The notes under the pieces: model-generated
Databases searched by the model: none
What the model was told of the DNA's origin: nothing
What the model saw: the letters and a program-made list of their open reading frames with translations, nothing else
Shown here: positions 1-64,000 of the stretch, one piece after another
How the letters are laid out: each line of letters opens with the position of its first letter
How positions within the stretch are numbered: position 1 is the first letter of the stretch
Program-made: the position numbers and the translations under genes
Source of the DNA: Propionispira arboris
Lineage (GTDB): Bacteria > Bacillota > Negativicutes > Selenomonadales > Selenomonadaceae
Length of the DNA: 64,000 nt
NCBI RefSeq assembly: GCF_900109225.1
Contig: NZ_FNZK01000011.1
Location: 82,211 to 146,210 of the forward strand
Direction of reading: 5' to 3'

Positions 1-730
1 TATCTTGTAAATCATCAACGGTTAAGTCTTGAAAGTTTTTTAATTTAAAAATAATTTGATCAATAGTTTCGTTTCTGTAGCTACTCGTTTCATTACCATT
101 GATGAAAAAAGTCGAAATTGTGCTAGTCAGTGTACTTAAAAACCCAATTCCAATGAGCATAAGAAAAACGGCTACAATTCTACCGCCAAATGATTGAGGT
201 GCAATATCCCCATATCCTACGGTTGTAGTAGTTACGAATGACCACCAAAAAGCATCACCTATATCCATGTTGTCAATATAAGATATAGCAATAGCTCCCA
301 TGAAAACCGTTAAAAAGGTAAAGCACAGGATATGATGAAAATTATTTGTTTTTAATATTAAACTGATTCGATTATAGGCACGAACTAAATAGACGAAACA
401 ACGTATAAATTTTAATAAACGAACAGCGCGTAATCCTTGAAAGACCGTATCAAAAGGAATTATAGCGATAAGGTCAATTATATTATGTTTGATAAAGCTG
501 AATTTATTTTCTGCGAATAGCAACCGTACAATATAATCGACAACAAAAATAAACCACACATCAAAATCAAATTCATTTGCAATAGTAGCTTCTAAATCAG
601 AAAAATCTGTTATACTTTGTGCAAGAAATGAAACAAGGATGCCTATGGATAAAATAGACATAAAAATATCATAATAAATTTTGTAACCAGTGATGTTAAT
701 TTTAAATTCACTTGGATTTTTTATAATCAT
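1..730 (-). CDS. Voltage-gated-type potassium channel, 3' end outside window
   Basis: The minus strand is open from an ATG at 728-730 to the window edge, giving about 243 residues without a stop. The reading shows several hydrophobic segments, an arginine-containing S4-like stretch (RAVRLLKFIRCF) and, near residue 172, the K+ selectivity filter TVGYGD followed by a last membrane helix. This is the layout of six-transmembrane Kv-type bacterial channels, which conduct K+ across the inner membrane. The C-terminal cytoplasmic part is cut off. It is transcribed away from the phage switch; whether it is a host gene or a prophage passenger cannot be decided here. Confidence 0.85.
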   Translation of the reverse strand, partial: MIIKNPSEFKINITGYKIYYDIFMSILSIGILVSFLAQSITDFSDLEATIANEFDFDVWFIFVVDYIVRLLFAENKFSFIKHNIIDLIAIIPFDTVFQGLRAVRLLKFIRCFVYLVRAYNRISLILKTNNFHHILCFTFLTVFMGAIAISYIDNMDIGDAFWWSFVTTTTVGYGDIAPQSFGGRIVAVFLMLIGIGFLSTLTSTISTFFINGNETSSYRNETIDQIIFKLKNFQDLTVDDLQD

Positions 731-825
731 TGTAGCTTTCTACAACTCCTTAAAATGCTTCTTATTTCTTTGTCGATACCTATTGCCATTGTTACGTTCA
801 TTGCCTTCATTTAATCGTTTTCTTC

Positions 826-1521
826 TTATTTAGAATATTTATAAAATCCATTAGGGTATGAAGATGCATCATAGTGACTTTTAGTAGTAGCTGTATTTTG
901 TGGAATTCCTATATTTGGTGTTTGGACAGTTATAAACTGGCTGCCTCCATCACTTGATTCAACTTTTAAATATAGGGTTGCATATAATGAGTTGTCTTTT
1001 AAGACAGGAACACCATCTACCATCCAATCTGTATCATCCAAATGATAATAATCTGCATAAATTGTTTTTCGTATTGATTTTTGTGGAGGCAAAATAACAT
1101 CTGGCGTTGCTGATGGGTTGCCAGCATCTTTATATTTCATGCCATCAACAAAAGGAATTGCTGATAATGAACCTAAACTAATATTGGATTGACCTAATTT
1201 TAAGACCATTAAATTATTGGTATTATTTTTAAATGTTACTAATACACCGGCAACGGATAAAGCATAATTATTTGAAAGATCGGCGTATTGGGTATTATGA
1301 TCTAAATTAGGGCCATCTGATATTGCAGAGATAGGACTATCAAATGTAATGGATATGCCTATGTCAGTATCTTGAGTTGAACCATTTGACGGTAAAAATT
1401 GTGTGTGTGGAAGTCGAGTTACGTAATCTAATCCTGATTCCGCAGAATCATATGAAGCGTTACTCGTACTAGGTATGCAAAAAAATAAAAGAAATAAGAT
1501 TGTTAATAAAGATTTTTTCAT
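826..1521 (-). CDS. Secreted protein of unknown function
   Basis: The 231-residue product starts with a clear signal peptide (MKKSLLTILFLLFFCIPSTSNA, cleavage likely after SNA near residue 22). The rest is hydrophilic and beta-rich in appearance, with no cysteines or family motif that I recognise. It should be exported and, lacking a lipobox or sortase motif, released or loosely bound in the envelope. It lies between the channel gene and the exonuclease gene on the same strand. Function is unknown. Confidence 0.6.
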   Translation of the reverse strand: MKKSLLTILFLLFFCIPSTSNASYDSAESGLDYVTRLPHTQFLPSNGSTQDTDIGISITFDSPISAISDGPNLDHNTQYADLSNNYALSVAGVLVTFKNNTNNLMVLKLGQSNISLGSLSAIPFVDGMKYKDAGNPSATPDVILPPQKSIRKTIYADYYHLDDTDWMVDGVPVLKDNSLYATLYLKVESSDGGSQFITVQTPNIGIPQNTATTKSHYDASSYPNGFYKYSK

Positions 1522-1558
1522 AAATAATTACCTCTCATATTGCCTTTACTGGCAGATT

Positions 1559-2230
1559 TTATTTAAAGAAATAAGAATTATACATTTGTTTATCTGTAAC
1601 TTGATCAAATAACATAGACGATATCGCACGAGGACACTTTGTATTAATTATGTTTAAAATATTAGCACATGCCATAACATCACTTAAAGCATCATGATGA
1701 TCTAAAGGTATTTGTAAATAGGAACATACTGTATTTAATTTATGATTAGGTAATTTCGGAAAAGCTTCGCGTGATGCAATACAAGAGTCATAAATAATAA
1801 AATTATTTTTCCGTATCGATAGATTATAAAATCGTAAAGTATCGTCAATTGCTTTCATATCAAAGTGGGCATAGTGAGCAGCGAGAAATTTACTCTTTAC
1901 AAGAGGTGCTATTTTTGTAGTCCATACGATATCAAAGGTAGGCATATCTTTGACCATATCATATGTTATATTATGTAAATAAGTGAACTCAAAATAAGTG
2001 GTAGGTGGCTTAACATACCATTGACGAGCATAAACTTTATTATTTTCAATCCATGCAATCGCAATAGAACATATACTGTTTTTATTTTTATTAGCGGTCT
2101 CTACATCAATTGCAAAAAATGGATAATGAATACGGACTAAAGAGGGAATCGTTTGTTTTTCTCTTTTTTGAAAAAAGCAAACAATGCCATAAACGGCTAA
2201 TCCTAACAAAATCATCCCAATTATTTCCAC
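1559..2230 (-). CDS. Membrane-anchored DEDDh 3'-5' exonuclease
   Basis: The 223-residue product begins at a GTG preceded by a GAGGAG site. Residues 5-20 form one hydrophobic anchor. The rest is a DnaQ-like exonuclease: motif I has AIDVET (D42, E44), motif II has AHFDMKAI, and motif III has HHDALSDV, where the conserved His and Asp complete the DEDDh set. Such enzymes remove nucleotides from DNA or RNA 3' ends with two metal ions. A membrane-tethered form next to the phage repressor is compatible with a lysogeny or exclusion role, but that is inference. Confidence 0.8.
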   Translation of the reverse strand: MEIIGMILLGLAVYGIVCFFQKREKQTIPSLVRIHYPFFAIDVETANKNKNSICSIAIAWIENNKVYARQWYVKPPTTYFEFTYLHNITYDMVKDMPTFDIVWTTKIAPLVKSKFLAAHYAHFDMKAIDDTLRFYNLSIRKNNFIIYDSCIASREAFPKLPNHKLNTVCSYLQIPLDHHDALSDVMACANILNIINTKCPRAISSMLFDQVTDKQMYNSYFFK

Positions 2231-2340
2231 ACTGACATCTCCTCGTTAAAATTTACTCAAAAGCTCAATAATCACCTCCGTCTGTTATGACTTGCTTTAT
2301 TCCATTTAAGAGCAATTCGAATTTCTTTTGGTAAAAATTT

Positions 2341-2703
2341 TTACTTTTCGGATGCTGCTTTTTTTATTACTGATGTATCACTAACTTTAATCACCGTGTC
2401 TACAATCTCCCGCCGGTCCGCAGGGAGATTTTTTATTTTCTGTAGAAGTTCTAAATCTTCTGCTGATATATTGGAATTTGATATGGGTGCTACATCACAG
2501 CCTAACAGATAATCAATAGTTACTCCGAGTTTAGCAGCTAATGTGGTAAGAATAGTGGCATGTGGAATACGACCATTTTCCCATTGAGATACAGTTGATT
2601 TACCCATATTAAACCATGCACCTACATCTTCTTGAGTGTAGTTGTTGTCTTCACGCAACTTTTTTAATTTTTGACCAAAAAGAGAAGAGATAGTATCTTT
2701 CAT
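2341..2703 (-). CDS. XRE-family phage repressor (CI-like)
   Basis: The 120-residue protein has an N-terminal XRE helix-turn-helix (about residues 10-65, including EDVGAWFNMGKSTVSQWENG) and a short C-terminal tail, so it is a small repressor without a LexA-like peptidase domain. It is divergently transcribed from a Cro-like gene at 2868, and the space between them carries GTTCA/TGAAC operators. It should keep the lytic promoters off and control its own synthesis. The induction route is not evident because no self-cleavage domain is present. Confidence 0.85.
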   Translation of the reverse strand: MKDTISSLFGQKLKKLREDNNYTQEDVGAWFNMGKSTVSQWENGRIPHATILTTLAAKLGVTIDYLLGCDVAPISNSNISAEDLELLQKIKNLPADRREIVDTVIKVSDTSVIKKAASEK

Positions 2704-2728
2704 ATAAGCACCTCCAATAAATTAACTA

Positions 2729-2815
2729 TACAACAATTTGTGAACTTTATGAATAAAAGTTCACAATAAGATAACTATTTTCTAAAAAACCATTGACGGT
2801 TCACAAATAATGAAC
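2729..2815. promoter_or_regulatory. Operator cluster of the repressor/Cro switch
   Basis: The divergent gap contains GTTCA half-sites in several arrangements. A large inverted repeat lies at 2738-2766 (TTGTGAACTTT and AAAGTTCACAA around 7 bases), and a GTTCA-N7-TGAAC site lies at 2799-2815. A third copy of the same site, GTTCACAAATCATGAAC, lies at 3054-3070 over the end of the Cro-like gene. These match dyad operators of XRE repressors by position and symmetry; binding is inferred. Confidence 0.65.
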
Positions 2816-2867
2816 TATACTAACTTTAATGAGTTTACGTAATGTGAACATTGAGTGGAGTGATAAT

Positions 2868-3068
2868 ATGAATATTTTAAAAAAAACACGTTTGAATAAC
2901 AATTTAAAACCAATTGATATGGCAAAAGAACTAAAAATATCTAAAAGTTATTATAGTATGTTAGAAAATGGGGGACGAGATATATCAAAAAATATAGCAA
3001 TTAACTTAAAAAAACGTTTTGGTGTTGAACTAGATGCTTCTTTTTATACTGATGTTCACAAATCATGA
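2868..3068 (+). CDS. Small XRE-type DNA-binding protein (Cro-like)
   Basis: I chose the ATG at 2868, which has a GGAG-type site just upstream, over an in-frame ATG at 2829 that lacks one. The 66-residue product is almost wholly a helix-turn-helix (KPIDMAKELKISKSYYSMLENGG). It is the first rightward gene and faces the repressor gene, so a Cro-like or early-activator role is likely. An operator-like dyad overlaps its stop codon, which could mark a second regulated start downstream. Confidence 0.7.
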   Translation: MNILKKTRLNNNLKPIDMAKELKISKSYYSMLENGGRDISKNIAINLKKRFGVELDASFYTDVHKS

Positions 3069-3165
3069 ACTATTAAATATTGAAAGATGGTTCAATAAAT
3101 ACAATAACACCATTAGCTGTCCGATAGTCGCATGATATTCCGACAAAAATAAGGAGTGAGATTAA

Positions 3166-3336
3166 ATGAATTTGAAAAAAAATAGTTACAAAAAACCAAC
3201 AATGCACATTTCAATTGCAATAACAGGGCGACTGGAAGATCGCGCGATGCAATGTGCCACGAAGATTATTAAACACATGGAAAAAGAGCATGGCAGTAAA
3301 CATACTCTTTTGTTTGACATCACTTTAAAAGTTTAA
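3166..3336 (+). CDS. Small early phage protein
   Basis: A 56-residue basic protein begins at ATG 3166 behind a good AAGGAGTGAG site. It has no recognisable motif; the C-terminal half (HTLLFDITLKV) looks like one or two beta strands. It sits between the Cro-like gene and a second regulator in the early operon. Function unknown. Confidence 0.5.
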   Translation: MNLKKNSYKKPTMHISIAITGRLEDRAMQCATKIIKHMEKEHGSKHTLLFDITLKV

Positions 3337-3378
3337 ATTTGTTTATTAAATTCAACAAAAATAAGGAAGATGATACCA

Positions 3379-3927
3379 ATGTTAGATGTACCAATGATAG
3401 ACAGTATCGGTGATATGTTGCAGTTGGCCATTATGGCGATTGACATACCGCCGAAAGCATTAGCTACGGAGATTGGTTATTCTGTCGACAGTCTCTATTC
3501 AGCGGTAAAAGGGGATAGAGCTATCCCAGTAAAAGCACGGGCAAAGCTTGCGAGCAAGAGCTTTATTATGGCTTGCACTGTCGCCCTTGAAGGAACTGGA
3601 TTAAGTCAGATATTCGGGTATCAAAAGGTCGATCGGCATATTCAGTCAATGATTATCCGCGTGAAATCAAAGGATAAGGAAACGGGGCGGCTTTTGGATG
3701 ATTTGCCGGTACTGCTGCTTGATAAAGAAACGGCGGCTGACTTGTCGGAAGATGAATTTTCACAATTGAAAACTGCGACAGAAAAGCTTGTAGAACGGGT
3801 GAACTGTTCATTAAATCTTGTAATGGAGTTAGATAGTAGATATCGGCTAGACATTACAGAGGCTATACAAACAAAAAAAGTCGCCTGCGTTAGCGCACAG
3901 ACGACTCATAGCAAAATAACTATGTGA
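3379..3927 (+). CDS. Phage regulatory protein with N-terminal HTH-like segment
   Basis: Two in-frame ATGs exist (3370 and 3379); the AAGGAAG site at 3363-3369 is correctly spaced only for 3379, giving 182 residues. Residues 10-50 (LQLAIMAIDIPPKALATEIGYSVDSLY) resemble the helix-turn-helix of CII/Cro-like phage regulators, and the middle is acidic and helical. It probably binds DNA and takes part in the lysis-lysogeny decision or early control, by analogy only. The last codons overlap a hairpin at 3879-3906. Confidence 0.5.
   Translation: MLDVPMIDSIGDMLQLAIMAIDIPPKALATEIGYSVDSLYSAVKGDRAIPVKARAKLASKSFIMACTVALEGTGLSQIFGYQKVDRHIQSMIIRVKSKDKETGRLLDDLPVLLLDKETAADLSEDEFSQLKTATEKLVERVNCSLNLVMELDSRYRLDITEAIQTKKVACVSAQTTHSKITM
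3879..3906 (-). terminator. Leftward hairpin with T-tract
   Basis: An imperfect inverted repeat (AGTCGCCTGCG with CGCACAGACGACT, loop TTAG) is preceded on the plus strand by seven As. Read on the minus strand this is a stem followed by T7, the form of an intrinsic terminator stopping leftward transcription. It lies inside the 3' end of the plus-strand gene. Confidence 0.4.
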
Positions 3928-3979
3928 TTACTGTTATTATATCATTTCTGATAAAAAGCAGTCAAGGAGCGAATTTAAT

Positions 3980-4279
3980 ATGTCAAACTTAACAATGATT
4001 TATGCAAAAAAGTTGCATAGAATGTTTTTAAGCCAAGATGCTGATTATAAAAGAGGCTATTTAGAAGCATGTGAGGCTGAAAATTTGTTAGAACTTTCAC
4101 GCCATGAGTTACAGAGTATTATACGAAATATTATTTCCAATGCGGTATATGCAAAACAAGCATATTACTTCGGTAAAGCCTTTGCACTCAGAGAAATTAT
4201 ATTTAACCAGTCAAATGAACTTGTCGGCCCATATGAATTTATGAAAGGAAGTGTGCTGAATGGAAGAAAAAACGTTTAA
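3980..4279 (+). CDS. Hypothetical early phage protein
   Basis: A 99-residue helical protein starts behind an AAGGAGCG site. No domain is recognised; it contains a central EAENLLELSRHELQSIIRNI helix. It overlaps the following DNA-binding gene by 20 bases, so the two are likely translationally coupled. Function unknown. Confidence 0.5.
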   Translation: MSNLTMIYAKKLHRMFLSQDADYKRGYLEACEAENLLELSRHELQSIIRNIISNAVYAKQAYYFGKAFALREIIFNQSNELVGPYEFMKGSVLNGRKNV

Positions 4280-4553
4280 GAAAAAAATGTATGCAAATGA
4301 GTATGCAGCTTATTCTGGATATCCGCTTATAACGGTAAAAAACTGGTGTAAAGACGGTACGATTCCATGTGATCAGCTTGGACGTAGATATTTAATTGAT
4401 GTCAAAGAAACGGATATGGTTTTGGCAAAAAATAGAAATAAAAAAATGATGGATAGAGAAAAAATAGGACCAAGAATTAACAAACCAACAGTAAGAAAAC
4501 ATTGTAAAACTTTTGATTATTTAGCAGAACTAAAAAATTTGCAAAAAGCATGA
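4260..4553 (+). CDS. Excisionase/MerR-like DNA-binding protein
   Basis: The 97-residue product carries an excisionase-type winged HTH at its start: YANEYAAYSGYPLITVKNWCKDGTIPCDQLGRRYLI, split here only as a motif region at residues 10-45 (helix-turn then GRRYLI wing). The C-terminal third is basic. It may be a recombination directionality factor or an early regulator. Because no phage integrase is seen in the window, the regulator reading is equally good. Confidence 0.6.
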   Translation: MEEKTFKKKMYANEYAAYSGYPLITVKNWCKDGTIPCDQLGRRYLIDVKETDMVLAKNRNKKMMDREKIGPRINKPTVRKHCKTFDYLAELKNLQKA

Positions 4554-4602
4554 TGAAGGATGGGGAGAAACGAGTGAATCATTATTTAGGAGCGATGCAA
4601 TA

Positions 4603-4794
4603 ATGGATACCATTCAAACCCGAATTGAAGAAAAAGAAAAAGTGATTATTGTTATGTGCGATGCAGATAAGCGTGGGAATTTATTACGCTTCCTTGGAGA
4701 GGCTGATATGCAATACCTCAGCCCGACACTTGATGACTTTGAAAAAGCCTTCAAGACGATTTGTGAGGAGGACAGGAGAAACAATGAAAAATAA
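4603..4794 (+). CDS. Small hypothetical phage protein
   Basis: A 63-residue acidic protein starts at an ATG overlapping a TAA (TAATG). A 17-codon frame at 4550-4603 bridges it to the previous gene. It overlaps the next gene by 11 bases. No family recognised. Confidence 0.45.
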   Translation: MDTIQTRIEEKEKVIIVMCDADKRGNLLRFLGEADMQYLSPTLDDFEKAFKTICEEDRRNNEK

Positions 4795-5065
4795 ACCATG
4801 CAAGAAAACATTTTGTAAATCAAATTTTGCACATTACCCAAGAATGAAACGGTACGGAGAAAAGTGCATGAATCCAAATACATGCACAATGCTGGAAATC
4901 GCTCAACAAGCGAATGTAATCAATATATTGGATAGACCCATCAAAGAGGGATACCAGTATGTTGGAAAATTAACGGAAAAAGAATTGGAATACTGCATAC
5001 ACGCAGAAAAACGTGTCGGTGGTCTTGCGAAGTTACAGGCAGAAAAGAGGCACCGGACATGTTGA
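4784..5065 (+). CDS. Cysteine-containing small phage protein
   Basis: I chose ATG 4784, which has GACAGGAG seven bases upstream, rather than the longer frame opening at 4649 that would lie across the previous gene. The 93-residue basic product contains several cysteines (CKKTFC, CMNPNTC) that could bind metal. It overlaps the next gene by 7 bases. Function unknown. Confidence 0.45.
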   Translation: MKNKPCKKTFCKSNFAHYPRMKRYGEKCMNPNTCTMLEIAQQANVINILDRPIKEGYQYVGKLTEKELEYCIHAEKRVGGLAKLQAEKRHRTC

Positions 5066-5256
5066 ATGATGTAAAGCCTATCGAAGAAATTGAGCAGGAA
5101 CTTGTTGCACGCTTTGGCAGCAAACTTGAACCGATACGTGCGCCACTAAAAGATCGGCAGCGTTATGCCAGATTGGCAAAGCTGACAGAAGAACCATATA
5201 AAATCAAAGGAAACCGTCAAAACGCGGATGAGTTTATCCGTGCAAAATTTCAGTAA
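5059..5256 (+). CDS. Small hypothetical phage protein
   Basis: A 65-residue charged, helical protein (MLNDVKPIEEIEQEL at the start) overlaps the end of the previous gene by 7 bases, indicating coupled translation in the early operon. No family recognised. Confidence 0.45.
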   Translation: MLNDVKPIEEIEQELVARFGSKLEPIRAPLKDRQRYARLAKLTEEPYKIKGNRQNADEFIRAKFQ

Positions 5257-5301
5257 CCGACGAGGTACTTAAAAAACATATCTGCAAGGGGATGTATAAG
5301 T

Positions 5302-5601
5302 TTGGGTAAATATATATGCAGGTTAAAGAGCAGACCTCAAGAAGCGTTGACGAAATACAAATATGGTCGTCGACCGACAATGAAAAATCATTCGCAAATT
5401 GTAGTAAATGCACCGCTTTATAATAACCGACATTGCCTAATATGTGGAAGTTTAATCATGACGGGTGTTGTATGCCGCATGTATGAAGGGACGATTTGCA
5501 TGAATCATTGTTTGGACTGTGAACATTTTCGCCGGATGTTTTGGCATTGTATGTTTTCAGCGCAAGAAAAAAGCAGCCTCCAAGAAAGAAGTTGCCATTA
5601 G
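5302..5601 (+). CDS. Cysteine-rich, possibly zinc-binding phage protein
   Basis: The frame can start at TTG 5302, which has an AGGGG site at a fair distance, or at the internal ATG 5380. The product (99 residues from TTG) has paired cysteines and histidines: HCLICG, VVCRMY, NHCLDCEHF, which suggest a zinc knuckle or ribbon. It ends just before an intrinsic terminator, closing this early operon. Confidence 0.45.
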   Translation: MGKYICRLKSRPQEALTKYKYGRRPTMKNHSQIVVNAPLYNNRHCLICGSLIMTGVVCRMYEGTICMNHCLDCEHFRRMFWHCMFSAQEKSSLQERSCH

Positions 5602-5617
5602 ACAATCCTATAAAGCA

Positions 5618-5648
5618 AAAACAGCAGCGCGTCTAACACTGCTGTTTT
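5618..5648 (+). terminator. Intrinsic terminator
   Basis: A 10-bp perfect stem (AAAACAGCAG with CTGCTGTTTT, 11-base loop) with As before and Ts after the stem stands directly after the cysteine-rich gene. It separates the first early operon from the Rep-ParAB block. Confidence 0.75.
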
Positions 5649-5736
5649 CATAGGCTGATTTCGAAATATTTACGTAATTATTATAGCACATTTTGCGTAA
5701 AAAGTCAGCCTGAAAAGAGCTTAAATAACTTGATAA

Positions 5737-5790
5737 AAGTATTAATCTATCGACACATATTATAAAAAAAGTATAGATAGATCAATACTT
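5737..5790. repeat. Inverted repeat upstream of Rep, candidate origin
   Basis: Two 15-base arms, AAGTATTAATCTATC at 5737-5751 and GATAGATCAATACTT at 5776-5790, are complementary with a single G-T-type mismatch and enclose a 24-base AT-rich loop. The repeat ends 40 bases before the HUH Rep start. Rolling-circle double-strand origins usually carry such a cruciform beside or inside rep; an operator or attenuator for rep is the alternative. Confidence 0.45.
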
Positions 5791-5830
5791 TACAAGATGG
5801 TAAAACAAAATTAAAAAGCAGGTTGACAAT

Positions 5831-6589
5831 ATGGGACGTTGGAGAAAGAAGATTAAAGCCGGAAACACATTTGAGATTTTCGAATATGCGTCTGGGAGAA
5901 AAGGGTTGAAAATTCCTGTAGCCCCAAAAAGCAATGAAACGAGTGAAAAACAAAAACGGCAAAATGACAAAAATGCTGAAAGTAAATGTCGGTGGTATAT
6001 CAATCAAAACTTTAGAGCTGGAGATTGGTGGATATATTTGACCTATCCGGCAAAGATCAGACCGACAATAGAGAAAGCAAAAAACGATATAAGCAAATTT
6101 TTCCGCGGAATGAGAACAATTTATAAAAAAGCGGGAAAAGAACTGAAATACATCATGGCGGCAGGGATGGGGAAACGCGGAGCAGTCCATTTTCATTTAG
6201 TCATGAATTACATTGAAGCAGGAAAGATTGCAGAGGTTTGGAGAGCGATTGCAGGAACAAAAGAAACTCCATATCCAACAATGAATTTTAAGCCGATGGA
6301 TACACGTATCAATCACGCAGATCTTGCGGCATATATTATCAAAAATACATTGGAAAGTTTTTATGATCCAGAGCGTCGTCTTTATGCCGATCGATTTTGC
6401 AAAAGCAGAAATTTAAAAAAACCAAAAATTACAGTAAAAAAAGTAAAAGCAAAAAGATGGAGAAAACCAAAGCCGCCAAAAGGGTATTACTTAGATAAGC
6501 GGTACACATACGAAGGATATACAGAAGATGGGTACCCGTACCGACACTATATTTTTATAAAAATCCATGGCGAAGAATATGAAACGTGA
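5831..6589 (+). CDS. HUH rolling-circle replication initiator-like protein
   Basis: The 252-residue product shows the three motifs of HUH endonucleases: a strand motif WWIYLTYPA near residue 60, the metal-binding H120-F-H122 in GAVHFHLVMN, and a Y-x-x-K motif at Y168-I-I-K171 (AAYIIKNT). HUH Reps nick one DNA strand at an origin and stay linked through the tyrosine to start rolling-circle replication. The basic C-terminus (KKVKAKRWRKPKPPK) suits DNA binding. The gene lies next to parAB and after a long inverted repeat, a plasmid-like module. No helicase or polymerase gene is seen in the phage, so this may be its own replication protein. Confidence 0.75.
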   Translation: MGRWRKKIKAGNTFEIFEYASGRKGLKIPVAPKSNETSEKQKRQNDKNAESKCRWYINQNFRAGDWWIYLTYPAKIRPTIEKAKNDISKFFRGMRTIYKKAGKELKYIMAAGMGKRGAVHFHLVMNYIEAGKIAEVWRAIAGTKETPYPTMNFKPMDTRINHADLAAYIIKNTLESFYDPERRLYADRFCKSRNLKKPKITVKKVKAKRWRKPKPPKGYYLDKRYTYEGYTEDGYPYRHYIFIKIHGEEYET

Positions 6590-6631
6590 AAGCTGTTAAG
6601 ACAAATTCGAAAATAAAAGGAGATATTTGCA

Positions 6632-6835
6632 ATGAATGATGTGAAATTAGATTTACCACCAGAACCAGGAATTTATAAGGTTTTTCGTCGTGATCCAGTA
6701 ACCAATGAGCGTGTTTATGTTGGTACGGCAGAGGTTGGTTTCGAAAACGTTCCATCGTCCCACAAGAAAAAACAAATTAAACAGTCTGAAAGTGCGAAGG
6801 TAATAGACTTATCTGCTAGGAGGCAAATGCTATGA
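6632..6835 (+). CDS. Small protein preceding parA
   Basis: A 67-residue protein with an AAAGGAG site overlaps the parA start by four bases (ATGA), so it is coupled to it. The C-terminal half is basic. It may be an auxiliary or regulatory part of the partition operon, but nothing in the sequence proves this. Confidence 0.45.
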   Translation: MNDVKLDLPPEPGIYKVFRRDPVTNERVYVGTAEVGFENVPSSHKKKQIKQSESAKVIDLSARRQML

Positions 6836-7593
6836 AAATAATTGCTGTAATTAATCTTAAGGGCGGAGTTGCCAAAACTATCACGTCGGATAATATGGCG
6901 GATATTTTAGTCAGTGTCCATGGAAAACGAGTTTTGCTAATCGATAATGATAAGCAGGGAAACACAAGTAAATTCTTTGGCCTGCATGGCTATGACAAAA
7001 AGACAATATCAGACGTATTGCTTGATCCAAAATGCAATATTCGGGATGTGATAGAGCATACAAAATATAAAAACTTAGACCTTATCAGTGCAAATATGGA
7101 CCTGATGATGGCAAATCAAAAGTTGATTTTAGATTCAACGCGGATACAGCAGATCATATTGCGTGAAAAACTAAAAGTTGTGAAAGATGATTATGATTTT
7201 GTAATTATCGATAACGCACCGGATATCAATATCGGTGTAATGAATGCCTTGGTCGCGGCAGACGAAGTCATTGTCCCGATAAAGATAGACCAGTTTGCTT
7301 TTGATGGTCTTGAGCAGCTAATAGAATACTTTGATTCAATTCGGGAAGGACTGAATCCTCAACTAACTTTCAGAGGGTGCCTTGTGACGCAGTACGCAAA
7401 CAACAAGACGAATAAAGATGGTACGGAATGGTTGGCTAGTAAAGCCGAATATCCATTGTTTAAAACAGTCATACACCGCACGGTCAAAGTCGATGAAAGT
7501 ACATTCTATCAAATGCCAATCATGAGACATTCAAGATATTGCCGTGCTTCACTAGATTATCAAGCCTTTGTCAAAGAATATCTGCAAAAATAA
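6832..7593 (+). CDS. parA: ParA-family partition ATPase
   Basis: The 253-residue protein begins with the deviant Walker A motif (LKGGVAKT, residues 9-16) of ParA/Soj/MinD ATPases, followed by Walker B-like VIIDNAPD (normally D-x-P) and VIVPIKIDQFAFDGL. ParA binds the nucleoid with ATP and moves ParB-parS complexes apart, giving stable inheritance of low-copy replicons. It lacks an N-terminal DNA-binding domain, so it is a small type Ib-like ParA. It is directly followed by parB. In a phage this points to a plasmid-like prophage state. Confidence 0.9.
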   Translation: MKIIAVINLKGGVAKTITSDNMADILVSVHGKRVLLIDNDKQGNTSKFFGLHGYDKKTISDVLLDPKCNIRDVIEHTKYKNLDLISANMDLMMANQKLILDSTRIQQIILREKLKVVKDDYDFVIIDNAPDINIGVMNALVAADEVIVPIKIDQFAFDGLEQLIEYFDSIREGLNPQLTFRGCLVTQYANNKTNKDGTEWLASKAEYPLFKTVIHRTVKVDESTFYQMPIMRHSRYCRASLDYQAFVKEYLQK

Positions 7594-7595
7594 TT

Positions 7596-7612
7596 GTGTT
7601 CAACTTGGACAC
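7596..7612. promoter_or_regulatory. ParB-site-like palindrome at the parA-parB junction
   Basis: The dyad GTGTTCAACTTGGACAC sits between the parA stop and the parB ribosome binding site. It belongs to a 44-base block (7583-7626) repeated with two mismatches at 36062-36105, and a related dyad occurs at 24070-24086. Position beside parAB suggests a centromere (parS) or a ParB autoregulation site. Confidence 0.5.
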
Positions 7613-7629
7613 AAAAAGGAGGGCGACAC

Positions 7630-8910
7630 ATGGCAAAGAAAAGTATTTTCGAAATGCTGAATCAGACCAGTAAACAAGCTATTACAGTAACGCAGGATAA
7701 TATGGTAACTGCTATGAAAATGTTGGATATCAAAGACCTTGTGCCATCAAAAGAAAATTTTTATAGCACAGAAGAAATCGAAACACTAAAGGCAACCATT
7801 GAAATGTTTGGAGTCATGCAAAATATCCTGGTAACGAAAATACCGGACAGTAGTAAATATAGGATTCTTGCCGGACATCGTCGCTGTATGGCCATTAATC
7901 GGCTTGTAGAAGAAGGTAAAACGCAATTCCGCCAAGTTCCTTGCCTTATAAGGGAACAGGAAGAAAAAATAAGAGCGCGGCTACAACTGCTTTTTGCAAA
8001 TGCAACCATGCGACAGCTCAGTGATTGGGAAAGAGTCGAACAGACCAGACAGCTAAAAGAAGTGCTGAAAGAATATAAAGATTTAGGAAATGCATTACCT
8101 GGGCGGCTCAGAGATTATATTGCCGGTGCATTGGATGTATCACCGACGACAGCAGGACGGTTAGAAAAAATAGATAAAAATTTGGTACCCGAACTAAAAG
8201 GCTCTCTAAAAAATGGAGATATTGCACTTACAACAGCAACAGAATTGGCGGGCATGTCGGCAGCCGATCAGAAAGCAGTGTATGAGCAAACAGGCGGTAA
8301 GGTAAAACTTTCCGATGTAAATAATAAAAATAATATACCTGAATTGCAAGAAAAAGTCGAACCAGTCGGAAAAATCGAAAGAGAAACTATGGTTTTACCA
8401 AAAAGCCATAAAACAAAAGCAGAAATAAGAATTGGTTACTACACAGACGGTAAATATAGATATGGCATAGATTGCCAAACGAGCACGTCGGGACATAGCT
8501 ATATGCCATCAGAATATGGTGAAACATACAGCACGGTTGAAGAAGCACGGGCGGCTGCACTGCAAGAAATGGCTGACTGGAACGAAACACTGAAAAAATC
8601 GTTAATTTCGGGCGGGTATATAGCAAAACCAGCAAAAGAGAAAAAACAGGAATACCAAGAATCTGGGAGCCAATTGCCGGCGGATACAGAACACAGAATA
8701 TACGCTGTAAAATCGACCATGGAACTATTGCAAAAACAAATTGAAAAGGTGGCTGCATTGAAACAAATTGACGAAAGTGGAGGAAACACCCAAGGAGTGG
8801 CAAATCGGGCGGCACAGATAGAATACTTAGGAGAGATATTAGGACGGGCACAAAACGATCTATTTGATTTAGTAGGACAGAATATTTTTGAGGGGTGCAT
8901 GAATAAGTGA
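7630..8910 (+). CDS. parB: ParB-family partition protein
   Basis: The ATG at 7630 has an ideal AGGAGGG site; an upstream in-frame start at 7594 is less likely. The 426-residue protein has the ParB/Srx-like N-terminal domain (KDLVPSKENFY, ILAGHRRCMAINRL at about residues 75-90), then an HTH region (DYIAGALDVSPTTAGRLEKI) and a long, charged C-terminal part with a GHSYMPSEYGETYSTVEEA segment. ParB proteins load on parS using CTP and partner with ParA. The partition operon here appears complete. Confidence 0.88.
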   Translation: MAKKSIFEMLNQTSKQAITVTQDNMVTAMKMLDIKDLVPSKENFYSTEEIETLKATIEMFGVMQNILVTKIPDSSKYRILAGHRRCMAINRLVEEGKTQFRQVPCLIREQEEKIRARLQLLFANATMRQLSDWERVEQTRQLKEVLKEYKDLGNALPGRLRDYIAGALDVSPTTAGRLEKIDKNLVPELKGSLKNGDIALTTATELAGMSAADQKAVYEQTGGKVKLSDVNNKNNIPELQEKVEPVGKIERETMVLPKSHKTKAEIRIGYYTDGKYRYGIDCQTSTSGHSYMPSEYGETYSTVEEARAAALQEMADWNETLKKSLISGGYIAKPAKEKKQEYQESGSQLPADTEHRIYAVKSTMELLQKQIEKVAALKQIDESGGNTQGVANRAAQIEYLGEILGRAQNDLFDLVGQNIFEGCMNK

Positions 8911-8921
8911 GATCAGGATAT

Positions 8922-9083
8922 ATGGCAGATACAACTGCATGGACGGCAATGAACAATATATGTCGTACACAGCGGGCGGGACGGCATCAAAAGGAACATA
9001 GGCGCAAAAAACAACGTAGAGAGCAGAAAATCATTGATTGGCAAAATCATCAGCCAACGATGGTGATACAGGGAGGCATTTAA
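8922..9083 (+). CDS. Small basic protein after parB
   Basis: A 53-residue very basic protein (AGRHQKEHRRKKQRREQK) follows parB; the same frame also has a GTG at 8907 overlapping the parB stop as GTGA. Translational coupling to parB is likely. Function unknown; the charge suggests nucleic-acid binding. Confidence 0.45.
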   Translation: MADTTAWTAMNNICRTQRAGRHQKEHRRKKQRREQKIIDWQNHQPTMVIQGGI

Positions 9084-9086
9084 AAA

Positions 9087-9167
9087 ATGGAAAATAAAAT
9101 GTTAGATATTGGCGGCGGAATCCATGATTTAATTGATGCACTTCTTTCAGCGGAAGGTGAGGACTGA
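9087..9167 (+). CDS. Tiny phage peptide
   Basis: A 26-residue acidic peptide follows the previous stop by three bases, has GGGAGG upstream, and ends in TGATG overlapping the next start. The tight spacing on both sides is the main evidence. Function unknown. Confidence 0.35.
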   Translation: MENKMLDIGGGIHDLIDALLSAEGED

Positions 9168-9505
9168 TGGAAAGAAAGCCACCAAGGGGCGTTACTCCCC
9201 ATAACTTATGGAAAATGAACATTTTAACAGACAGAATGAACGATATTGCCAGGGCAACCAAAGAATACAATCACGCGGGAAAGAAATACCCAAAAGAATG
9301 GATTGATGAATGGAACGAATTGCGAAAAGAAAGAGAAGCCTTAGCAAGTAAAACGGCGGGAGGATGCAGTCTTATAACAATATATGGTGAACCAGGAGAA
9401 GAAAACGGAAAATGTGTAGGTTTTAGAAAATCAGATAAAAACGATGAACCAACTGACAAATGCATGGAATGTAGCAAAAACGTATTTTATGAAGGTGAAG
9501 AATGA
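9167..9505 (+). CDS. Hypothetical phage protein with paired cysteines
   Basis: A 112-residue protein has a basic helical first half and a C-terminal cysteine cluster (GCSLI, GKCVGF, DKCMECSKN) that may bind zinc. It overlaps both neighbours by a few bases in the middle early operon. No family recognised. Confidence 0.5.
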   Translation: MERKPPRGVTPHNLWKMNILTDRMNDIARATKEYNHAGKKYPKEWIDEWNELRKEREALASKTAGGCSLITIYGEPGEENGKCVGFRKSDKNDEPTDKCMECSKNVFYEGEE

Positions 9506-9699
9506 TGGAAATCACAAGTTCAGAAGCAAAACTTGCCGCGTCAATTATGAAAACTTGGTGTAGAGATCACAAGTGCGAAGATTGCTTTGTAAATTGCTTT
9601 GAGAAAAACTATAAACCGTGCAGTTTGCCGAGTGGTTGGGACGTTCCATATATCGGCGAAGAAAACTATGTAAAACCGAAAGTGGAGAAAAAATCATGA
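9502..9699 (+). CDS. Small cysteine-rich phage protein
   Basis: A 65-residue protein carries CRDHKCEDCFVNCFEKNYKPC-like cysteines spaced over residues 20-40, suggesting a metal site. Two ATGs (9502, 9505) are both usable after GAAGGTGAAG. It overlaps the next gene start by four bases. Function unknown. Confidence 0.5.
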   Translation: MMEITSSEAKLAASIMKTWCRDHKCEDCFVNCFEKNYKPCSLPSGWDVPYIGEENYVKPKVEKKS

Positions 9700-10016
9700 C
9701 AAAATATGAACAGCTAACAGAAGATTTAAAAGAAGCTCATCAGAAATCAAAAGAAGCTGTAACCGGCGATGATGGAGGAACGGCAAATCTTGATAGTACA
9801 TTTTTAACATTGCCGCGTTGGAATGAGAAGAAAACGATTAAAGCTATAAATGATGCAGGGTTATATTGCGGGAGCAAAATACATTGGATTGGAAACGGAT
9901 ATTTAATTAGCGTTGGCGGGGGGCAGGGAAACGATAGGGTGATAGCAAGAAATGCATTTTCAAAATACCTGAAGGAAAAAGGATACGATGTAATGCATTT
10001 TGATATGATCGATTAA
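9696..10016 (+). CDS. Hypothetical phage protein
   Basis: I chose ATG 9696, which overlaps the previous stop (ATGA) behind GTGGAG, over an ATG at 9618 inside the previous gene. The 106-residue product is charged at the start and ends in YLKEKGYDVMHFDMID. The middle (GYLISVGGGQGNDRVIARNAF) looks globular. No family recognised. Confidence 0.5.
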   Translation: MTKYEQLTEDLKEAHQKSKEAVTGDDGGTANLDSTFLTLPRWNEKKTIKAINDAGLYCGSKIHWIGNGYLISVGGGQGNDRVIARNAFSKYLKEKGYDVMHFDMID

Positions 10017-10032
10017 GGATGTGAGTTGAAAA

Positions 10033-10386
10033 ATGAAAGAAGTATTCGGGCTGACCATAGATACTGAAACGATTTATTCAGACGACAAATATATGATTGT
10101 ACAGGAAATCATTGCAAATAACGGCTATGAGTATGATATGCAAAAAGCTTGCGAGGAAAGCAAAAAAATTTGGGGGAGCGGATATCAGGCACATGAACAG
10201 GCTTGCGATCGAGGCGATATTCAGAGGTTTTTTAATAAATATCCATCGTTTAAGAATATTTTGCAAAAGGTAGTTAATTGTGATGCTGGTAGATACTATA
10301 AAACAGGCAGAGAAATAGAAGGCATGACGGTATTCAAGAAGTGGATGTCTGACGAAGAATTTTACCGAATGCCAGAATATCAATAA
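10033..10386 (+). CDS. Hypothetical phage protein
   Basis: A 117-residue acidic, mostly helical protein in the early operon, starting after a GATGTGAG site. No recognised motif. Confidence 0.45.
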   Translation: MKEVFGLTIDTETIYSDDKYMIVQEIIANNGYEYDMQKACEESKKIWGSGYQAHEQACDRGDIQRFFNKYPSFKNILQKVVNCDAGRYYKTGREIEGMTVFKKWMSDEEFYRMPEYQ

Positions 10387-10400
10387 AGGAGAAATGATGT

Positions 10401-10784
10401 ATGTTTGATGAAACAGAACTTTGCAACGATATGCGCGATCAATTAACTCATGCAATGTTAAGAAAACATATTAATAATGGTAAATGTATTTGTGGTCGTA
10501 AAATGCGATGCTCGCAAAAATGCAATGATTATGATGAATATTGTTCAGAACGAGGGAACACTGCAACTGAAATAGCATTTAGAAGAATCTTTTGGAAATC
10601 TCGTGCTGAAGATTGGAAAAGAAGGGCTCCACGTTGGCGAATGATTTTGAAATGTTATAAGCGTGAGGCTATTTACCGCAGTAAGATATGTGTTTCTTGC
10701 CATCTTGAGGAGAACGAATATTGTTCAGTAAATGGAATTCAAAATGCAAGATGTAAACAACAACCCGTATGGAAGTGGCGATAA
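10401..10784 (+). CDS. Cysteine-rich phage protein
   Basis: A 127-residue basic protein has repeated cysteine pairs (CICGRKMRCSQKC, CVSCHLEENEYC) consistent with two zinc-binding sites. An AAAGGAG site precedes it. Its stop overlaps the next start (TAATG). A nucleic-acid-binding early protein is plausible but not shown. Confidence 0.5.
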   Translation: MFDETELCNDMRDQLTHAMLRKHINNGKCICGRKMRCSQKCNDYDEYCSERGNTATEIAFRRIFWKSRAEDWKRRAPRWRMILKCYKREAIYRSKICVSCHLEENEYCSVNGIQNARCKQQPVWKWR

Positions 10785-11056
10785 TGGTTGATGAAAAAAC
10801 ATGGGAAGAATTCAAAGATAGTGGATTATTGTGGTGGGTAAATATGATTATTCATACCTTTGGCTGGGCCATCGTATATGAAAGTGGAATTGGAACGTTA
10901 AGCAGAGTTTATCCGGCAAGGGTAAACTATCGTGGATTTGATGAAAAATCAAATGATGAAGGGTATGAAAAAGTTAATAGGTATATGAAGGCCAACGCAG
11001 AGAATATTTTGGAGGACATGTTGATAGGTAATGAAAAGGATACTAAAAATAATTAA
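10784..11056 (+). CDS. Hypothetical phage protein
   Basis: A 90-residue protein starting at the TAATG junction with a GGAAG site inside the previous gene. It contains a tryptophan-rich segment (LLWWVNMIIHTFGWAIVY) that could be a membrane-associated helix. A small basic frame overlaps its end. Function unknown. Confidence 0.5.
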   Translation: MVDEKTWEEFKDSGLLWWVNMIIHTFGWAIVYESGIGTLSRVYPARVNYRGFDEKSNDEGYEKVNRYMKANAENILEDMLIGNEKDTKNN

Positions 11057-11147
11057 GTGGCTGAGATTCAGGGGGCAACCGCTTAAACATATCAAGAAGC
11101 GCAGCGGGCGGCGAATATGTGCTAGAAGCAAGCCAAAAAAACTTTGA
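11031..11147 (+). CDS. Small basic peptide
   Basis: A 38-residue frame with 15 or more Lys/Arg residues (IKKRSGRRICARSKPKK) starts inside the previous gene. A GGAGG motif lies upstream but at long spacing. It is supported only by its position in a densely packed operon. Confidence 0.3.
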   Translation: MKRILKIIKWLRFRGQPLKHIKKRSGRRICARSKPKKL

Positions 11148-11182
11148 ACAATATTTTTATAGGCTGAACGGGGGTAAAAAAA

Positions 11183-11479
11183 ATGTATTGGCCAGGACCT
11201 GATTGCAAATATTATGATGGGAAATGTGGACATATGGGAGAAGAACGGCATGAATGCAAACATCAAGAGCGAGAAACATTGGTGAAAATAAAAAAAGGAC
11301 TCTTTTATAGGTTTATTAACTGGATATTTGGGACTAAAAAAAGAACATATTGTATTATGACACCATATGATGATAAAGATTATTGCAAGTTATACGAAGG
11401 ACGAATAAGGATACCGCCTGGACCACCGCAACAAAATAAAATTGCTAAAAATATTAAAAAAATGGATTTAAAAAAATAG
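11183..11479 (+). CDS. Hypothetical phage protein with N-terminal cysteines
   Basis: A 98-residue protein begins MYWPGPDCKYYDGKCGHMGE, with Cys/His spacing of a small metal site, then a basic region. It lies upstream of the RecU-like gene. Function unknown. Confidence 0.5.
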   Translation: MYWPGPDCKYYDGKCGHMGEERHECKHQERETLVKIKKGLFYRFINWIFGTKKRTYCIMTPYDDKDYCKLYEGRIRIPPGPPQQNKIAKNIKKMDLKK

Positions 11480-11534
11480 ACGAAAAGGTTAGAGCACATA
11501 CAGGATTAACAGATCAGAAATGGGGCGTTGAATA

Positions 11535-12071
11535 GTGAATAATGGTTTTATTATAAATGAGCGTTCATACCAAAATCGCATTAACAATGCACAAGGACAC
11601 CTTATAGAGGGCGAAGTTATGCGCGGCTGCATGTATTATAAAGAACGGGGGTTTGCTGACATAGACAAAACACCAGAACCGTTTCGTGTTATAAAAAAAG
11701 GAACGCGAGGAATATTTACAGGCCAATTCACAAAAAGCAAAGCGCAACCAGATTTCAAGGGAACTATGAGGGGTGGCAAAACGATTGTCTTTGAAGTGAA
11801 AAGCACACAGGAAGATAATATTAAACAAAGTGTGTTATCGAAAAAGCAAAGTGCAACGTTAGAATCATATTACAATCTTGGAGCAATTGCCTTTGTACTG
11901 ATAGCCATACAAGATGAATTTTTCACGGTACCATGGGATCTTTGGCGAGACATGAAAGAATATTTCGGGCGGAAGTACGTAAAAGCAAATGACTTAGAAC
12001 GTTATCATGTGAAATACAGCTTGCGGGTTTGTTTTTTAGATAAAGTGTTTTTAATTAAAGTAAAAGAGTGA
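11535..12071 (+). CDS. RecU-like Holliday junction resolvase
   Basis: The 178-residue protein, from a GTG start, has the RecU nuclease fold pattern: an N-terminal helix, then QPDFKG (catalytic Asp), then IVFEVKST (catalytic Glu and Lys) around residues 75-100, then a hydrophobic strand AFVLIAI and the VPWDLW segment common in RecU. RecU enzymes cut four-way junctions with a metal ion. In phages they resolve branched DNA before packaging. Confidence 0.8.
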   Translation: MNNGFIINERSYQNRINNAQGHLIEGEVMRGCMYYKERGFADIDKTPEPFRVIKKGTRGIFTGQFTKSKAQPDFKGTMRGGKTIVFEVKSTQEDNIKQSVLSKKQSATLESYYNLGAIAFVLIAIQDEFFTVPWDLWRDMKEYFGRKYVKANDLERYHVKYSLRVCFLDKVFLIKVKE

Positions 12072-12095
12072 TTTTGATTGATGGAGTGATGAACA

Positions 12096-12254
12096 ATGGA
12101 GTTTAAAATAGCAATAAATCGTAAATTCAACCTAGGTCTACATTGGCAGAGAAAACGAAAAGGTATAGATGTCGGATGGTTATCTTTACAAATAAAAATT
12201 GGTCAATACATACCGCTGCGTAATACTGAGCGGGGTATATATAAATATAAGTAA
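12096..12254 (+). CDS. Small phage protein
   Basis: A 52-residue basic protein rich in aromatic residues follows the resolvase gene. It starts at ATG 12096 behind a GGAGTGATG stretch. It resembles short phage proteins seen ahead of late regulators, but I do not recognise a family. Confidence 0.4.
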   Translation: MEFKIAINRKFNLGLHWQRKRKGIDVGWLSLQIKIGQYIPLRNTERGIYKYK

Positions 12255-12261
12255 AATAAAA

Positions 12262-12279
12262 GGGCGGCGAAAGTCGTCC
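12262..12279 (+). terminator. Small GNRA-capped hairpin
   Basis: GGGCGGC-GAAA-GTCGTCC forms a 7-bp stem with wobble pairs and a GAAA tetraloop, followed by a weak T stretch. It may be a partial terminator or an mRNA structure before the late regulator. Confidence 0.3.
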
Positions 12280-12311
12280 TCTTAGTGCGTTTTAGATGGG
12301 GTGAAAGAAGA

Positions 12312-12761
12312 ATGATGAAATTAAATCAAAAATATATAGAAAAAATATTTTACAATTATGATAAAATAAGGCAGGCAGTGTATGAAGCAAGAAATGATTT
12401 AGGAAGTATTAAAGCTGGAGGAAACAGCAGTGGTCATGCTTTCGTGAGTGATCCAACAGCTATTGCTGCATTAAGAAATTCAATGGAACTTCGAAAAGTT
12501 GTTATTGATATGGGTAAGAATCAAGACTCACTAGTCGTTTCTAATCCAGAGAAGTGGATGAAGGTTGTGGATTATACATATGCGTATTTCAAAGGGAAAA
12601 CAACGATGGATGTTCTTCAAGATCGTTTTTCTGGGGAAAGTTATGGTGAGACTTGCAATAAATTGAATATCAGTCGCAATATTTATTATTGCTATTTACA
12701 GGAAGGAATGCATTATGCACAGCTCTGTGCGGTCGGTTTGCAACTTATGGCACTGTTTTAA
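12312..12761 (+). CDS. RinA/ArpU-like late transcription regulator
   Basis: The 149-residue protein starts at ATG 12312 (or 12315) after GTGAAAGAAG. A C-terminal helix-turn-helix is visible in SYGETCNKLNISRNIYYCYL, following the pattern of phage ArpU/RinA/sigma-like late activators. Its location immediately ahead of the packaging genes, with only accessory genes between, fits control of late transcription. Confidence 0.65.
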   Translation: MMKLNQKYIEKIFYNYDKIRQAVYEARNDLGSIKAGGNSSGHAFVSDPTAIAALRNSMELRKVVIDMGKNQDSLVVSNPEKWMKVVDYTYAYFKGKTTMDVLQDRFSGESYGETCNKLNISRNIYYCYLQEGMHYAQLCAVGLQLMALF

Positions 12762-12779
12762 ATAAGGAGGATAAGATAT

Positions 12780-13538
12780 ATGAAGAAAGGTTTAATTATT
12801 ATATCTATAATAGTATTGTTTTTGTTTTTGCTTTTCGAGTATTACTTAAAATATATTTTAAATTACCAAGATGTTGATTATCTAATAAAAGCGTTAGCTG
12901 GTTTTGGTGCTATTGGTACAGCTTGGGGCGTTTATTGGAAGTGGAATGATGAAAAAACTAGACAACTTTATGAACGAAGATTGCAAGAAGTGTATGCACC
13001 ATTATGTAAAATAATTATCAATCAAGAGGAATATAGGGCTGTCATGGTACCAGATGCAGATAGAGAAAAATACCCTGTTTTGAATATTACAACTAAAAGA
13101 ATTGAAACAAAGTTTGAATTTAAAGATACAGTATGTAAAGAAACAACTTCAGTAATTGATTTGGGACCAGGTGTGGTTAATAATAAAGATTTTTTTAAGG
13201 TTCTTGAAAAATCCAATTATGGATTGGCTCGACCCGGTTTGTTAATATTAATTGCAAGATATGCTTTGATTATTGGAATTTATGAAGACTTTAAAGATAA
13301 ATTAAGTAGAAGATTTCCGAAGTATGATGATCCGGCTACTCTTACTCCTGAAGATAAAGTAGAAATTAATAAATCTCCAGAAGGAGTTGACTTATTAAAA
13401 GTTGTAAAAAGACGTTGCCAAGTGGAAAGATCGTTAGTGACAGAAATTATTAACGGATATAATAAGACAGTAAAAAGATTAGGGTTAGATGATCAGAAAA
13501 TAGATTTAGACGAAGAAACTTTTTTGGGAAAAAACTAG
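12780..13538 (+). CDS. Membrane-anchored accessory protein of unknown function
   Basis: The 252-residue product has two hydrophobic segments at its N-terminus (residues 4-25 and around 38-55) followed by a cytoplasmic helical domain beginning NDEKTRQLYERRLQEVYAPL. It lies between the late regulator and the terminase and is followed by its own terminator, a typical moron position. I see no enzymatic motif. A superinfection-exclusion or sensing role is possible but only inferred from place and topology. Confidence 0.5.
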   Translation: MKKGLIIISIIVLFLFLLFEYYLKYILNYQDVDYLIKALAGFGAIGTAWGVYWKWNDEKTRQLYERRLQEVYAPLCKIIINQEEYRAVMVPDADREKYPVLNITTKRIETKFEFKDTVCKETTSVIDLGPGVVNNKDFFKVLEKSNYGLARPGLLILIARYALIIGIYEDFKDKLSRRFPKYDDPATLTPEDKVEINKSPEGVDLLKVVKRRCQVERSLVTEIINGYNKTVKRLGLDDQKIDLDEETFLGKN

Positions 13539-13581
13539 ATAAAATATATGTTATATTAAGAGAAATTGAAGAATCACACAT

Positions 13582-13612
13582 AAGCTGCTAGCAATTGCTG
13601 GTGGCTTTTTCT
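13582..13612 (+). terminator. Intrinsic terminator after accessory membrane gene
   Basis: AAGCTGCTAGC and GCTGGTGGCTT pair over 11 positions with three wobbles around an AATT loop, followed by TTTT. It isolates the membrane-protein gene from the next gene. Confidence 0.6.
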
Positions 13613-13758
13613 ACGTGCTTTCTAAATAATAAAAACTGTAAATTCGATAATGAGCAAACTTACATGGGAAAAATATTATTCTCTATAGATTGACTATGAG
13701 TCACTTTTCGAAAACTATATATAAAGATATGTAAGTAAGCCATTAGTAGTAAAGAAAG

Positions 13759-13789
13759 CCCTTAAGATATATAATATATATCTTAAGGG
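13759..13789. repeat. Perfect 13-bp inverted repeat before the DUF2971 gene
   Basis: CCCTTAAGATATA and its exact complement enclose a 5-base AT loop, ending 10 bases before the upstream ATG at 13799. It may be a regulator site or an RNA hairpin that controls translation, since the GGGG at its right arm lies in the ribosome binding site region. Confidence 0.5.
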
Positions 13790-13798
13790 GGGGAAGTT

Positions 13799-14925
13799 AT
13801 GAAACGGTTAACAAATAAAAGTTGTTTTTTGTATAAATATTCTAGTTGGGAAGGTGACCAACACGTAAAGAATAACATTCAAAAAAATTTTTAAGATTTA
13901 ATGTGGTTGAGAATTTTAATGATCCATTTGATATTTTCCCTAATTATCAAATAGATAATGAACAGGTTGGATATATCGAGGAACTTGCAGGAGTCAATCC
14001 AACGGGGCTTTCTTCCAGTGATATAAAACAATTAGCATTTCTTCATGATCGAAAGCATGGAAATAGTTATGGAATAACATGTTTTTCAAAAACACCTAAG
14101 GATATTTTAATGTGGGCACATTATGGGGATAAACATAAAGGCATTTCTTTAGAATTTAAGGTTAGACAACCTTTGGAAAAATTTTTTTTCGGGATTTATC
14201 CGAATATAAAACAACCTTATCAATCTAAATTGATAGAAATTAAATATGAAGAAGATAGACCTGTTTTTAGATTTTCAAAAGAACCTATTGTGGCTCGAAA
14301 ACAAATAGAGGATATATTAAAAACAAAATCTAAAGTTTGGGAAAATGAAGATGAAGTTAGAATTATGGTTCGACCTGGCGGGGAAAATATTGAAAAAGAT
14401 ACTTTTCCAAGGAATATTTTTTATCGAACAAGAGTTTTGACAAAGATTTTTTTAGGCGCAAAGATGTCATTTGAAAGTTATACAGATTTTTTTTCATTTT
14501 ATAAGCATCAAGGGTTAAAGTGTCATATTGAGATTATGCAATTAGCAGAGAACTTATATATTTTAAATAGTAAAGCAATTAATAAAAAGTGTGCAAACAT
14601 ACTATACAAAAATATTATATATGCCAGGGATAATATTCCAAAGCAAAATGTAATTAGGGCGGCATATTACATATATGGTGAAAAAAGTGACAAGAATAAA
14701 CTTGATATAACAAAGTTTAAATATTATTGGAGGAGCATAATAAACAAAATAACAATGCACGAAATGGAATATTTCCCATTTTTTCTTTCGGGGGAATTTA
14801 CTGAATTAATATATAATGTTCCTAACTCTAACAAAAATACAGTAGAAATTTCATGCTTTCTAGATTATATGTTACAAGCAATAGAAGTTGAAAAGAATAA
14901 AGATCGGGAATTCTTGTCAGATTAA
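13799..14925 (+). pseudogene. DUF2971-family gene interrupted by a frameshift
   Basis: Residues after a GTG at 13903 match the DUF2971 pattern (FNDPFD at the start, then ITCFSKTPKDILMWAHYGDKHKG). Members usually begin with an LYKY segment upstream. That segment exists in another frame: the ATG at 13799 encodes MKRLTNKSCFLYKYSSWEGD and stops at 13892. The frames join at an A7-T5 run (13881-13892) if one base is restored or the ribosome slips by -1. The intact protein would be about 375 residues. DUF2971 proteins are common in phage and defence islands but their activity is unclear. A GTG-start shorter product of 340 residues is possible. Confidence 0.65.
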
Positions 14926-14990
14926 TAATCAGACAGATATCAATCATGAGCTAGTTATTCATATGAGCAGAAACAAAATATTGAAATGAT

Positions 14991-15024
14991 AAACCATTGG
15001 TACCTATGTACTGGTGGTTTTTTT
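14991..15024 (+). terminator. Intrinsic terminator
   Basis: AAACCATTGGTAC pairs fully, with wobbles, with GTACTGGTGGTTT around a CTAT loop, followed by TTTT. It separates the accessory genes from the packaging operon. Confidence 0.7.
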
Positions 15025-15115
15025 ATATTGACGGCTAATTTCGCGTGGCGGTGGTATATACATGAAATAAACTTAGAGTATTTAAATATTTGACGGGCGG
15101 GTGGTGTTGATGTAG

Positions 15116-15952
15116 ATGCCAAGAGCTAGGAGTCCAGACCGTGACAAAGCTTTTGAACTTTGGAAAAAGCATAAAGGTAAGATCAAAATTAAAGAAATTG
15201 CCGAACAATTGGGCGTGTCGAAAAACTTAATCAGTAAGTGGAAAAATCTCGACAAATGGGAAGAAAACCTTACCAAATCGAATGGTAAGAAAATCAATAA
15301 AAATCTTACCATTCAAAGTCCTGAATTGACAGAAAAGAAAAAGCTGAATAAGGCTCTTTTTTCTGAGGTCGAAGAAAATGAGGCATTAAATGAGAAACAA
15401 AAACTTTTTTGCTTATTTTTTGTCAATAATCATAATGCCACACAGGCCTATTTACGAGCGTATACATGTACCTATACAACAGCCATGGTGAATGGCTTTA
15501 AATTGCTAAGAAATACTAAGATAAAAATAGAAATTAATATTCTGAAAAAAATAAAAAATGAAAGCATTATGTTAGAGCCGGAAGATCTTGTCGAAAAGTA
15601 TATGCAAATTGCCTTTGCAAATATGACGGACTTCACAAATTTTGGGGTTCGAAAGATACCAATATTGGATAAGGACAACAAATGGGTGACTGATAACAAT
15701 GGTACATTGATGTTCTATGAACAAGACTATGTTAATTTCAAGAGCGATGATCAGGTCGATGGTGGTTTGATAAAAGAAATAAGTATTGGTAAGAATGGCA
15801 TCAGGGTTAAGCTTGAAGACCGTATGAAAGCGATGCAGTGGCTATCTGATTACTTTAATATGAATCCAATGAGCAAACATAAAAAGGATTATGATGAAGC
15901 TATTTTGGATATTCGTAAACAAGAATTAAAAATCAAGCAAGAAGATTGGTGA
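15116..15952 (+). CDS. Phage terminase small subunit (Terminase_2-like)
   Basis: The 278-residue protein starts with an HTH (IKEIAEQLGVSKNLISKWKN), followed by a linker and a Terminase_2/XtmA-type core beginning NEKQKLFCLFFVNNHNATQAYLRA near residue 93. TerS recognises the packaging site on phage DNA and hands it to TerL. It opens the late operon. A second small-subunit-like gene lies at 16753, which is unusual and leaves the exact division of labour open. Confidence 0.8.
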   Translation: MPRARSPDRDKAFELWKKHKGKIKIKEIAEQLGVSKNLISKWKNLDKWEENLTKSNGKKINKNLTIQSPELTEKKKLNKALFSEVEENEALNEKQKLFCLFFVNNHNATQAYLRAYTCTYTTAMVNGFKLLRNTKIKIEINILKKIKNESIMLEPEDLVEKYMQIAFANMTDFTNFGVRKIPILDKDNKWVTDNNGTLMFYEQDYVNFKSDDQVDGGLIKEISIGKNGIRVKLEDRMKAMQWLSDYFNMNPMSKHKKDYDEAILDIRKQELKIKQEDW

Positions 15953-15956
15953 TACT

Positions 15957-16628
15957 ATGGCGCAGGATTTCGCCAAACAATTCTATTCAACAAAAGAGTG
16001 GATACGTTTACGATTTAATTTAATTCAAGAACGCGGGCCAATATGCCAGCATTGTAAAAAAATTATGATTGATACATCAAAGTTAATTGGTCATCATAAA
16101 GTACATTTAACACCGCAAAATATTCATGACGTCAATATAACATTGAATCCTGAAAAGATAGAACTTATCTGCACAGAGTGCCATAGCAAAGAGCCGGGGC
16201 ACTTTGCTGGCAGTAGGAAACACGAAGTCTATATTGTTTATGGAGCACCGTGCAGTGGGAAAACGAGTATGGTAAATCAATTGGCAGTACGTGGCGATCT
16301 GATTTTAGATTTAGATAAAATATTTGAATGTATTAGTGGTATGCCGCTGTATGATAAGCCGGATAATCTGAGATTCAATGTATTTGCATTGCGCGACAAA
16401 ATAATTGATATGGTGAAAACTCGTTATGGTAAGTGGCACAACGCTTATATTGTCGGTGGGTATCCTGCCAAAGTTGAGAGAGAACGTTTAGCAAAAGAGT
16501 TGGGTGCAGAATTGATTTATTGTGAAAGTACAAAGGAAGAATGCTATTCACATGCTATTTCTTGTGATGCAAAAAGTACAGAATGGCAGCAATGGATTGA
16601 TAAATGGTGGAATGCTTATGAAGCTTGA
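15957..16628 (+). CDS. HNH endonuclease fused to a P-loop kinase-like domain
   Basis: The 223-residue protein has an N-terminal HNH zinc-type nuclease (CQHCKK near residue 25, GHHKVHL, CTECHSK) and a C-terminal P-loop domain (YGAPCSGKTSMV around residue 95, then LILDLDKI). HNH proteins next to terminase are required for cos cleavage and packaging in HK97-like phages. The added nucleotide kinase-like part is seen in some phage homologues; its role is not clear. Confidence 0.75.
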   Translation: MAQDFAKQFYSTKEWIRLRFNLIQERGPICQHCKKIMIDTSKLIGHHKVHLTPQNIHDVNITLNPEKIELICTECHSKEPGHFAGSRKHEVYIVYGAPCSGKTSMVNQLAVRGDLILDLDKIFECISGMPLYDKPDNLRFNVFALRDKIIDMVKTRYGKWHNAYIVGGYPAKVERERLAKELGAELIYCESTKEECYSHAISCDAKSTEWQQWIDKWWNAYEA

Positions 16629-16752
16629 AATAAGCCTGTATTTATTGCCATTACAGCCCCCCGTATTGAGAACTTTTAACCGGAAATGCCAGACCGATTG
16701 CTACCCAACATTTTAACACATGAGGCAATTTTGACTTTTTTTAGCGGCGATT

Positions 16753-17097
16753 TTGAAAGAAAAAGGTAAATGGGGTGATCTTATCGATAGTAAAGAAGAA
16801 TATAGGCGAATTAAGGCTTTGTTTGAGGGAGCAGATGAAAAACAGCTTTCGCTTATTGATGGGGCTATTTGGGAGGCTGCACGCTTGCGCGTTGAACTGA
16901 ATCGCCTTAATGAAATAATTAAACAGACAGGACTACTTAAAATAAACATAGCCAATCCTGTGCAACAGAAAGAATTGCCTATAAGTAAGCTGATTGTTCG
17001 AGTTAGAGCCAATTATTTAAACTATATCGCCAAATTGTCCAATATTCTTGGCAAAAATATTGATGATGATGACGATGGTCTGGAAGATTACGAATAA
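16753..17097 (+). CDS. P27-like terminase small subunit, N-terminus uncertain
   Basis: The open frame begins with a TTG at 16753 and encodes 114 residues with a P27-like helical core and an acidic end. A possible longer N-terminus (MPDRLLPNILTHEAILTF from ATG 16686) lies upstream in another frame and joins this one if one T of a T7 run at 16736-16742 is removed. Either the gene starts at TTG, or a frameshift has damaged it, or slippage on the T-run joins the parts. It sits just ahead of the large terminase, the usual place for a P27-type TerS. Confidence 0.5.
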   Translation: MKEKGKWGDLIDSKEEYRRIKALFEGADEKQLSLIDGAIWEAARLRVELNRLNEIIKQTGLLKINIANPVQQKELPISKLIVRVRANYLNYIAKLSNILGKNIDDDDDGLEDYE

Positions 17098-17142
17098 GAA
17101 TGACTTCAAATTTTTTAATTTTATAAAAAGGACGTGTTATTT

Positions 17143-17286
17143 ATGATTCGATTTCGGTGTATTAATTGTTATGATGAATTCGAGACAGAAAGTGAAGATG
17201 CAAAGTGCCCGACCTGTGGTGCACAAAAAAGCAAGTTTGAGATTGGCAGAACAGAACCAGAAGCCAAGGACAAAGCAAAAGAATAG
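17143..17286 (+). CDS. Small zinc-ribbon protein
   Basis: A 47-residue protein has two CxxC knuckles (RCINCYDEF and KCPTCGAQK), the pattern of a rubredoxin-like zinc ribbon, then an acidic tail. It follows an AAAAGGACG site and precedes TerL by 15 bases. Small zinc ribbons in packaging operons are common; role unknown. Confidence 0.6.
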   Translation: MIRFRCINCYDEFETESEDAKCPTCGAQKSKFEIGRTEPEAKDKAKE

Positions 17287-17301
17287 AAACAGGGATAGCA
17301 T

Positions 17302-19041
17302 ATGGAACTGCAAGAGCTAATTGAGAAATACCCTGATTCAAATCTAATGGCATATATAAAAGCCTGTAAATCCGGTGAAATTACAATAGGAAAAGAACTA
17401 ATGCTGCAACTGGATTTAATCATGGATGATTTTAACAATGAAGATATCACCGTTGATTTTTCTGATGCAGATAAACGTATTCGCTTTATAGAAAAAGAAT
17501 GTAAACATAGTGAGGCACCACATGCGGGTAAACCTTTTATACTTGAACTATTTCAGAAAGCTTTTGTTGAAGCTATTTACGCATTTAAGATCTATGACGA
17601 AGAAGTTGGCCGGCTGGTACGCAAATATAACGAGATATTATTTTTAGTATCTAGAAAAAATGGAAAAACGCCACTTATCAGTGCCTTGTGTCTTGCAGAA
17701 TTTTTTAGCGGCGACCTTGGCACTAAAATTTTATGCAGCAGTAATGATTATGATCAGGCAGATTTAGCTTTTCAAGCCATTGATGCAATGCGGGAGCAAA
17801 GCAAAAAGCTAGAGAAATGCACACGTAAAAACATCAAGGGTATTTATTTTGGCAACCCACGGCATGTAAAGAAAAAAGGCAAATTTAGTTATGCCAATAA
17901 AGGAAATATCCGTAAAATATCAGCCAAGACAGGTGCAAAAGAAGGTAAGAATATTCGTGTGGGAATGTCGGATGAAATACATGAAATGAAGGATGATGCC
18001 GCCGTAATGCCGATTCGCCAAGCACTGTCAACACAGGACGATCCAATATATTTTGAACTGACTACAGAGGGATTTGTGAATGATGGCTATTTAGACCATA
18101 GATTGCATGATGCCAGAATGGTTCTAAAAGGTGAATTAGATCGACCAAGATGGCTCATATGGCTGTATACACAAGATAGTGAAACGGAAGTATGGCAAGA
18201 TAAAGAATCTTGGGTTAAGAGTAATCCGGGCATTGGGATTATCAAAAAGAAATCATTTTTGGCGGGAATGATTGATGAAGCAAAAACAAATATGCAGACC
18301 AGGGCTTTTGTTTTGTCAAAAGATTTTAACCTGAAGCAGAATAATTCAAATGCAGCATTTTCACCGGAACTTTACACTTGTTCGGAAACGTTTGATCCTT
18401 CCGTATTGCAGGGATGTATGGCAATAGGTGGTGTGGATTTGGCAATGTCGATTGATTTAGCGTCGGCGCGTCTTATGGTCATGAGGCCAAATGACCGCAA
18501 AAAATATTTTATTCAGCAATACTTTATTCCTGAAGACAAATTGAGCGCAAAGGATGATGGCAAAGATTATAAAGAATGGTCAAGACAAGGATTAATTACA
18601 GTTTCACCGGGGGCGGCGAATGATTTTGATAAAATAACAGATTGGTTTGTAAATACGGTAAATCAATACAGCCTTCGAGTTTTCAAAATTGGGTATGATG
18701 ATGCTTTGGCCAAATACTGGCTAAAATCAATGTCTGAAATATTTGATGATGTTGATCAAGTTTGTATGACGCGAATTGCACAAAAAAGAGAAGTTTTATC
18801 AGCACCCTTTAGTTTACTGGAATCCGATCTGAGAAATAAACTCATTGTTACAAATAACAATCCAATTGATGAATGGTGTCTTAGTAATCTGGCGATTGAT
18901 ATGGATAAGCGAGGTCTTATTTTGCCATGTAAAGCGGGTGGGAAAGCAGAGAAAAAAATTGATGGAGCTGCAACGATCATCAACTGCGAAGCGGTTTACT
19001 TGCAGAATAGTTCAGAATTTAATGCATATGTGAATAGTTAG
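17302..19041 (+). CDS. terL: Terminase large subunit (TerL)
   Basis: The 579-residue protein has the HK97-type TerL architecture: N-terminal ATPase with Walker A VSRKNGKT near residue 116 and Walker B MSDEIHEM near residue 222, a coupling motif LTTEG, and a C-terminal RNase H-like nuclease starting IGGVDLAMSIDLAS with further acids (KIGYDDA, DGAATI). TerL cuts concatemers and drives DNA into the prohead using ATP. It is flanked by TerS-like genes and the portal. Confidence 0.92.
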   Translation: MELQELIEKYPDSNLMAYIKACKSGEITIGKELMLQLDLIMDDFNNEDITVDFSDADKRIRFIEKECKHSEAPHAGKPFILELFQKAFVEAIYAFKIYDEEVGRLVRKYNEILFLVSRKNGKTPLISALCLAEFFSGDLGTKILCSSNDYDQADLAFQAIDAMREQSKKLEKCTRKNIKGIYFGNPRHVKKKGKFSYANKGNIRKISAKTGAKEGKNIRVGMSDEIHEMKDDAAVMPIRQALSTQDDPIYFELTTEGFVNDGYLDHRLHDARMVLKGELDRPRWLIWLYTQDSETEVWQDKESWVKSNPGIGIIKKKSFLAGMIDEAKTNMQTRAFVLSKDFNLKQNNSNAAFSPELYTCSETFDPSVLQGCMAIGGVDLAMSIDLASARLMVMRPNDRKKYFIQQYFIPEDKLSAKDDGKDYKEWSRQGLITVSPGAANDFDKITDWFVNTVNQYSLRVFKIGYDDALAKYWLKSMSEIFDDVDQVCMTRIAQKREVLSAPFSLLESDLRNKLIVTNNNPIDEWCLSNLAIDMDKRGLILPCKAGGKAEKKIDGAATIINCEAVYLQNSSEFNAYVNS

Positions 19042-19051
19042 AAGGTGAATC

Positions 19052-19249
19052 ATGAAAATATTACTTAGAAAATTTATCGATCATATAGTCTTAATTCTGA
19101 AAAAATGCATAGACGCCATACTCTTATTATTGGGTATGGCGTTTATTAATATCGGTGTATTTTTAGTAAATATACCGGCTGGTTTTATATCGATAGGAAT
19201 ATGTTTCGTATTATTAGCGTTTATCGTAGCAAAAAAGTATGCAGCATAA
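19052..19249 (+). CDS. Small two-helix membrane protein
   Basis: A 65-residue protein with two hydrophobic segments (AILLLLGMAFINIGVFL, GFISIGICFVLLAFIV) lies between TerL and portal, where short DUF1056-like membrane proteins occur in many Firmicute phages. Start follows GAAGGTGA. Function unknown. Confidence 0.55.
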   Translation: MKILLRKFIDHIVLILKKCIDAILLLLGMAFINIGVFLVNIPAGFISIGICFVLLAFIVAKKYAA

Positions 19250-19263
19250 GGGGGTGATCATAT

Positions 19264-20523
19264 TTGCTACTAGATGGATTATTCAAAAAAGGACCATCGC
19301 AAGCAACACAGGCGAGTCTGCTAAACAATACGGTGCCGATTTTTTCACAATATGGAAGAAATATCTACGCAAGTGACATTGTTCAAACCTGTATAGATTG
19401 TATAGCGTCGGAAATGTCTAAATTACAGCCAAGGCATATTCGGTGTGATCCAAATACCGGAAAACTTTTAACACCGGCAAGTAACATGCTCAATAACCTT
19501 TTGAAAAGGATGCCAAATCCCCTCATGATAACGAGAGATTTTATTGAAAAAACAATTTGGACATTATATCTAAACAGTAATACTTGGATCTATCCAGCGT
19601 ATGACGTTGTGACAAATTCTAAGGGGATTTCTAGTCGAAATTACACTGCGATATGGCCGCTTAATCCGATGCAGACGGAATGGTTAGAAGATGCAAGCGG
19701 ATCAATCTTTATTCGAATGACGTTTCGAGGTGGGAAACAAACAACACTTCCTTACGAAGATTTGATTCATTTACGGAAAAAGTTTTCGGTTAATGATGTA
19801 ATGGGCGGCGGTGAAAGCGGAACCGTTGATAATGCCGCACTGTTAAAAGTACTTTCGATTAACGAGACCGTACTTACAGGAACCGCCAACAGCGTCACAT
19901 TAAGTCAAGGCATTCGCGGAATACTCAAAGTAAACACAACCATCGACGATAAAATGAAAGCAGCAGAACGAGCGGCTTTTATGAAATCTGTAGCAGATGG
20001 ATCAGGCGTTGCAGTCATGGATTTTAAAGGAGATTTTACCCCTGTGAATTTTGCCAGTAAAACAATTGATAGTGAGACAATGAAATTTATTGATAGCAAA
20101 ATACTCAGATGGTTTGGTGTAAGTGTGCCAATTCTGGATGGTACCTATACCGACGCTGAATATGCAGCATTTTACAATAAAACATTAGAACCTATCATAA
20201 TATCTTTAAATCAAGCATTTACGACGGTATTATTTTCACCATTTGAGATAGCAAACGGCAATGAGGTTCGTTTTTATCAAAATGCCTTGGAATTGACAGA
20301 TATAAAAAATAAAATGTTGATTTGTGATACTTTAGGCAACCGTGGGGCTATGTCAAACAATGATTTATTAGCACTTTTTGGCTTACCGCCCATTGAAAAT
20401 GGTGACGTTTATTATACGTCGCTAAATTACATCAATGTTGCAATTGCAGACCAATATCAACTTGCCCGCGCAGGTATTCAAAGTCAAAAACCTACAGCGG
20501 CAGAAGAAGGGGGAAACAAATGA
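19264..20523 (+). CDS. HK97-family portal protein
   Basis: The 419-residue protein starts at a TTG behind AAGGGGGTGA. It has the HK97 portal pattern: SDIVQTCIDCIASEMSKL near the start, NTWIYPAYD, WPLNPMQTEW, and the C-terminal FGVSVPILDGTYTDAEYAAFYNKTL region. Twelve copies form the ring at one capsid vertex through which DNA passes. The stop overlaps the protease start. Confidence 0.9.
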   Translation: MLLDGLFKKGPSQATQASLLNNTVPIFSQYGRNIYASDIVQTCIDCIASEMSKLQPRHIRCDPNTGKLLTPASNMLNNLLKRMPNPLMITRDFIEKTIWTLYLNSNTWIYPAYDVVTNSKGISSRNYTAIWPLNPMQTEWLEDASGSIFIRMTFRGGKQTTLPYEDLIHLRKKFSVNDVMGGGESGTVDNAALLKVLSINETVLTGTANSVTLSQGIRGILKVNTTIDDKMKAAERAAFMKSVADGSGVAVMDFKGDFTPVNFASKTIDSETMKFIDSKILRWFGVSVPILDGTYTDAEYAAFYNKTLEPIIISLNQAFTTVLFSPFEIANGNEVRFYQNALELTDIKNKMLICDTLGNRGAMSNNDLLALFGLPPIENGDVYYTSLNYINVAIADQYQLARAGIQSQKPTAAEEGGNK

Positions 20524-21179
20524 GGAAGGAACTTAAAGAAGGCTCTGAAATAAGGTCTTTTGCTATGCCTGATTTACAAGCAGATGAAGCCGGTACTACC
20601 GTTCAAGGTCATGCGGCTGTATTTGACCAGCAGACAGATATGTTTTGGTATACAGAAACAATAGCACGGGGTGCTTTTGATCAGACTGATTTTAAAGATG
20701 TTTTGATGACAATTAACCATGATTTGGATGGAATCCCTTTGGCTAGGAGTCGTAATAATAATTCTAGCTCAACACTTCAACTGCAAGTTGATGAGCAGGG
20801 ACTCGATACAAGAGCAGTACTTGATGTTGAAAATAATACAGAGGCAAAAGCACTTTATAGCGCTGTTAAAAGGGGCGATATGAGTGCGATGAGTTTCATT
20901 TTCAAAGTTAAGGAAGATGAGTGGACCAATTTGGATTCAGATATGCCGCACAGGACAATTAAATCCATTGCAAAAGTATTTGAAGTATCGGCGGTATCAT
21001 TTCCCGCTTATGCAGGGACTGACATAAATGCTCGTAGTAGCAATACATTGGATAATGCAAAACGTGCACTGGACAGCGCACGTGCGAAAGAACTGGAGAG
21101 TTCAAATGAGCAGCGAAATCAAGCAGAATTAGTCAAAGAACTGAGAAAAAATATTAAATTAAAGGTGGGAACTATATAA
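20520..21179 (+). CDS. HK97-family prohead protease (S78/U35)
   Basis: The 219-residue protein shows VQGHAAVFDQQTD, an active-site histidine in TINHDLDG and a serine in MSAMSFIFKV, the usual His/Ser pair of caudoviral prohead proteases. It degrades the scaffold segment and trims the capsid protein during maturation. Coupled to the portal gene by overlap. Confidence 0.9.
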   Translation: MRKELKEGSEIRSFAMPDLQADEAGTTVQGHAAVFDQQTDMFWYTETIARGAFDQTDFKDVLMTINHDLDGIPLARSRNNNSSSTLQLQVDEQGLDTRAVLDVENNTEAKALYSAVKRGDMSAMSFIFKVKEDEWTNLDSDMPHRTIKSIAKVFEVSAVSFPAYAGTDINARSSNTLDNAKRALDSARAKELESSNEQRNQAELVKELRKNIKLKVGTI

Positions 21180-21180
21180 C

Positions 21181-22458
21181 ATGGATAAGAAAAAATTACT
21201 GGAATTAATCGCAAAAAAAGAGGCGCGTAAAGCTGCCTTGGACACAAAATCAAGCACATGCGAGGATGTAACAGAACTTCGCAGTATGAATAATGAACTA
21301 ACGGATTTAAATGGTGAAATTGCCGAATTACGCAGTATTATAGCGACCATTGAAGATCCACCGCAACCTGGTACTGAGCCAGAAAAACGTGGAAGCACAC
21401 AACAGCCTGTGGGGGGCTTTAAACCATTAGGAACATTTAATGTGACGCCATCATCAGAACAACGTGGAATTGACAAAGTTTTAGCGATGTCGGTTAGCTC
21501 GGAAGAAGAAAAGGCAGAAATGAGATCTGCTTTATTTGCATGTGAAGAATATCGTTCGGGGTATCTTAAAAATTTGGCAGGTAAAGGTCTAAATGATGTG
21601 GAAAAACGTGCGTTAAGCACGGCGGCTGGATCAGGCGGAGCGGCAGTGCCAACGACAACGTATGATCTCATATTGAAAAGATTAACGCAAACATCGGCTA
21701 TTTTTGGTCTTATCAAAAAATCCTATATTCCGGGAAATGTTGCTTTACCGGTAGCTGATCCGCAAGTTGCGGCAGGCTGGACGGATTCTGCACCTGCTGC
21801 ATTGATGTCGGGAACTACAGAGGACGATACAATTGGATCTGTAACGCTTGGCGCTTTCCCACTTTCAAAATTTGCAGCGGTAAAAGGACAGCTGCTTATT
21901 ATGGCTATTGATGCATTTGAAACATATATTGTTTCTGCAATTGCTGATCAGCTGGCGATTGCGCTGGAAAATTCTATTCTCAATGGTACTGGTTTGAATC
22001 AACCGAGTGGAATATTGACAGGAGTAACGTGGAATACTAAAAATTCTTTAACATTTGCTAAGTCTGGGCTTGGATATGATGATCTTGTCGATACACGTGC
22101 ATTACTTGGGTTGTACCGGAGCAATGCAGTCTGGATTGTGAATAATAATACCGAAGCACAATTATTTAAAATTAAAACGACACAAGGACAGCCACTATTT
22201 ACCCAGAATCCTATTACGGGATTGATTAGCAATCCGTTAGGAATTCCATATATTGTGGATTATTATTTACCAGATGACACGATCTTATGTGCAAATTTAG
22301 ATTACTACTACATGAACATTAATCAAAACCCTATTATTACGGCAGATGATAGTGCAGGTTTCTTATCTACATCAAGAATTTACAGGGGAACCATGTTCTT
22401 AGATGCTAAACCGGCACTGAATCAGGCATTTGTAAAACTTACAAAATCATCCACCTAA
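21181..22458 (+). CDS. HK97-fold major capsid protein
   Basis: The 425-residue protein has an N-terminal coiled-coil delta/scaffold domain (about residues 1-60), a linker with proline, and the HK97 core from about residue 130 (LSTAAGSGGAAVPTTTYD, SILNGTGLNQPSGIL, NPLGIPYIVD). Cleavage by the upstream protease is expected before the core. It is followed by a strong terminator. Confidence 0.9.
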   Translation: MDKKKLLELIAKKEARKAALDTKSSTCEDVTELRSMNNELTDLNGEIAELRSIIATIEDPPQPGTEPEKRGSTQQPVGGFKPLGTFNVTPSSEQRGIDKVLAMSVSSEEEKAEMRSALFACEEYRSGYLKNLAGKGLNDVEKRALSTAAGSGGAAVPTTTYDLILKRLTQTSAIFGLIKKSYIPGNVALPVADPQVAAGWTDSAPAALMSGTTEDDTIGSVTLGAFPLSKFAAVKGQLLIMAIDAFETYIVSAIADQLAIALENSILNGTGLNQPSGILTGVTWNTKNSLTFAKSGLGYDDLVDTRALLGLYRSNAVWIVNNNTEAQLFKIKTTQGQPLFTQNPITGLISNPLGIPYIVDYYLPDDTILCANLDYYYMNINQNPIITADDSAGFLSTSRIYRGTMFLDAKPALNQAFVKLTKSST

Positions 22459-22470
22459 TAAATAAAAAAG

Positions 22471-22512
22471 AAAAGTCTTCCTCATCGATATCGGTGGAGA
22501 AGGCTTTTCTTA
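22471..22512 (+). terminator. Intrinsic terminator after major capsid gene
   Basis: A 17-position stem with one mismatch (22471-22487 with 22492-22508), loop ATAT, starts with AAAAG and ends CTTTTC TT. It would reduce transcription past the highly expressed capsid gene. Confidence 0.75.
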
Positions 22513-22539
22513 TATTTATAAAGTTTAGGAGGCGGAATC

Positions 22540-22848
22540 TTGATTTTAACTGAAATGAATGCGGCAAATGCTCTCAACTATATTGATCCGGCAGATATGC
22601 CAGAAAAAGTTGTAACAATTTATCTGCCGGCAATTGATAACTATCTTACAAATGCCACCGGAAAAGATTGGGGGATTCTGACTGATACGTATACCGCCAT
22701 TGATCCGTTAGCTGTCATGATAGCCAGTGTAATTTTAGTTACGTGGTTTGAAGATCCTAGCCAAATGGGAAAAGTTAGTAATAATGGACTGTTAGCCATG
22801 ATTGGTCAACTGCATTCCAAATATATGGTAGAGAGTGCAACACTATGA
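22540..22848 (+). CDS. Head-tail connector protein (gp6-like)
   Basis: The TTG at 22540 has an ideal AGGAGG eight bases upstream. The 102-residue helical protein (ALNYIDPADMPEKVVTIYLPAIDNYL, VMIASVILVTWFEDPS) matches the pattern of HK97 gp6/SPP1 gp15 adaptors that bind below the portal. Order after the capsid gene supports it. Overlaps the next gene by four bases. Confidence 0.75.
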   Translation: MILTEMNAANALNYIDPADMPEKVVTIYLPAIDNYLTNATGKDWGILTDTYTAIDPLAVMIASVILVTWFEDPSQMGKVSNNGLLAMIGQLHSKYMVESATL

Positions 22849-23180
22849 TGGTTGAAAAGAAAAAGTTTAAAATAACATTGCAAAAACCTGACTTGATTAA
22901 TGATGGCAGCGGTGGACGAAAACCAAAACCCGGTGGTGATGGCTGGGCTACCGTTACGCAAGTATGGGCGAACATAAAGACATCACAAAAAGCATCACTA
23001 CTAAACAAGACAGGCACTATTGTGTCGGATGTTACCGCTAATATTTATATATGGACTAGGACAGATATAGTTGATGGTTGGCGTATACGATATAAAGAAA
23101 AAATTTATAAGGTAAATCACACATATGACTTGAATGATTTGGAAATGGTGCTTATATGCAGGGAGGACACGAAATCATGA
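22845..23180 (+). CDS. Head-closure (head-tail joining) protein
   Basis: A 111-residue beta-rich protein (LQKPDLINDGSGGRKPKPGGDGWATVTQVWANIK ending in DLEMVLICRED) follows the SPP1 gp16/HK97 gp7-like stopper pattern and position. It closes the connector after packaging and offers the tail docking surface. Confidence 0.75.
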   Translation: MMVEKKKFKITLQKPDLINDGSGGRKPKPGGDGWATVTQVWANIKTSQKASLLNKTGTIVSDVTANIYIWTRTDIVDGWRIRYKEKIYKVNHTYDLNDLEMVLICREDTKS

Positions 23181-23224
23181 GTGGTTTTAGGAAGATTTGC
23201 TGAGTGTGAAAGGAATTAGAAATA

Positions 23225-23659
23225 ATGGCCGTAACATGTCGAGTATATTCAAACCTTAGCGATGAAGTATTTAAGGTTTTACGAAATATCAAACAATATG
23301 ATGAAGAAACACAAAAAAATATTAGAAGTGCAGTACGAGACGGGACAAAAGAGGTATTAACTGAGGCAATACGCCGGGCACCAATGCGAACGGGAAAACT
23401 TAAAGCAAGTATAACGATGAGCTTTGATTATGATAAATCAATGGGAATTGTCAGGGCAAAGTCACCACATGCTCATCTTGTCGAATATGGAACACGAGCC
23501 GTAACGATAACACCTCAAATGAGAAAAGTATTAGAAATAAATGGGAAATTTGCGACATATGCTAATATTCCAGCTAAAGCAGCACATCCTTTCATGAGAC
23601 CCGCAATTGAAAAAGTTCGTCCAGATATTGAAAAGAAAATTATCGAGGCATTGAAATGA
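23225..23659 (+). CDS. HK97 gp10-like tail completion protein
   Basis: The 144-residue protein shows RRAPMRTGKLKASI and HAHLVEYGTRA followed by HPFMRPAIE, the diagnostic features of the HK97 gp10-like family. It acts at the top of the tail in head-tail joining. Stop and next start overlap (ATGA). Confidence 0.85.
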   Translation: MAVTCRVYSNLSDEVFKVLRNIKQYDEETQKNIRSAVRDGTKEVLTEAIRRAPMRTGKLKASITMSFDYDKSMGIVRAKSPHAHLVEYGTRAVTITPQMRKVLEINGKFATYANIPAKAAHPFMRPAIEKVRPDIEKKIIEALK

Positions 23660-24093
23660 TTGCAAAAATACAAAAAAGAATACCTATGGTAGCCATGCAG
23701 ACTGCTTTATATGCTCTGTTAACACAAGGGCAAACAACACCTGTATATGATGATGTCCCAGATGAAGCAAAATTACCATATATCACATTGGGTGCATTCA
23801 CCTGCAAACAAAATGGAGATAAAACGGCTAGTATCTGGGATGTATCTATACAAATTCACGGATGGTCAGAGTATTCCGGTAAAGCTGAGATAAATGAAAT
23901 ACTAGATGATGTATCAACTGTAATTTCGTCCGTAAATGTTGACTTATCTGCTGCCAATTTTTGCGTTATTGATCAAGATATTGACTTTGTAGAAGCCTTT
24001 CCAGAAGAAATCGCTGGTTATCATGGAGTAATAACTGTAATAGCTAAAATTCAAGATGTGAAAAATAATGTGTCCAAGTTGGATACAAAATAA
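23656..24093 (+). CDS. Tail completion protein (DUF3168-like)
   Basis: The 145-residue protein (TALYALLTQGQTTPVYDDVPDEAKLPYITLG, SIQIHGWSEYSG) fits the DUF3168/HK97 gp11-like tail terminator pattern by sequence and order. Its last codons contain a copy of the GTGTCCAA-type palindrome at 24070-24086, so this dyad is partly inside coding sequence. Confidence 0.75.
   Translation: MIAKIQKRIPMVAMQTALYALLTQGQTTPVYDDVPDEAKLPYITLGAFTCKQNGDKTASIWDVSIQIHGWSEYSGKAEINEILDDVSTVISSVNVDLSAANFCVIDQDIDFVEAFPEEIAGYHGVITVIAKIQDVKNNVSKLDTK
24070..24086. promoter_or_regulatory. Second ParB-site-like palindrome
   Basis: GTGTCCAAGTTGGATAC matches the dyads at 7596 and 36075 and, like them, is preceded by AAAAATAAT and followed by ACAAAA. 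It overlaps the end of the tail completion gene and precedes the tail tube gene by 24 bases. Confidence 0.4.
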
Positions 24094-24109
24094 AGTGAGG
24101 TAATGAGAA

Positions 24110-24838
24110 ATGGGAACGACATTAGAAAATATTACACTGCCGGAAAATCCTTCAAAAAGTACGGCGACAACTGGTAAAGATCACCTGCTTTCGATTAATA
24201 CAGGGACGATAGCGGCTCCGGAATGGCAGCTTGTAGGAGGACAACGAAATGCAGCATTGAATGAAAAGGCTGATAGTATTGATGCATCACATAAAACATC
24301 GGGCGGATGGAAGAGCACATTGCCTGGAATGAAATCATGGAGCATTGATTATTCAGGATTGGGCATGCTGGGAAATATCGGCGTTGCGGCAATGCATCAA
24401 GCTTTTCGAGAAAGCCAACAGGTGAATACAAAATTTGAATATCCAGATGGGAGTTATCAAACAGGCTGGGCAAGTGTTACATCCTATGCTTTAGATACAC
24501 CGCACGATGGAGTGGCAACCCTGAAAACGTCGCTGGAAGGTGTTGGCCCTATATCGGAAATTAAAGTACCTGCAACAGCATCGGCATCACCAACAACAGG
24601 AACATTTAGTAAAGCGGCTGCAGCTGACTTACCTATTACGATTTCACCGACAACGACGACGGTACGTTCCGTATCGAACGGGGGCGATATATTGATATTG
24701 GGCACAGATTACACATATTCCGGTGGAACATTGACGATTTTAAAGAATTATTTAGCCAATCAGTCCGATGGATCGGTAGCGTTGCTTATCGATACGCCTG
24801 CGAATGATTTGACTATAACTATTACGGTGGGGGTTTAA
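24110..24838 (+). CDS. Major tail (tube) protein
   Basis: The 242-residue protein has the TP901-1-like tail tube pattern: DHLLSINTGTIAAPEWQLVGGQRNAALNEKADSID at residues 25-60, TSGGWKSTLPGMKSWSIDYSG, then a C-terminal Ig-like extension of about 80 residues with Ser/Thr-rich strands. Tube rings stack to form the non-contractile tail. Position before the tail chaperone supports this. Confidence 0.85.
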   Translation: MGTTLENITLPENPSKSTATTGKDHLLSINTGTIAAPEWQLVGGQRNAALNEKADSIDASHKTSGGWKSTLPGMKSWSIDYSGLGMLGNIGVAAMHQAFRESQQVNTKFEYPDGSYQTGWASVTSYALDTPHDGVATLKTSLEGVGPISEIKVPATASASPTTGTFSKAAAADLPITISPTTTTVRSVSNGGDILILGTDYTYSGGTLTILKNYLANQSDGSVALLIDTPANDLTITITVGV

Positions 24839-24844
24839 TAATAA

Positions 24845-25192
24845 ATGAAAAAAACAGTACAAATTAAAATAGATGGTAAGGAAAAGACAATATATTTCGA
24901 TATTCGCAGATTGGCAAAGCTTGAACAGGACATTGGCACATCTATTCTGGGAGTTTTTAGAGGTGGAGTTGTGCAAAAAGCAAATATAAACTTTACCGTA
25001 GCAGGATTACGAAATGGATTAACGGAGAATATTAGTGTAGATGAGGCCTTCGATACGATTGAAGCATGTTGCAATGCAGGATCAGATATTGACGAAATTA
25101 ATTCGAAATTGATAGAGGCGATTTTAGAAACTGGGTTATTTACACCTAAAAAAGAAGAAAAAAACGCAGTGGACGAAACCAAACAGGGGTAA
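24845..25192 (+). CDS. Tail assembly chaperone (G-like)
   Basis: The 115-residue protein (VQIKIDGKEKTIYFDIRRLAKLEQDIG) lies between tail tube and tape measure, the fixed place of tail chaperones. A slippery A-AAA-AAC at 25159-25165 near its end would send some ribosomes by -1 into the frame ending at 25527, producing a longer fusion as with lambda gpG/gpGT. The chaperone pair wraps the tape measure during assembly. Confidence 0.8.
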   Translation: MKKTVQIKIDGKEKTIYFDIRRLAKLEQDIGTSILGVFRGGVVQKANINFTVAGLRNGLTENISVDEAFDTIEACCNAGSDIDEINSKLIEAILETGLFTPKKEEKNAVDETKQG

Positions 25193-25527
25193 TAGTTTCG
25201 TCATTTGCGGAATGGGTAGAGCGGGCCGAGGAAATTGCATACGGTCCGCTTAAACTTTTGCCCCGAGAATTTGAGGAATTGCAGCCGCATGAGTTTGAAA
25301 AGTTGATAGATGGTTACAAAAAAAGAAAAAAAGAACAAGAATTCAACGATGCATATTTCACAGCATGCATCATGAATACGCAGTTAAAAGAGCCGATAAC
25401 ACCACATAAAATTTTAGAACCAATCTGGAAAGAAGAACAAAATGAAAGACAGACTGCTGATGATGAAGAATATCTGCGCAACCGATTTAAAATGCCGAAG
25501 GGAGGGATAGCGGAATGTCAACGGTAA
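25159..25527 (+). CDS. Tail assembly chaperone, -1 frameshift extension (T-like)
   Basis: From the heptamer A-AAA-AAC (25159-25165) the -1 frame is open without a stop through FAEWVERAEEIAYGPLKLLPREFEEL to 25527. It encodes about 120 extra residues, charged and helical, as expected for a T domain. It has no convincing start of its own except a TTG at 25258 with no ribosome binding site. Its end overlaps the tape measure start by 13 bases. Confidence 0.75.
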   Translation, partial: KKRSGRNQTGVIVSSFAEWVERAEEIAYGPLKLLPREFEELQPHEFEKLIDGYKKRKKEQEFNDAYFTACIMNTQLKEPITPHKILEPIWKEEQNERQTADDEEYLRNRFKMPKGGIAECQR

Positions 25528-28500
25528 GTGAAATGCTGATTAAGATTGGGGCGGATTCAAGTGGATTAAAGTCAGAAATGACAAAGACACAAGAAACGAT
25601 CAATACAGCATTTAATACAAATCCAGTTAATGAATTTACAAATGCTCTTACAGGTGCCACTAATGGTATTGGTGGTGTTCTTGGAAAATTATCAGGTATT
25701 GCCGCTGTAGCTGCTGGAGGATTTGGTCTTGGAAGTATGATTGAGAGCGCTGTCAATGCAGGTGAATCAGTATATCAACTTTCCAACAAGCTTAAAATAA
25801 GTGCTGGCGAAGCAGGAACTTTATCAAGAATATTGAAACTCACTGGCGGCGATACAGATACTTTTTCTGGAGCTATGATGCGTCTGGACAAGAATCTTTC
25901 AGCGAGTGGCGAATCAAGCGCTAAAATAAAGGCGACTTTAGAAACATTCGGTGTATCCGTTACGGATGCAAATGGCCATATGCTGCCTATGAACGAACAG
26001 TTGAAAAATTTATCAGCTGGATATAAAAAAGCCTCTGATTCAGGGTTACAACAAGAATTTATAATGAATACCCTGGGTGTCCGTGGCATGGCATTAACAA
26101 AGACATTGCAAAACTATAATGAAGCCTCAACGAACGCTGCTAAAATAAAAAGTATTGGTCTTGATCCAGAAGAAATGCATAAAATGTCGCAAGAATTACA
26201 ACTTGTAAAAATGCAGGCTTCTCAGTTAGAACTTGCTGGTGGAGCAGCGTTGGCCCCTGTTGCAGAAGAAATGTTTCCTGTGATACTGTCAGGACTTACT
26301 CAAACCGCAAAATATTTGGCTGATAATAAGACTGAAATAAAAGATATTACGAAAAACGCCTTGGAATTATTAGCGTTATATAAAAGCATGCAGGCAATTG
26401 GCAAGATTGGCAGTGGTGTATCAAGTTTTTGGGGGAATGCAACTGCAACGGCAGCAAAATCGATTGTGCCGACGGTGGACCCGGCAGCTTTGACAACGAC
26501 ACAAGAAAAATCAATTAATAGAGCGGTTGCAACATCTAATGCAGGTTATGCAAAAATAGAAAAAGCAGCTGTAAAAGCGGCACAAACAGCAAATTTAAGT
26601 GCTACGGAATCGGCGGCGATTATATCAGAAAAATGCATAGAAATATCAAATCAGGCAGCTATTGCGGCTGAAAAAATACGAGCTGATATGACAGCAAGTT
26701 TTATGCAAAGCAATATTTCAGCTAAAGAGTCTTTGACTAATACGTCCGTATCTTTGCAGGCTGTGGGAGTTGTAGCAACAGAAACTGCTGATAAAGTGAC
26801 AATTGCGAACAATGAAATTATTGCAAGCACAAAGGAAACAGCAACGGCTCAAGCAAGTCTTGCTGAAACAATGTTGGAAACAGGAATAGCGGCAACAGCG
26901 GCTGGAGAAAAAACAATACTGGCGAATGCCGGAATAGCAGAATCGGCTCGTGGTGCAAGTGTAGCCGAAGCGGAACTAGCCGATTATATAACGATGACGG
27001 GTATAGAAGCAACCATTGCCGGAGAAAAAGCGGCAATTGCCAATGCCGAAACCGCTGAAACAGCTAGAGCGGCAGCTGTAGCTGAAGCAGAAGTTGTCGA
27101 AATAACAACGGCTGCCGGATTGGAAGCCGTTGAAACTGGAACGAAAGCTGTTGGAGCAAATACGGCAGCCGCGGCGGCTGCACTGGAAAATGCCGGGGCA
27201 AATACAGTTTTAACCGTAGCGACAGAAGCAGCCGGAAATGAGGCAGTGGTAACTGGAACGAAGACCGTAGGTGCCATGGCAACAGCAATATCCGCAGTTG
27301 GAAACTTGAGGGCAGCTGTATTTGCTTTGATGGGTGGCTGGATTGGTGTGGCAGCGGCGACGGGATATGCTATTTATAAGCTGGTGCAATATGAAAGTAC
27401 TAAAAATAACATTGAAAGTTACAATTCTGATGCAGAAGTAAGCTACAATAAGACAACTGGAAAATTACAGAAAAAAGCATGGATAGAAGGGAAAACTTCT
27501 TCACTTTATGATCCAACCACTAAACAGAATATTGAAGTGACTGCATCGGATGGAGGCTGGGGATATAAGGATTTAAGCGATGCTGAAGTTGAGGAACATA
27601 ATGCTTATATAAAATATATTGAAGAACAAAAAAACAAAAAACCATGGATGGATAATGGAGGTTATGAAGATGACAAATTAGCAGAACTTAGGGCAAGACA
27701 GAAAGAACTTGAAGATGAAGCTAAGTCTGAAAATAAAACAGGACATCCAAAAACAGAAAAAGTAGAAAAAGATACTACGGAACATTATTCCGAAATTGAT
27801 AAATTGGGTGATTATTCAAACCAGGCATTATATGCAGCAAATACCTATGGACTTGATCCAAATTTGTATGGTGCGTTAATTGAAGCCGAGTCAAGTGGCG
27901 ATCCAAATGCACGTTCTAGTGCTGGTGCAATCGGCTTTGCGCAACTTATGCCAGATACAGCGGCAGGCCTTGGGGTAAACGCCTATGATCCGAATGACAA
28001 TCTAATGGGTGGAGCCGCATATTTTAAGAGTATGCTGGATATGTTTAATGGTGATATTCGATTAGCGTTAGCAGCTTATAACGCTAGTCCAGATACTGTA
28101 AAAGCTGCAGGCGGTGTTCCTAATATACCGGAAACGCAAAATTATGTTTCAAAGGTCATGGGAATATACCAAGGTGCATCGACATCAAAAGGACCGGCAC
28201 AATATGATCAGGCAGCAGAATTGAAAAAATTACAGCAAGCAAAAGAAGAAGCTGTAACTCTTTATGCTGGGATGGCAACTGAAATTGATGCAGAAACATC
28301 CACTACCTATTCAGCTGGAATGGATAAAATAGCACAAGATGTTAGCAAAAAAGCAGAACAGATTGCAAAATTACAGGCAGAAGGTGTTGATACAACTAAT
28401 TTATCAGCTGAATTGGGGAAATATAAAGATATATTAAAAAGTAAAATAACAGATCAGTGGGAAGCTGCACTGAGGCAATTAAAAGATGATTCGCGTTTAG

Positions 28501-29501
28501 CCCATGCACAACTTATTGATGATTTTGCCGGGCAGGCGGATGCCGAATATCAGATGACGGTTACAAAGTTGGATAAGGAACGAAAAGAAAAATTAAAATC
28601 TATTCAGCAGGATAAAAATGATAAGGCAGATGCATTGGTCGTAGAACAATGGTATAACGATCAAGTTTTGATAGCGCAGAAAGACCGCGAAAAGAAACAA
28701 CGGGATTTGCATCAAAAAACAATGCAGAGTCTGAGTGAATATGGCAATGTATCAGGATCTGTCAATCAATTAGGCACACAACAGGCTTTGGATGCACAAG
28801 ATTTAGCGGGAAAACAAGCATTTATAACGGAGTATTATGATCTTTGGAAAAAAGAACATAAATCAGCGATGGAATATATGGCTGAAGCCTCAGGAGATTT
28901 CGAGTCTGGGATGGAAAACGTTTTTGAAGATATAGGCAAAGGTGTAAAAAATGCGGAGGATTTGATTAAATCTTTTGGCAGTTTAATACTTAGCACGATT
29001 GAAAAAATTGTAGCAGAACGTGCGGCAACTCAAATTACTAGTAGCTTACTCAATAGCTTTTTAGGGACAACAGCGAATAGTTATGGCGGCTCTATGAGTA
29101 GCTATATGCCAATTAGTACAGACTGGCTTGGAACAGAAACACAAAATGCTAGTAGTGGAACAGGACTAGTTAATACGGATTGGCAGAACCCATATAAATT
29201 TGCGGATGGTGGCATTGTAACAGGACCGACGGTTGGAATGATTGGCGAGGCCGGCTATCCAGAAGCAATTATGCCACTTACGCCACAAGGAATGAAAAAT
29301 GCAGGATTTAGTGGATCATCCGGTTCAGCAAACCTTCAGGTAAATGTAAATAACTATAGTACGGCCAAGGTAGCAGCTTCACAGCCGCAATATAGCCCGG
29401 ATTTACAAAAATGGGTGTTGGATATCGTAGTGGATGGAGCAGAACGAAATGTTTCGGGATTCAATAACAATTTAAAAACATCGCTGGGAGTTGGTTCTTG
29501 A
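25515..29501 (+). CDS. Tape measure protein with lytic transglycosylase domain
   Basis: The 1328-residue protein starts behind AGGGAGGGA. The N-terminal part is the usual tape measure region (MLIKIGADSSGLKSEM, AAVAAGGFGLGSMI); residues 420-600 are an alanine-rich helical section with repeating T/E/A blocks. An SLT domain occupies about 759-890 with ALIEAESSGDPNA (catalytic Glu near 791), GAIGFAQLMP and ALAAYNAS. The C-terminus carries a coiled coil and a FADGGIVTGPTVGMIGEAGPEA-like box. Length sets the tail length; the muralytic domain opens peptidoglycan during DNA entry. Confidence 0.92.
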   Translation: MSTVSEMLIKIGADSSGLKSEMTKTQETINTAFNTNPVNEFTNALTGATNGIGGVLGKLSGIAAVAAGGFGLGSMIESAVNAGESVYQLSNKLKISAGEAGTLSRILKLTGGDTDTFSGAMMRLDKNLSASGESSAKIKATLETFGVSVTDANGHMLPMNEQLKNLSAGYKKASDSGLQQEFIMNTLGVRGMALTKTLQNYNEASTNAAKIKSIGLDPEEMHKMSQELQLVKMQASQLELAGGAALAPVAEEMFPVILSGLTQTAKYLADNKTEIKDITKNALELLALYKSMQAIGKIGSGVSSFWGNATATAAKSIVPTVDPAALTTTQEKSINRAVATSNAGYAKIEKAAVKAAQTANLSATESAAIISEKCIEISNQAAIAAEKIRADMTASFMQSNISAKESLTNTSVSLQAVGVVATETADKVTIANNEIIASTKETATAQASLAETMLETGIAATAAGEKTILANAGIAESARGASVAEAELADYITMTGIEATIAGEKAAIANAETAETARAAAVAEAEVVEITTAAGLEAVETGTKAVGANTAAAAAALENAGANTVLTVATEAAGNEAVVTGTKTVGAMATAISAVGNLRAAVFALMGGWIGVAAATGYAIYKLVQYESTKNNIESYNSDAEVSYNKTTGKLQKKAWIEGKTSSLYDPTTKQNIEVTASDGGWGYKDLSDAEVEEHNAYIKYIEEQKNKKPWMDNGGYEDDKLAELRARQKELEDEAKSENKTGHPKTEKVEKDTTEHYSEIDKLGDYSNQALYAANTYGLDPNLYGALIEAESSGDPNARSSAGAIGFAQLMPDTAAGLGVNAYDPNDNLMGGAAYFKSMLDMFNGDIRLALAAYNASPDTVKAAGGVPNIPETQNYVSKVMGIYQGASTSKGPAQYDQAAELKKLQQAKEEAVTLYAGMATEIDAETSTTYSAGMDKIAQDVSKKAEQIAKLQAEGVDTTNLSAELGKYKDILKSKITDQWEAALRQLKDDSRLAHAQLIDDFAGQADAEYQMTVTKLDKERKEKLKSIQQDKNDKADALVVEQWYNDQVLIAQKDREKKQRDLHQKTMQSLSEYGNVSGSVNQLGTQQALDAQDLAGKQAFITEYYDLWKKEHKSAMEYMAEASGDFESGMENVFEDIGKGVKNAEDLIKSFGSLILSTIEKIVAERAATQITSSLLNSFLGTTANSYGGSMSSYMPISTDWLGTETQNASSGTGLVNTDWQNPYKFADGGIVTGPTVGMIGEAGYPEAIMPLTPQGMKNAGFSGSSGSANLQVNVNNYSTAKVAASQPQYSPDLQKWVLDIVVDGAERNVSGFNNNLKTSLGVGS

Positions 29502-29502
29502 T

Positions 29503-29874
29503 ATGGCATTGCTTGTATTTTTAAGTGATTTTCCCGAACCTGTTATTCCCGAAACAGATAGTTCTAGTTTTAAGGAAGATTTTAAGGATAGTACGATCTC
29601 CTCAACAACGGATGCAAACTACAAAATCACAAGGCCGCGTGCTTCGAGAATGCCGGGTTCTTGGTCGTATACCTATAGAGGTGTAACAGAAGAACAGTAT
29701 TTTGCATTGATTGATTTTTGGCGGCTTGTAAACGGTACCGCCGGAATGTTTTATTTCACGCCGTATGAAGGTCCATATAAAGGCATTCAAAAAATAGTAA
29801 GATTTTCGGCCAAAGGTGACTGGCAGCCATATTATGAAGGGTATCGTGGATCATTATCCTTTGAAGAGGTGTAA
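29503..29874 (+). CDS. Minor tail protein (lambda gpM-like place)
   Basis: I chose ATG 29503 over a TTG at 29491. The 123-residue protein contains RPRASRMPGSWSYTYRGVTEEQYFALIDFW and FYFTPYEGPYKG, a pattern of distal tail proteins in the gpM position between tape measure and gpL-like protein. It should connect tube and tip. Confidence 0.65.
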   Translation: MALLVFLSDFPEPVIPETDSSSFKEDFKDSTISSTTDANYKITRPRASRMPGSWSYTYRGVTEEQYFALIDFWRLVNGTAGMFYFTPYEGPYKGIQKIVRFSAKGDWQPYYEGYRGSLSFEEV

Positions 29875-29876
29875 GG

Positions 29877-30470
29877 ATGAATTTATGGTCAACAGCAGGT
29901 ATACTCGAAAAAAATAAATTAGCAAATGATAAACCATTTTTAATTGTGCTTGAAATGGTTGTAGCTGGTATTGATGAGCCGATACGCTTAGTGCGAGATA
30001 ATGTAGATTGTGAGTGGAATGGTGAAACATGGCAGCGGTTTCCTTTCGACTTTGATAATTTGACAACACAAGATGGAAAAGAAATACCCTCTGTAAATCT
30101 CAAAGTATCAAATGTACAAGGATTGATTCAAGGCTACGTCCAAAGATATCGCGGGTTTTGTGATGCTAACGTTAAAGTAATGGTCATTCATGCAGCGCAT
30201 TTGGATAATACAATTCCTGAGATTGAACTGGACTTTGTAGTGAAACAGACATCCTATACAGAAGAATGGGTCACATTTTCGATAGGAGCATCCAATGATC
30301 ATTCTTTTCGATTTCCTATCTGGCGTTATATGACAAAATTTTGTCCATTTCGTTTTAAAAATATCCAGTGCGGCTATAATGGCTCACTGGATATTTGCGA
30401 TAATACCCTTGCAACATGTCGAATTCCAAAGCGATTTGGCGGGGAATCAGGATTACAAAATAGTAGGTGA
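29877..30470 (+). CDS. Minor tail protein L-like (iron-sulfur type)
   Basis: The 197-residue protein (EPIRLVRDNVDCEWNGETWQRFPFDF, MTKFCPFRFKNIQCGY, ICDNTLATCRIPKRFGG) fits the gpL family. Its C-terminal four cysteines have the spacing of the [4Fe-4S] site known from lambda gpL. It binds the tail hub with the gpJ-like protein. Cluster presence is inferred from the cysteines. Confidence 0.8.
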   Translation: MNLWSTAGILEKNKLANDKPFLIVLEMVVAGIDEPIRLVRDNVDCEWNGETWQRFPFDFDNLTTQDGKEIPSVNLKVSNVQGLIQGYVQRYRGFCDANVKVMVIHAAHLDNTIPEIELDFVVKQTSYTEEWVTFSIGASNDHSFRFPIWRYMTKFCPFRFKNIQCGYNGSLDICDNTLATCRIPKRFGGESGLQNSR

Positions 30471-30476
30471 TGCACA

Positions 30477-30872
30477 ATGTTTGACGATCTAATAGGACGT
30501 CCCTTTAAAGATGGTGGGCGTGGGCCAACTGAATATGACTGCTGGGGTTTAGCGAAAAAAGTGTATTTGATGTATGAGCAGACACTTCCTGAGTATCCCA
30601 TTTCGGCAATGGATGCTGTGAAGATTGGTCAGCAAATGAAACAAGAGGAAACAATGTGGCAGAAATTAGAAAAGCCTTGTGTTCCTTGTCTTGTAGTCAT
30701 TCGGCTTTCCGATAAATCTTGGGCAAATCATGTGGGGGTATATATCGGAAACGGTCAATTTATTCATGCCTATAAAACAACAGGGGTTGTCATTGAAAAA
30801 ATAAAAAGCTGGCGAAGTTTGATTGTTGGATTTTATATCCAGAAAGGAGAAAACATGTGCTCGAAGTTGTAA
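30477..30872 (+). CDS. NlpC/P60 tail peptidase (gpK-like)
   Basis: The 131-residue protein has the catalytic cysteine in EYDCWGLAKKVY (near residue 22) and histidine in SWANHVGVYIGNGQFIHAY. NlpC/P60 cysteine peptidases cut peptide links of peptidoglycan; in lambda-like tails gpK does so during infection. The next gene starts 16 bases before its stop. Confidence 0.88.
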   Translation: MFDDLIGRPFKDGGRGPTEYDCWGLAKKVYLMYEQTLPEYPISAMDAVKIGQQMKQEETMWQKLEKPCVPCLVVIRLSDKSWANHVGVYIGNGQFIHAYKTTGVVIEKIKSWRSLIVGFYIQKGENMCSKL

Positions 30873-33800
30873 AATTAAAAAACCCCTTCGATAAAACGAA
30901 ACGAGAAATAGAACAGATCGAGTTTGTTCAGGGTAATGTCCTAACGGACTATATTACGGATACAGAAATAGAATTTGTTTTAAACGGTAATTTTGTAGAC
31001 GCTCCAAACCTGAGCTATCCAGCGGATGGTGATCAAATTATTGTTATGGCTCATGTGGGCAGTGGCTCTTTAAAAAGCATCATTGGTATGGTTGCCTCGA
31101 TGTGGCTTATGGGATTTGCCGGTAAGATTATAACCGGCACAGCGGGCGGGATTTTTGGCGGGATTGCCAAAGGCACGCTGTCTGCCTACTTAGCCGCTGG
31201 TGCGGTGATGTATGTCGGCGGGAAAATCATTAATGCTGTTGTTCCCAATAATACCGCAAAAGCCGCCTCTGAAACCAGTACGTCACAGACCTATGGATGG
31301 TCAACACCTTCCATCGTTACGGGCGAAGGGGGCGTGGTTGGTATGACCTATGGAGAATGTATACCAGCCCCGCAGGTTTTAGAACGGCACGTGGAAACCA
31401 TTAATGACAAACAATATTTAAACCTATTACTTTGTGGCGGTATGGGACCGATTGACGCAATTACCGATATAAAAATAGGCTCAACAAGCATAGGCAATTA
31501 TACAGATGTGCAAATGGAAACCCGACTGGGAACCAATGATCAAGAACCTATTTCATTTTTCACAGACACGCCGCTGGATCAAGCGGTTGGTCTGGAAGTA
31601 ACAGAAAAGGGACTCGTTCAAACGAGTGATAGTAACATAGCAACCAGCCTTGAAGTGGTTGTTGAATTCACAAGCGGGCTGTATTTTGTCAATGATGATG
31701 GTTCATACGGAAATGAAACGGTTGAAATTGGCGTTTTTTATCGAAAGACAGGTGACACTGCATGGCTTACGGGCGATAGCTCGGTGGCGTCCAGTACAAT
31801 AGCAGATGCGACCTGTTATCCGTCTGCACCACCACAAACATGGAGCATAACAGCCACTGGTATTAATAGTTATTCTGTCACAGGCTCTGTAAGTGGTCGA
31901 ACGGCAGATGCTGTTTCGGGAACCCCCTACGATAACGGATTTATAAAATTCATGCCGGCAATAATTCGGCATAATGGCTTTTTAAGAAAACAAACCTATA
32001 CCATCGTTGTATCAAGCAGTGCATTTATTATTACGGCCGCACAAAGTTCAGCCTTGCGAAAAAGTACACGGATAAATGGGTTGGAAGCTGGGCAATATGA
32101 TGTAAAACTGATTATGGTATCGAGAAAAACAGGCTCAAGGCATTGTAATATATGTACCTGGTCCATGCTCACGGCGATTAGTCCGGGAACCTATGCAAGA
32201 CCGGGCAAAGTTTTAGTCGGCTTGCGGATGCTCGCGACAAATCAATTATCAAGTGGAATACCGGACGTTACATGGCGGCAAATTAGAAATACCGTTAATG
32301 TATGGAACCCTGAAACCTCAAAATATGAAACGAGATCCGCACGCAATCCAATTTGGGCGGCTTATGATGTGTACCATCAGTGCCAGTATATTAAAAACAT
32401 CAACACAGGTTTGATGGAATATCATGTCTTTGGTGTAGATCAATCCCGCTTGTCGGCTTGCTGGGATGAATGGGTGGATGCGGCAGCATATTCAGATAGT
32501 CAGGTTACTGGTAGTGATAAAAGTACCTTGGAAAATCGTTTTGAGTTTGATTTTTTTTATGACACGGAACTAAAGCGTTATGCTGCTGCACAAAAAGCGG
32601 CAACGGTCGGACATTCGGTCATCATGCCGCGTGGCAATAATATAGGGATTATTTGCGATAAGCCAGGGAATATGGTGCAGGTATTCGGCGAAGGTCGGAC
32701 AACCATGAGCAGTGTATCCGGCAAATTTTCTGCTATTGCGGATCGGGCATCGTCCATTGATGTTATTTATTCCGATAGTGACAATGATTTTAAAAACACA
32801 CAGTTTCAGGTTCGATCTTCCGCATGGAGTACCAACAATGAAGCAGATGAAAGCCCGGCTTCCCTAACACTGGAAGGTGTCAAACGAAAATCACAAGCCT
32901 ATCGTGAAGGTATGTATTCTTTGGCAAATAACCTGCTCATAACGCAATTTATTGACTTGAATACCAACATTGATGCGCTTGTATGCAGTTATGGCGATAT
33001 TGTAGGGTATGCGCATGCGGTTAGTCAGATTGGGATTGTAAATGGACGTATCCTAAATGCTACGACCAACACCGTCCGTTTTGATAAAACGGTATCCGTA
33101 ACGGCAGACAAAAACTACCAGGTAATTTTGCAGCTATCCGACGATACGATTGTCACAAAAAACATCGTGCCGGTGGGAGATCGTACAACCGATACGTTTA
33201 CAGTTGCAACACCATTTGAAGCAGTCCCGCAACAATTTGATACTTATTTTTTCGGTGAAACCGATAAGGTCGTCAAGAAATTTAGGATTGTCGGTATAAC
33301 CAAAGAAGGTGATTTAAACTGTAAACTGAGCCTTGCTGAATATTCGGAAGGTGTGTATTCCGGTGATTTGAATTATCCGATTGTAGATTATACGCCGCCG
33401 GACAGCAATTTGGTTGAAGTAGAAAAGCTTCAGTTAAGCGAGGAAAATTATAGACGAAAAGATGGAATCAATGTTTCGTTGCTTCATGTGAATTGGAATT
33501 TGACGAAAAACTATGCAGATGAATTTATCATTTACGTTTCGCAAGATGGCAGTAAATGGGATATGATTTCCAGAACAATGGATATGAGCTATACAATAAA
33601 TTCCATTACGCCGCTTAGAACCTATTGGGTTAAGGTCGTTGTCTTTGCGTCTGGCCTTCATTCGCAAGGCGTAATTGCATCGCTTTATGTAACAGGAAAA
33701 GACACACCACCAAGTGATGTGTCTGGGCTTGTTGCTACGATCGATCCCAACGATCATACAAAAGTTATACTCGATTGGGCAGCTGTAACCGATATTGACT

Positions 33801-36043
33801 TAAAGGGATATCGGATTTTCGTTAACAATGCTCCAAGTTCAATTTTCATGAGTAATCATTATGTTTATACAGCTGTTCGAACCGGTCTATATATCTTTGC
33901 AGTTTATGCCGTTGATAATAGCGGAAATCAATCCAATACAGCGGCAACGGTACAATTGAATGTCGTTGTAGAACCAAATGATGTAACGGAATTCACGGTT
34001 GTGCAAAAAGATACCGATCGGAGTTATGCTGTCATGAAATGGAATGCCGCGGATCATGCGGCAAAATATGAAATTCGTATCGGTAGTGATATTGATTGGG
34101 ATACGGCAACGGTGGTTGCACAACTCAATGCAACGTCCTTTGAGTATAAAATGCTAACAGAAGGCACGAAATATTTTATGATCAAGGCGGTCTCAAGCAA
34201 TGGTTATTATAGTGTCCATGAAAACACTGTCATAAAAAGTATTGTGCTTCGACCGGATACCCCAGGGAATTTTAAAATAATGCAAAATACGCTGGATCGA
34301 TCTTCTTTTGTATTTAGCTGGGATGCGAGTCCAGGACTCGATATTGCAGGGTATAACATTTACGTAAACAGGGTGCTGATTCAGCAAGTCAAAGGGCTGG
34401 AAACAAACTGGTCCGTCAAAGTATCCGGGACCTATTTACTTTCAATTTCTGCTGTCACGGTTGCTGGTTGGGAAAGCGGCTTTTCGAATATCACCAAAAC
34501 GATCATGATTGAACCGTATGATGTTGAAAACTTCAAAGGCGGGCAGTCTATAACGACGCGCTCAACCGTACACCTTTTATGGGATGCGCCGATGAGTGGC
34601 GATGTAAATCATTATGAAATTCACGAAGGCAGCAGCTGGGAAAATTCTATCGTGATTGCACAATATGTCACAGGGATTTCTTGCGATGTTAGTATTTCAG
34701 AAGAGCGAACCTATAATTATTGGATTAAAGCCATTTCAAATGCCGGTTACTATAGCCTGTATCCAGCAAATTTTCAATGTATATTCGATTTGAACCCGGC
34801 GCCGGTATCGGATGTTGTGTTAACGCAAGACGAAAATGATAAATCTCTCATCAATATAAATTGGACGGGCATTATAGAAATTGATTTACTGTATTATGAA
34901 ATTCGTTACGGGTGGACGTGGGAAACGGCGAAAACCTTAGTTACAACAACCAATACAAACTATCAATTTCGACCGGATGATACAACTGGCAATGTAAAAG
35001 TATTGATAAAAGCTGTAAATAAAGCAAAGTTCTATTCAGCGGAAGCAAGCGGGACATTGTATGCTTTGCTGGAACCGCAAGATGTAGAAAACTTCATTGT
35101 GCAGCAAAACGGCGAATATGTGGAACTATATTGGGATAAAGCCTATGAACATGATGTAACCGGTTATGAAATTCGGGAAGGCTATACCTTTGAATATGGG
35201 GCAATTATAGCAACGAATATCACGGGTAATAGCTATAAATACAAAGTAGCTTTTGAAGGCTGGTACCATTACCACATTAAAGCTGTGAATCGATCCAATA
35301 AGTATTCCGTCAATGCAACGTCGGTATATATTGATATTGTCGATTTACCCGAAAAAAATATTGTGCAGGCTTTTGATGAAATTGAAACCAAAGATGGCAC
35401 AGCTGATAATACAGAATTCGCCCAATCTGAAATTAACTGGCAAACGATTGGTGGAAAATGGAGTGACTATCCTACCCTTGAATTTGATGAAGTCGGCGGA
35501 CTCAATGTACTCAGGCTGCTTAAACAAACAGATGGGACGTATCCAGCAACGGGCGTTTATTCCTGCAAGCAGATTGATGTAGGAAAAATAATCACGGCAA
35601 ACATCAGCATAAAGTTCCTTAGTACAGTGAAATATAGAGGCGATACCGCTGCTGTTGTACAAATGCGAACCTCACTCGACGGAACAAACTGGACGATCTG
35701 GAAAGACTTTCTTCCATCCTTATTTAAATTTCAATACGTTGAAACCCGCGTTAATTTTGCGACGTCCGATCCAAAGCAAACGCCGGAAGTGAATACCTTT
35801 AAGATCTATATTGATTTACCGGATGTTGAAAAAGCAGGTACCGTCACAGTGCCAGTCGGCGGTATTCGCATTTCTTACGATCGTGAATTTTATATTGATC
35901 CAGTCGTTACACCGTATGCAATTGGTGAAAAAATCCATGTAGAAATAACAAACCGCGACAAAACGGGTTTTCATGCACAAATCTATAATTTAGAAAACAT
36001 CGATGTCGGTGGAACGATGGACTGGCGGGCGAGAGGATATTAA
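30857..36043 (+). CDS. Tail tip host-specificity protein (gpJ-like) with FN3 repeats
   Basis: The 1728-residue protein starts at GTG after AAAGGAG. The N-terminal part holds a gpI/gpJ-like region with glycine-rich hydrophobic stretch (residues 70-130) and the hub segment (GEGGVVGMTYGECIPAPQ). From about residue 850 to 1500 there are roughly seven FN3-type repeats, each starting with a P-D-V box (PPSDVSGL, EPNDVTEF, DTPGNF, EPYDVENF, NPAPVSDV, EPQDVENF). The C-terminus has a beta-rich domain. It contacts the host receptor. Repeat number may vary between relatives. Confidence 0.88.
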   Translation: MLEVVKLKNPFDKTKREIEQIEFVQGNVLTDYITDTEIEFVLNGNFVDAPNLSYPADGDQIIVMAHVGSGSLKSIIGMVASMWLMGFAGKIITGTAGGIFGGIAKGTLSAYLAAGAVMYVGGKIINAVVPNNTAKAASETSTSQTYGWSTPSIVTGEGGVVGMTYGECIPAPQVLERHVETINDKQYLNLLLCGGMGPIDAITDIKIGSTSIGNYTDVQMETRLGTNDQEPISFFTDTPLDQAVGLEVTEKGLVQTSDSNIATSLEVVVEFTSGLYFVNDDGSYGNETVEIGVFYRKTGDTAWLTGDSSVASSTIADATCYPSAPPQTWSITATGINSYSVTGSVSGRTADAVSGTPYDNGFIKFMPAIIRHNGFLRKQTYTIVVSSSAFIITAAQSSALRKSTRINGLEAGQYDVKLIMVSRKTGSRHCNICTWSMLTAISPGTYARPGKVLVGLRMLATNQLSSGIPDVTWRQIRNTVNVWNPETSKYETRSARNPIWAAYDVYHQCQYIKNINTGLMEYHVFGVDQSRLSACWDEWVDAAAYSDSQVTGSDKSTLENRFEFDFFYDTELKRYAAAQKAATVGHSVIMPRGNNIGIICDKPGNMVQVFGEGRTTMSSVSGKFSAIADRASSIDVIYSDSDNDFKNTQFQVRSSAWSTNNEADESPASLTLEGVKRKSQAYREGMYSLANNLLITQFIDLNTNIDALVCSYGDIVGYAHAVSQIGIVNGRILNATTNTVRFDKTVSVTADKNYQVILQLSDDTIVTKNIVPVGDRTTDTFTVATPFEAVPQQFDTYFFGETDKVVKKFRIVGITKEGDLNCKLSLAEYSEGVYSGDLNYPIVDYTPPDSNLVEVEKLQLSEENYRRKDGINVSLLHVNWNLTKNYADEFIIYVSQDGSKWDMISRTMDMSYTINSITPLRTYWVKVVVFASGLHSQGVIASLYVTGKDTPPSDVSGLVATIDPNDHTKVILDWAAVTDIDLKGYRIFVNNAPSSIFMSNHYVYTAVRTGLYIFAVYAVDNSGNQSNTAATVQLNVVVEPNDVTEFTVVQKDTDRSYAVMKWNAADHAAKYEIRIGSDIDWDTATVVAQLNATSFEYKMLTEGTKYFMIKAVSSNGYYSVHENTVIKSIVLRPDTPGNFKIMQNTLDRSSFVFSWDASPGLDIAGYNIYVNRVLIQQVKGLETNWSVKVSGTYLLSISAVTVAGWESGFSNITKTIMIEPYDVENFKGGQSITTRSTVHLLWDAPMSGDVNHYEIHEGSSWENSIVIAQYVTGISCDVSISEERTYNYWIKAISNAGYYSLYPANFQCIFDLNPAPVSDVVLTQDENDKSLININWTGIIEIDLLYYEIRYGWTWETAKTLVTTTNTNYQFRPDDTTGNVKVLIKAVNKAKFYSAEASGTLYALLEPQDVENFIVQQNGEYVELYWDKAYEHDVTGYEIREGYTFEYGAIIATNITGNSYKYKVAFEGWYHYHIKAVNRSNKYSVNATSVYIDIVDLPEKNIVQAFDEIETKDGTADNTEFAQSEINWQTIGGKWSDYPTLEFDEVGGLNVLRLLKQTDGTYPATGVYSCKQIDVGKIITANISIKFLSTVKYRGDTAAVVQMRTSLDGTNWTIWKDFLPSLFKFQYVETRVNFATSDPKQTPEVNTFKIYIDLPDVEKAGTVTVPVGGIRISYDREFYIDPVVTPYAIGEKIHVEITNRDKTGFHAQIYNLENIDVGGTMDWRARGY

Positions 36044-36061
36044 TGTATCCTCTTATTTTTA

Positions 36062-36105
36062 TGCAAAAATAATGGTGTCCAACTTGGACACAAAAAGGAG
36101 GGCGA
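36062..36105. repeat. Copy of the parA-parB junction block with palindrome
   Basis: These 44 bases equal 7583-7626 except at two positions, one of which (T to C) makes the dyad more symmetric: GTGTCCAACTTGGACAC at 36075-36091. The block ends in the AGGAGGG site of the tail fibre gene, just as the first copy provides the parB site. It is a candidate second parS or a shared control element. Confidence 0.7.
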
Positions 36106-36108
36106 AAT

Positions 36109-37353
36109 ATGGCATATGATAAGAACTTTCCCGCAAATGACGGCTTTCTTGCTGAGTTTCCAGAAAAACAACGTGCGCAGATTGAAGCGATTATAAACGA
36201 TGCTATTGTCAATGCGAAAACAGTTCAAAACTTGGATGTTGGGAATGACAATGGAAATATCCCCGTTGCAAACGGAACCGAATGTAACAATCTGAATGCT
36301 GGATTGTTAAATGGGAAAATGGCGAGTGATATGGCGCCTAAAGTACATGGACATGATACAGCAACGCCAAGTTCTGACGGATTTCTGAGCAATGTCGATA
36401 AAAAAAAATTAGACACAATTGCTGAAAATGCACAAGTAAATCAAAACGTATTTGCTGATATAAAAATTGGCGACTTAACGCTGCAGCCGGATGCTCCAGA
36501 CGACACGTTAGAATTTGTTGCGGGAACAAATATTGCACTTACACCAGATACCACAAATGACAAAGTTACAATAGCCATTACTGGCAAAGTGGCAACTGCT
36601 GCGATGGCAGATAATGCTACCAAAGCTACTAATGCCGACGTAGCTGCCAGATGTACTGGAAATGCGGCAACAGCAACGACGGCGGCGGCATGTTCAGGAA
36701 ATGCGGCTACCGCAACAAGCGCAGGAACATTATCAGTGACTCTGCCTATTTCAAAAGGTGGTACTGGAGCAACAACAGCGGCGGCAGTTTTGACGGCATT
36801 AGGAATAAGTTCTACGGCAACTGAACTAAATCATTTAGATGGTATAACAGCTACTCTTACAGAATTAAATTATGTTGATGGAGTTACTTCCCCTATACAA
36901 ACTCAGATTAATGCAAAGGCACCAGTAGCTTCGCCAACATTCACCGGAAAAGTCACAGCATCAAGTTTTTCCGGTGCGTTATCAGGTAATGCGGCTACAG
37001 CTTCTAATGCATCATTATTAAACGGATCTACAGCGGCACAATTAATAGCGGCTGCTGGCGGTGTTGTGGCGCAAAACCTAGGAGTAAATGGTTACGTGAA
37101 ATTTTTTAACGGATTTATTGTCCAATGGGGAAGATGGAAGGTAAATTCTGGGTGGAATACAAAGACAGCATTCCCGATAGGATTTAAAAATGCATGCCTG
37201 TCCGTTAATCTATCAGTATATTATGCGAATGGTACACCTACGAGTGATCTATATTACACATCAGTAGGTATAAAATATTTTGATGAAACTGGGATTTACG
37301 CAGGCACAAATTCAACGGATAATAATTGCTTTTATATAGTAGTTGGCTGGTAA
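36109..37353 (+). CDS. Tail fibre protein with gp53-like C-terminus
   Basis: The 414-residue protein starts MAYDKNFPANDGFLAEFPEKQ, continues with low-complexity Ala/Thr repeats (GNAATAT, ACSGNAATATS) around residues 165-205 and TELNHLDGITATLTELNYVDG beta repeats, and ends with a gp53-type C-terminal domain (GFIVQWGRW, FKNACLSVNL, CFYIVVGW). Such fibres are trimers that bind cell-surface glycans. The following gene is a fibre assembly-like protein. Confidence 0.85.
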   Translation: MAYDKNFPANDGFLAEFPEKQRAQIEAIINDAIVNAKTVQNLDVGNDNGNIPVANGTECNNLNAGLLNGKMASDMAPKVHGHDTATPSSDGFLSNVDKKKLDTIAENAQVNQNVFADIKIGDLTLQPDAPDDTLEFVAGTNIALTPDTTNDKVTIAITGKVATAAMADNATKATNADVAARCTGNAATATTAAACSGNAATATSAGTLSVTLPISKGGTGATTAAAVLTALGISSTATELNHLDGITATLTELNYVDGVTSPIQTQINAKAPVASPTFTGKVTASSFSGALSGNAATASNASLLNGSTAAQLIAAAGGVVAQNLGVNGYVKFFNGFIVQWGRWKVNSGWNTKTAFPIGFKNACLSVNLSVYYANGTPTSDLYYTSVGIKYFDETGIYAGTNSTDNNCFYIVVGW

Positions 37354-37377
37354 TAAGGTAACGAGGTGGAAATACTT

Positions 37378-37785
37378 ATGAAATATTTAGCAAAATTTGA
37401 TGCTAGCGGCAATAGAATAACTTCCATTGTCAAAGGTATTCATTTCGAAACAGATGAAGAAAAGCAAAAGTATATAGATAGTGGGTTTATAGAAATATCA
37501 GATGAAGACCAAGAACTGTATGCAACAAATGAATATATTCAAGGTACCGATGGCAAGCCGCAGAAAAAGTCGCCATATGTTCCAACAGTCGAAGAAAAAT
37601 TAATGCTTATTCGTAAAAAACGTGATAAATTGCTAGTTGATTCTGATTGGACAGACACTTTGTCAGCGAAAACAAGATTAGGCGATGCGAAGTATAACGA
37701 ATGGCAAGTATACAGGCAGGCACTTCGAGATATTACGAATTGCGCTGATTTAGATAATCCAATATGGCCAATAAAACCAGTTTAA
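37378..37785 (+). CDS. Tail fibre assembly-like protein
   Basis: ATG 37378 has GAGGTGG upstream and is preferred to GTG 37366. The 135-residue product ends with a KRDKLLVDSDWTDTL motif and YRQALRDITNC, the mark of phage tail assembly chaperone/DUF4376-like proteins. It probably helps fold or attach the fibre. Confidence 0.7.
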   Translation: MKYLAKFDASGNRITSIVKGIHFETDEEKQKYIDSGFIEISDEDQELYATNEYIQGTDGKPQKKSPYVPTVEEKLMLIRKKRDKLLVDSDWTDTLSAKTRLGDAKYNEWQVYRQALRDITNCADLDNPIWPIKPV

Positions 37786-37797
37786 GGTGGTGGAGAT

Positions 37798-37971
37798 GTG
37801 TCAGATGAGGCAATTAAAAGGCTGTTTGATAAAATTGATAATTTATCGGATCGTTTAGCTCGGGTCGAAACGATGCTGGAAGAACGAGAGAAAAATCAAA
37901 CCAGTAGTAAAAGTATAATTGCGTGGGTAATTACGACAGCCATTGCAATGTATGGTGCTGTTCACCATTAA
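37798..37971 (+). CDS. XhlA-like small membrane protein
   Basis: A 57-residue protein from GTG 37798 behind GGTGGTGGAG has a heptad-like first half (AIKRLFDKIDNLSDRLARVETML) and a single C-terminal helix (IIAWVITTAIAMYGAV). This is the layout of haemolysin XhlA proteins that assist phage holins. Confidence 0.7.
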   Translation: MSDEAIKRLFDKIDNLSDRLARVETMLEEREKNQTSSKSIIAWVITTAIAMYGAVHH

Positions 37972-37985
37972 GGAGTTGATGCGGT

Positions 37986-38216
37986 TTGAACAAAATACAA
38001 CAATATATGATTGAAGCAATTATAGCGGCATTTATGCTGCTATTTTTATTTTGGTCGATAGGATACTGGGCAAATGCTCTGTTTAATACAAAATTTGATC
38101 TAAAAAGTTGTTGGGATGGATTTACAACGCTTGGAGGGGCGGGATTGCTGGCTGTTCTTAAATATATTATGGACAGTTGGAAAAATAGTGGAGATGGAGA
38201 TAAACCATATCAATAA
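37986..38216 (+). CDS. Putative holin
   Basis: The 76-residue protein from TTG 37986 has one long hydrophobic segment (AIIAAFMLLFLFWSIGYWANAL) and a second weaker one (LGGAGLLAVLKYIM), with a charged C-terminus. It lies between the XhlA-like gene and the endolysin, where the holin is expected. Holins make membrane lesions that set the time of lysis. Confidence 0.6.
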   Translation: MNKIQQYMIEAIIAAFMLLFLFWSIGYWANALFNTKFDLKSCWDGFTTLGGAGLLAVLKYIMDSWKNSGDGDKPYQ

Positions 38217-38234
38217 AGAAATGAGGTGAGTTAC

Positions 38235-38369
38235 ATGATGAAATATATAGGCTTTTACTTTTTGGCGTTAGGTCGGGCAGCTGAAGGGGAAATAGCTATT
38301 AACTGGCCCAATGTAGTATTTTTCGCAATAGCACTGGCAATTGGTTTCATTGCAGGGAAAATAGTTTAA
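38235..38369 (+). CDS. Small membrane protein in lysis cassette
   Basis: A 44-residue protein after GAGGTGAG has two hydrophobic parts (IGFYFLALGRA, VVFFAIALAIGFIAGKI). It may be a holin partner or antiholin. No family recognised. Confidence 0.5.
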   Translation: MMKYIGFYFLALGRAAEGEIAINWPNVVFFAIALAIGFIAGKIV

Positions 38370-38416
38370 AACTAATCTTCATTAGAATTTAAAAAATAAA
38401 GGGAGTTGTATGGAAT

Positions 38417-38635
38417 ATGAAACGAGTTACCTTAATTCAATCAGAAAGATGGGGTGTTTTTGTTCTTCCCGATAATTTGGAATTCGATCAAGTAACTGGG
38501 CTATATGCCGATGATTGCACATTGAGTAAATATAATTACAGGGTGCTGGATGATAACAAGTCCGTAGACATTGAATCCTATCATCCATGGAAAAATGAAG
38601 TTATTACAGCAGATGTAAAGGACGTGGAAGAATGA
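38417..38635 (+). CDS. Hypothetical protein upstream of endolysin
   Basis: A 72-residue acidic soluble protein (MKRVTLIQSERWGVFVLPDN) overlaps the endolysin start by four bases (ATGA), so it is translated together with it. Function unknown. Confidence 0.5.
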   Translation: MKRVTLIQSERWGVFVLPDNLEFDQVTGLYADDCTLSKYNYRVLDDNKSVDIESYHPWKNEVITADVKDVEE

Positions 38636-39237
38636 AAGGTATTGACGTAAGTTATTGTCAGGACGGTATGGATTTTCAGGCAGCGGCAAATGCAGGGATA
38701 GAATTTACGATTATTCGTTTAGGTCGTAGAACGGATGGCGGCTGGTGCGTTTTAGATACCAGCTTTATTCAAAACATTAATGGCGCAATAGCCGCAGGCA
38801 TGAAAGTTGGCGTGTATTTTTACACCAAAGCCACTAGTGAAGAAGAAGCCGTCCAAGATGCTGTATTTATCAAGGAAATGCTTACGGAATATTGTCAGGG
38901 AACAAACTTAGAAATGGGGATTTGGTACGATGTCGAGGACAATGACACGATCGGGAGTTGCGACAAAGAAACAATCACAGGAATTTGCAGTAAATTCCTG
39001 TGTACTATGAATGATACTGGCTATAAAAACACTGGTATTTATGCAGGTTATGAATGGCTAACAAACAAAATTGATACGTATGCTCTTGCTGATTACGTGC
39101 CATACTGGACAGCTCAATATAATTCGCAGGATGATTTTTCGGCAGAAAATCCCACGAAGAAAGTAAAGATTTGGCAGCATACCAATCATCTTGCTGATGA
39201 TTTACCGTATGACGGAAATGTTTCATACGACGAATAA
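38632..39237 (+). CDS. GH25-family endolysin (muramidase)
   Basis: The 201-residue protein has the GH25 barrel features: GIDVSYCQ with the first catalytic-region Asp at residue 4, RTDGGW, VGVYFYTKA, and the acidic pair in WYDVED near residue 104. GH25 enzymes cut the MurNAc-GlcNAc bond. There is no separate wall-binding domain or signal peptide, so export by the holin is expected. Confidence 0.88.
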   Translation: MKGIDVSYCQDGMDFQAAANAGIEFTIIRLGRRTDGGWCVLDTSFIQNINGAIAAGMKVGVYFYTKATSEEEAVQDAVFIKEMLTEYCQGTNLEMGIWYDVEDNDTIGSCDKETITGICSKFLCTMNDTGYKNTGIYAGYEWLTNKIDTYALADYVPYWTAQYNSQDDFSAENPTKKVKIWQHTNHLADDLPYDGNVSYDE

Positions 39238-39252
39238 TTCCATTGTAGAAAC

Positions 39253-39313
39253 ACAAAATCAGCAAATAATAGAGCGGATCAAGTTCATGGACGCCACTAT
39301 TTGCTGATTTTGT
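39253..39313. repeat. 16-bp perfect inverted repeat with 29-base loop
   Basis: ACAAAATCAGCAAATA (39253-39268) and its exact complement (39298-39313) flank a GC-richer loop between endolysin and the next gene. There is no T-tract, so it is not a simple intrinsic terminator. It may act as an RNA processing or retro-regulation hairpin. Confidence 0.55.
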
Positions 39314-39343
39314 ACACTATAAAAAGACAAAGGAGAAATTAAA

Positions 39344-39589
39344 ATGACAGAAGCAGTTCAAAACGATATCGCGAAAATGGAGGCAGCTATTGCACAAATG
39401 CAAGCCGCCGGTGCAGATCTATTTTCAGAAGAAATCAAAAATCTTCAGGTAAAAATAGCAAATGCACAAGCGGAAGCAGAAAACACAATTTCTACAGTAG
39501 AACAAAGTATTGTGCAGAAATATGGCACAGGTGCAGCGCATGTGGCCGAAATCGTATTATTAGGTACAATCTTGTACAAATTATTTTAA
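39344..39589 (+). CDS. Coiled-coil protein with C-terminal membrane segment
   Basis: An 81-residue protein consists of a heptad coiled coil (IAKMEAAIAQMQAAGADLF, LQVKIANAQAEAENTI) and a short hydrophobic end (AEIVLLGTILYKLF). It stands between endolysin and the spanin-like pair. It may take part in lysis or be structural; function unknown. Confidence 0.5.
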   Translation: MTEAVQNDIAKMEAAIAQMQAAGADLFSEEIKNLQVKIANAQAEAENTISTVEQSIVQKYGTGAAHVAEIVLLGTILYKLF

Positions 39590-39601
39590 GGGGTGGAAAA
39601 A

Positions 39602-40030
39602 TTGAATGAACAAACTAAAAAGAATCTTTATATTGCCGGTGGCATTTGTCTTATTGTTGCTCTTGCCTGCATCGCATGGTTTTTGTTCCGAGACGTACCA
39701 AATAACCGAGGAACAGCTAACGACGTTACAGGACAACTTGACACAGCTCAAACAGAACAACAGCAAGCTGCAGACACTCTTAAGTCAGTCCAATCAGGAC
39801 TTAACGACAGCGAGCGAACAGTCGACAATATTGACAAGTCAAACCGAGATGCTCAAGCAACAACTAACCGAATCACAGAATCAAATACAAACATTGCAAA
39901 CGCAGTTAGCGACGCTCAAAGTTCAAACAGCAGCAGCGCAGCAATCCTTGCAGATAGCCAATCAAGAATTACAGAATGCGAATCAATCCTTCAAGAAATA
40001 CGAGCAGGAGCAGGAAAAGCTGCAGAGTAA
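39602..40030 (+). CDS. Inner-membrane spanin-like protein (Rz-like)
   Basis: The frame allows GTG 39593 or TTG 39602; only the latter is well spaced from AAGGGGTGG. It encodes about 142 residues: a short cytoplasmic tail, one membrane helix (LYIAGGICLIVALACIAWFLF) and a long periplasmic Gln/Ala/Ser-rich coiled coil (VTGQLDTAQTEQQQAADTLK). This is the topology of i-spanins. Nearly its whole length is shared with another frame at 39606. Assignment rests on topology and position, not on sequence match. Confidence 0.6.
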   Translation: MNEQTKKNLYIAGGICLIVALACIAWFLFRDVPNNRGTANDVTGQLDTAQTEQQQAADTLKSVQSGLNDSERTVDNIDKSNRDAQATTNRITESNTNIANAVSDAQSSNSSSAAILADSQSRITECESILQEIRAGAGKAAE

Positions 40031-40100
40031 ATTAAAAACACAAAAGAATATATGGGAAGCTATAGCGGCACTATCATTGGGATATGCTGTAGCAAAGTAA
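39606..40100 (+). CDS. Nested signal-peptide coiled-coil protein (Rz1-like candidate)
   Basis: Starting four bases after the previous gene in another frame, it encodes 164 residues: a signal sequence (FILPVAFVLLLLLPASHGFC), a long Gln/Leu heptad coiled coil (LQDNLTQLKQNNSKLQTLL) and a hydrophobic end (AAIAALSLGYAVAK-like). The cysteine lacks a standard lipobox (HGFC), so it may be a cleaved rather than lipidated protein. It overlaps 425 bases with the other frame, as lambda Rz1 lies within Rz. It ends at a terminator, so both genes would be in the same message. Confidence 0.6.
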   Translation: MNKLKRIFILPVAFVLLLLLPASHGFCSETYQITEEQLTTLQDNLTQLKQNNSKLQTLLSQSNQDLTTASEQSTILTSQTEMLKQQLTESQNQIQTLQTQLATLKVQTAAAQQSLQIANQELQNANQSFKKYEQEQEKLQSKLKTQKNIWEAIAALSLGYAVAK

Positions 40101-40101
40101 A

Positions 40102-40140
40102 AATAAAAGCTGACGTTATGATGGCGTCAGCTTTTATTTT
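40102..40140. terminator. Bidirectional intrinsic terminator closing the lysis operon
   Basis: A perfect 14-bp stem (AATAAAAGCTGACG with its complement, 9-base loop) has A-rich and T-rich flanks and ends the late operon. Confidence 0.8.
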
Positions 40141-40188
40141 TACTTTTAAATAGAACGTATGTTTCGAAAAACAAAGGAGAATATAAAA

Positions 40189-40905
40189 ATGAACAATTAT
40201 TTAAATAAGATTTTATGCGGAGATTCTTTGGAAATTTTACGGCAATTGCCGGATAATTATGTCGATGCCGTAATAACGGACCCGCCTTATTCATCGGGTG
40301 GAATGACAGCGGCAGAACGCAGCAAAGATCCAACAGAGAAGTATGAACAGTCTAAACTGGTGCATCGACCAACATTCTATGGAGATACGAAAGATCAACG
40401 GAGCTGGCTGCATTGGTGCAATTTATGGATTTCAGAATGTCATCGTATTTTGAAACCAAGCGGGTATTTTTTAATGTTTACGGATTGGCGTCAACTGCCA
40501 GCGTCGACTGATGCTGTGCAAATTGGTGAATTAATTTGGCGCGGTATAGTTGCCTGGGATAAAGGCGGTGGCAGCCGGGCACCGCACAAAGGCTATTTTC
40601 GCCACCAATGTGAATATATTGTATGGGCTACAAAAGGGAAATGCCGGAAAAATGAACATGCGGGTCCTTTTCCTGGTTGCTATAAATTTCCGGTAAAACA
40701 GAGTGACAAATTTCATTTGACCGGAAAACCAAGCGATCTCATGAAGGAGCTAGTGCAAATCGTACCTGAAGGCAGCATTGTTTTAGATCCGTTTGCAGGA
40801 TCGGGTACTACTTGCGTTGCGGCAAAGAAAATGAAACGTCAATTCATTGGGATTGAAAAAGATGAAGGGTATGCAGAAATTGCTTTGAAAAGAATAGATC
40901 AATGA
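40189..40905 (+). CDS. Phage DNA methyltransferase (N6-A or N4-C type)
   Basis: ATG 40189 has AAAGGAGA upstream and gives 238 residues. The catalytic motif ITDPPYSSGG is near residue 30 and the AdoMet-binding motif LDPFAGSGTT near residue 200, the beta-class permuted order. It modifies phage or host DNA, probably to avoid restriction; no endonuclease partner is next to it. It lies between the late genes and the defence pair. Confidence 0.85.
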   Translation: MNNYLNKILCGDSLEILRQLPDNYVDAVITDPPYSSGGMTAAERSKDPTEKYEQSKLVHRPTFYGDTKDQRSWLHWCNLWISECHRILKPSGYFLMFTDWRQLPASTDAVQIGELIWRGIVAWDKGGGSRAPHKGYFRHQCEYIVWATKGKCRKNEHAGPFPGCYKFPVKQSDKFHLTGKPSDLMKELVQIVPEGSIVLDPFAGSGTTCVAAKKMKRQFIGIEKDEGYAEIALKRIDQ

Positions 40906-41106
40906 AATAAAACAGATAAGTAAAGTAGAAAGGTCAGCATAATAAAACGTGTGGATCTTTCTATTTTTAATTTCTAGTAAGTGTAATTATAATAATAGTA
41001 TTCGAGTTGAAACTAAAAACTATAATGTTTTGTTTTTAAAGGATTTGATGAGTTTTAGAAGAAATTATTTACATAAGATTATTGTTCTTATAAGGAGATA
41101 CTTAAT

Positions 41107-44100
41107 ATGGAAAATTTGACCAATTATTGCACGACCTTTCCTAAACAACCTAAAAAAGAAATACTTTTCGATGTTGCTTTGCAAATGATCTATGATGCAT
41201 TCGATGGAGATAGAACGATGATTTTTATAAAGGGTAAACCTTTTACTGGGAAAACGACATTATTATCTCAGTTTGCAAGAAAATATTCGGATAAAACCTT
41301 TTCTTTTTTTATAGGGAAAGACTATTGTACATCAAGTCCTCAAGCCTTTTTAAGTGATATTTGTGATCAGATGATCCATTGCTCATATATCAATAGATCT
41401 GGAGTTTGGGATGAAAAAATTGGAACATTTGATCAAGACACCCTAAAAACATGTTTTTCTTCGTTATATAGAGATCTTAAAAGTGCGGTGAAAAAGGGTA
41501 AGGGACCTTTTTTCTTTGTTATAGATGGTATTCAAAATTTAGATCAGTTTGAGGGAGAGACACTACGACGCCTTTTACCGACGGGGGATGACCAAGGCAT
41601 ATATGTATTATTGAGTGGGGACGAAAACACTAAATATCATTATGAATGTGAATATTTACCAGTAGCAAAGTTTTCGAAAGACAATTTAAAAGATTATTTT
41701 GATGATATAGAGGATTTAACAGACAAAGATATAGATGAGATATATAATGCATCAGGTGGAGTGGCAGGATATATCGTTGAATATAAGCGCCAAAGTGAAC
41801 AAAATAGAAATAAAGATTTAAAAGGTAATATTCCTGATAACTTAACTAAACTAATGGAACGTACATGGAATGCAAGCAGAGAAAAAAATATTGATTTTGA
41901 CATGTTAGCAATCATAACGTTTTCTCCTGAAAAAATAAACAGGAATTTATTATTAGATATTACCGGAAAAAAAGAAGATCAGTTAGATGATATGATAAAG
42001 AAATCGCAGATGATAGAAGTTGATGAAACGAGTGGACTGTTAGATTTAACTATCTATAAAGAGTTCTTAATGATTAAATTAAAAGACTTTGAAGATGTTG
42101 CTAATACAGCCATGATAAAATATTATTTAAAAGAAGATAATCAAGAAGGAGCATTTACGCAATTACCTATTATTTATAAAAGGACTTCTAAGTATAATGA
42201 TATAGTCAAATTATTAACAGTGGAAAATTTGGTTAAACAGCTTACTTCACCTGAAGGTGGATTGTCTTTGGTTAGACGAAATATAAAAATATTAATAAAA
42301 ATGGCATCGGAAAGCAAAGATTGGTCAAGAGTCGCTCTTTTCAACTTATTAGATGCACTAATAACTAATATATTGATTGAAGATCCAATATTAGAAAATA
42401 AAATAGAAGCTTTATTATCTGTTGATGAATATGAAACAGCTTTAAATGAAGCGTTAAGATCATCGTTGCCAGAAGACCTTTTGAAGTTAATATCTCCAGT
42501 ATGTAGTTATATGCAGAAGAAAGGTCTAACCCTACCACCAAGTGCAAAAAAAGCACTAAATGATGCAGTAGATAGAATGGATAATACTATACAACTTACA
42601 CCATGGATTATTGATGGTTTATATAATATAGCTGCAGATTTATTTTCAATAGACAGTAATTTAGGGTTAAAATTGTTGAAAAAAATATCGAAATATGATG
42701 GGAATGAAATAGATAATGGTAATTTAGTTGATATGCTTTGCACTAAGCTGGCTGTAAATTATAATTTTGAAGGGGAAGAATTAGAAACATTAAAAACATT
42801 AAAAACAGAAATAAAAAATGATTCATTAAGAGAAGTAGCACTCAATGCACCTAGTTTAATTTTAAGAATGGATACAACGGGGTTGTTTGAACAATTAAAA
42901 AATATACAGGATGTTTCGGCAAAATTATTCCTTTTAAAAGCATGGTGCGAAGAACATAAAAATGAGGACAACATGTCGGATGTGTTTTTTTATGCTATTC
43001 AGATTCTATACGAAGATGCTGGAAAAACTATATCCATAATATATTTAAGACAATTTTCAATTTTTATATTGTATTTTAAAAATACAGAAGCAGTCCAAAA
43101 GGCGATTAAGCTAATAGATGATCTAAAAGAAACAGCCATTAAAAGTCCAAAAGAAGAATATGCCAGACTAGAGATTAGTTTATCTGAAGCAGAGAATAAA
43201 TTTAATATACAAGGTAGTGTGGAACGTTTTTATTCAATATATTTTGAATGTATAGAGATTACAGAGCTTGATGTGAAGTGTAATATATTAGGACGATTAC
43301 TAATAGGCTTTCATAGAGTTATTAATGGAGATAATGCTTTGTATGCTGAAATAAATAATGAATTAAAACAATCATATAAAAATTTATTAGATTTATCATC
43401 AGAACATTTTGATGCAGTTTATAGCTTAATTATTATGTTGGCTAGATATGATCATAAGTTAGCTGTAGAATTAGCCAAGAAAATTAATTTATGTGATTGT
43501 AGAAACAATATGTTTAAAGAAATTGCACGGGCGTATAGTTGTAAAACGGTTTCAGAAATAGATTTTAACTTTTTAATTGATCTCATATATATGATTACGT
43601 ATATTCCTTTAAGAGATTGGTTATTTACAATGGTATTAAGAAACCTTGTTCTTAAAGATCAAAATCCAGATAATAAAATCATTTGGATTTTGTATGATAA
43701 GTTGAAAAATATTAATAATTTTAAGGCGATGGCAATTTGTTCAGCGTGTTTTATGAAATGGTTTAAAACAGATATAAGAAAGGTAGAAAATTTATATAGT
43801 CAAATGATAAATAGTCTAGAAAAAATATCGACGAAATGGGCCAGAATAAACATTGGATATAATATTGTAAATTTGTTATCCACTTATGATCAAGATATGG
43901 CGAAAAAAATGATACAGTATTTATCCTCAGATATATTTAAGGGTGAATATAGTGAAAAGCGAGTTTTGGATACATCTGTTAGAACAATAAAATTAAGTAT
44001 AAAGATCCTAAAAGACTTAAGAAATCTTTCTGATTTTAATGATAAACTTAGCCTTTTAGAAAAAAATATTAATAAGATACCATCAGCAATAGACAAAATG

Positions 44101-45996
44101 TCATTATTATGTGCATTAGCACATCTTGTATTAGAATTAAATTTAAATGAAAAATTTAATTCTATAATGAAAGATTGCTATAAGATGATAGATGATTGTC
44201 AGGATAATGATACACTAAGTAAGTTGCTTTTTATATCAGCTCCATTATTGTTTATTTATGAAAGAAGTGCATTGTTCAAGAAAATTTCTGTGTTGAGTCA
44301 ATATGATAAGGATAGAGTTTTAGTCAATGTAATACATTATCTTATAAATGGAATTCTTCCAGATGAAGACATCACGAGCAATCAGTTTACCAATAGGATA
44401 AATAGTATTATTGATGCTAGAAAATTTTTAGAGGTTTTGAATCATATCAAAACAGATAGTATGTTCTCTTATGGTGTTGAAATATTAGTTGATGCACTTG
44501 TTGAAAAAAAGGCAATGTTTAAATCAAAAGCATCTTTACCAGAAAAACATTCTCTTGAAATTGCTGAAACATTAAAATTACAGATTGACCAAAAATTACC
44601 GGATGAACAAAATATTAAACATAGGGGGTATCTTATTGTTTGTTATGGACAAATTACACGCCTAAGAGAAGCTGGCGCTGACCGTGCAGGTAAACGGTGG
44701 AAAGAAATTTCTTTTAATTGGGAAGAAATTGAATCAATGGTAAATAATATCGCAAATGTTTCAGACAAATCATTGATATATTGTTTGTTATCTAAAAATG
44801 CACTTTATTCCAATAAGGGGTGGTGTGAAAAATTTGTAAAGGCTGCAGAAAATTTATTAGATTATATTCCTAATCAAATTGACAGATCTAGAAGGTATTA
44901 TGATGTTGCAAAAGCATATAATGATGTATCTAATAAAAATTCTGCGGAGTTTTTACTTAAAAAATCGTTTGAATTAACTCAATCAATCATTCATATCAAG
45001 CATAAGGATGAATTCTTGGGGAAAATCATTGAAGAAGCATATAATATTAGTCCTAATTTAGCTAATATTTTAGCAACAGAATTAGATGAATCAACTCATA
45101 ATATTCACTTGGGGAATATTGTTAATTCAATGAAACTTTCAAACGATCCAACAAAAATTAATAAAGAGAAATATATAAGCGATCGAAGAATTTTGTCAAG
45201 ATCATTAAGAAAAATTTATTCATCTTTTCAAGCAGGGCGTTTAATGCTATATAATCAAGATGTATTAGGTAAATGGGTTGAATCAGTTTTCGGATATGAT
45301 TTAGAAACGGTAAATATATCTATTAATTGGTATGTAGAAAACTATTTAAAATCAAATACAAAAGCAACTGGGGAGTTAGAAATTTTATATACTGGTTTAA
45401 TGAAATTAGTAAATACAATTTCAAAGTTTGAAACATTTTTAGGCGTTAAGCAGCCAGCGAAAGAGTTTCAGCAAGAATTTTATCGTTCTGTAGATATGGA
45501 AATATTTCATTATGATGAAAATGAAAAAAGCATGGATTTTTTAAAAAAATGGTTAATTGAAAATGTAATTACATATGCTAAAATATATGATCCATTTTTT
45601 GATGCAAATTATTTAGAATTGTTAAAAGTGTTAAAATGTGATATGAGAGTAACTATTCTTTTGGCCAGAAAAAGTAAGGACGTAGTAGATTATATGAATG
45701 ACTTAAGTGCAAGCTGGAAATCAATTTGTGATCAGTCGCCGGAATCAACTCGCATATATATATATCACACATCATCAGGGAAGACACCTATGCACGATCG
45801 GTATATTGTAACAGATAAGATAGGTCTTCAGTTGGGGACATCTGTAAATGGTTTGGGTAAAAGAGAAACTACTATAAAACCTTTAAATAATGATGAAAAG
45901 AATAAAGTTGAAGCAGATTTAATTAATCCTATGATATTAAATCCGCCTAGAGAGTTTGGTAATGAGAAATTAGACTATGATTGTTTTCGTCTCTGA
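41107..45996 (+). CDS. Giant STAND-like NTPase with C-terminal PLD-type nuclease motif
   Basis: The 1629-residue protein starts behind AAGGAGA. Residues 43-51 form a P-loop (GKPFTGKTT), with Walker B-like FFVIDGIQNLD near residue 140. From about residue 260 to 1450 it is a long array of helices resembling TPR/solenoid repeats. Near the end it has H1563-D-R1565-Y-I-V-T-D1570 followed by GTSVN, a variant of the PLD HxK(x)4D(x)6GSxN motif. STAND proteins use the repeats to sense phage products, and the effector then acts. This composition beside a SIR2 gene suggests an anti-phage system. It is AT-richer than the phage structural genes, a sign of separate origin. Confidence 0.7.
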   Translation: MENLTNYCTTFPKQPKKEILFDVALQMIYDAFDGDRTMIFIKGKPFTGKTTLLSQFARKYSDKTFSFFIGKDYCTSSPQAFLSDICDQMIHCSYINRSGVWDEKIGTFDQDTLKTCFSSLYRDLKSAVKKGKGPFFFVIDGIQNLDQFEGETLRRLLPTGDDQGIYVLLSGDENTKYHYECEYLPVAKFSKDNLKDYFDDIEDLTDKDIDEIYNASGGVAGYIVEYKRQSEQNRNKDLKGNIPDNLTKLMERTWNASREKNIDFDMLAIITFSPEKINRNLLLDITGKKEDQLDDMIKKSQMIEVDETSGLLDLTIYKEFLMIKLKDFEDVANTAMIKYYLKEDNQEGAFTQLPIIYKRTSKYNDIVKLLTVENLVKQLTSPEGGLSLVRRNIKILIKMASESKDWSRVALFNLLDALITNILIEDPILENKIEALLSVDEYETALNEALRSSLPEDLLKLISPVCSYMQKKGLTLPPSAKKALNDAVDRMDNTIQLTPWIIDGLYNIAADLFSIDSNLGLKLLKKISKYDGNEIDNGNLVDMLCTKLAVNYNFEGEELETLKTLKTEIKNDSLREVALNAPSLILRMDTTGLFEQLKNIQDVSAKLFLLKAWCEEHKNEDNMSDVFFYAIQILYEDAGKTISIIYLRQFSIFILYFKNTEAVQKAIKLIDDLKETAIKSPKEEYARLEISLSEAENKFNIQGSVERFYSIYFECIEITELDVKCNILGRLLIGFHRVINGDNALYAEINNELKQSYKNLLDLSSEHFDAVYSLIIMLARYDHKLAVELAKKINLCDCRNNMFKEIARAYSCKTVSEIDFNFLIDLIYMITYIPLRDWLFTMVLRNLVLKDQNPDNKIIWILYDKLKNINNFKAMAICSACFMKWFKTDIRKVENLYSQMINSLEKISTKWARINIGYNIVNLLSTYDQDMAKKMIQYLSSDIFKGEYSEKRVLDTSVRTIKLSIKILKDLRNLSDFNDKLSLLEKNINKIPSAIDKMSLLCALAHLVLELNLNEKFNSIMKDCYKMIDDCQDNDTLSKLLFISAPLLFIYERSALFKKISVLSQYDKDRVLVNVIHYLINGILPDEDITSNQFTNRINSIIDARKFLEVLNHIKTDSMFSYGVEILVDALVEKKAMFKSKASLPEKHSLEIAETLKLQIDQKLPDEQNIKHRGYLIVCYGQITRLREAGADRAGKRWKEISFNWEEIESMVNNIANVSDKSLIYCLLSKNALYSNKGWCEKFVKAAENLLDYIPNQIDRSRRYYDVAKAYNDVSNKNSAEFLLKKSFELTQSIIHIKHKDEFLGKIIEEAYNISPNLANILATELDESTHNIHLGNIVNSMKLSNDPTKINKEKYISDRRILSRSLRKIYSSFQAGRLMLYNQDVLGKWVESVFGYDLETVNISINWYVENYLKSNTKATGELEILYTGLMKLVNTISKFETFLGVKQPAKEFQQEFYRSVDMEIFHYDENEKSMDFLKKWLIENVITYAKIYDPFFDANYLELLKVLKCDMRVTILLARKSKDVVDYMNDLSASWKSICDQSPESTRIYIYHTSSGKTPMHDRYIVTDKIGLQLGTSVNGLGKRETTIKPLNNDEKNKVEADLINPMILNPPREFGNEKLDYDCFRL

Positions 45997-46112
45997 TTAA
46001 TTAATATAGTTAACGATGTGGGTAATAACAAAGACAAAATAATGTCTGTTATATACTAGGAGAGATAAAAGCAAGTTTTTTGCCATTTAGGGTATAAAGG
46101 AGCGATGCGTAA

Positions 46113-47231
46113 ATGACGGAAATACGTGAAGGCAGTGGCGAGTGTATGAATTATGCTGAAAAGGCAAGAAACGGGGAAGTTGTTGACACACAAAATGCGT
46201 TAGAAATAGAATGGGCTAATGACTTAACGTCTAAAATTATACCTATAGAAAAAAAGGCAAGAACTCTATTTTCTCGAACCAAGAAAAATTTAAACAAAGG
46301 TAATATTGTACTTGTAATTGGAGCAGGTGTATCAATTTCATGTGGTCTTCCGGCATGGAATGAATTAGTAAAAGAAGTTTCTATTCATTTATTGAAGGGT
46401 CGAGGACTCTATAAGGATGAAGTGTTAGGTACTATATACGCGATGCGTTTTGCAAAAAATCTTGTGCAATTGACACAAGCTTTAACTGCAGTATTTAGTG
46501 AAGAAGAAATAGCTCAGGCTGTGATAAAAATACTTTCAGAAAAAAACAGAAAGATTTCCCGATTATTATATACAGTTTGCGATTTTATTGAATATTTAAT
46601 AAATGTCAATGATAAGCTTGGAAAGCCGACATGTGTATTGACTTTTAATTATGATACAATAATTGAAGATGAATTAGCTAAACGCAATATTGTTATTAAA
46701 AGTTGTGATAGAAATTACGATGTAAAAACAGTGCATCCATGTCAACACATAATAATTCATGTACATGGTAGTATGCATTTGAAAGATAAGAGCAATATTG
46801 TGCTTTCAGAACACAGTTATGGAGAGGCATATTTATGTGGAAAATATGCAGATCCTCTATCAATTAGCATATCCAATGGAAAGGTTCCACTTTTTGTTGG
46901 ATTTTCGTTTAATGACATATTTGTTAGACAAATACTCCAGAAGTGCTCTATGGAAAAAAATAGAGAAATAGCTGTAGGCTTACTTGCTAAATCAGATTTA
47001 ATAGAAAATGCTGAAATAAAGATTTCAGATGAATATATGGAGGGCTATACGATAAATGATAAAGCAGGTTGGTCTAAAACAGGAAAATCTCCTATTCCAA
47101 TACGACGAGAAGCTTTAGGCAAAATACGTGAACAATTTGCTAGAGTTGTGCTTAGTTCCGTAGGTGTTGAATGGTGGTCGACAAATAATTGGGATGAAAT
47201 TCCCTTAGAATTAAAAAAACTTATTAACTAA
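46113..47231 (+). CDS. SIR2-family putative NADase effector
   Basis: The 372-residue protein starts behind AAGGAGCG. It has the SIR2 NAD-binding motif VIGAGVS (G70-A71-G72), LTFNYDTIIE, the catalytic-type histidine in IIHVHGSM (H218), SEHSYGE and FVGFSFNDIFVR. SIR2 domains in defence systems deplete NAD+ and stop phage growth. It follows the STAND-like gene by 117 bases on the same strand. I infer that the two form one system, but no overlap proves co-translation. Confidence 0.8.
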   Translation: MTEIREGSGECMNYAEKARNGEVVDTQNALEIEWANDLTSKIIPIEKKARTLFSRTKKNLNKGNIVLVIGAGVSISCGLPAWNELVKEVSIHLLKGRGLYKDEVLGTIYAMRFAKNLVQLTQALTAVFSEEEIAQAVIKILSEKNRKISRLLYTVCDFIEYLINVNDKLGKPTCVLTFNYDTIIEDELAKRNIVIKSCDRNYDVKTVHPCQHIIIHVHGSMHLKDKSNIVLSEHSYGEAYLCGKYADPLSISISNGKVPLFVGFSFNDIFVRQILQKCSMEKNREIAVGLLAKSDLIENAEIKISDEYMEGYTINDKAGWSKTGKSPIPIRREALGKIREQFARVVLSSVGVEWWSTNNWDEIPLELKKLIN

Positions 47232-47518
47232 TATAAGCCTTGCATAAGAAATGTATTTATTATTAACAAGGATATACAACTGCTTATTATGAACTATTTT
47301 TGGAGAAATTGTGTTTTTGCATGGTATTCTCTTAAGCAATAGGTGTGGCTGTGATTTTATCAGCGTGTTGGATGAAGTATTTGAGCTTGTAGAAAAAAAC
47401 CTTATTATATAAATCAAAGTTGCCGATGCAGTCACCTTTTTATGTTGCTATACGTGTCGATATGCTGTTTAATCCCTGTGATACAAGGGCGAAGTTATAT
47501 AACTATACACACTAAAAA
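47232..47518. other. Non-coding gap with decayed coding remnant
   Basis: No full gene is seen. A stop-free plus-strand piece at 47293-47412 reads as a protein C-terminus (GCDFISVLDEVFELVEKNL), perhaps a remnant of a lost gene. The rest holds nothing I can name and leads to the tRNA scars. Confidence 0.3.
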
Positions 47519-47565
47519 TTTAGGATCTGGTGCCAGCGATGTGCAGGTTTAAGTCCTACACACCA
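47519..47565 (+). other. 3' half of a tRNA-Leu(UAG)-like gene, att scar
   Basis: The sequence from TTAGGATC (anticodon loop) through GGTGCCAGCGATG (variable arm), GCAGGTTTAAGTCC (T-arm) to a CCA end matches tRNA-Leu with anticodon TAG. The 5' half is missing. Such 3' fragments arise when an element integrates into a tRNA gene, so it may be the right attachment site of the phage or another element. Confidence 0.65.
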
Positions 47566-47721
47566 TTTTAATTATTATTTGCTATGGGCACAAAATGGGC
47601 ACAATAACAAAGTTTAATAACGAAGAAAGCCAGTAAAATCAATAGAATAAGCTTTTATTGAAATGGTATAGAAAAAGTCGATGAAGCCAGTTAAATCAAT
47701 GGAAGAAGGCGCTTTAAGGAC

Positions 47722-47757
47722 AAAACTTCTAAGCCGTGGGTCCCGCGTTCGAATCGC
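47722..47757 (+). repeat. Left att repeat of the integrative element (36 bp)
   Basis: These 36 bases are identical to 63638-63673. They begin four bases before the anticodon loop CTTCTAA and cover most of the tRNA-Arg 3' half. The repeat marks the left end of the mobilizable element. Confidence 0.85.
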
Positions 47758-47770
47758 GGCAGTCGCACCA
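47726..47770 (+). other. 3' half of tRNA-Arg(UCU) gene
   Basis: The piece runs from loop CTTCTAA (anticodon TCT) and stem GCCGT through a perfect T-stem (CCGCG/CGCGG around TTCGAAT) to CAGTCGC-A-CCA. The expected 5' strand GCGACTG is not found upstream, so the gene is not intact here and is not expected to give a working tRNA. Confidence 0.8.
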
Positions 47771-47783
47771 ATTGTAATCAAGG

Positions 47784-47811
47784 GTCTTAGCATTTTGCTA
47801 AGGCTTTTTTT
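47784..47811 (+). terminator. Intrinsic terminator after tRNA fragment
   Basis: GTCTTAGCA and TGCTAAGGC pair over nine positions around TTT, followed by T7. It likely terminated the original tRNA transcript. Confidence 0.75.
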
Positions 47812-47834
47812 GTTGTTGTAAACCAATTTGTAGA

Positions 47835-47890
47835 CCAAATAAAGGGAATGGCTAAGTAATTTTAAATACTTAGCCATTCCCTTTATTTGG
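47835..47890. terminator. 24-bp perfect inverted repeat at element left end
   Basis: The arms 47835-47858 and 47867-47890 are exact complements around an 8-base AT loop. It stands 40 bases after the end of the leftward repressor gene and between it and att, so it can act as a bidirectional terminator insulating the element. Confidence 0.65.
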
Positions 47891-47929
47891 TAAAATGCTA
47901 GTTTTCTGATCTACGCGAGAACAAATTTT

Positions 47930-48679
47930 TTACAATAAATTCAAGTCATTTATTGTTAGCGGATATAAATATGTTCCTATTACTTTCGGAATAGGTGGAA
48001 TATACCATGTTTCATTAGTAAGAGAATCAGTATAGCATGTTTCATAATTAATTAGTTTTTGTAAACTGTATTCAAGATATGGTTCGTTGGGACTTACAAA
48101 TCGATCATAATCAACAAGATGATAGGGATTTTCGATATTATGAATGATTTTTTCTTTAAACAAGTCCCATAAGCCATAAACTTTTGGGTGAACGCTTTCA
48201 ATATAAGAAATATTTTTAGAGGAATTTTCGTAATAAATTTTTTCTTCCTTTTCACGATATTTGGTTCTTTTTTTTATTGATTCATTAAACTGAAAAATAA
48301 GTTCTTTCCAATTTTTGAATGCATTCAAAAGATTAAATTTATCATTTAATAATGGAGGGGTTTTAGTGATACCTCCATTTGTAGCATAAGTTAATAAATC
48401 AATAAAAGGTTTTGGCATATTTTGAGTTAATATCTTGTGAGTTTTTTGAAAATAATAGTCGTGTTGAGGTTCATCTGAACGACCTAATAAATAGTCAGTA
48501 GAAACATAAAAAAAATCAGATATCAGCACTAATACATCATAACTAGGCTTGAAATCACCTTTTAAAGATTCAAAGCGTTGGTATTGCCGCAGCGTTATGT
48601 TTAGCTCTGAAGCAATGACGGGTTGAGTTATTTTGAATTGTGTTCGCAATATTTTTAATCGTTCGTTAAATAATGACAA
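47930..48679 (-). CDS. XRE-family repressor of the integrative element
   Basis: The 249-residue protein has an N-terminal XRE HTH (LKILRTQFKITQPVIASELNITLRQYQRFE, residues 8-37) and a long C-terminal region without a recognised protease motif. It is divergent from the excisionase-integrase operon. Two dyads in the 97-base gap are placed to be its operators, one of them filling the spacer of the rightward promoter. It should keep the element integrated. Confidence 0.8.
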   Translation of the reverse strand: MSLFNERLKILRTQFKITQPVIASELNITLRQYQRFESLKGDFKPSYDVLVLISDFFYVSTDYLLGRSDEPQHDYYFQKTHKILTQNMPKPFIDLLTYATNGGITKTPPLLNDKFNLLNAFKNWKELIFQFNESIKKRTKYREKEEKIYYENSSKNISYIESVHPKVYGLWDLFKEKIIHNIENPYHLVDYDRFVSPNEPYLEYSLQKLINYETCYTDSLTNETWYIPPIPKVIGTYLYPLTINDLNLL

Positions 48680-48696
48680 AAAACCACCTCAAATAC

Positions 48697-48754
48697 TTGA
48701 CAACGACATTAAATGTCGTTATTATATTAATATAAACACGACATTTAATGTCGT
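48697..48754 (+). promoter_or_regulatory. Excision-integrase promoter with embedded operators
   Basis: TTGACA (48697-48702) and TATTAT (48720-48725) are separated by exactly 17 bases, and those bases are a palindrome of the form ACGACATT-A-AATGTCGT. A second copy (ACGACATTTAATGTCGT) lies at 48738-48754. Repressor bound at the first would cover the promoter spacer directly. Confidence 0.75.
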
Positions 48755-48776
48755 TTAATAGAAAGGGGGAGAGAAA

Positions 48777-49181
48777 ATGAAAATAATGCTTGGAAAAATT
48801 AGAGCTGAAAATAATTTAACGCAACAAGAAGTAGCTGATATGATAGGGATTTCGCTTAGAATGTATCAACGACTTGAATGTGCTGAATCAAATGGCTCTA
48901 TAAAAATTAGAGAAAAAATATCGGATTTATTTAAGATAAGTTCAGATAAACTCTTTTTAAAGGTTAAAGATATTAGAAAGGATGAGTCTAGTATGATAAC
49001 AACAAATAAAAAATTATACGATGTAGATGAATTTTGCACACAGGTTCTAAATAACAAAATTTCAAAGAGTACGATATATGCAAAAATAAAAACAGGTGAG
49101 ATTAAAGCCATTAAAATCGGAAGAAAGCCGCTGATCCCGGCTTGGTTCGTCGAAGAGCTATTAACCTCACACAACATATAA
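48777..49181 (+). CDS. XRE-excisionase fusion protein
   Basis: The 134-residue protein starts after AAAGGGGGAGAG. Residues 1-60 are an XRE HTH (LTQQEVADMIGISLRMYQRLE), and residues 75-134 are an excisionase-type HTH_17 (YDVDEFCTQVLNNKISKSTIYAKIKTG, then AIKIGRKPLIP). The fusion would couple promoter control to excision directionality. It precedes the integrase by 82 bases. Confidence 0.75.
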   Translation: MKIMLGKIRAENNLTQQEVADMIGISLRMYQRLECAESNGSIKIREKISDLFKISSDKLFLKVKDIRKDESSMITTNKKLYDVDEFCTQVLNNKISKSTIYAKIKTGEIKAIKIGRKPLIPAWFVEELLTSHNI

Positions 49182-49262
49182 ATTATAGCATGGAAAAGAT
49201 AAAAAGTCATTTTGCATAAACCGTGTATCAGAGAAAATCTAAAATGTAAATAAGGTGATAAT

Positions 49263-50447
49263 TTGGGGAATAAAAGATTTCGCGGCGAAGGTACAGTTGC
49301 TTATAATGAACACAGAGAAAATTATATAGCACGATTTTCATACATCGATATAAGAACTGGTATAGTAAAGCGAAAAAGTTTTTCCGCTAAAAGTGCACAA
49401 GAAGCGTTACGACGAGGGAAAAAATGGAAACGCGATATTGAAACAGGTCTTTTGCCTGATGGCGAAAAAACGACGCTATGGGCGTGGCTGGATTTTTGGC
49501 TCATCAATTATGCAAAAAATAAAGTTAGAGAAAAAACATTTGATAAATATGAATCTTGCTTGCGTTGTTATGTTAAACCAAGACTTGGCAATGTTGCGAT
49601 TCAGAAAATAACTGGCATTCAGGTTCAGCAAACATTTAATGAATTATTGGTAACAGGTGGTGAACGTGGAAAAGGTATTTCATCGAGTACAGTAAATGCT
49701 ACAAGGAAATATCTTCGAGCAGCTTTTGATCAGGCACAAAAAGATGGTATTGTGAAAAACAACGCCATTGAAAATACGGTTGCTGTCAAAACTATTAAAC
49801 GTGACATACAAATTTTAACGTTCGAACAGTCAAAAAATCTAATTGCACAGTCAAAGGACTTTAAAAAACAGTATGGAGACGTTCCGTATATAATTTTAGT
49901 GCTTTCATTAGAGACAGGCATGCGTTTAGGGGAATTGATAGCTTTAAAATGGGACTGTGTGAATTTAAATAGTGGCTTGATATATGTTAAACGGTCAGCA
50001 AATACAAGCAAGCCAAGCTTGTATTTTCAGGAACCGAAAACAAAAAAATCAATACGGCAAATTTCATTAATGGATTCAACCATTTCAGCACTTAAAAAGT
50101 ATAAAGATTGGCAAAATTCTTACAAAGCTATATTGGGGGATAAATATAAGGATAATGGATTAGTGATTGTAAATCTTTTTGGCAATATATTGCATCCAAG
50201 TAATTTTACAAAACGAATTTTTAAACCATTGTTAAATAAAGTAGGTATTGACCGCAGTTTTCGCTTTCATGATTTACGGCACACGCATGCGAGTCAACTT
50301 TTAATGGCTGGAGTAAATCCTAAAATTGTACAGGAGAGATTAGGACATTCTACAATTGCCATGACGCTTAATACTTACTCCCATCTACTTCCTTCGATGC
50401 AGGAGGAAGCAGTTAAAGCACTTGAACAAAAGCTACGGGAAGTATAA
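49263..50447 (+). CDS. int: Tyrosine recombinase (integrase)
   Basis: The 394-residue protein starts at TTG after AAGGTGATAA. It has an N-terminal AP2-like arm-binding part, a SAM-like core domain and the catalytic domain with Arg in ETGMRLGELIALKWD, H-x-x-R in FHDLRHTHASQLL, and His/Tyr in GHSTIAMTLNTYSHLLP. It would recombine the tRNA-Arg core sites at 47722 and 63638. Confidence 0.93.
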   Translation: MGNKRFRGEGTVAYNEHRENYIARFSYIDIRTGIVKRKSFSAKSAQEALRRGKKWKRDIETGLLPDGEKTTLWAWLDFWLINYAKNKVREKTFDKYESCLRCYVKPRLGNVAIQKITGIQVQQTFNELLVTGGERGKGISSSTVNATRKYLRAAFDQAQKDGIVKNNAIENTVAVKTIKRDIQILTFEQSKNLIAQSKDFKKQYGDVPYIILVLSLETGMRLGELIALKWDCVNLNSGLIYVKRSANTSKPSLYFQEPKTKKSIRQISLMDSTISALKKYKDWQNSYKAILGDKYKDNGLVIVNLFGNILHPSNFTKRIFKPLLNKVGIDRSFRFHDLRHTHASQLLMAGVNPKIVQERLGHSTIAMTLNTYSHLLPSMQEEAVKALEQKLREV

Positions 50448-50507
50448 AAAGTTACACACTCAATAGAGGAAATACCTTACAAAAAAAGTGATTGGAATTA
50501 GTATACT

Positions 50508-50819
50508 ATGGGCGATGCGTTAATTCAATATAAAGGGACAATATACGAAAAAGGATATGGGCAGGTTGGTAAAACAGTAATGCAGGATCAAGCACTAAAG
50601 AAATCTGCGAAACTTGTTTATGCTTATCTTTGTACATTTGGTTCGGGAGCATTTCCGAGCAGAAGTAAAATCTGCGCTGATTTGAAAATTGGGAAAACTA
50701 CATTAACGGATAGTATTAAAGATTTAATGCGAAACGGGTATCTTAGCGTAGAGCAGCAACGATCTGAACAGGGGCAGTTTAGCCATAATGTATATATTAT
50801 TGAATTTGTTAAGAAATAA
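50508..50819 (+). CDS. Winged-helix DNA-binding protein (replication or oriT accessory)
   Basis: The 103-residue protein has an HTH_36-type winged helix (SAKLVYAYLCTFGSGAFPSRSKICADLKIGKTTLTDSIKDL). Such domains occur in plasmid replication initiators and accessory regulators. It sits immediately upstream of a hairpin-rich region, which it may bind. Confidence 0.65.
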   Translation: MGDALIQYKGTIYEKGYGQVGKTVMQDQALKKSAKLVYAYLCTFGSGAFPSRSKICADLKIGKTTLTDSIKDLMRNGYLSVEQQRSEQGQFSHNVYIIEFVKK

Positions 50820-50826
50820 ATATACC

Positions 50827-51085
50827 GTGTCCTTCTAAGCGGTCACCGCTTAGAAGGACACTAATATAACAAGTTTTTAATACTACAATAATAGAAAGTA
50901 CTGCTCTATTACTCGATACTTAATCATACTGCGTATAATTAAGTATCACACCTGACACAATTTATAATTGTTTTAAATCTGCGCTATCACTGGATTTTTC
51001 TGTCTGCCAAATGTCAGACGTTGGCAGACGGAAAATGATAGGAGCCTTGTAAATTAAGAAAAAATATGTCTGCTAAATTAGCAGA
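50827..51085. other. Hairpin-rich region, candidate oriT or origin
   Basis: The 283-base gap has four inverted repeats: a perfect 16-bp stem with TCA loop (50827-50861), a 10-bp repeat GATACTTAAT/ATTAAGTATC (50915-50947), a 9-bp repeat GTCTGCCAA/TTGGCAGAC (51002-51029) and TCTGCTAA-A-TTAGCAGA (51069-51085). The last two share GTCTGC. It lies just ahead of the mobilization genes, where an oriT is expected. No nic site can be named. Confidence 0.5.
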
Positions 51086-51102
51086 GAAAGGATTGCTATA
51101 TT

Positions 51103-51375
51103 ATGACAGAAGAGGAAGCTATGCAACGCTTATGTAAGGATCTTAGGTCTGATCTTAGGCGTCAAACAGAAATCCGAATATCGATATTAAAACATATGAC
51201 ATCAGCATTACGAGAGATTAAAGGGCTAGAAGACATAGAGCTTATTTTGTGTGAGACAAAAATTGAAGAGGATAAAGTCATTATAAAATATGGCAATGAG
51301 TATGAAGTGCGCTTGAATATTGAAAATGACTCGCATATAAATATGATGGTTGATGTGTTAAACGAGGTGATTTAA
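51103..51375 (+). CDS. Hypothetical protein in mobilization operon
   Basis: A 90-residue charged helical protein (EEEAMQRLCKDLRSDLRRQTEIRIS) starts after AGAAAGGA. It precedes the ribbon-helix-helix gene by one base. It may be part of the relaxosome or its control; no family recognised. Confidence 0.5.
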   Translation: MTEEEAMQRLCKDLRSDLRRQTEIRISILKHMTSALREIKGLEDIELILCETKIEEDKVIIKYGNEYEVRLNIENDSHINMMVDVLNEVI

Positions 51376-51376
51376 A

Positions 51377-51667
51377 ATGGAAAGATTTACTTTTAGGATG
51401 AGCTATGCAGAAAAAGAACGTTTGGAAAAAATGGCTGCATCGAATAATAAAAATCTTTCAGCATTCGTTCGTGAATTGCTTTTTGCCGATGGGAGTATAC
51501 AAAATAAGATAGATTTTTATGCAAATATAAATCAAAAGATAGAAGCATTACAAAAGCAAGGCTTGATCACGAATCAAATAATTTATCAGTTATTGGTAAA
51601 AACAATAGGCACTACCGATGCAGAAAATATAATAGAACAAATTGAAAAATATGTGACGGAACAATAA
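51377..51667 (+). CDS. Ribbon-helix-helix relaxosome accessory protein (MobC-like)
   Basis: The 96-residue protein begins with an RHH pattern (RFTFRMSYAEKERLEKMAASNNKNLSAFVRELL) and continues with a helical tail. MobC/TraY-like RHH proteins bind oriT and help the relaxase open the DNA. It lies directly before the coupling protein gene. Confidence 0.65.
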   Translation: MERFTFRMSYAEKERLEKMAASNNKNLSAFVRELLFADGSIQNKIDFYANINQKIEALQKQGLITNQIIYQLLVKTIGTTDAENIIEQIEKYVTEQ

Positions 51668-51683
51668 AGGGAGTTGTTGATAA

Positions 51684-53549
51684 ATGGCAAATTACGAAGC
51701 TGAAAATGAATTTGTATTTGATTTAAAAAAAATGGTGCAGCTAATAGGGCGAGGATTACAAATTGGTGTGATTTTGCAAATTTTCTTTTGTGGTTGTATG
51801 ATGTACTTTACAAATTTTTATACGTTATCGGGAGAAACAATCAATTATAAAGTAACGATCAAGTATTTTATGGCATATGCCTATCCAGATAATCCGGAAC
51901 CAAGCATGGAGGCATTAGACGTTGAACCACAGTTACGACAATATGCAAGTGCTTTTGATAATCGAATATCTGAGAAAACGATGCAACTGCCGGGAAATTG
52001 GTATCAGGAACTAGCAAACTTTACTTCTGGTGGCAAATATGAACATGTTGTTTTGTTGTTGAAATGTAGCTTTTTCTCGTACATATTGTCTTTGTTGTAT
52101 ATATGGTACTTTATAGATAAATCGAAAAGCCGTCCGATTGAAGAATACATGCGAGGTAGCAAAATTATCTCGCAAAAGAAATTTGATGGATATTGGCAAG
52201 CGCAATCAAAAGGCAGTGGAATAAGAATTGGTACAACAATTATCCCAGATGATATGGTAACGAAACATATATTGATTTTAGGCACAACTGGAACAGGAAA
52301 AGGTGTTTTAATTAATCAAATGATTGAGCAAATAAAAAAGAAGCAAGCAAATTCTGTGAGTGAGCTGCCTCCTAAAATATTGTTTTATGATATCAAGGGT
52401 GAATTCGTGCAAAAACATTACCAAGCAGGTGATGTGATTTTTAATCCTTTTGATAATCGTTGTGTTGGTTGGTCTGTTTTCCAGGAATTTACGACAGAAC
52501 CTGAATTAGATGCTATAAGTAAAGCATTATTTTTAGCGCCATCCAAAACAAATGTTTTCTTCTATGATAGCGCATCAACCATTTTTCGAGCCGGATTACT
52601 TTATTTAGTTCGGAATAAGAAAACCACGAATGATGCATTGTGGAATTTTTTCAGTGCAGACAGAGATACCATTGTAAAAGCAATAAAAACATTGCCAGAC
52701 GGAGAGCGAGATGCATTGAAATTCTTGTCCGCAGATGGCGGTGAGACGACTGCATCTGTTTTAGCTACCTTAATGCAGCAAATTGCTTTTTTTAAGAATT
52801 TACGCGGATTGGATGGGGACTTTAGCTTTCGGGCATGGGCAAGCAAGCCAACAAGGCAGAATGTGTTTTTATTGAATATTGCAGAGTATAGTAAAGCCTT
52901 TGCCCCGCTTATGACCATGATTATGGATTTAATGTGCAGGACAATGCTTAGTTTGCCGGATGATTTGCACCGTAGAGTGTATTTTATTCTTGATGAGATT
53001 GGCACTTTGGATAAAATGGATTCTTTAATTCCGTTAGAAACCGTAGGAAGAAGTAAAGGAGTGAGTCTTATTTGTGCGTCGCAGGATTTTGGACAAATTG
53101 CTGAAAAATATGGGAAAGATAACTTACAAACGTTTATTAACAATTTTAATACCAATTTCTATTTTCGATTGAATGACCCCAAAACAGCTAGAGATATTGC
53201 TGATGGTATAGGCAAACAACAAGTTAAGAGAAAAGCTGAAAATCATAGTATCAACGTAAAAGAAGATACTGCTAATAAAAGCAATAATGAACAAGAACAC
53301 ACAGAGTATCTAGTTATGCCGGAAGAATTGCAACAGTTACCCGTAGGCACGGCATATTGCCGTATTTCTGAATATGATATTACAAAGTTAAAAATACCTC
53401 AAAAATACATGGAGAATAAAAATCCGGCATTTATTCCAAGGAAATTTGCTTCTTTATTTGAAGACAAGCAGATAGAGCAAGATGTTGAAGAAAATAATCA
53501 GATCAATTTACCGGAAACAAGTGTGAAACTTCGCGAATTTAAAATTTAA
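51684..53549 (+). CDS. VirD4/TraD-type coupling protein
   Basis: The 621-residue protein has two membrane segments (about residues 30-50 and 125-145), Walker A ILGTTGTGKGV near residue 200 and Walker B YFILDEIGTLDK near residue 440, with the T4CP signature ICASQDFGQIAEKYG. It links the relaxosome to a type IV secretion channel. The companion channel genes are not in the element. Confidence 0.9.
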   Translation: MANYEAENEFVFDLKKMVQLIGRGLQIGVILQIFFCGCMMYFTNFYTLSGETINYKVTIKYFMAYAYPDNPEPSMEALDVEPQLRQYASAFDNRISEKTMQLPGNWYQELANFTSGGKYEHVVLLLKCSFFSYILSLLYIWYFIDKSKSRPIEEYMRGSKIISQKKFDGYWQAQSKGSGIRIGTTIIPDDMVTKHILILGTTGTGKGVLINQMIEQIKKKQANSVSELPPKILFYDIKGEFVQKHYQAGDVIFNPFDNRCVGWSVFQEFTTEPELDAISKALFLAPSKTNVFFYDSASTIFRAGLLYLVRNKKTTNDALWNFFSADRDTIVKAIKTLPDGERDALKFLSADGGETTASVLATLMQQIAFFKNLRGLDGDFSFRAWASKPTRQNVFLLNIAEYSKAFAPLMTMIMDLMCRTMLSLPDDLHRRVYFILDEIGTLDKMDSLIPLETVGRSKGVSLICASQDFGQIAEKYGKDNLQTFINNFNTNFYFRLNDPKTARDIADGIGKQQVKRKAENHSINVKEDTANKSNNEQEHTEYLVMPEELQQLPVGTAYCRISEYDITKLKIPQKYMENKNPAFIPRKFASLFEDKQIEQDVEENNQINLPETSVKLREFKI

Positions 53550-53561
53550 GGAGACGGGAAC

Positions 53562-56078
53562 ATGTTATCTATCAGCAATGTAACTGCAAAAATGGCAAGC
53601 TCATATTATGAAAAAGATGGATATTATGCGCGGGATATGCAGGACGGTGATCGATGGCAAGGCAGGCTGTGCAAACAGCTTGCCTTGCCTATTCATTCTC
53701 TTGAGCCAGAGCAGTTCAATGAACTTGTTTTGCAAAATCCGAAACGAGCGGGTTTTGATCTTACTTTTTCCGCGCCAAAATCTGTAAGTGTCGCTATGGT
53801 CATGAACGAAGAGATGAAAAAAGATATGCTTACTTGCCATAATAAAGCAGTTGAAAAAATTCTGCATGAAATTGAGGCAAATGAAATTGCCGCGCGTATA
53901 ACAAAAAATAGTATTACCGAAACAATTCAAACGGGAAATATGGCTTGCGGCAAATTTAATCATTACGTCAGTAGAAACAGTGATATGCAGCTACACACTC
54001 ATGCGGTTATATTAAATAAGACCATGTATAACGAAAAAATCTATGCTGTTTCCAATGAATCCATATATCAAAATAAAATACTTTATGGTCAACTTTATAG
54101 AAATCAACTTGCTAAAAATTTGCAGAAAAAAGGATATTCCCTTGAAATAACTGATCATGAAAAAGGATTTTTTGAGATTAAAGGTGTTGAACAGGAAATG
54201 CTGGAGCGATTTTCTACTAGGCGGCAGGAAATTTTGCAGCAGCTTAAATCATGGAATGTAGGTGATGCGGTAAACGCTTCAAGAGCGGCACTGTTAAGTA
54301 GAAAAGCGAAAGAACATAGAAACTTAGGCGAATTGACTGAATCGTGGAGAGAAAGCATTTTGCAAGCTGGTGGTATTCAAGTTGAAAAAGTAAATGAGCC
54401 AATAAAAGTCGTCAAAGAAGATAAGCGGAATGCTTTTGATCAGGCGGTCAATCGACTATCTGAACATCAATATGCTTTTTCGAAACGAGAGCTTGAACGA
54501 GCTGTTTTAGCAGAAGGCTGTATTGCTGGAATGGAAAGAATCGATTTTGAAACACAATTGAATAAGAGCTATTTGATTTGCCTTGGCAAGCCTATATCAA
54601 ACGGAGAGGATATCTACTATACTTCACCGGAAAATCAGGCAGCAGAACTGCAAATAACGCAAAATATAGTACAATCACAAGGGAAAATGAAGGCACTCTT
54701 AGCAGAAAAGGTAAAAAGTGACCTAATTCATATTTCACAAGAACAGGGTTTAACATTATCAAAAGAGCAAACAGAAGCAGTTTTGCATATCGCAACATCA
54801 AGAGATCGTTTTTCAGCCGTTCAGGGACTTGCTGGAACAGGAAAAACATATCTGCTCAATGCAACCCGTGAAGTTCTTGAGAAAAACGGTTATAACGTTA
54901 TTGGCGCAAGCTTTACGGGAAAAGCTGCGGAAGGGTTACAATTCGAGGCAAAGATAAAAAGCACGACCATTCATTCTCTTTTAAATAAATTAGAAAAAGA
55001 AGCCGGAAACGCTATAAAAGATGAAGACTTTTCCCAGAAGAAAACTTGGGATTTTGAAGGACTTCTCTCGGGTAAAAAGCCGGAAATTTGGGTGATTGAT
55101 GAAGCTGGCTTGACTGATAATAATATTATGGTACATTTGCAGACCGCGGCTAAAGCTAAAAATGCAAAAGTTGTCCTTGTTGGTGATTATCAGCAACTTG
55201 CACCAGTTGGAGCAGGAAACAGTTATTCAAATTTAGTGCAATCTGGTCAAATTAGTACATGCTATCTTTCTGATATCCGACGGCAAAAGAATGAAACACT
55301 ATTACAGGCTGTAAAAGAATCTGTAACAGGTGATATTCATAAAAGTTTAGAACTTGTTGCAGATCATACTTTTGAAATACCGTCGACATCAAAGAGATTT
55401 AAGGCAATAACGAAAGAATATGTAGAATTATCGCCAGCAGAACAAAAAAATACGATTGTATTAACAGCAAAAAACAAGGATAGAATTGCTATTAATGATT
55501 CTATCCGGGCAGCACTTATAAAAAATGGAAGGTTGGGAGAGGGACTTGAATATAAGATTCAAACGGGAAAATCTGATGAATGTAAACGTAATTTTTCGAT
55601 AGGTGATAAAATTATGTTTTTTAAGAATGATTACAAATTAGGCGTGATGAATGGACAGATGGGAAAAGTAATAAATACTAGTGAATGTCGACTTGTTGTA
55701 GAAACTAATAATATAGCAATCAAAATTAATACAATGGAATATAATCATTTTGATCATGGATATGCAATGACGACTCATAAGGCGCAAGGCGTGACAGTAG
55801 ATCGAGCTATTATTAATATTGATTTTACACAAAAACAACTAAATAGTCGTAATAATTATTATGTAGATATAAGCAGGGCGAAGAAAAAAATTAGTATATA
55901 TAATAATTCTAATGAGAAAATAGTAAAACAAATCAGTCAGTTTACTAAAAATCTAGTTGCAACTAATTTTAAAAAAGAGCAAACTATAGAGAAGGTAAGA
56001 GAGGTAAGTAAAATTTTAAATGAGACCATATTAATTTCAAATAAAGCCCCCAACGGTATTACATTACATGTTAAGTGA
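53562..56078 (+). CDS. MobF-family relaxase-helicase (TraI/TrwC-like)
   Basis: The 838-residue protein has N-terminal catalytic tyrosines (SSYYEKDGYYARD, around residues 14-22), a three-histidine site (FNHYVSRNSDMQLHTHAVILN, near residue 145) and a C-terminal RecD-like helicase with Walker A GLAGTGKTYLL near residue 425, WVIDEAGLTD and GDYQQLAPVG. MobF relaxases nick oriT and unwind the strand to be transferred. It is shorter than F TraI and ends after the helicase. Confidence 0.92.
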   Translation: MLSISNVTAKMASSYYEKDGYYARDMQDGDRWQGRLCKQLALPIHSLEPEQFNELVLQNPKRAGFDLTFSAPKSVSVAMVMNEEMKKDMLTCHNKAVEKILHEIEANEIAARITKNSITETIQTGNMACGKFNHYVSRNSDMQLHTHAVILNKTMYNEKIYAVSNESIYQNKILYGQLYRNQLAKNLQKKGYSLEITDHEKGFFEIKGVEQEMLERFSTRRQEILQQLKSWNVGDAVNASRAALLSRKAKEHRNLGELTESWRESILQAGGIQVEKVNEPIKVVKEDKRNAFDQAVNRLSEHQYAFSKRELERAVLAEGCIAGMERIDFETQLNKSYLICLGKPISNGEDIYYTSPENQAAELQITQNIVQSQGKMKALLAEKVKSDLIHISQEQGLTLSKEQTEAVLHIATSRDRFSAVQGLAGTGKTYLLNATREVLEKNGYNVIGASFTGKAAEGLQFEAKIKSTTIHSLLNKLEKEAGNAIKDEDFSQKKTWDFEGLLSGKKPEIWVIDEAGLTDNNIMVHLQTAAKAKNAKVVLVGDYQQLAPVGAGNSYSNLVQSGQISTCYLSDIRRQKNETLLQAVKESVTGDIHKSLELVADHTFEIPSTSKRFKAITKEYVELSPAEQKNTIVLTAKNKDRIAINDSIRAALIKNGRLGEGLEYKIQTGKSDECKRNFSIGDKIMFFKNDYKLGVMNGQMGKVINTSECRLVVETNNIAIKINTMEYNHFDHGYAMTTHKAQGVTVDRAIINIDFTQKQLNSRNNYYVDISRAKKKISIYNNSNEKIVKQISQFTKNLVATNFKKEQTIEKVREVSKILNETILISNKAPNGITLHVK

Positions 56079-56143
56079 TATAAAAAATTGGATGATTTTT
56101 ACATGGGAATCAATCTTATTAAAATCGAGAGGGATAAAAATAT

Positions 56144-59100
56144 ATGAATAGATGTACAAGGAGAAAAGCATTAAAAAATCTTGAACATAATCTTTCTAAA
56201 TATACATGGGAAAAACAAAAATATGCAATGTTTTCTATTTTGCTTAGGGATAATAAAGAAAAAATGGAAGAAAGTGTACTGTTTTTTAATAAGAATAAAA
56301 TAATTAAAAACAATATTAATAGATTTTTCTTTTCACAAAATATTAAAGATTTACTTACTTATGAGTTGCAATTCAATGAACTAAGTGAATATGAAAATAT
56401 TGAAAAACTTTGTGTAACATTATTATGTGGATTTACTGAGAGATTAGAAAAATACATTAAATTAAAGAAATTGTATGAACGTGAGGTTTTTTCAGAAAAA
56501 TATTCTGATGCTTATACGATATTAGTAGAAATTGAGAAAAACTGTGGAATATCTATATGGAGTTGTGGACAAAAATTGTTACTAGCAGAATCTATAGGAG
56601 GATTAGAAGAAAATAAAAAAGAATTAGAATCTTTTTTTTCGGGTATTCAACCTAATGAATTTGCGAGGATATTATTAATATTTTCAAGTTATAGAGCAGA
56701 ACGCAATATGAGTTTTATAAATTATCAAGAGCATATAAAAAACTTTGTAAAAGTATTAAATGAAAGTAGCACACAGGTTTCAATAAAAAACTATTTTTTA
56801 TTTAAGATAGGTTTAGATAGAATAGATTTAAGTTTAAAAGATATGTGTTTTATTTTACAGTTAGATGCCCAAATGTCTATTGTAGATCTGTATAATAGTT
56901 ATGTAGAATTATTACAATGTATGTGCGTCAATGAAAAGGTTTCTGAAATCGGAAAATCATTTGTTTTGGGGATGGCGAAGTTACAAGATACACATATATC
57001 CAATATGAATATTAGATTAAATTTTTCTGCAAATCAATTAGAGGATTTTGTTGCAACTAAATTATGTCTTATTATAGAAGAATATACATTGTGTCACTAT
57101 AATAAGGTTATTGATTTAATAAATGAGGACGTTAAATCTAACGGAATATATGATTTTCAAATTTTAATATTATTAATAAAATCATGTATTAACAGTAAGA
57201 ATGAAATTCCATGTAATATAAAAATATTACATGATATATACAATGTTTACTCAATAAATGAATCGTATGAGTTTTCATTGAAGAACTTGAATCTTTATTT
57301 AAAAATATATAAAGATACATCATGGAAATATAAATTATTAGGATTCATAGATAGGAAAACTAATTTTGTGACTGATGTGAAAAAGCAAAAACTGTCTTTA
57401 ATAAGTGACATAAATTTGACCCCAAATTTTATTTTTATTTTGAACTCAGATGAAGAAAGAAAAGAATACTTGAAAATCTTTTTGCTTCATTGCAAGAAAA
57501 CAGTAGATTTATATAAAAAAATAAATGGATTTAAAGAATGGGAAAACGAATTTTGTTCGGAATTTAGAAATGAAATTTATAAGTCAAGATACTATATAAA
57601 AAATAATGAATCTGAAATAGCAATAAGTTTTTTAGAAAAATTAATTGAGAAAAAGTTGTATACTAGTGATTATGAAATGGAGAAAATAATTAAATATTTA
57701 TATTTAGCATATGTGTCAAGTAACAAGTTGGAAAGTGCGGGTGAGTTGATCGTTAACTCTTATTTTTATAATAAAAATATCATAAAAAGATGCAATTTAT
57801 CTTTAATGATAGACAAAAAAAACATGGGGGGAAATGTAAATTTAGATGGAAATATATCTTATCCTATTTATGTGTATCTGTATCAAAAAATGGATTTGAA
57901 GCTACAAAGAATAGTACTTTCTAATTATTTGGACTTTTACAACATAGATAATGTGGAGGATATAATAAAAAAAGAAAATACAACAAATGTAAATAAATTA
58001 ATTTTCTTTTTAAATAATATATGCACTGAATATGCAATAAAGCGGGAGGTTAGATTAGCTACAAATAGTAAAGAGGCTATGGAGTGTCGAATAAAAATTT
58101 TAAGAATACTATGCGAAATTGATAAACAAAATAAAAAAATGTATCTTGGCGAGATTAATGATATTACTACAAGACGGGAAGTTAATGAAAGAACGAAGCA
58201 AATTAGTAATAGAAAAATATTTGCGGATGTTAAAAAAATTAAATTAGCCAATGAAGATGTTTTGAAAGAAAATTTTAATAAATATATTGCGATGAAATCT
58301 TTTCAAAATGATATAAGTGAAATGGATATAGAAGGGAAAACATCTGTACAATTACTTAATAATATTGTATCGAATATAAATAAAAGTATGGGTGAAAAAC
58401 CACAGTATGCTCAAAAAGTCATTGTTTTAAGAGGTATTCTAAGTAAAATATTAGAAGAATTTTTAAGAAATGAAAAATATGGGATGAATACATATTTGAG
58501 TTCTCGTATAAGACATGGCTATTGTGATACACAATTAACTAAAATGTTTAGACAAAAAAATTTGTTATTAGTTTCTTCTACAGGAGAAAATAAAAAATAT
58601 AATGTTAGTCAATACTGGGATTCTAAAATTAATGAGACACAAGAAAAAGATTATCGTATTTTAAAAAAATCTTTATCCGAGTTTACTTTAAAAATAGAGA
58701 GGAAAGTATCTGAGATAAAAACAGAATGGATACAAATAAAACTGTATCCAAATGAATCAGGAATGTTTGATTATTCAAATATTCTTAATGAGTTGACAAT
58801 TTATGTAAATGATTTTGAAAAAGAAGGTGGAAAAACTTTTGATATGTTGTTTGACTCTGTAATAAATTATATTTGGAGTCACACTGATAGTATATTAGAA
58901 AAAATACGGTGTAGATTAAATGATGAAGTTCTAAAATATTATATGGATATTTTAAAACAACTTGAATTAAATATAAAAAAAATGCAGGACAGTACAATCA
59001 AAAAAATAGTAGAAGAAATTACTAATAACATAACCTTGGTAAAACCAAAGGTGGAAGGGGCAATTCAAGAGTTTTCAAATGTTTTTTATAAAGATGATGT

Positions 59101-59680
59101 AGAGTATCAAGATTTTACAATGAGCGAATTAATGATGATATCTACAAAAATTTTAAGGAATTTGTATAGTAATACAGAAAATATAAATTTTAAAAATAAT
59201 ATTGAATGTAAAATGAAGTTTTCGGGGGTATATTTCGCTTATTTTATTGATATAATGATGATACTATTTAATAATGTAATGGAACATAACGGGTTTGATG
59301 ATTTGAATAATTTAAAAATAGAAGTCAGCATGTCTGATGAAATTACAGAAGATGATAAGAAAGAATTACATGAGGTAGCTCCTAATAATACAGAGTTTAA
59401 TGAAAAATATTTAGTAATAAAAATGAAAAATAATTTTTCAAAAGAAATAGATAGTAATAATCTTGAAAAAAAAGTAAGAGAAGTATTGGAAGAAAAGGCT
59501 GGTAGTGAAAATAATATAAGTCAATACACACAAATTGAGGGGGGGACTGGTTTAAGAAAAATAAAGAAGACATTAAGTTATGATTTAGGAATACAATATG
59601 CGATACGTTGTTTCATAGATAATAGAGAATTTGAAATAAAAATATACTTATGTATTGAGAATTTGATACATAAAATATAA
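56144..59680 (+). CDS. dtcA: Detocs sensor histidine kinase (DtcA-like)
   Basis: The 1178-residue protein has a long N-terminal helical region (about residues 1-700) without membrane segments, then a kinase end. A candidate phosphoacceptor histidine lies in SSRIRHGYCD (H791). The GHKL ATPase is seen in IDIMMILFNNVMEHNG (N-box near 1040) and GGTGLRKIKK (G-box near 1132). Followed by a lone receiver and a receiver-PNP protein, it matches the kinase of the Detocs anti-phage system. The very low GC differs from the mobilization genes, suggesting separate acquisition. Confidence 0.8.
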   Translation: MNRCTRRKALKNLEHNLSKYTWEKQKYAMFSILLRDNKEKMEESVLFFNKNKIIKNNINRFFFSQNIKDLLTYELQFNELSEYENIEKLCVTLLCGFTERLEKYIKLKKLYEREVFSEKYSDAYTILVEIEKNCGISIWSCGQKLLLAESIGGLEENKKELESFFSGIQPNEFARILLIFSSYRAERNMSFINYQEHIKNFVKVLNESSTQVSIKNYFLFKIGLDRIDLSLKDMCFILQLDAQMSIVDLYNSYVELLQCMCVNEKVSEIGKSFVLGMAKLQDTHISNMNIRLNFSANQLEDFVATKLCLIIEEYTLCHYNKVIDLINEDVKSNGIYDFQILILLIKSCINSKNEIPCNIKILHDIYNVYSINESYEFSLKNLNLYLKIYKDTSWKYKLLGFIDRKTNFVTDVKKQKLSLISDINLTPNFIFILNSDEERKEYLKIFLLHCKKTVDLYKKINGFKEWENEFCSEFRNEIYKSRYYIKNNESEIAISFLEKLIEKKLYTSDYEMEKIIKYLYLAYVSSNKLESAGELIVNSYFYNKNIIKRCNLSLMIDKKNMGGNVNLDGNISYPIYVYLYQKMDLKLQRIVLSNYLDFYNIDNVEDIIKKENTTNVNKLIFFLNNICTEYAIKREVRLATNSKEAMECRIKILRILCEIDKQNKKMYLGEINDITTRREVNERTKQISNRKIFADVKKIKLANEDVLKENFNKYIAMKSFQNDISEMDIEGKTSVQLLNNIVSNINKSMGEKPQYAQKVIVLRGILSKILEEFLRNEKYGMNTYLSSRIRHGYCDTQLTKMFRQKNLLLVSSTGENKKYNVSQYWDSKINETQEKDYRILKKSLSEFTLKIERKVSEIKTEWIQIKLYPNESGMFDYSNILNELTIYVNDFEKEGGKTFDMLFDSVINYIWSHTDSILEKIRCRLNDEVLKYYMDILKQLELNIKKMQDSTIKKIVEEITNNITLVKPKVEGAIQEFSNVFYKDDVEYQDFTMSELMMISTKILRNLYSNTENINFKNNIECKMKFSGVYFAYFIDIMMILFNNVMEHNGFDDLNNLKIEVSMSDEITEDDKKELHEVAPNNTEFNEKYLVIKMKNNFSKEIDSNNLEKKVREVLEEKAGSENNISQYTQIEGGTGLRKIKKTLSYDLGIQYAIRCFIDNREFEIKIYLCIENLIHKI

Positions 59681-59694
59681 AAATAAAGGAGTAG

Positions 59695-60177
59695 ATGATA
59701 GTCTTGAAGATATTATATATAGAAGATGAATTAGATAAAGCTAATCAGGTCAAAATGGCTATCACAAATTATTTAAACGATGTAGATGTATGCATAAAAA
59801 TGTCTTATACGACAGGAATTATTGCGATTAAAAAAAATTGTTATGATGTAATTTTGATCGATATGAGTTTACCATTATATGATGTTAAATATGATAGTGA
59901 TGAAGATAATGATTTTGAAACTTTTGCTGGTATTGATATAATGAAAGAAATGGATCGAATTGGGAACAAAACGGCAGTTATTGTTATTACAGCATTTGAT
60001 GTTTTGGGGAAAAATGATAAGCAGGTTAACATTAAGCAACTTGATAAAGATATAAAGAATGAATTTGGGAATCAGTATTTAGGAATAGTTCAATACGACT
60101 CATCTTCATTAGAATGGCATCAAATTTTAATTAACTATATAAAGAAGGTGCATGATGAGAATATTACTAGTAGATGA
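59695..60177 (+). CDS. dtcB: Detocs stand-alone receiver (DtcB-like)
   Basis: The 160-residue protein is one receiver domain: acidic pair in LYIEDELD, phosphoacceptor aspartate in VILIDMSLP, threonine in VIVITAFD, with an acidic insert (YDSDEDNDF) after the active site. It has no output domain. In Detocs, the free receiver acts as a phosphate sink that prevents false activation. Its end overlaps the effector gene by 26 bases, implying coupled translation. Confidence 0.85.
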   Translation: MIVLKILYIEDELDKANQVKMAITNYLNDVDVCIKMSYTTGIIAIKKNCYDVILIDMSLPLYDVKYDSDEDNDFETFAGIDIMKEMDRIGNKTAVIVITAFDVLGKNDKQVNIKQLDKDIKNEFGNQYLGIVQYDSSSLEWHQILINYIKKVHDENITSR

Positions 60178-61339
60178 TGAAACACAAAAACTAAAAGAGA
60201 TAGGGAAACTTTTGCAATCAATTGAAGGTATTTCTAAAGAGGATATTGTATATGCAATTGATGTAAGTTATGCAAAAAAAAGTCTAATTAAAGAAACTTT
60301 TGATTTAATGATTTTGGACTTGAATATGCCAGATGCTGTAGGAGAAGAGCCTAAAGATAATGCTGGCTGTGACTTTATTAATGAAATAATAGGTGTGCAT
60401 AGATATAAGAAACCAAGAGAAATAGTAATTTTGACGGCATATGAAGACTTAAAAAAACAAGTGCCTTTTAATAAAGCATTTTTAATGCTAAAATATGATG
60501 AATCTTCTTTAGAATGGAAAGAAGTATTAAATGATAAAGTAAAATATATATTGGCTTTTGAAGAAAAGAATAAGACATATATGTGTGAGTGTGTAATAAT
60601 TACGGCTGTGGACATTGAATTCCAAGCAGTTAAGAAGATTTCTTCTCAATGGCAAGTATTATATGTTGATGATGATACTAGTACATACTATAAAACCAAA
60701 TTGAATGATAAAATTGATGTGGTTTTAGTACAACAAACTGAAATGGGAATAGCAGCAGCAGCTACGTTAGCCTCAAAAGTACTTTATAAGTTTAACCCTA
60801 AATATGTTATAATGGCGGGAATCGCAGCAGGTATTGATCAATCAAATAATTTTGGGGATATAATAATTCCAGATGTTGTTTGGAATTATAGTGGTGGGAA
60901 GTATATTGAGAACGATGGAAAGGTCACTTTTTCACCGGATCCTAAATACATTGCGCTGGATACTGGAGTAAAAGAAAAACTGAGAAATGATTATACTGAT
61001 ATTTTGTGTAAAATCAAAAAGCAGTGGAACAGCCCACCTAAATGGGATTTAAACATTGTACAAGGTCCATTAGCTTGTGGAGCAGCAGTAATAGCTAGTA
61101 AAGATATTGTAAATGAGCAAATTTTAAAGCATTCAAGAAAAACTTGTGGATTAGATATGGAATCTTATGGAGTGTTTTTTGCGGTGCAATCTACAGTTAA
61201 AAAAACAACAATTCCTATTTGCATAAAATCTATAAGTGATTATGCTGATTCGCAAAAAAACAATGACTATCAATCTTATGCAGCATATACTAGTGCAGAA
61301 TTCACGAAGTATGTTATCCTTAATGTTTTAGAATTTTAA
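60152..61339 (+). CDS. dtcC: Detocs effector: receiver fused to nucleoside phosphorylase domain (DtcC-like)
   Basis: The 395-residue protein has an N-terminal receiver (LLVDDETQK, LMILDLNMPD, VILTAYED) and, from about residue 150, a purine nucleoside phosphorylase/MTAN fold: VIITAVDIEFQAV, VIMAGIAAGID, GLDMESYGVFFA, IKSISDYAD. Detocs DtcC cleaves ATP to adenine and ribose triphosphate upon phage infection, known from the 2023 description of that family. The key motifs are all present, so an active effector is expected. ATG 60152 or 60155 may start it. Confidence 0.88.
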   Translation: MMRILLVDDETQKLKEIGKLLQSIEGISKEDIVYAIDVSYAKKSLIKETFDLMILDLNMPDAVGEEPKDNAGCDFINEIIGVHRYKKPREIVILTAYEDLKKQVPFNKAFLMLKYDESSLEWKEVLNDKVKYILAFEEKNKTYMCECVIITAVDIEFQAVKKISSQWQVLYVDDDTSTYYKTKLNDKIDVVLVQQTEMGIAAAATLASKVLYKFNPKYVIMAGIAAGIDQSNNFGDIIIPDVVWNYSGGKYIENDGKVTFSPDPKYIALDTGVKEKLRNDYTDILCKIKKQWNSPPKWDLNIVQGPLACGAAVIASKDIVNEQILKHSRKTCGLDMESYGVFFAVQSTVKKTTIPICIKSISDYADSQKNNDYQSYAAYTSAEFTKYVILNVLEF

Positions 61340-61609
61340 TTTCATAGCTTGTAGTTAGATATATGCAAAAAAATATAATTTGTTGATTAAGTCATGTTAT
61401 ATATGAAATGTGAAAAATCATAATATTTTTTTAAGGATAAAGCTAATTTTAAACAAAAAAAGCCTCGAAAAACCTTGGAAGTATTGATAACACTGGAGTT
61501 GATGATGGGATTGAACCTACAATCTAATCATTGTGACTGATAAAATAAATCCAAATTTATATAAGCGAATTGTAAGTAAACCCATTTAAGGGACAATATA
61601 TATTAAAAC
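61340..61609. other. AT-rich non-coding gap after dtcC
   Basis: No gene is supported here. A stretch at about 61495-61530 resembles, on the minus strand, a tRNA T-arm (GGTTCAATCCC), but its stem does not pair well, so it is at most a decayed tRNA fragment. The region leads into a promoter for the following structured RNA. Confidence 0.4.
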
Positions 61610-61638
61610 TTGTAAGTTAATATTTAAAATGGTAAAAT
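61610..61638 (+). promoter_or_regulatory. Promoter for the ncRNA-RT locus
   Basis: TTGTAA (61610-61615) and TAAAAT (61633-61638) are separated by 17 bases, a sigma-A-like promoter. The predicted start near 61645 falls exactly at the foot of the first hairpin of the structured region. Confidence 0.6.
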
Positions 61639-61644
61639 GAAAAT

Positions 61645-61965
61645 GTCCTATGGAATTAGACATAGGAGCAGGAGATTGTTGTCAAGTGTTCGATGACAAG
61701 TTCTTGAAGAAATTCTTGCAAGAAAGTCGTCAAGAACTTTCGAGTCTGCGGATATACTAACAACAATATCATGATTGCTATTAAAGTGATTCTGATGCTG
61801 TCGATTTGACATTCCTCCCAGGTTATTATAACATAGCCTATAATTAGAGCGATTTTTCGGGTAGCTGGTATCCAGCTTAATCTTTACTAAAAACTGAATG
61901 CCATGTTTTTTTGTATACCTGCCAGCTGAGGAATGCTACCCTCCATGCTGGTGGGTATTGCGCAT
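61645..61965 (+). ncRNA. Structured RNA upstream of RT, candidate DRT2 template ncRNA
   Basis: Stems visible in order are: TCCTATG/CATAGGA (61646-61667), an enclosing ATTGTTG/CAACAAT (61675-61681 with 61761-61767), within it TTGTCA/TGACAA and AGTTCTTGA/TCAAGAACT (61699-61738), then AGCTGG/CCAGCT (61863-61877) and a 12-position stem at 61915-61926 with 61947-61958. The RT ribosome binding site follows at once. DRT2 systems use an ncRNA just upstream of the RT as template for repetitive cDNA. Ends are approximate. Confidence 0.6.
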
Positions 61966-61981
61966 TTATGGAGGCTTTGCG

Positions 61982-63334
61982 ATGAATAAAGAAATGAAAC
62001 AGCAATTAAAAAGTATTCCGTTAAAACATTATGCTCATTTTGACGGTAGAATATCTATGAAAACGGCTTGGGACTATGTAACGAATCCTCAAAAAATTAT
62101 TCAGCACCATTTTTATCCTTTTATTTGTTATGATAAGGACTATACCAAATACAATAAAAATAAAGGTGTAAAATCAAAGAAACGTAAATTATGTTATTCT
62201 GCGCATATTGACAGATGTATTTATCAATATTACGCATGTTTATTAAATGAAATATACAATCAGCGGACTAGTGACGATGGTATCGTAGAAGTGGCTGTTG
62301 CTTATAGAAATAACTTAAAAAAAAATAATATACATTTTGCCAAGCAAGCAATAGATTTTATCAGGAATCAAAAGTCATGTTATATCTTTGTTGGCGATTT
62401 TACGAATTTTTTTGATTCGTTAAATCATAAATATTTAAAAAAACAGATTTGCAGTTTACTCACATGTGAAGAGTTACCTGATGATTATTATGCTGTATTT
62501 AAAAATATTACTCAATATTCTGAATGGAATTTAAGCGATTTGCTTTTACTAAACAAAATGGAAAATACAATCAAGGGCAGACGGTCATTAAATCAAAAAG
62601 AAACAATTCTTACTCTCCGTCAATTTAAAGACAATAAACATCAATTTTTAAGCCCTGGTAAAAAAAGAAGCAAGGGTATTCCACAAGGGTCGGCTATTAG
62701 TGCTGTATTAGCAAATGTGTATATGTTGGAGTTTGATAAACAAGTCAATGATTATGTAAAATCACAATCAGGTCTATACATGCGTTATAGTGATGATTTT
62801 ATTATTGTACTGCCAATGGGGAATGATAAAGTATTTCAAAAACAGTATGACTTTATTTGTCAATTTATAAATGCAATTCCTGATTTGCAGTTAGAATCAA
62901 AGAAAACGCAAATTTTTGAGTATACGACAAATGTTTTGCATAACTGTAATGATAAATTTATAATAAACGGCGAAAAGGGAAAAGATTTTTTGGATTATTT
63001 GGGCTTTACTTTTGATGGAAAAACTGTAACTGTAAGAGACAAAACGCTTTCAAAATATTATTATCGTATGTACCGAAAGCTTGAAACAATAATTCAGAAT
63101 CGTGGTGTGTCCTCCAATGGAAATAAAATCAGTTGCAAAAGATTGTATTTGGGATATTCAGAACGTGGCGCGAAGATTGATAAGTCTACTCAAGAAATGG
63201 ATAATAAACACAGCGGCAATTTTTTAACATATATTAATAGAGCTAAAAAGGTTTTTAGTGGAAATGAAAATATTGAGCGTGGTACCAAAAGACATATGCA
63301 AAAAATTCGTAAAAAACTAAAAGCTTTAAAATAG
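61982..63334 (+). CDS. Defence-associated reverse transcriptase (UG/Abi type, DRT2-like)
   Basis: The ATG at 61982 has GGAGG seven bases upstream; an in-frame ATG at 61898 would extend into the structured RNA. The 450-residue protein has RT motifs: ALDYS-like FVGDFTNFFDSLNH (motif A with DxxxFF, near residue 140), KGIPQGSAISAVLANVYM (motif B), and RYSDDFIIV (motif C, near 269). The start (KSIPLKHYAHFDGRISM) and the lack of extra domains resemble UG2/DRT2 enzymes, which copy their upstream ncRNA. Other UG classes or a retron-like RT remain possible. Confidence 0.75.
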   Translation: MNKEMKQQLKSIPLKHYAHFDGRISMKTAWDYVTNPQKIIQHHFYPFICYDKDYTKYNKNKGVKSKKRKLCYSAHIDRCIYQYYACLLNEIYNQRTSDDGIVEVAVAYRNNLKKNNIHFAKQAIDFIRNQKSCYIFVGDFTNFFDSLNHKYLKKQICSLLTCEELPDDYYAVFKNITQYSEWNLSDLLLLNKMENTIKGRRSLNQKETILTLRQFKDNKHQFLSPGKKRSKGIPQGSAISAVLANVYMLEFDKQVNDYVKSQSGLYMRYSDDFIIVLPMGNDKVFQKQYDFICQFINAIPDLQLESKKTQIFEYTTNVLHNCNDKFIINGEKGKDFLDYLGFTFDGKTVTVRDKTLSKYYYRMYRKLETIIQNRGVSSNGNKISCKRLYLGYSERGAKIDKSTQEMDNKHSGNFLTYINRAKKVFSGNENIERGTKRHMQKIRKKLKALK

Positions 63335-63637
63335 ATGACAGTGGTCGATAGTTTAAGCGTCTAAGATGTAAGAGTTAAAAGTCGTAGCCCTATTCTTAAT
63401 GTTTTTACCTAAACCCAAGGGTTGATTTTTAATTTATTCCTAGTAAAGGAAAAGATCATTTAACTACCAGTGGAAACATCAATACAGACAGCTAATTGCA
63501 TTTGTGTGTTGACCAATTTGTCTACCAATACACGATCATATGAGGTGAATAGAAGGCTATTATATAGAAGAATGTTACTGAATTTTACGCAGCTTCCATA
63601 TATATAAGCCTGTTATTACCAATGAAATTATAGCCGA
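63335..63637. other. Non-coding right end of the integrative element
   Basis: No gene is supported. The stretch holds the motif ACCAATTTGTCTACCAA at 63512-63528, matching one near the left end with two differences. This pair may be recombinase arm sites. Confidence 0.45.
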
Positions 63638-63673
63638 AAAACTTCTAAGCCGTGGGTCCCGCGTTCGAATCGC
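63638..63673 (+). repeat. Right att repeat, cut by an IS21-type end
   Basis: The 36 bases equal those at 47722-47757. In the left copy the tRNA sequence continues to CCA, but here it breaks at TCGC followed by TGTATTTTGC, the start of an insertion sequence end. The original shared sequence was therefore probably longer. Confidence 0.85.
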
Positions 63674-64000
63674 TGTATTTTGCAAGTGAAAATTCCTCAC
63701 TTTTGCAAAAGTTTTTCCTCACCTATATGGGTGGGGAATTTTATCCATCTTGCCGCATAAGCGAATCGCGCATGCGGTTGCTAGGGCCATCGTAAAGCAA
63801 GAGATAACTATGGTGTACCAGCCGATCAATTATGGCTGCGGTCATTTGTTCATCATAAAAAATACTCACCCAGCGGCTGAACTCAAGATTGGTTGTCAAA
63901 ACAACGTTCCTGCGCTCATAGCTGTCGGAAATAACTTGAAACAGCAATTGTGCAGCTTCTCTGTCCAATGGCACATAACCCCATTCATCACAGATTAACA
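63674..64000 (-). mobile_element. IS21-family element, one end
   Basis: The stretch from 63674 starts with TG and contains repeated TTTTGCAA and CCTCAC blocks (63674-63722), as in the multiple terminal repeats of IS21 elements, then the istB gene on the minus strand. The rest lies outside the window. Insertion is inside the tRNA-Arg att copy. Confidence 0.65.
63741..64000 (-). CDS. istB: IstB-like transposition helper ATPase, 5' end outside window
   Basis: The minus-strand frame runs from beyond 64000 to a stop at 63741 and reads LLICDEWGYVPLDREAAQLLFQ (Walker B-type CDEWG), then NVVLTTNLEFSRWVSIF and LVHHSYLLLYDGPSNRMR, a typical IstB C-terminus. IstB is the AAA+ helper that selects targets for the IstA transposase of IS21 elements. 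The start and istA are not in view. Confidence 0.92.
   Translation of the reverse strand, partial: LICDEWGYVPLDREAAQLLFQVISDSYERRNVVLTTNLEFSRWVSIFYDEQMTAAIIDRLVHHSYLLLYDGPSNRMRDSLMRQDG

Follow-up and report, generated by a model that had tools for sequence, protein, structure and literature searches.

The window, a 64,000-nt stretch of Propionispira arboris DNA, carries a reverse transcriptase (RT) gene preceded by a promoter and a structured RNA (Table 1). A longer reading of the RT from 61898 was set aside, because its start would fall inside covarying stems. Directly upstream of the promoter and on the same strand, a three-gene operon (56144-61339) matches the PADLOC candidate defence system PDC-M60A/B/C (1e-55, 6e-32 and 1e-83); the third of its proteins has a response-regulator domain fused to a PNP_UDP_1 nucleosidase domain. 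The initial annotation had assigned the locus to a Negativicute mobile element. RpoB of the host confirms the first part, with its nearest named match a Selenomonadaceae MAG (87%), followed by Anaerosinus and Massilibacillus (84%). The second part agrees with the adjoining genes for a TraD/TrwB-type coupling protein and a MobF relaxase-helicase (51684-56078), and a mobilisable or conjugative element seems to carry the defence genes as cargo. Elsewhere in the window, prophage genes occupy 15116-39237 (terminases, capsid, tail proteins and a GH25 lysin), and a SIR2-like domain protein, possibly another defence gene, is encoded at 46113-47231, past the prophage lysis end and ahead of a tyrosine integrase (49263-50447). 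A minus-strand frame at the contig end, where the assembly stops (63741-64000), resembles IstB.

Table 1. Features of the DRT2 locus in window coordinates; minus-strand elements are predicted to arise on tandem copying of the template.
Feature	Position	Strand	Basis or detail
ncRNA-RT operon promoter	61610-61638	+	TTGTAA 61610-61615, 17 bases, TAAAAT 61633-61638
Rfam RT-6 (RF03027) match	61644-61719	+	55.8 bits, gathering score 46.7; 5′ part of the ncRNA
5′ hairpin CCTATG/CATAGG	61647-61666	+	covariation
Jump motif ATT-1	61675-61677	+	template start
Predicted template, 168 nt	61675-61842	+	jump homology, 3n length, 17-nt promoter join
Predicted neo repeat	61675-61842	-	56 stop-free codons per turn in tandem
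Rebuilt -35 TTGACA	61685-61680	-	predicted, tandem junction
Neo Shine-Dalgarno GGGAGG	61819-61814	-	predicted repeat
-10 hairpin AGGTTA/TAGCCT	61820-61839	+	63.5% of cells paired, double changes in 5/6 pairs
Rebuilt -10 TATAAT	61830-61825	-	predicted, tandem junction
Jump motif ATT-2	61843-61845	+	directly 3′ of the template
Pseudoknot GGGTAGC/GCTACCC	61859-61865 with 61935-61941	+	98.9% of cells paired, double changes in 4/7 pairs
Tower-like hairpin TGGTAT/ATGCCA	61866-61871 with 61898-61903	+	81.9% of cells paired, double changes in 6/6 pairs
Terminal hairpin ATACCTGCCAGC/GCTGGTGGGTAT	61915-61958	+	98.7% of cells paired, double changes in 10/12 pairs
RT Shine-Dalgarno GGAGG	61970-61974	+	read from sequence
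DRT2 RT gene, 450 aa	61982-63334	+	ATG 61982, stop 63334, YSDD active site

The RT had been described as DRT2-like and far from the enterobacterial systems, and both descriptions hold. PADLOC profiles score it at 469 bits for Drt2, compared to 79 bits for the next RT family and 73.5 bits for Drt9. Drt2 also ranks first in NCBIfam, at 370.7 bits, below the naming cut-off of 390, and the solved Drt2 chains are the best PDB match (residues 15-444). As single-sequence scans of genome and viral contigs with the query P0001 returned no matches, we searched for relatives with a 27-protein alignment and kept the best 80 of 356. The closest relatives, P0002-P0006, show 60-67% RT identity; a viral-contig scan for closer RT relatives gave one match, at 30%, which was left unused. 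A tree of 83 related RTs (SH-aLRT support only, with a midpoint root for drawing only) splits into sides of 14 and 69 rows with 99% support. The smaller side, mostly Pseudomonadota, holds relatives of the solved Drt2, two of which, L111 and L113, score 580 and 555 bits against it. The window RT lies across this split on the larger, mostly Bacillota side, beside a Selenomonas MAG (support 92); another relative on that side, P0074 from Desulfosporosinus, carries the NCBI name Drt2. By profile, structure match and phylogeny, which groups it with Drt2/UG2 and not outside UG2, the window RT is a member of DRT2 (UG2).

In the published accounts of DRT2, the template is copied in tandem; where two copies meet, a -35 box is brought together with a -10 box and an endless frame, neo, arises (PMC12039810, PMC11100668). 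The Klebsiella RNA is described there as a 5′ hairpin, a template, and a tower with a pseudoknot ahead of the RT gene (PMC12039810). We searched the upstream regions of 81 relatives and the window, 82 in all, for a comparable arrangement. Two recurring anchors, ATTKNTGTCAA and ATTATANCAHNNNTNNNNATYG, were used to select loci by anchor mismatch limits only; 53 of the 82 regions qualify, 28 are without the anchors, and one is too short. At 80% identity the 53 loci fall into 32 clusters; their hosts are Paenibacillaceae, Clostridia and Negativicutes, among others.

The initial annotation reported a -35/-10 pair with 17-base spacing, leading into at least five stems that reach the RT ribosome binding site. 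The promoter stands, and its position matches that in relatives: in 27/32 cluster representatives, the top-scoring -35/-10 pair has its end 39-42 nt upstream of the template anchor, a count from a best-of search without a shuffled control. The region 61644-61970 folds at -101.9 kcal/mol; 100 shuffles average -75.6, and all of them fold less well (z -5.8). Covariation across homologues, the check proposed with the annotation, identified five helices, one of them a pseudoknot whose partner sits in the loop of the terminal hairpin; the structures end at 61958, 12 bases before the Shine-Dalgarno (SD) sequence of the RT. In the 5′ hairpin, 92.7% of cells are paired, with 49 double-change cells compared to 13.8 in shuffles (32 sequences). 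The four 3′ helices comprise 31 pairs with 88.7% of cells paired and 116 double-change cells compared to 37.1 (26 sequences); this alignment omits six of the 32 representatives, which have a different 3′ part (L052, L076, L084, L085, L086 and L090). None of 500 shuffles matches the covariation score of either set. When the partners are shifted by 1-3 columns, the score drops from 0.80 to no more than 0.31 for the 5′ hairpin and from 0.43 to no more than 0.17 for the 3′ helices. The number of pairs with a double change is uninformative for the 5′ hairpin, where 245/500 shuffles equal it. The -10 hairpin, whose loop is reached by the complement of the rebuilt -10, is the weakest of the five, and a template-closing stem GGAG/CUCC is unsupported, as 438/1000 partner swaps do as well. 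The scaffold pairs are intact in the window's own row of the alignment. With the RT in Drt2/UG2 and its upstream RNA covarying, the earlier reading of the locus is supported.

Rfam recognizes part of this RNA in the window as RT-6; RT-12 is absent. The RT-6 model has 75 positions, which take in the 5′ hairpin and the first part of the template; it includes neither the remainder of the template nor the scaffold. Among 398 genomes of the phylum, RT-6 gave two matches, one of them in the window's own genome and one above the cut-off. Across 18 loci tested in all, RT-6 occurs in 7/10 from the 53-locus set (missing in L052, L084 and L090) and RT-12 in 7/7 on the Klebsiella side, and neither was detected in L098, from a deeper Bacillota branch. 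The two names denote a Bacillota-side 5′ part (RT-6) and a Klebsiella-side 3′ part (RT-12).

From the sequence of this locus we predict a neo gene; the initial annotation proposed none. In tandem copies of the predicted 168-nt template, TTGACA and TATAAT separated by 17 nt would span the junction between units, predicted to read TTGACAACAAT/TATAGGC, with the slash at the unit boundary. When the boxes are joined at 17 nt across the 53 loci, 52 of the repeat lengths are divisible by three, and all 53 are once the anchor of L054 is corrected by hand: its 3′ anchor had been wrongly placed, and the one found in its near-copies gives a repeat of 138 nt. Repeat lengths range from 123 to 180 nt, all of them 3n. 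At this join, the bases 12-15 past the -10 match the start of the template in 32, 31, 26 and 21 of the 32 clusters, the first being A. Since the first anchors include part of the jump motif, we re-chose loci with motif-blind anchors. These retrieved 45 loci, of which 40 have a 3n length; the other five are L084 and L085, which were mis-anchored and fit with the original anchors, and L077, L087 and L088, which belong to the 28 anchor-less regions. In the motif-blind loci of 3n length, AT is found on both sides in 22/23 cluster representatives, and the two sides share three bases in 19. As a positive control, five Klebsiella-side loci reproduced the published pattern, with 117-nt units, ACA at either side and a single open frame; the script used output only candidates having an open frame. 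The window lacks the ACA-1/ACA-2 template flanks of that side and has ATT/ATT instead.

Stop-freedom by itself leaves the junction unfixed, and it is homology and promoter spacing that fix it. Other jump repeats in the window could in principle be used, such as ACATAG at 61660/61831, which would give a unit of 171 nt, also a multiple of three; the corresponding choice is stop-free in 31/32 clusters. However, three-base homology at that site occurs in 3/32 clusters compared to 25/32 at the ATT site (the anchors of this set favour AT, a bias from which the motif-blind set is free), the promoter spacer would be 20 nt, and position 61660 lies within the covarying 5′ hairpin. On homology, spacer and hairpin overlap we dropped the ACATAG junction, and we regard a jump at this or another such repeat as very improbable.

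With the 17-nt join, an identical circular frame is free of stops in 53/53 motif-selected loci and 32/32 clusters, where shuffles that preserve dinucleotides and the 3n length predict 3.6/32 clusters; each of the other five frames is open in no more than 4/32 clusters (range 0-4). The encoded repeats are hydrophobic: GRAVY exceeds that of stop-free shuffles in 32/32 clusters (mean z 2.4), and in the window it is 0.87 compared to 0.16, with 0/200 shuffles reaching 0.87. A best-of search found a match to AGGAGG of at least 5/6 shortly after the -10 in 27/32 clusters. There are 17 ATGs located 5-12 nt past the best SD, all of them in the predicted neo frame, and 20/32 clusters have a start codon of this frame at SD distance. 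The relative L030, from Paenibacillus ferrarius, has a clear ATG start. A model of a single Neo repeat shows two helices (pLDDT 77, pTM 0.37), which is weak evidence, and a PDB search with it returned no match.

We also considered whether rolling copying occurs at these loci with a product that acts as DNA or RNA, the open frame being a by-product of base composition. DRT9 and DRT10 offer a precedent, as Class 2 UG RTs that make RNA-templated repetitive cDNA (PMC12632851); they differ from the system described here in that their homopolymer or short-repeat DNA products arise by other routes. Two observations fit this explanation. The window is without a start codon at the SD, and a codon-position test on ten pairs detected no third-position excess (43/35/45, p 0.5) and no purifying selection. 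However, the opening of one of six frames in 32/32 clusters where 3.6 are expected, the 3n length of all repeats over the range observed, and the hydrophobic bias in 32/32 clusters argue against a by-product of composition, and we judge a nucleic-acid product highly improbable. The even distribution of substitutions over codon positions indicates that openness and hydrophobicity, rather than particular amino acids, are kept. Wilkinson and colleagues likewise put most conserved Neo residues down to DNA-level conservation.

A further question is whether the family works as described but the window copy is weak or dead through loss of its neo start, or uses a second open frame. At the site where many relatives have a start codon, the window reads ATC, with no ATG, GTG or TTG of the neo frame at SD distance; in Klebsiella neo, GUG was the sole codon able to substitute, in part, for the start (PMC11100668). 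On the same minus strand, a second circular frame of the window template is also endless, has an ATG one base past the SD, and corresponds to the frame that Klebsiella-side loci use. Against a degenerate or reassigned copy, the RT is intact with its YSDD motif and the scaffold pairs are preserved; moreover, the second frame is hydrophilic (GRAVY -0.73) and open in just 2/32 clusters, and a one-base distance from SD to ATG is poor. We consider a weak copy or use of the second frame unlikely, while giving it appreciable weight.

A search of 380 genomes of the class yielded ten other loci, three of them encountered before, that had no part in setting the rule. The anchors are present in five of the ten, and 5/5 have 3n repeats open in the predicted neo frame. 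Only two of these are new templates, L128 (189 nt) and L004 (186 nt); those of L127, L129 and L130 repeat the templates of L052, L084 and L090. The anchors are absent from L002, L003, L131, L132 and L133. L095-L102 are likewise DRT2 relatives without them, and 19 of the 69 rows on the Bacillota side of the tree lie outside the 53 loci. Several anchor-less relatives seem to have structured upstream DNA with a different layout, and perhaps hold further neo grammars.

Taken together, we think it very likely that the locus encodes a DRT2 RT with a covarying, pseudoknotted RNA, and that positions 61675-61842 of this RNA are copied repeatedly into a promoter-bearing endless gene whose product, Neo, is likely growth-stopping. 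The template, the junction and the encoded frame are predictions; rolling-circle copying at this locus we infer by analogy. In the mechanism that we propose, the RT would bind its own RNA, and phage infection would likely trigger copying from 61842 down to 61675, beginning, if the Klebsiella system is a guide, from the RNA's own 3′ end. At the 5′ end of the template, the last cDNA bases, ...AAT from ATT-1, would melt off, re-anneal to ATT-2 and prime the next round. As in Klebsiella, second-strand synthesis may then turn the tandem array double-stranded, each TTGACA-17-TATAAT join may transcribe an endless hydrophobic 56-aa repeat, and the Neo repeat protein would likely arrest growth of infected cells.

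Comparison with the Klebsiella pneumoniae DRT2 (solved, 9c0i and others) locates what is common and what has shifted. Both share the RT family, the order of 5′ hairpin, template and pseudoknotted 3′ scaffold before the RT gene, and tandem copies in which TTGACA and TATAAT come to lie 17 nt apart and one endless hydrophobic frame opens. The jump motif, in contrast, is AT(T) on the window's side and ACA on the Klebsiella side, where it lies one base further out. The bases around the junction divide as 5+12 on the window's side compared to 6+11 in Klebsiella, the frame runs through the -35 as TTG-ACA rather than xTT-GAC, and the repeat unit is 168 nt in the window compared to 120 in Klebsiella DRT2. 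We hypothesize, with the chances for and against evenly balanced, that the Bacillota half of DRT2 has a grammar of its own, in which the jump uses AT(T/G) microhomology, the register is moved by one base and a different frame runs through the rebuilt promoter. Under this hypothesis the jump site, the frame and the sequence of Neo change over time, while selection maintains the 17-nt join and a frame that is endless and hydrophobic. Codon-by-codon homology between Neo proteins from the two halves would therefore be lacking, and the window, open in both frames, may be transitional or dual-coding.

DRT2, neo and RT-6 are already known. Passages of a 2024 preprint report RNAs predicted for divergent DRT2 clades, call Neo annotation there "more challenging" and raise alternative mechanisms (PMC11100668). 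Neo genes for the Bacillota side were not found in the titles, abstracts and passages of the literature; the preprint's supplements and its fig. S6 may assign some. Literature searches pairing Drt2 with Negativicutes, or RT-6 with structured RNAs or reverse transcriptase, returned no paper, and the name "RT-6" brought up unrelated titles only among the matches listed. Within the same range of titles, abstracts and passages, we could not find the AT jump, the shifted register, the switched frame or the Bacillota-side neo rule in print.

A single rule, comprising the AT jump, the 17-nt join and the TTG-ACA frame, predicts neo in 53 loci and in two new templates that were not used to set it, and RT-6 likely represents the 5′ portion of an RNA template from which a gene is made. 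If the proposal is true, the parts of gene synthesis would become separable by comparison, with each predicted repeat directly testable, and gene synthesis from RNA would be common to both main branches of DRT2.
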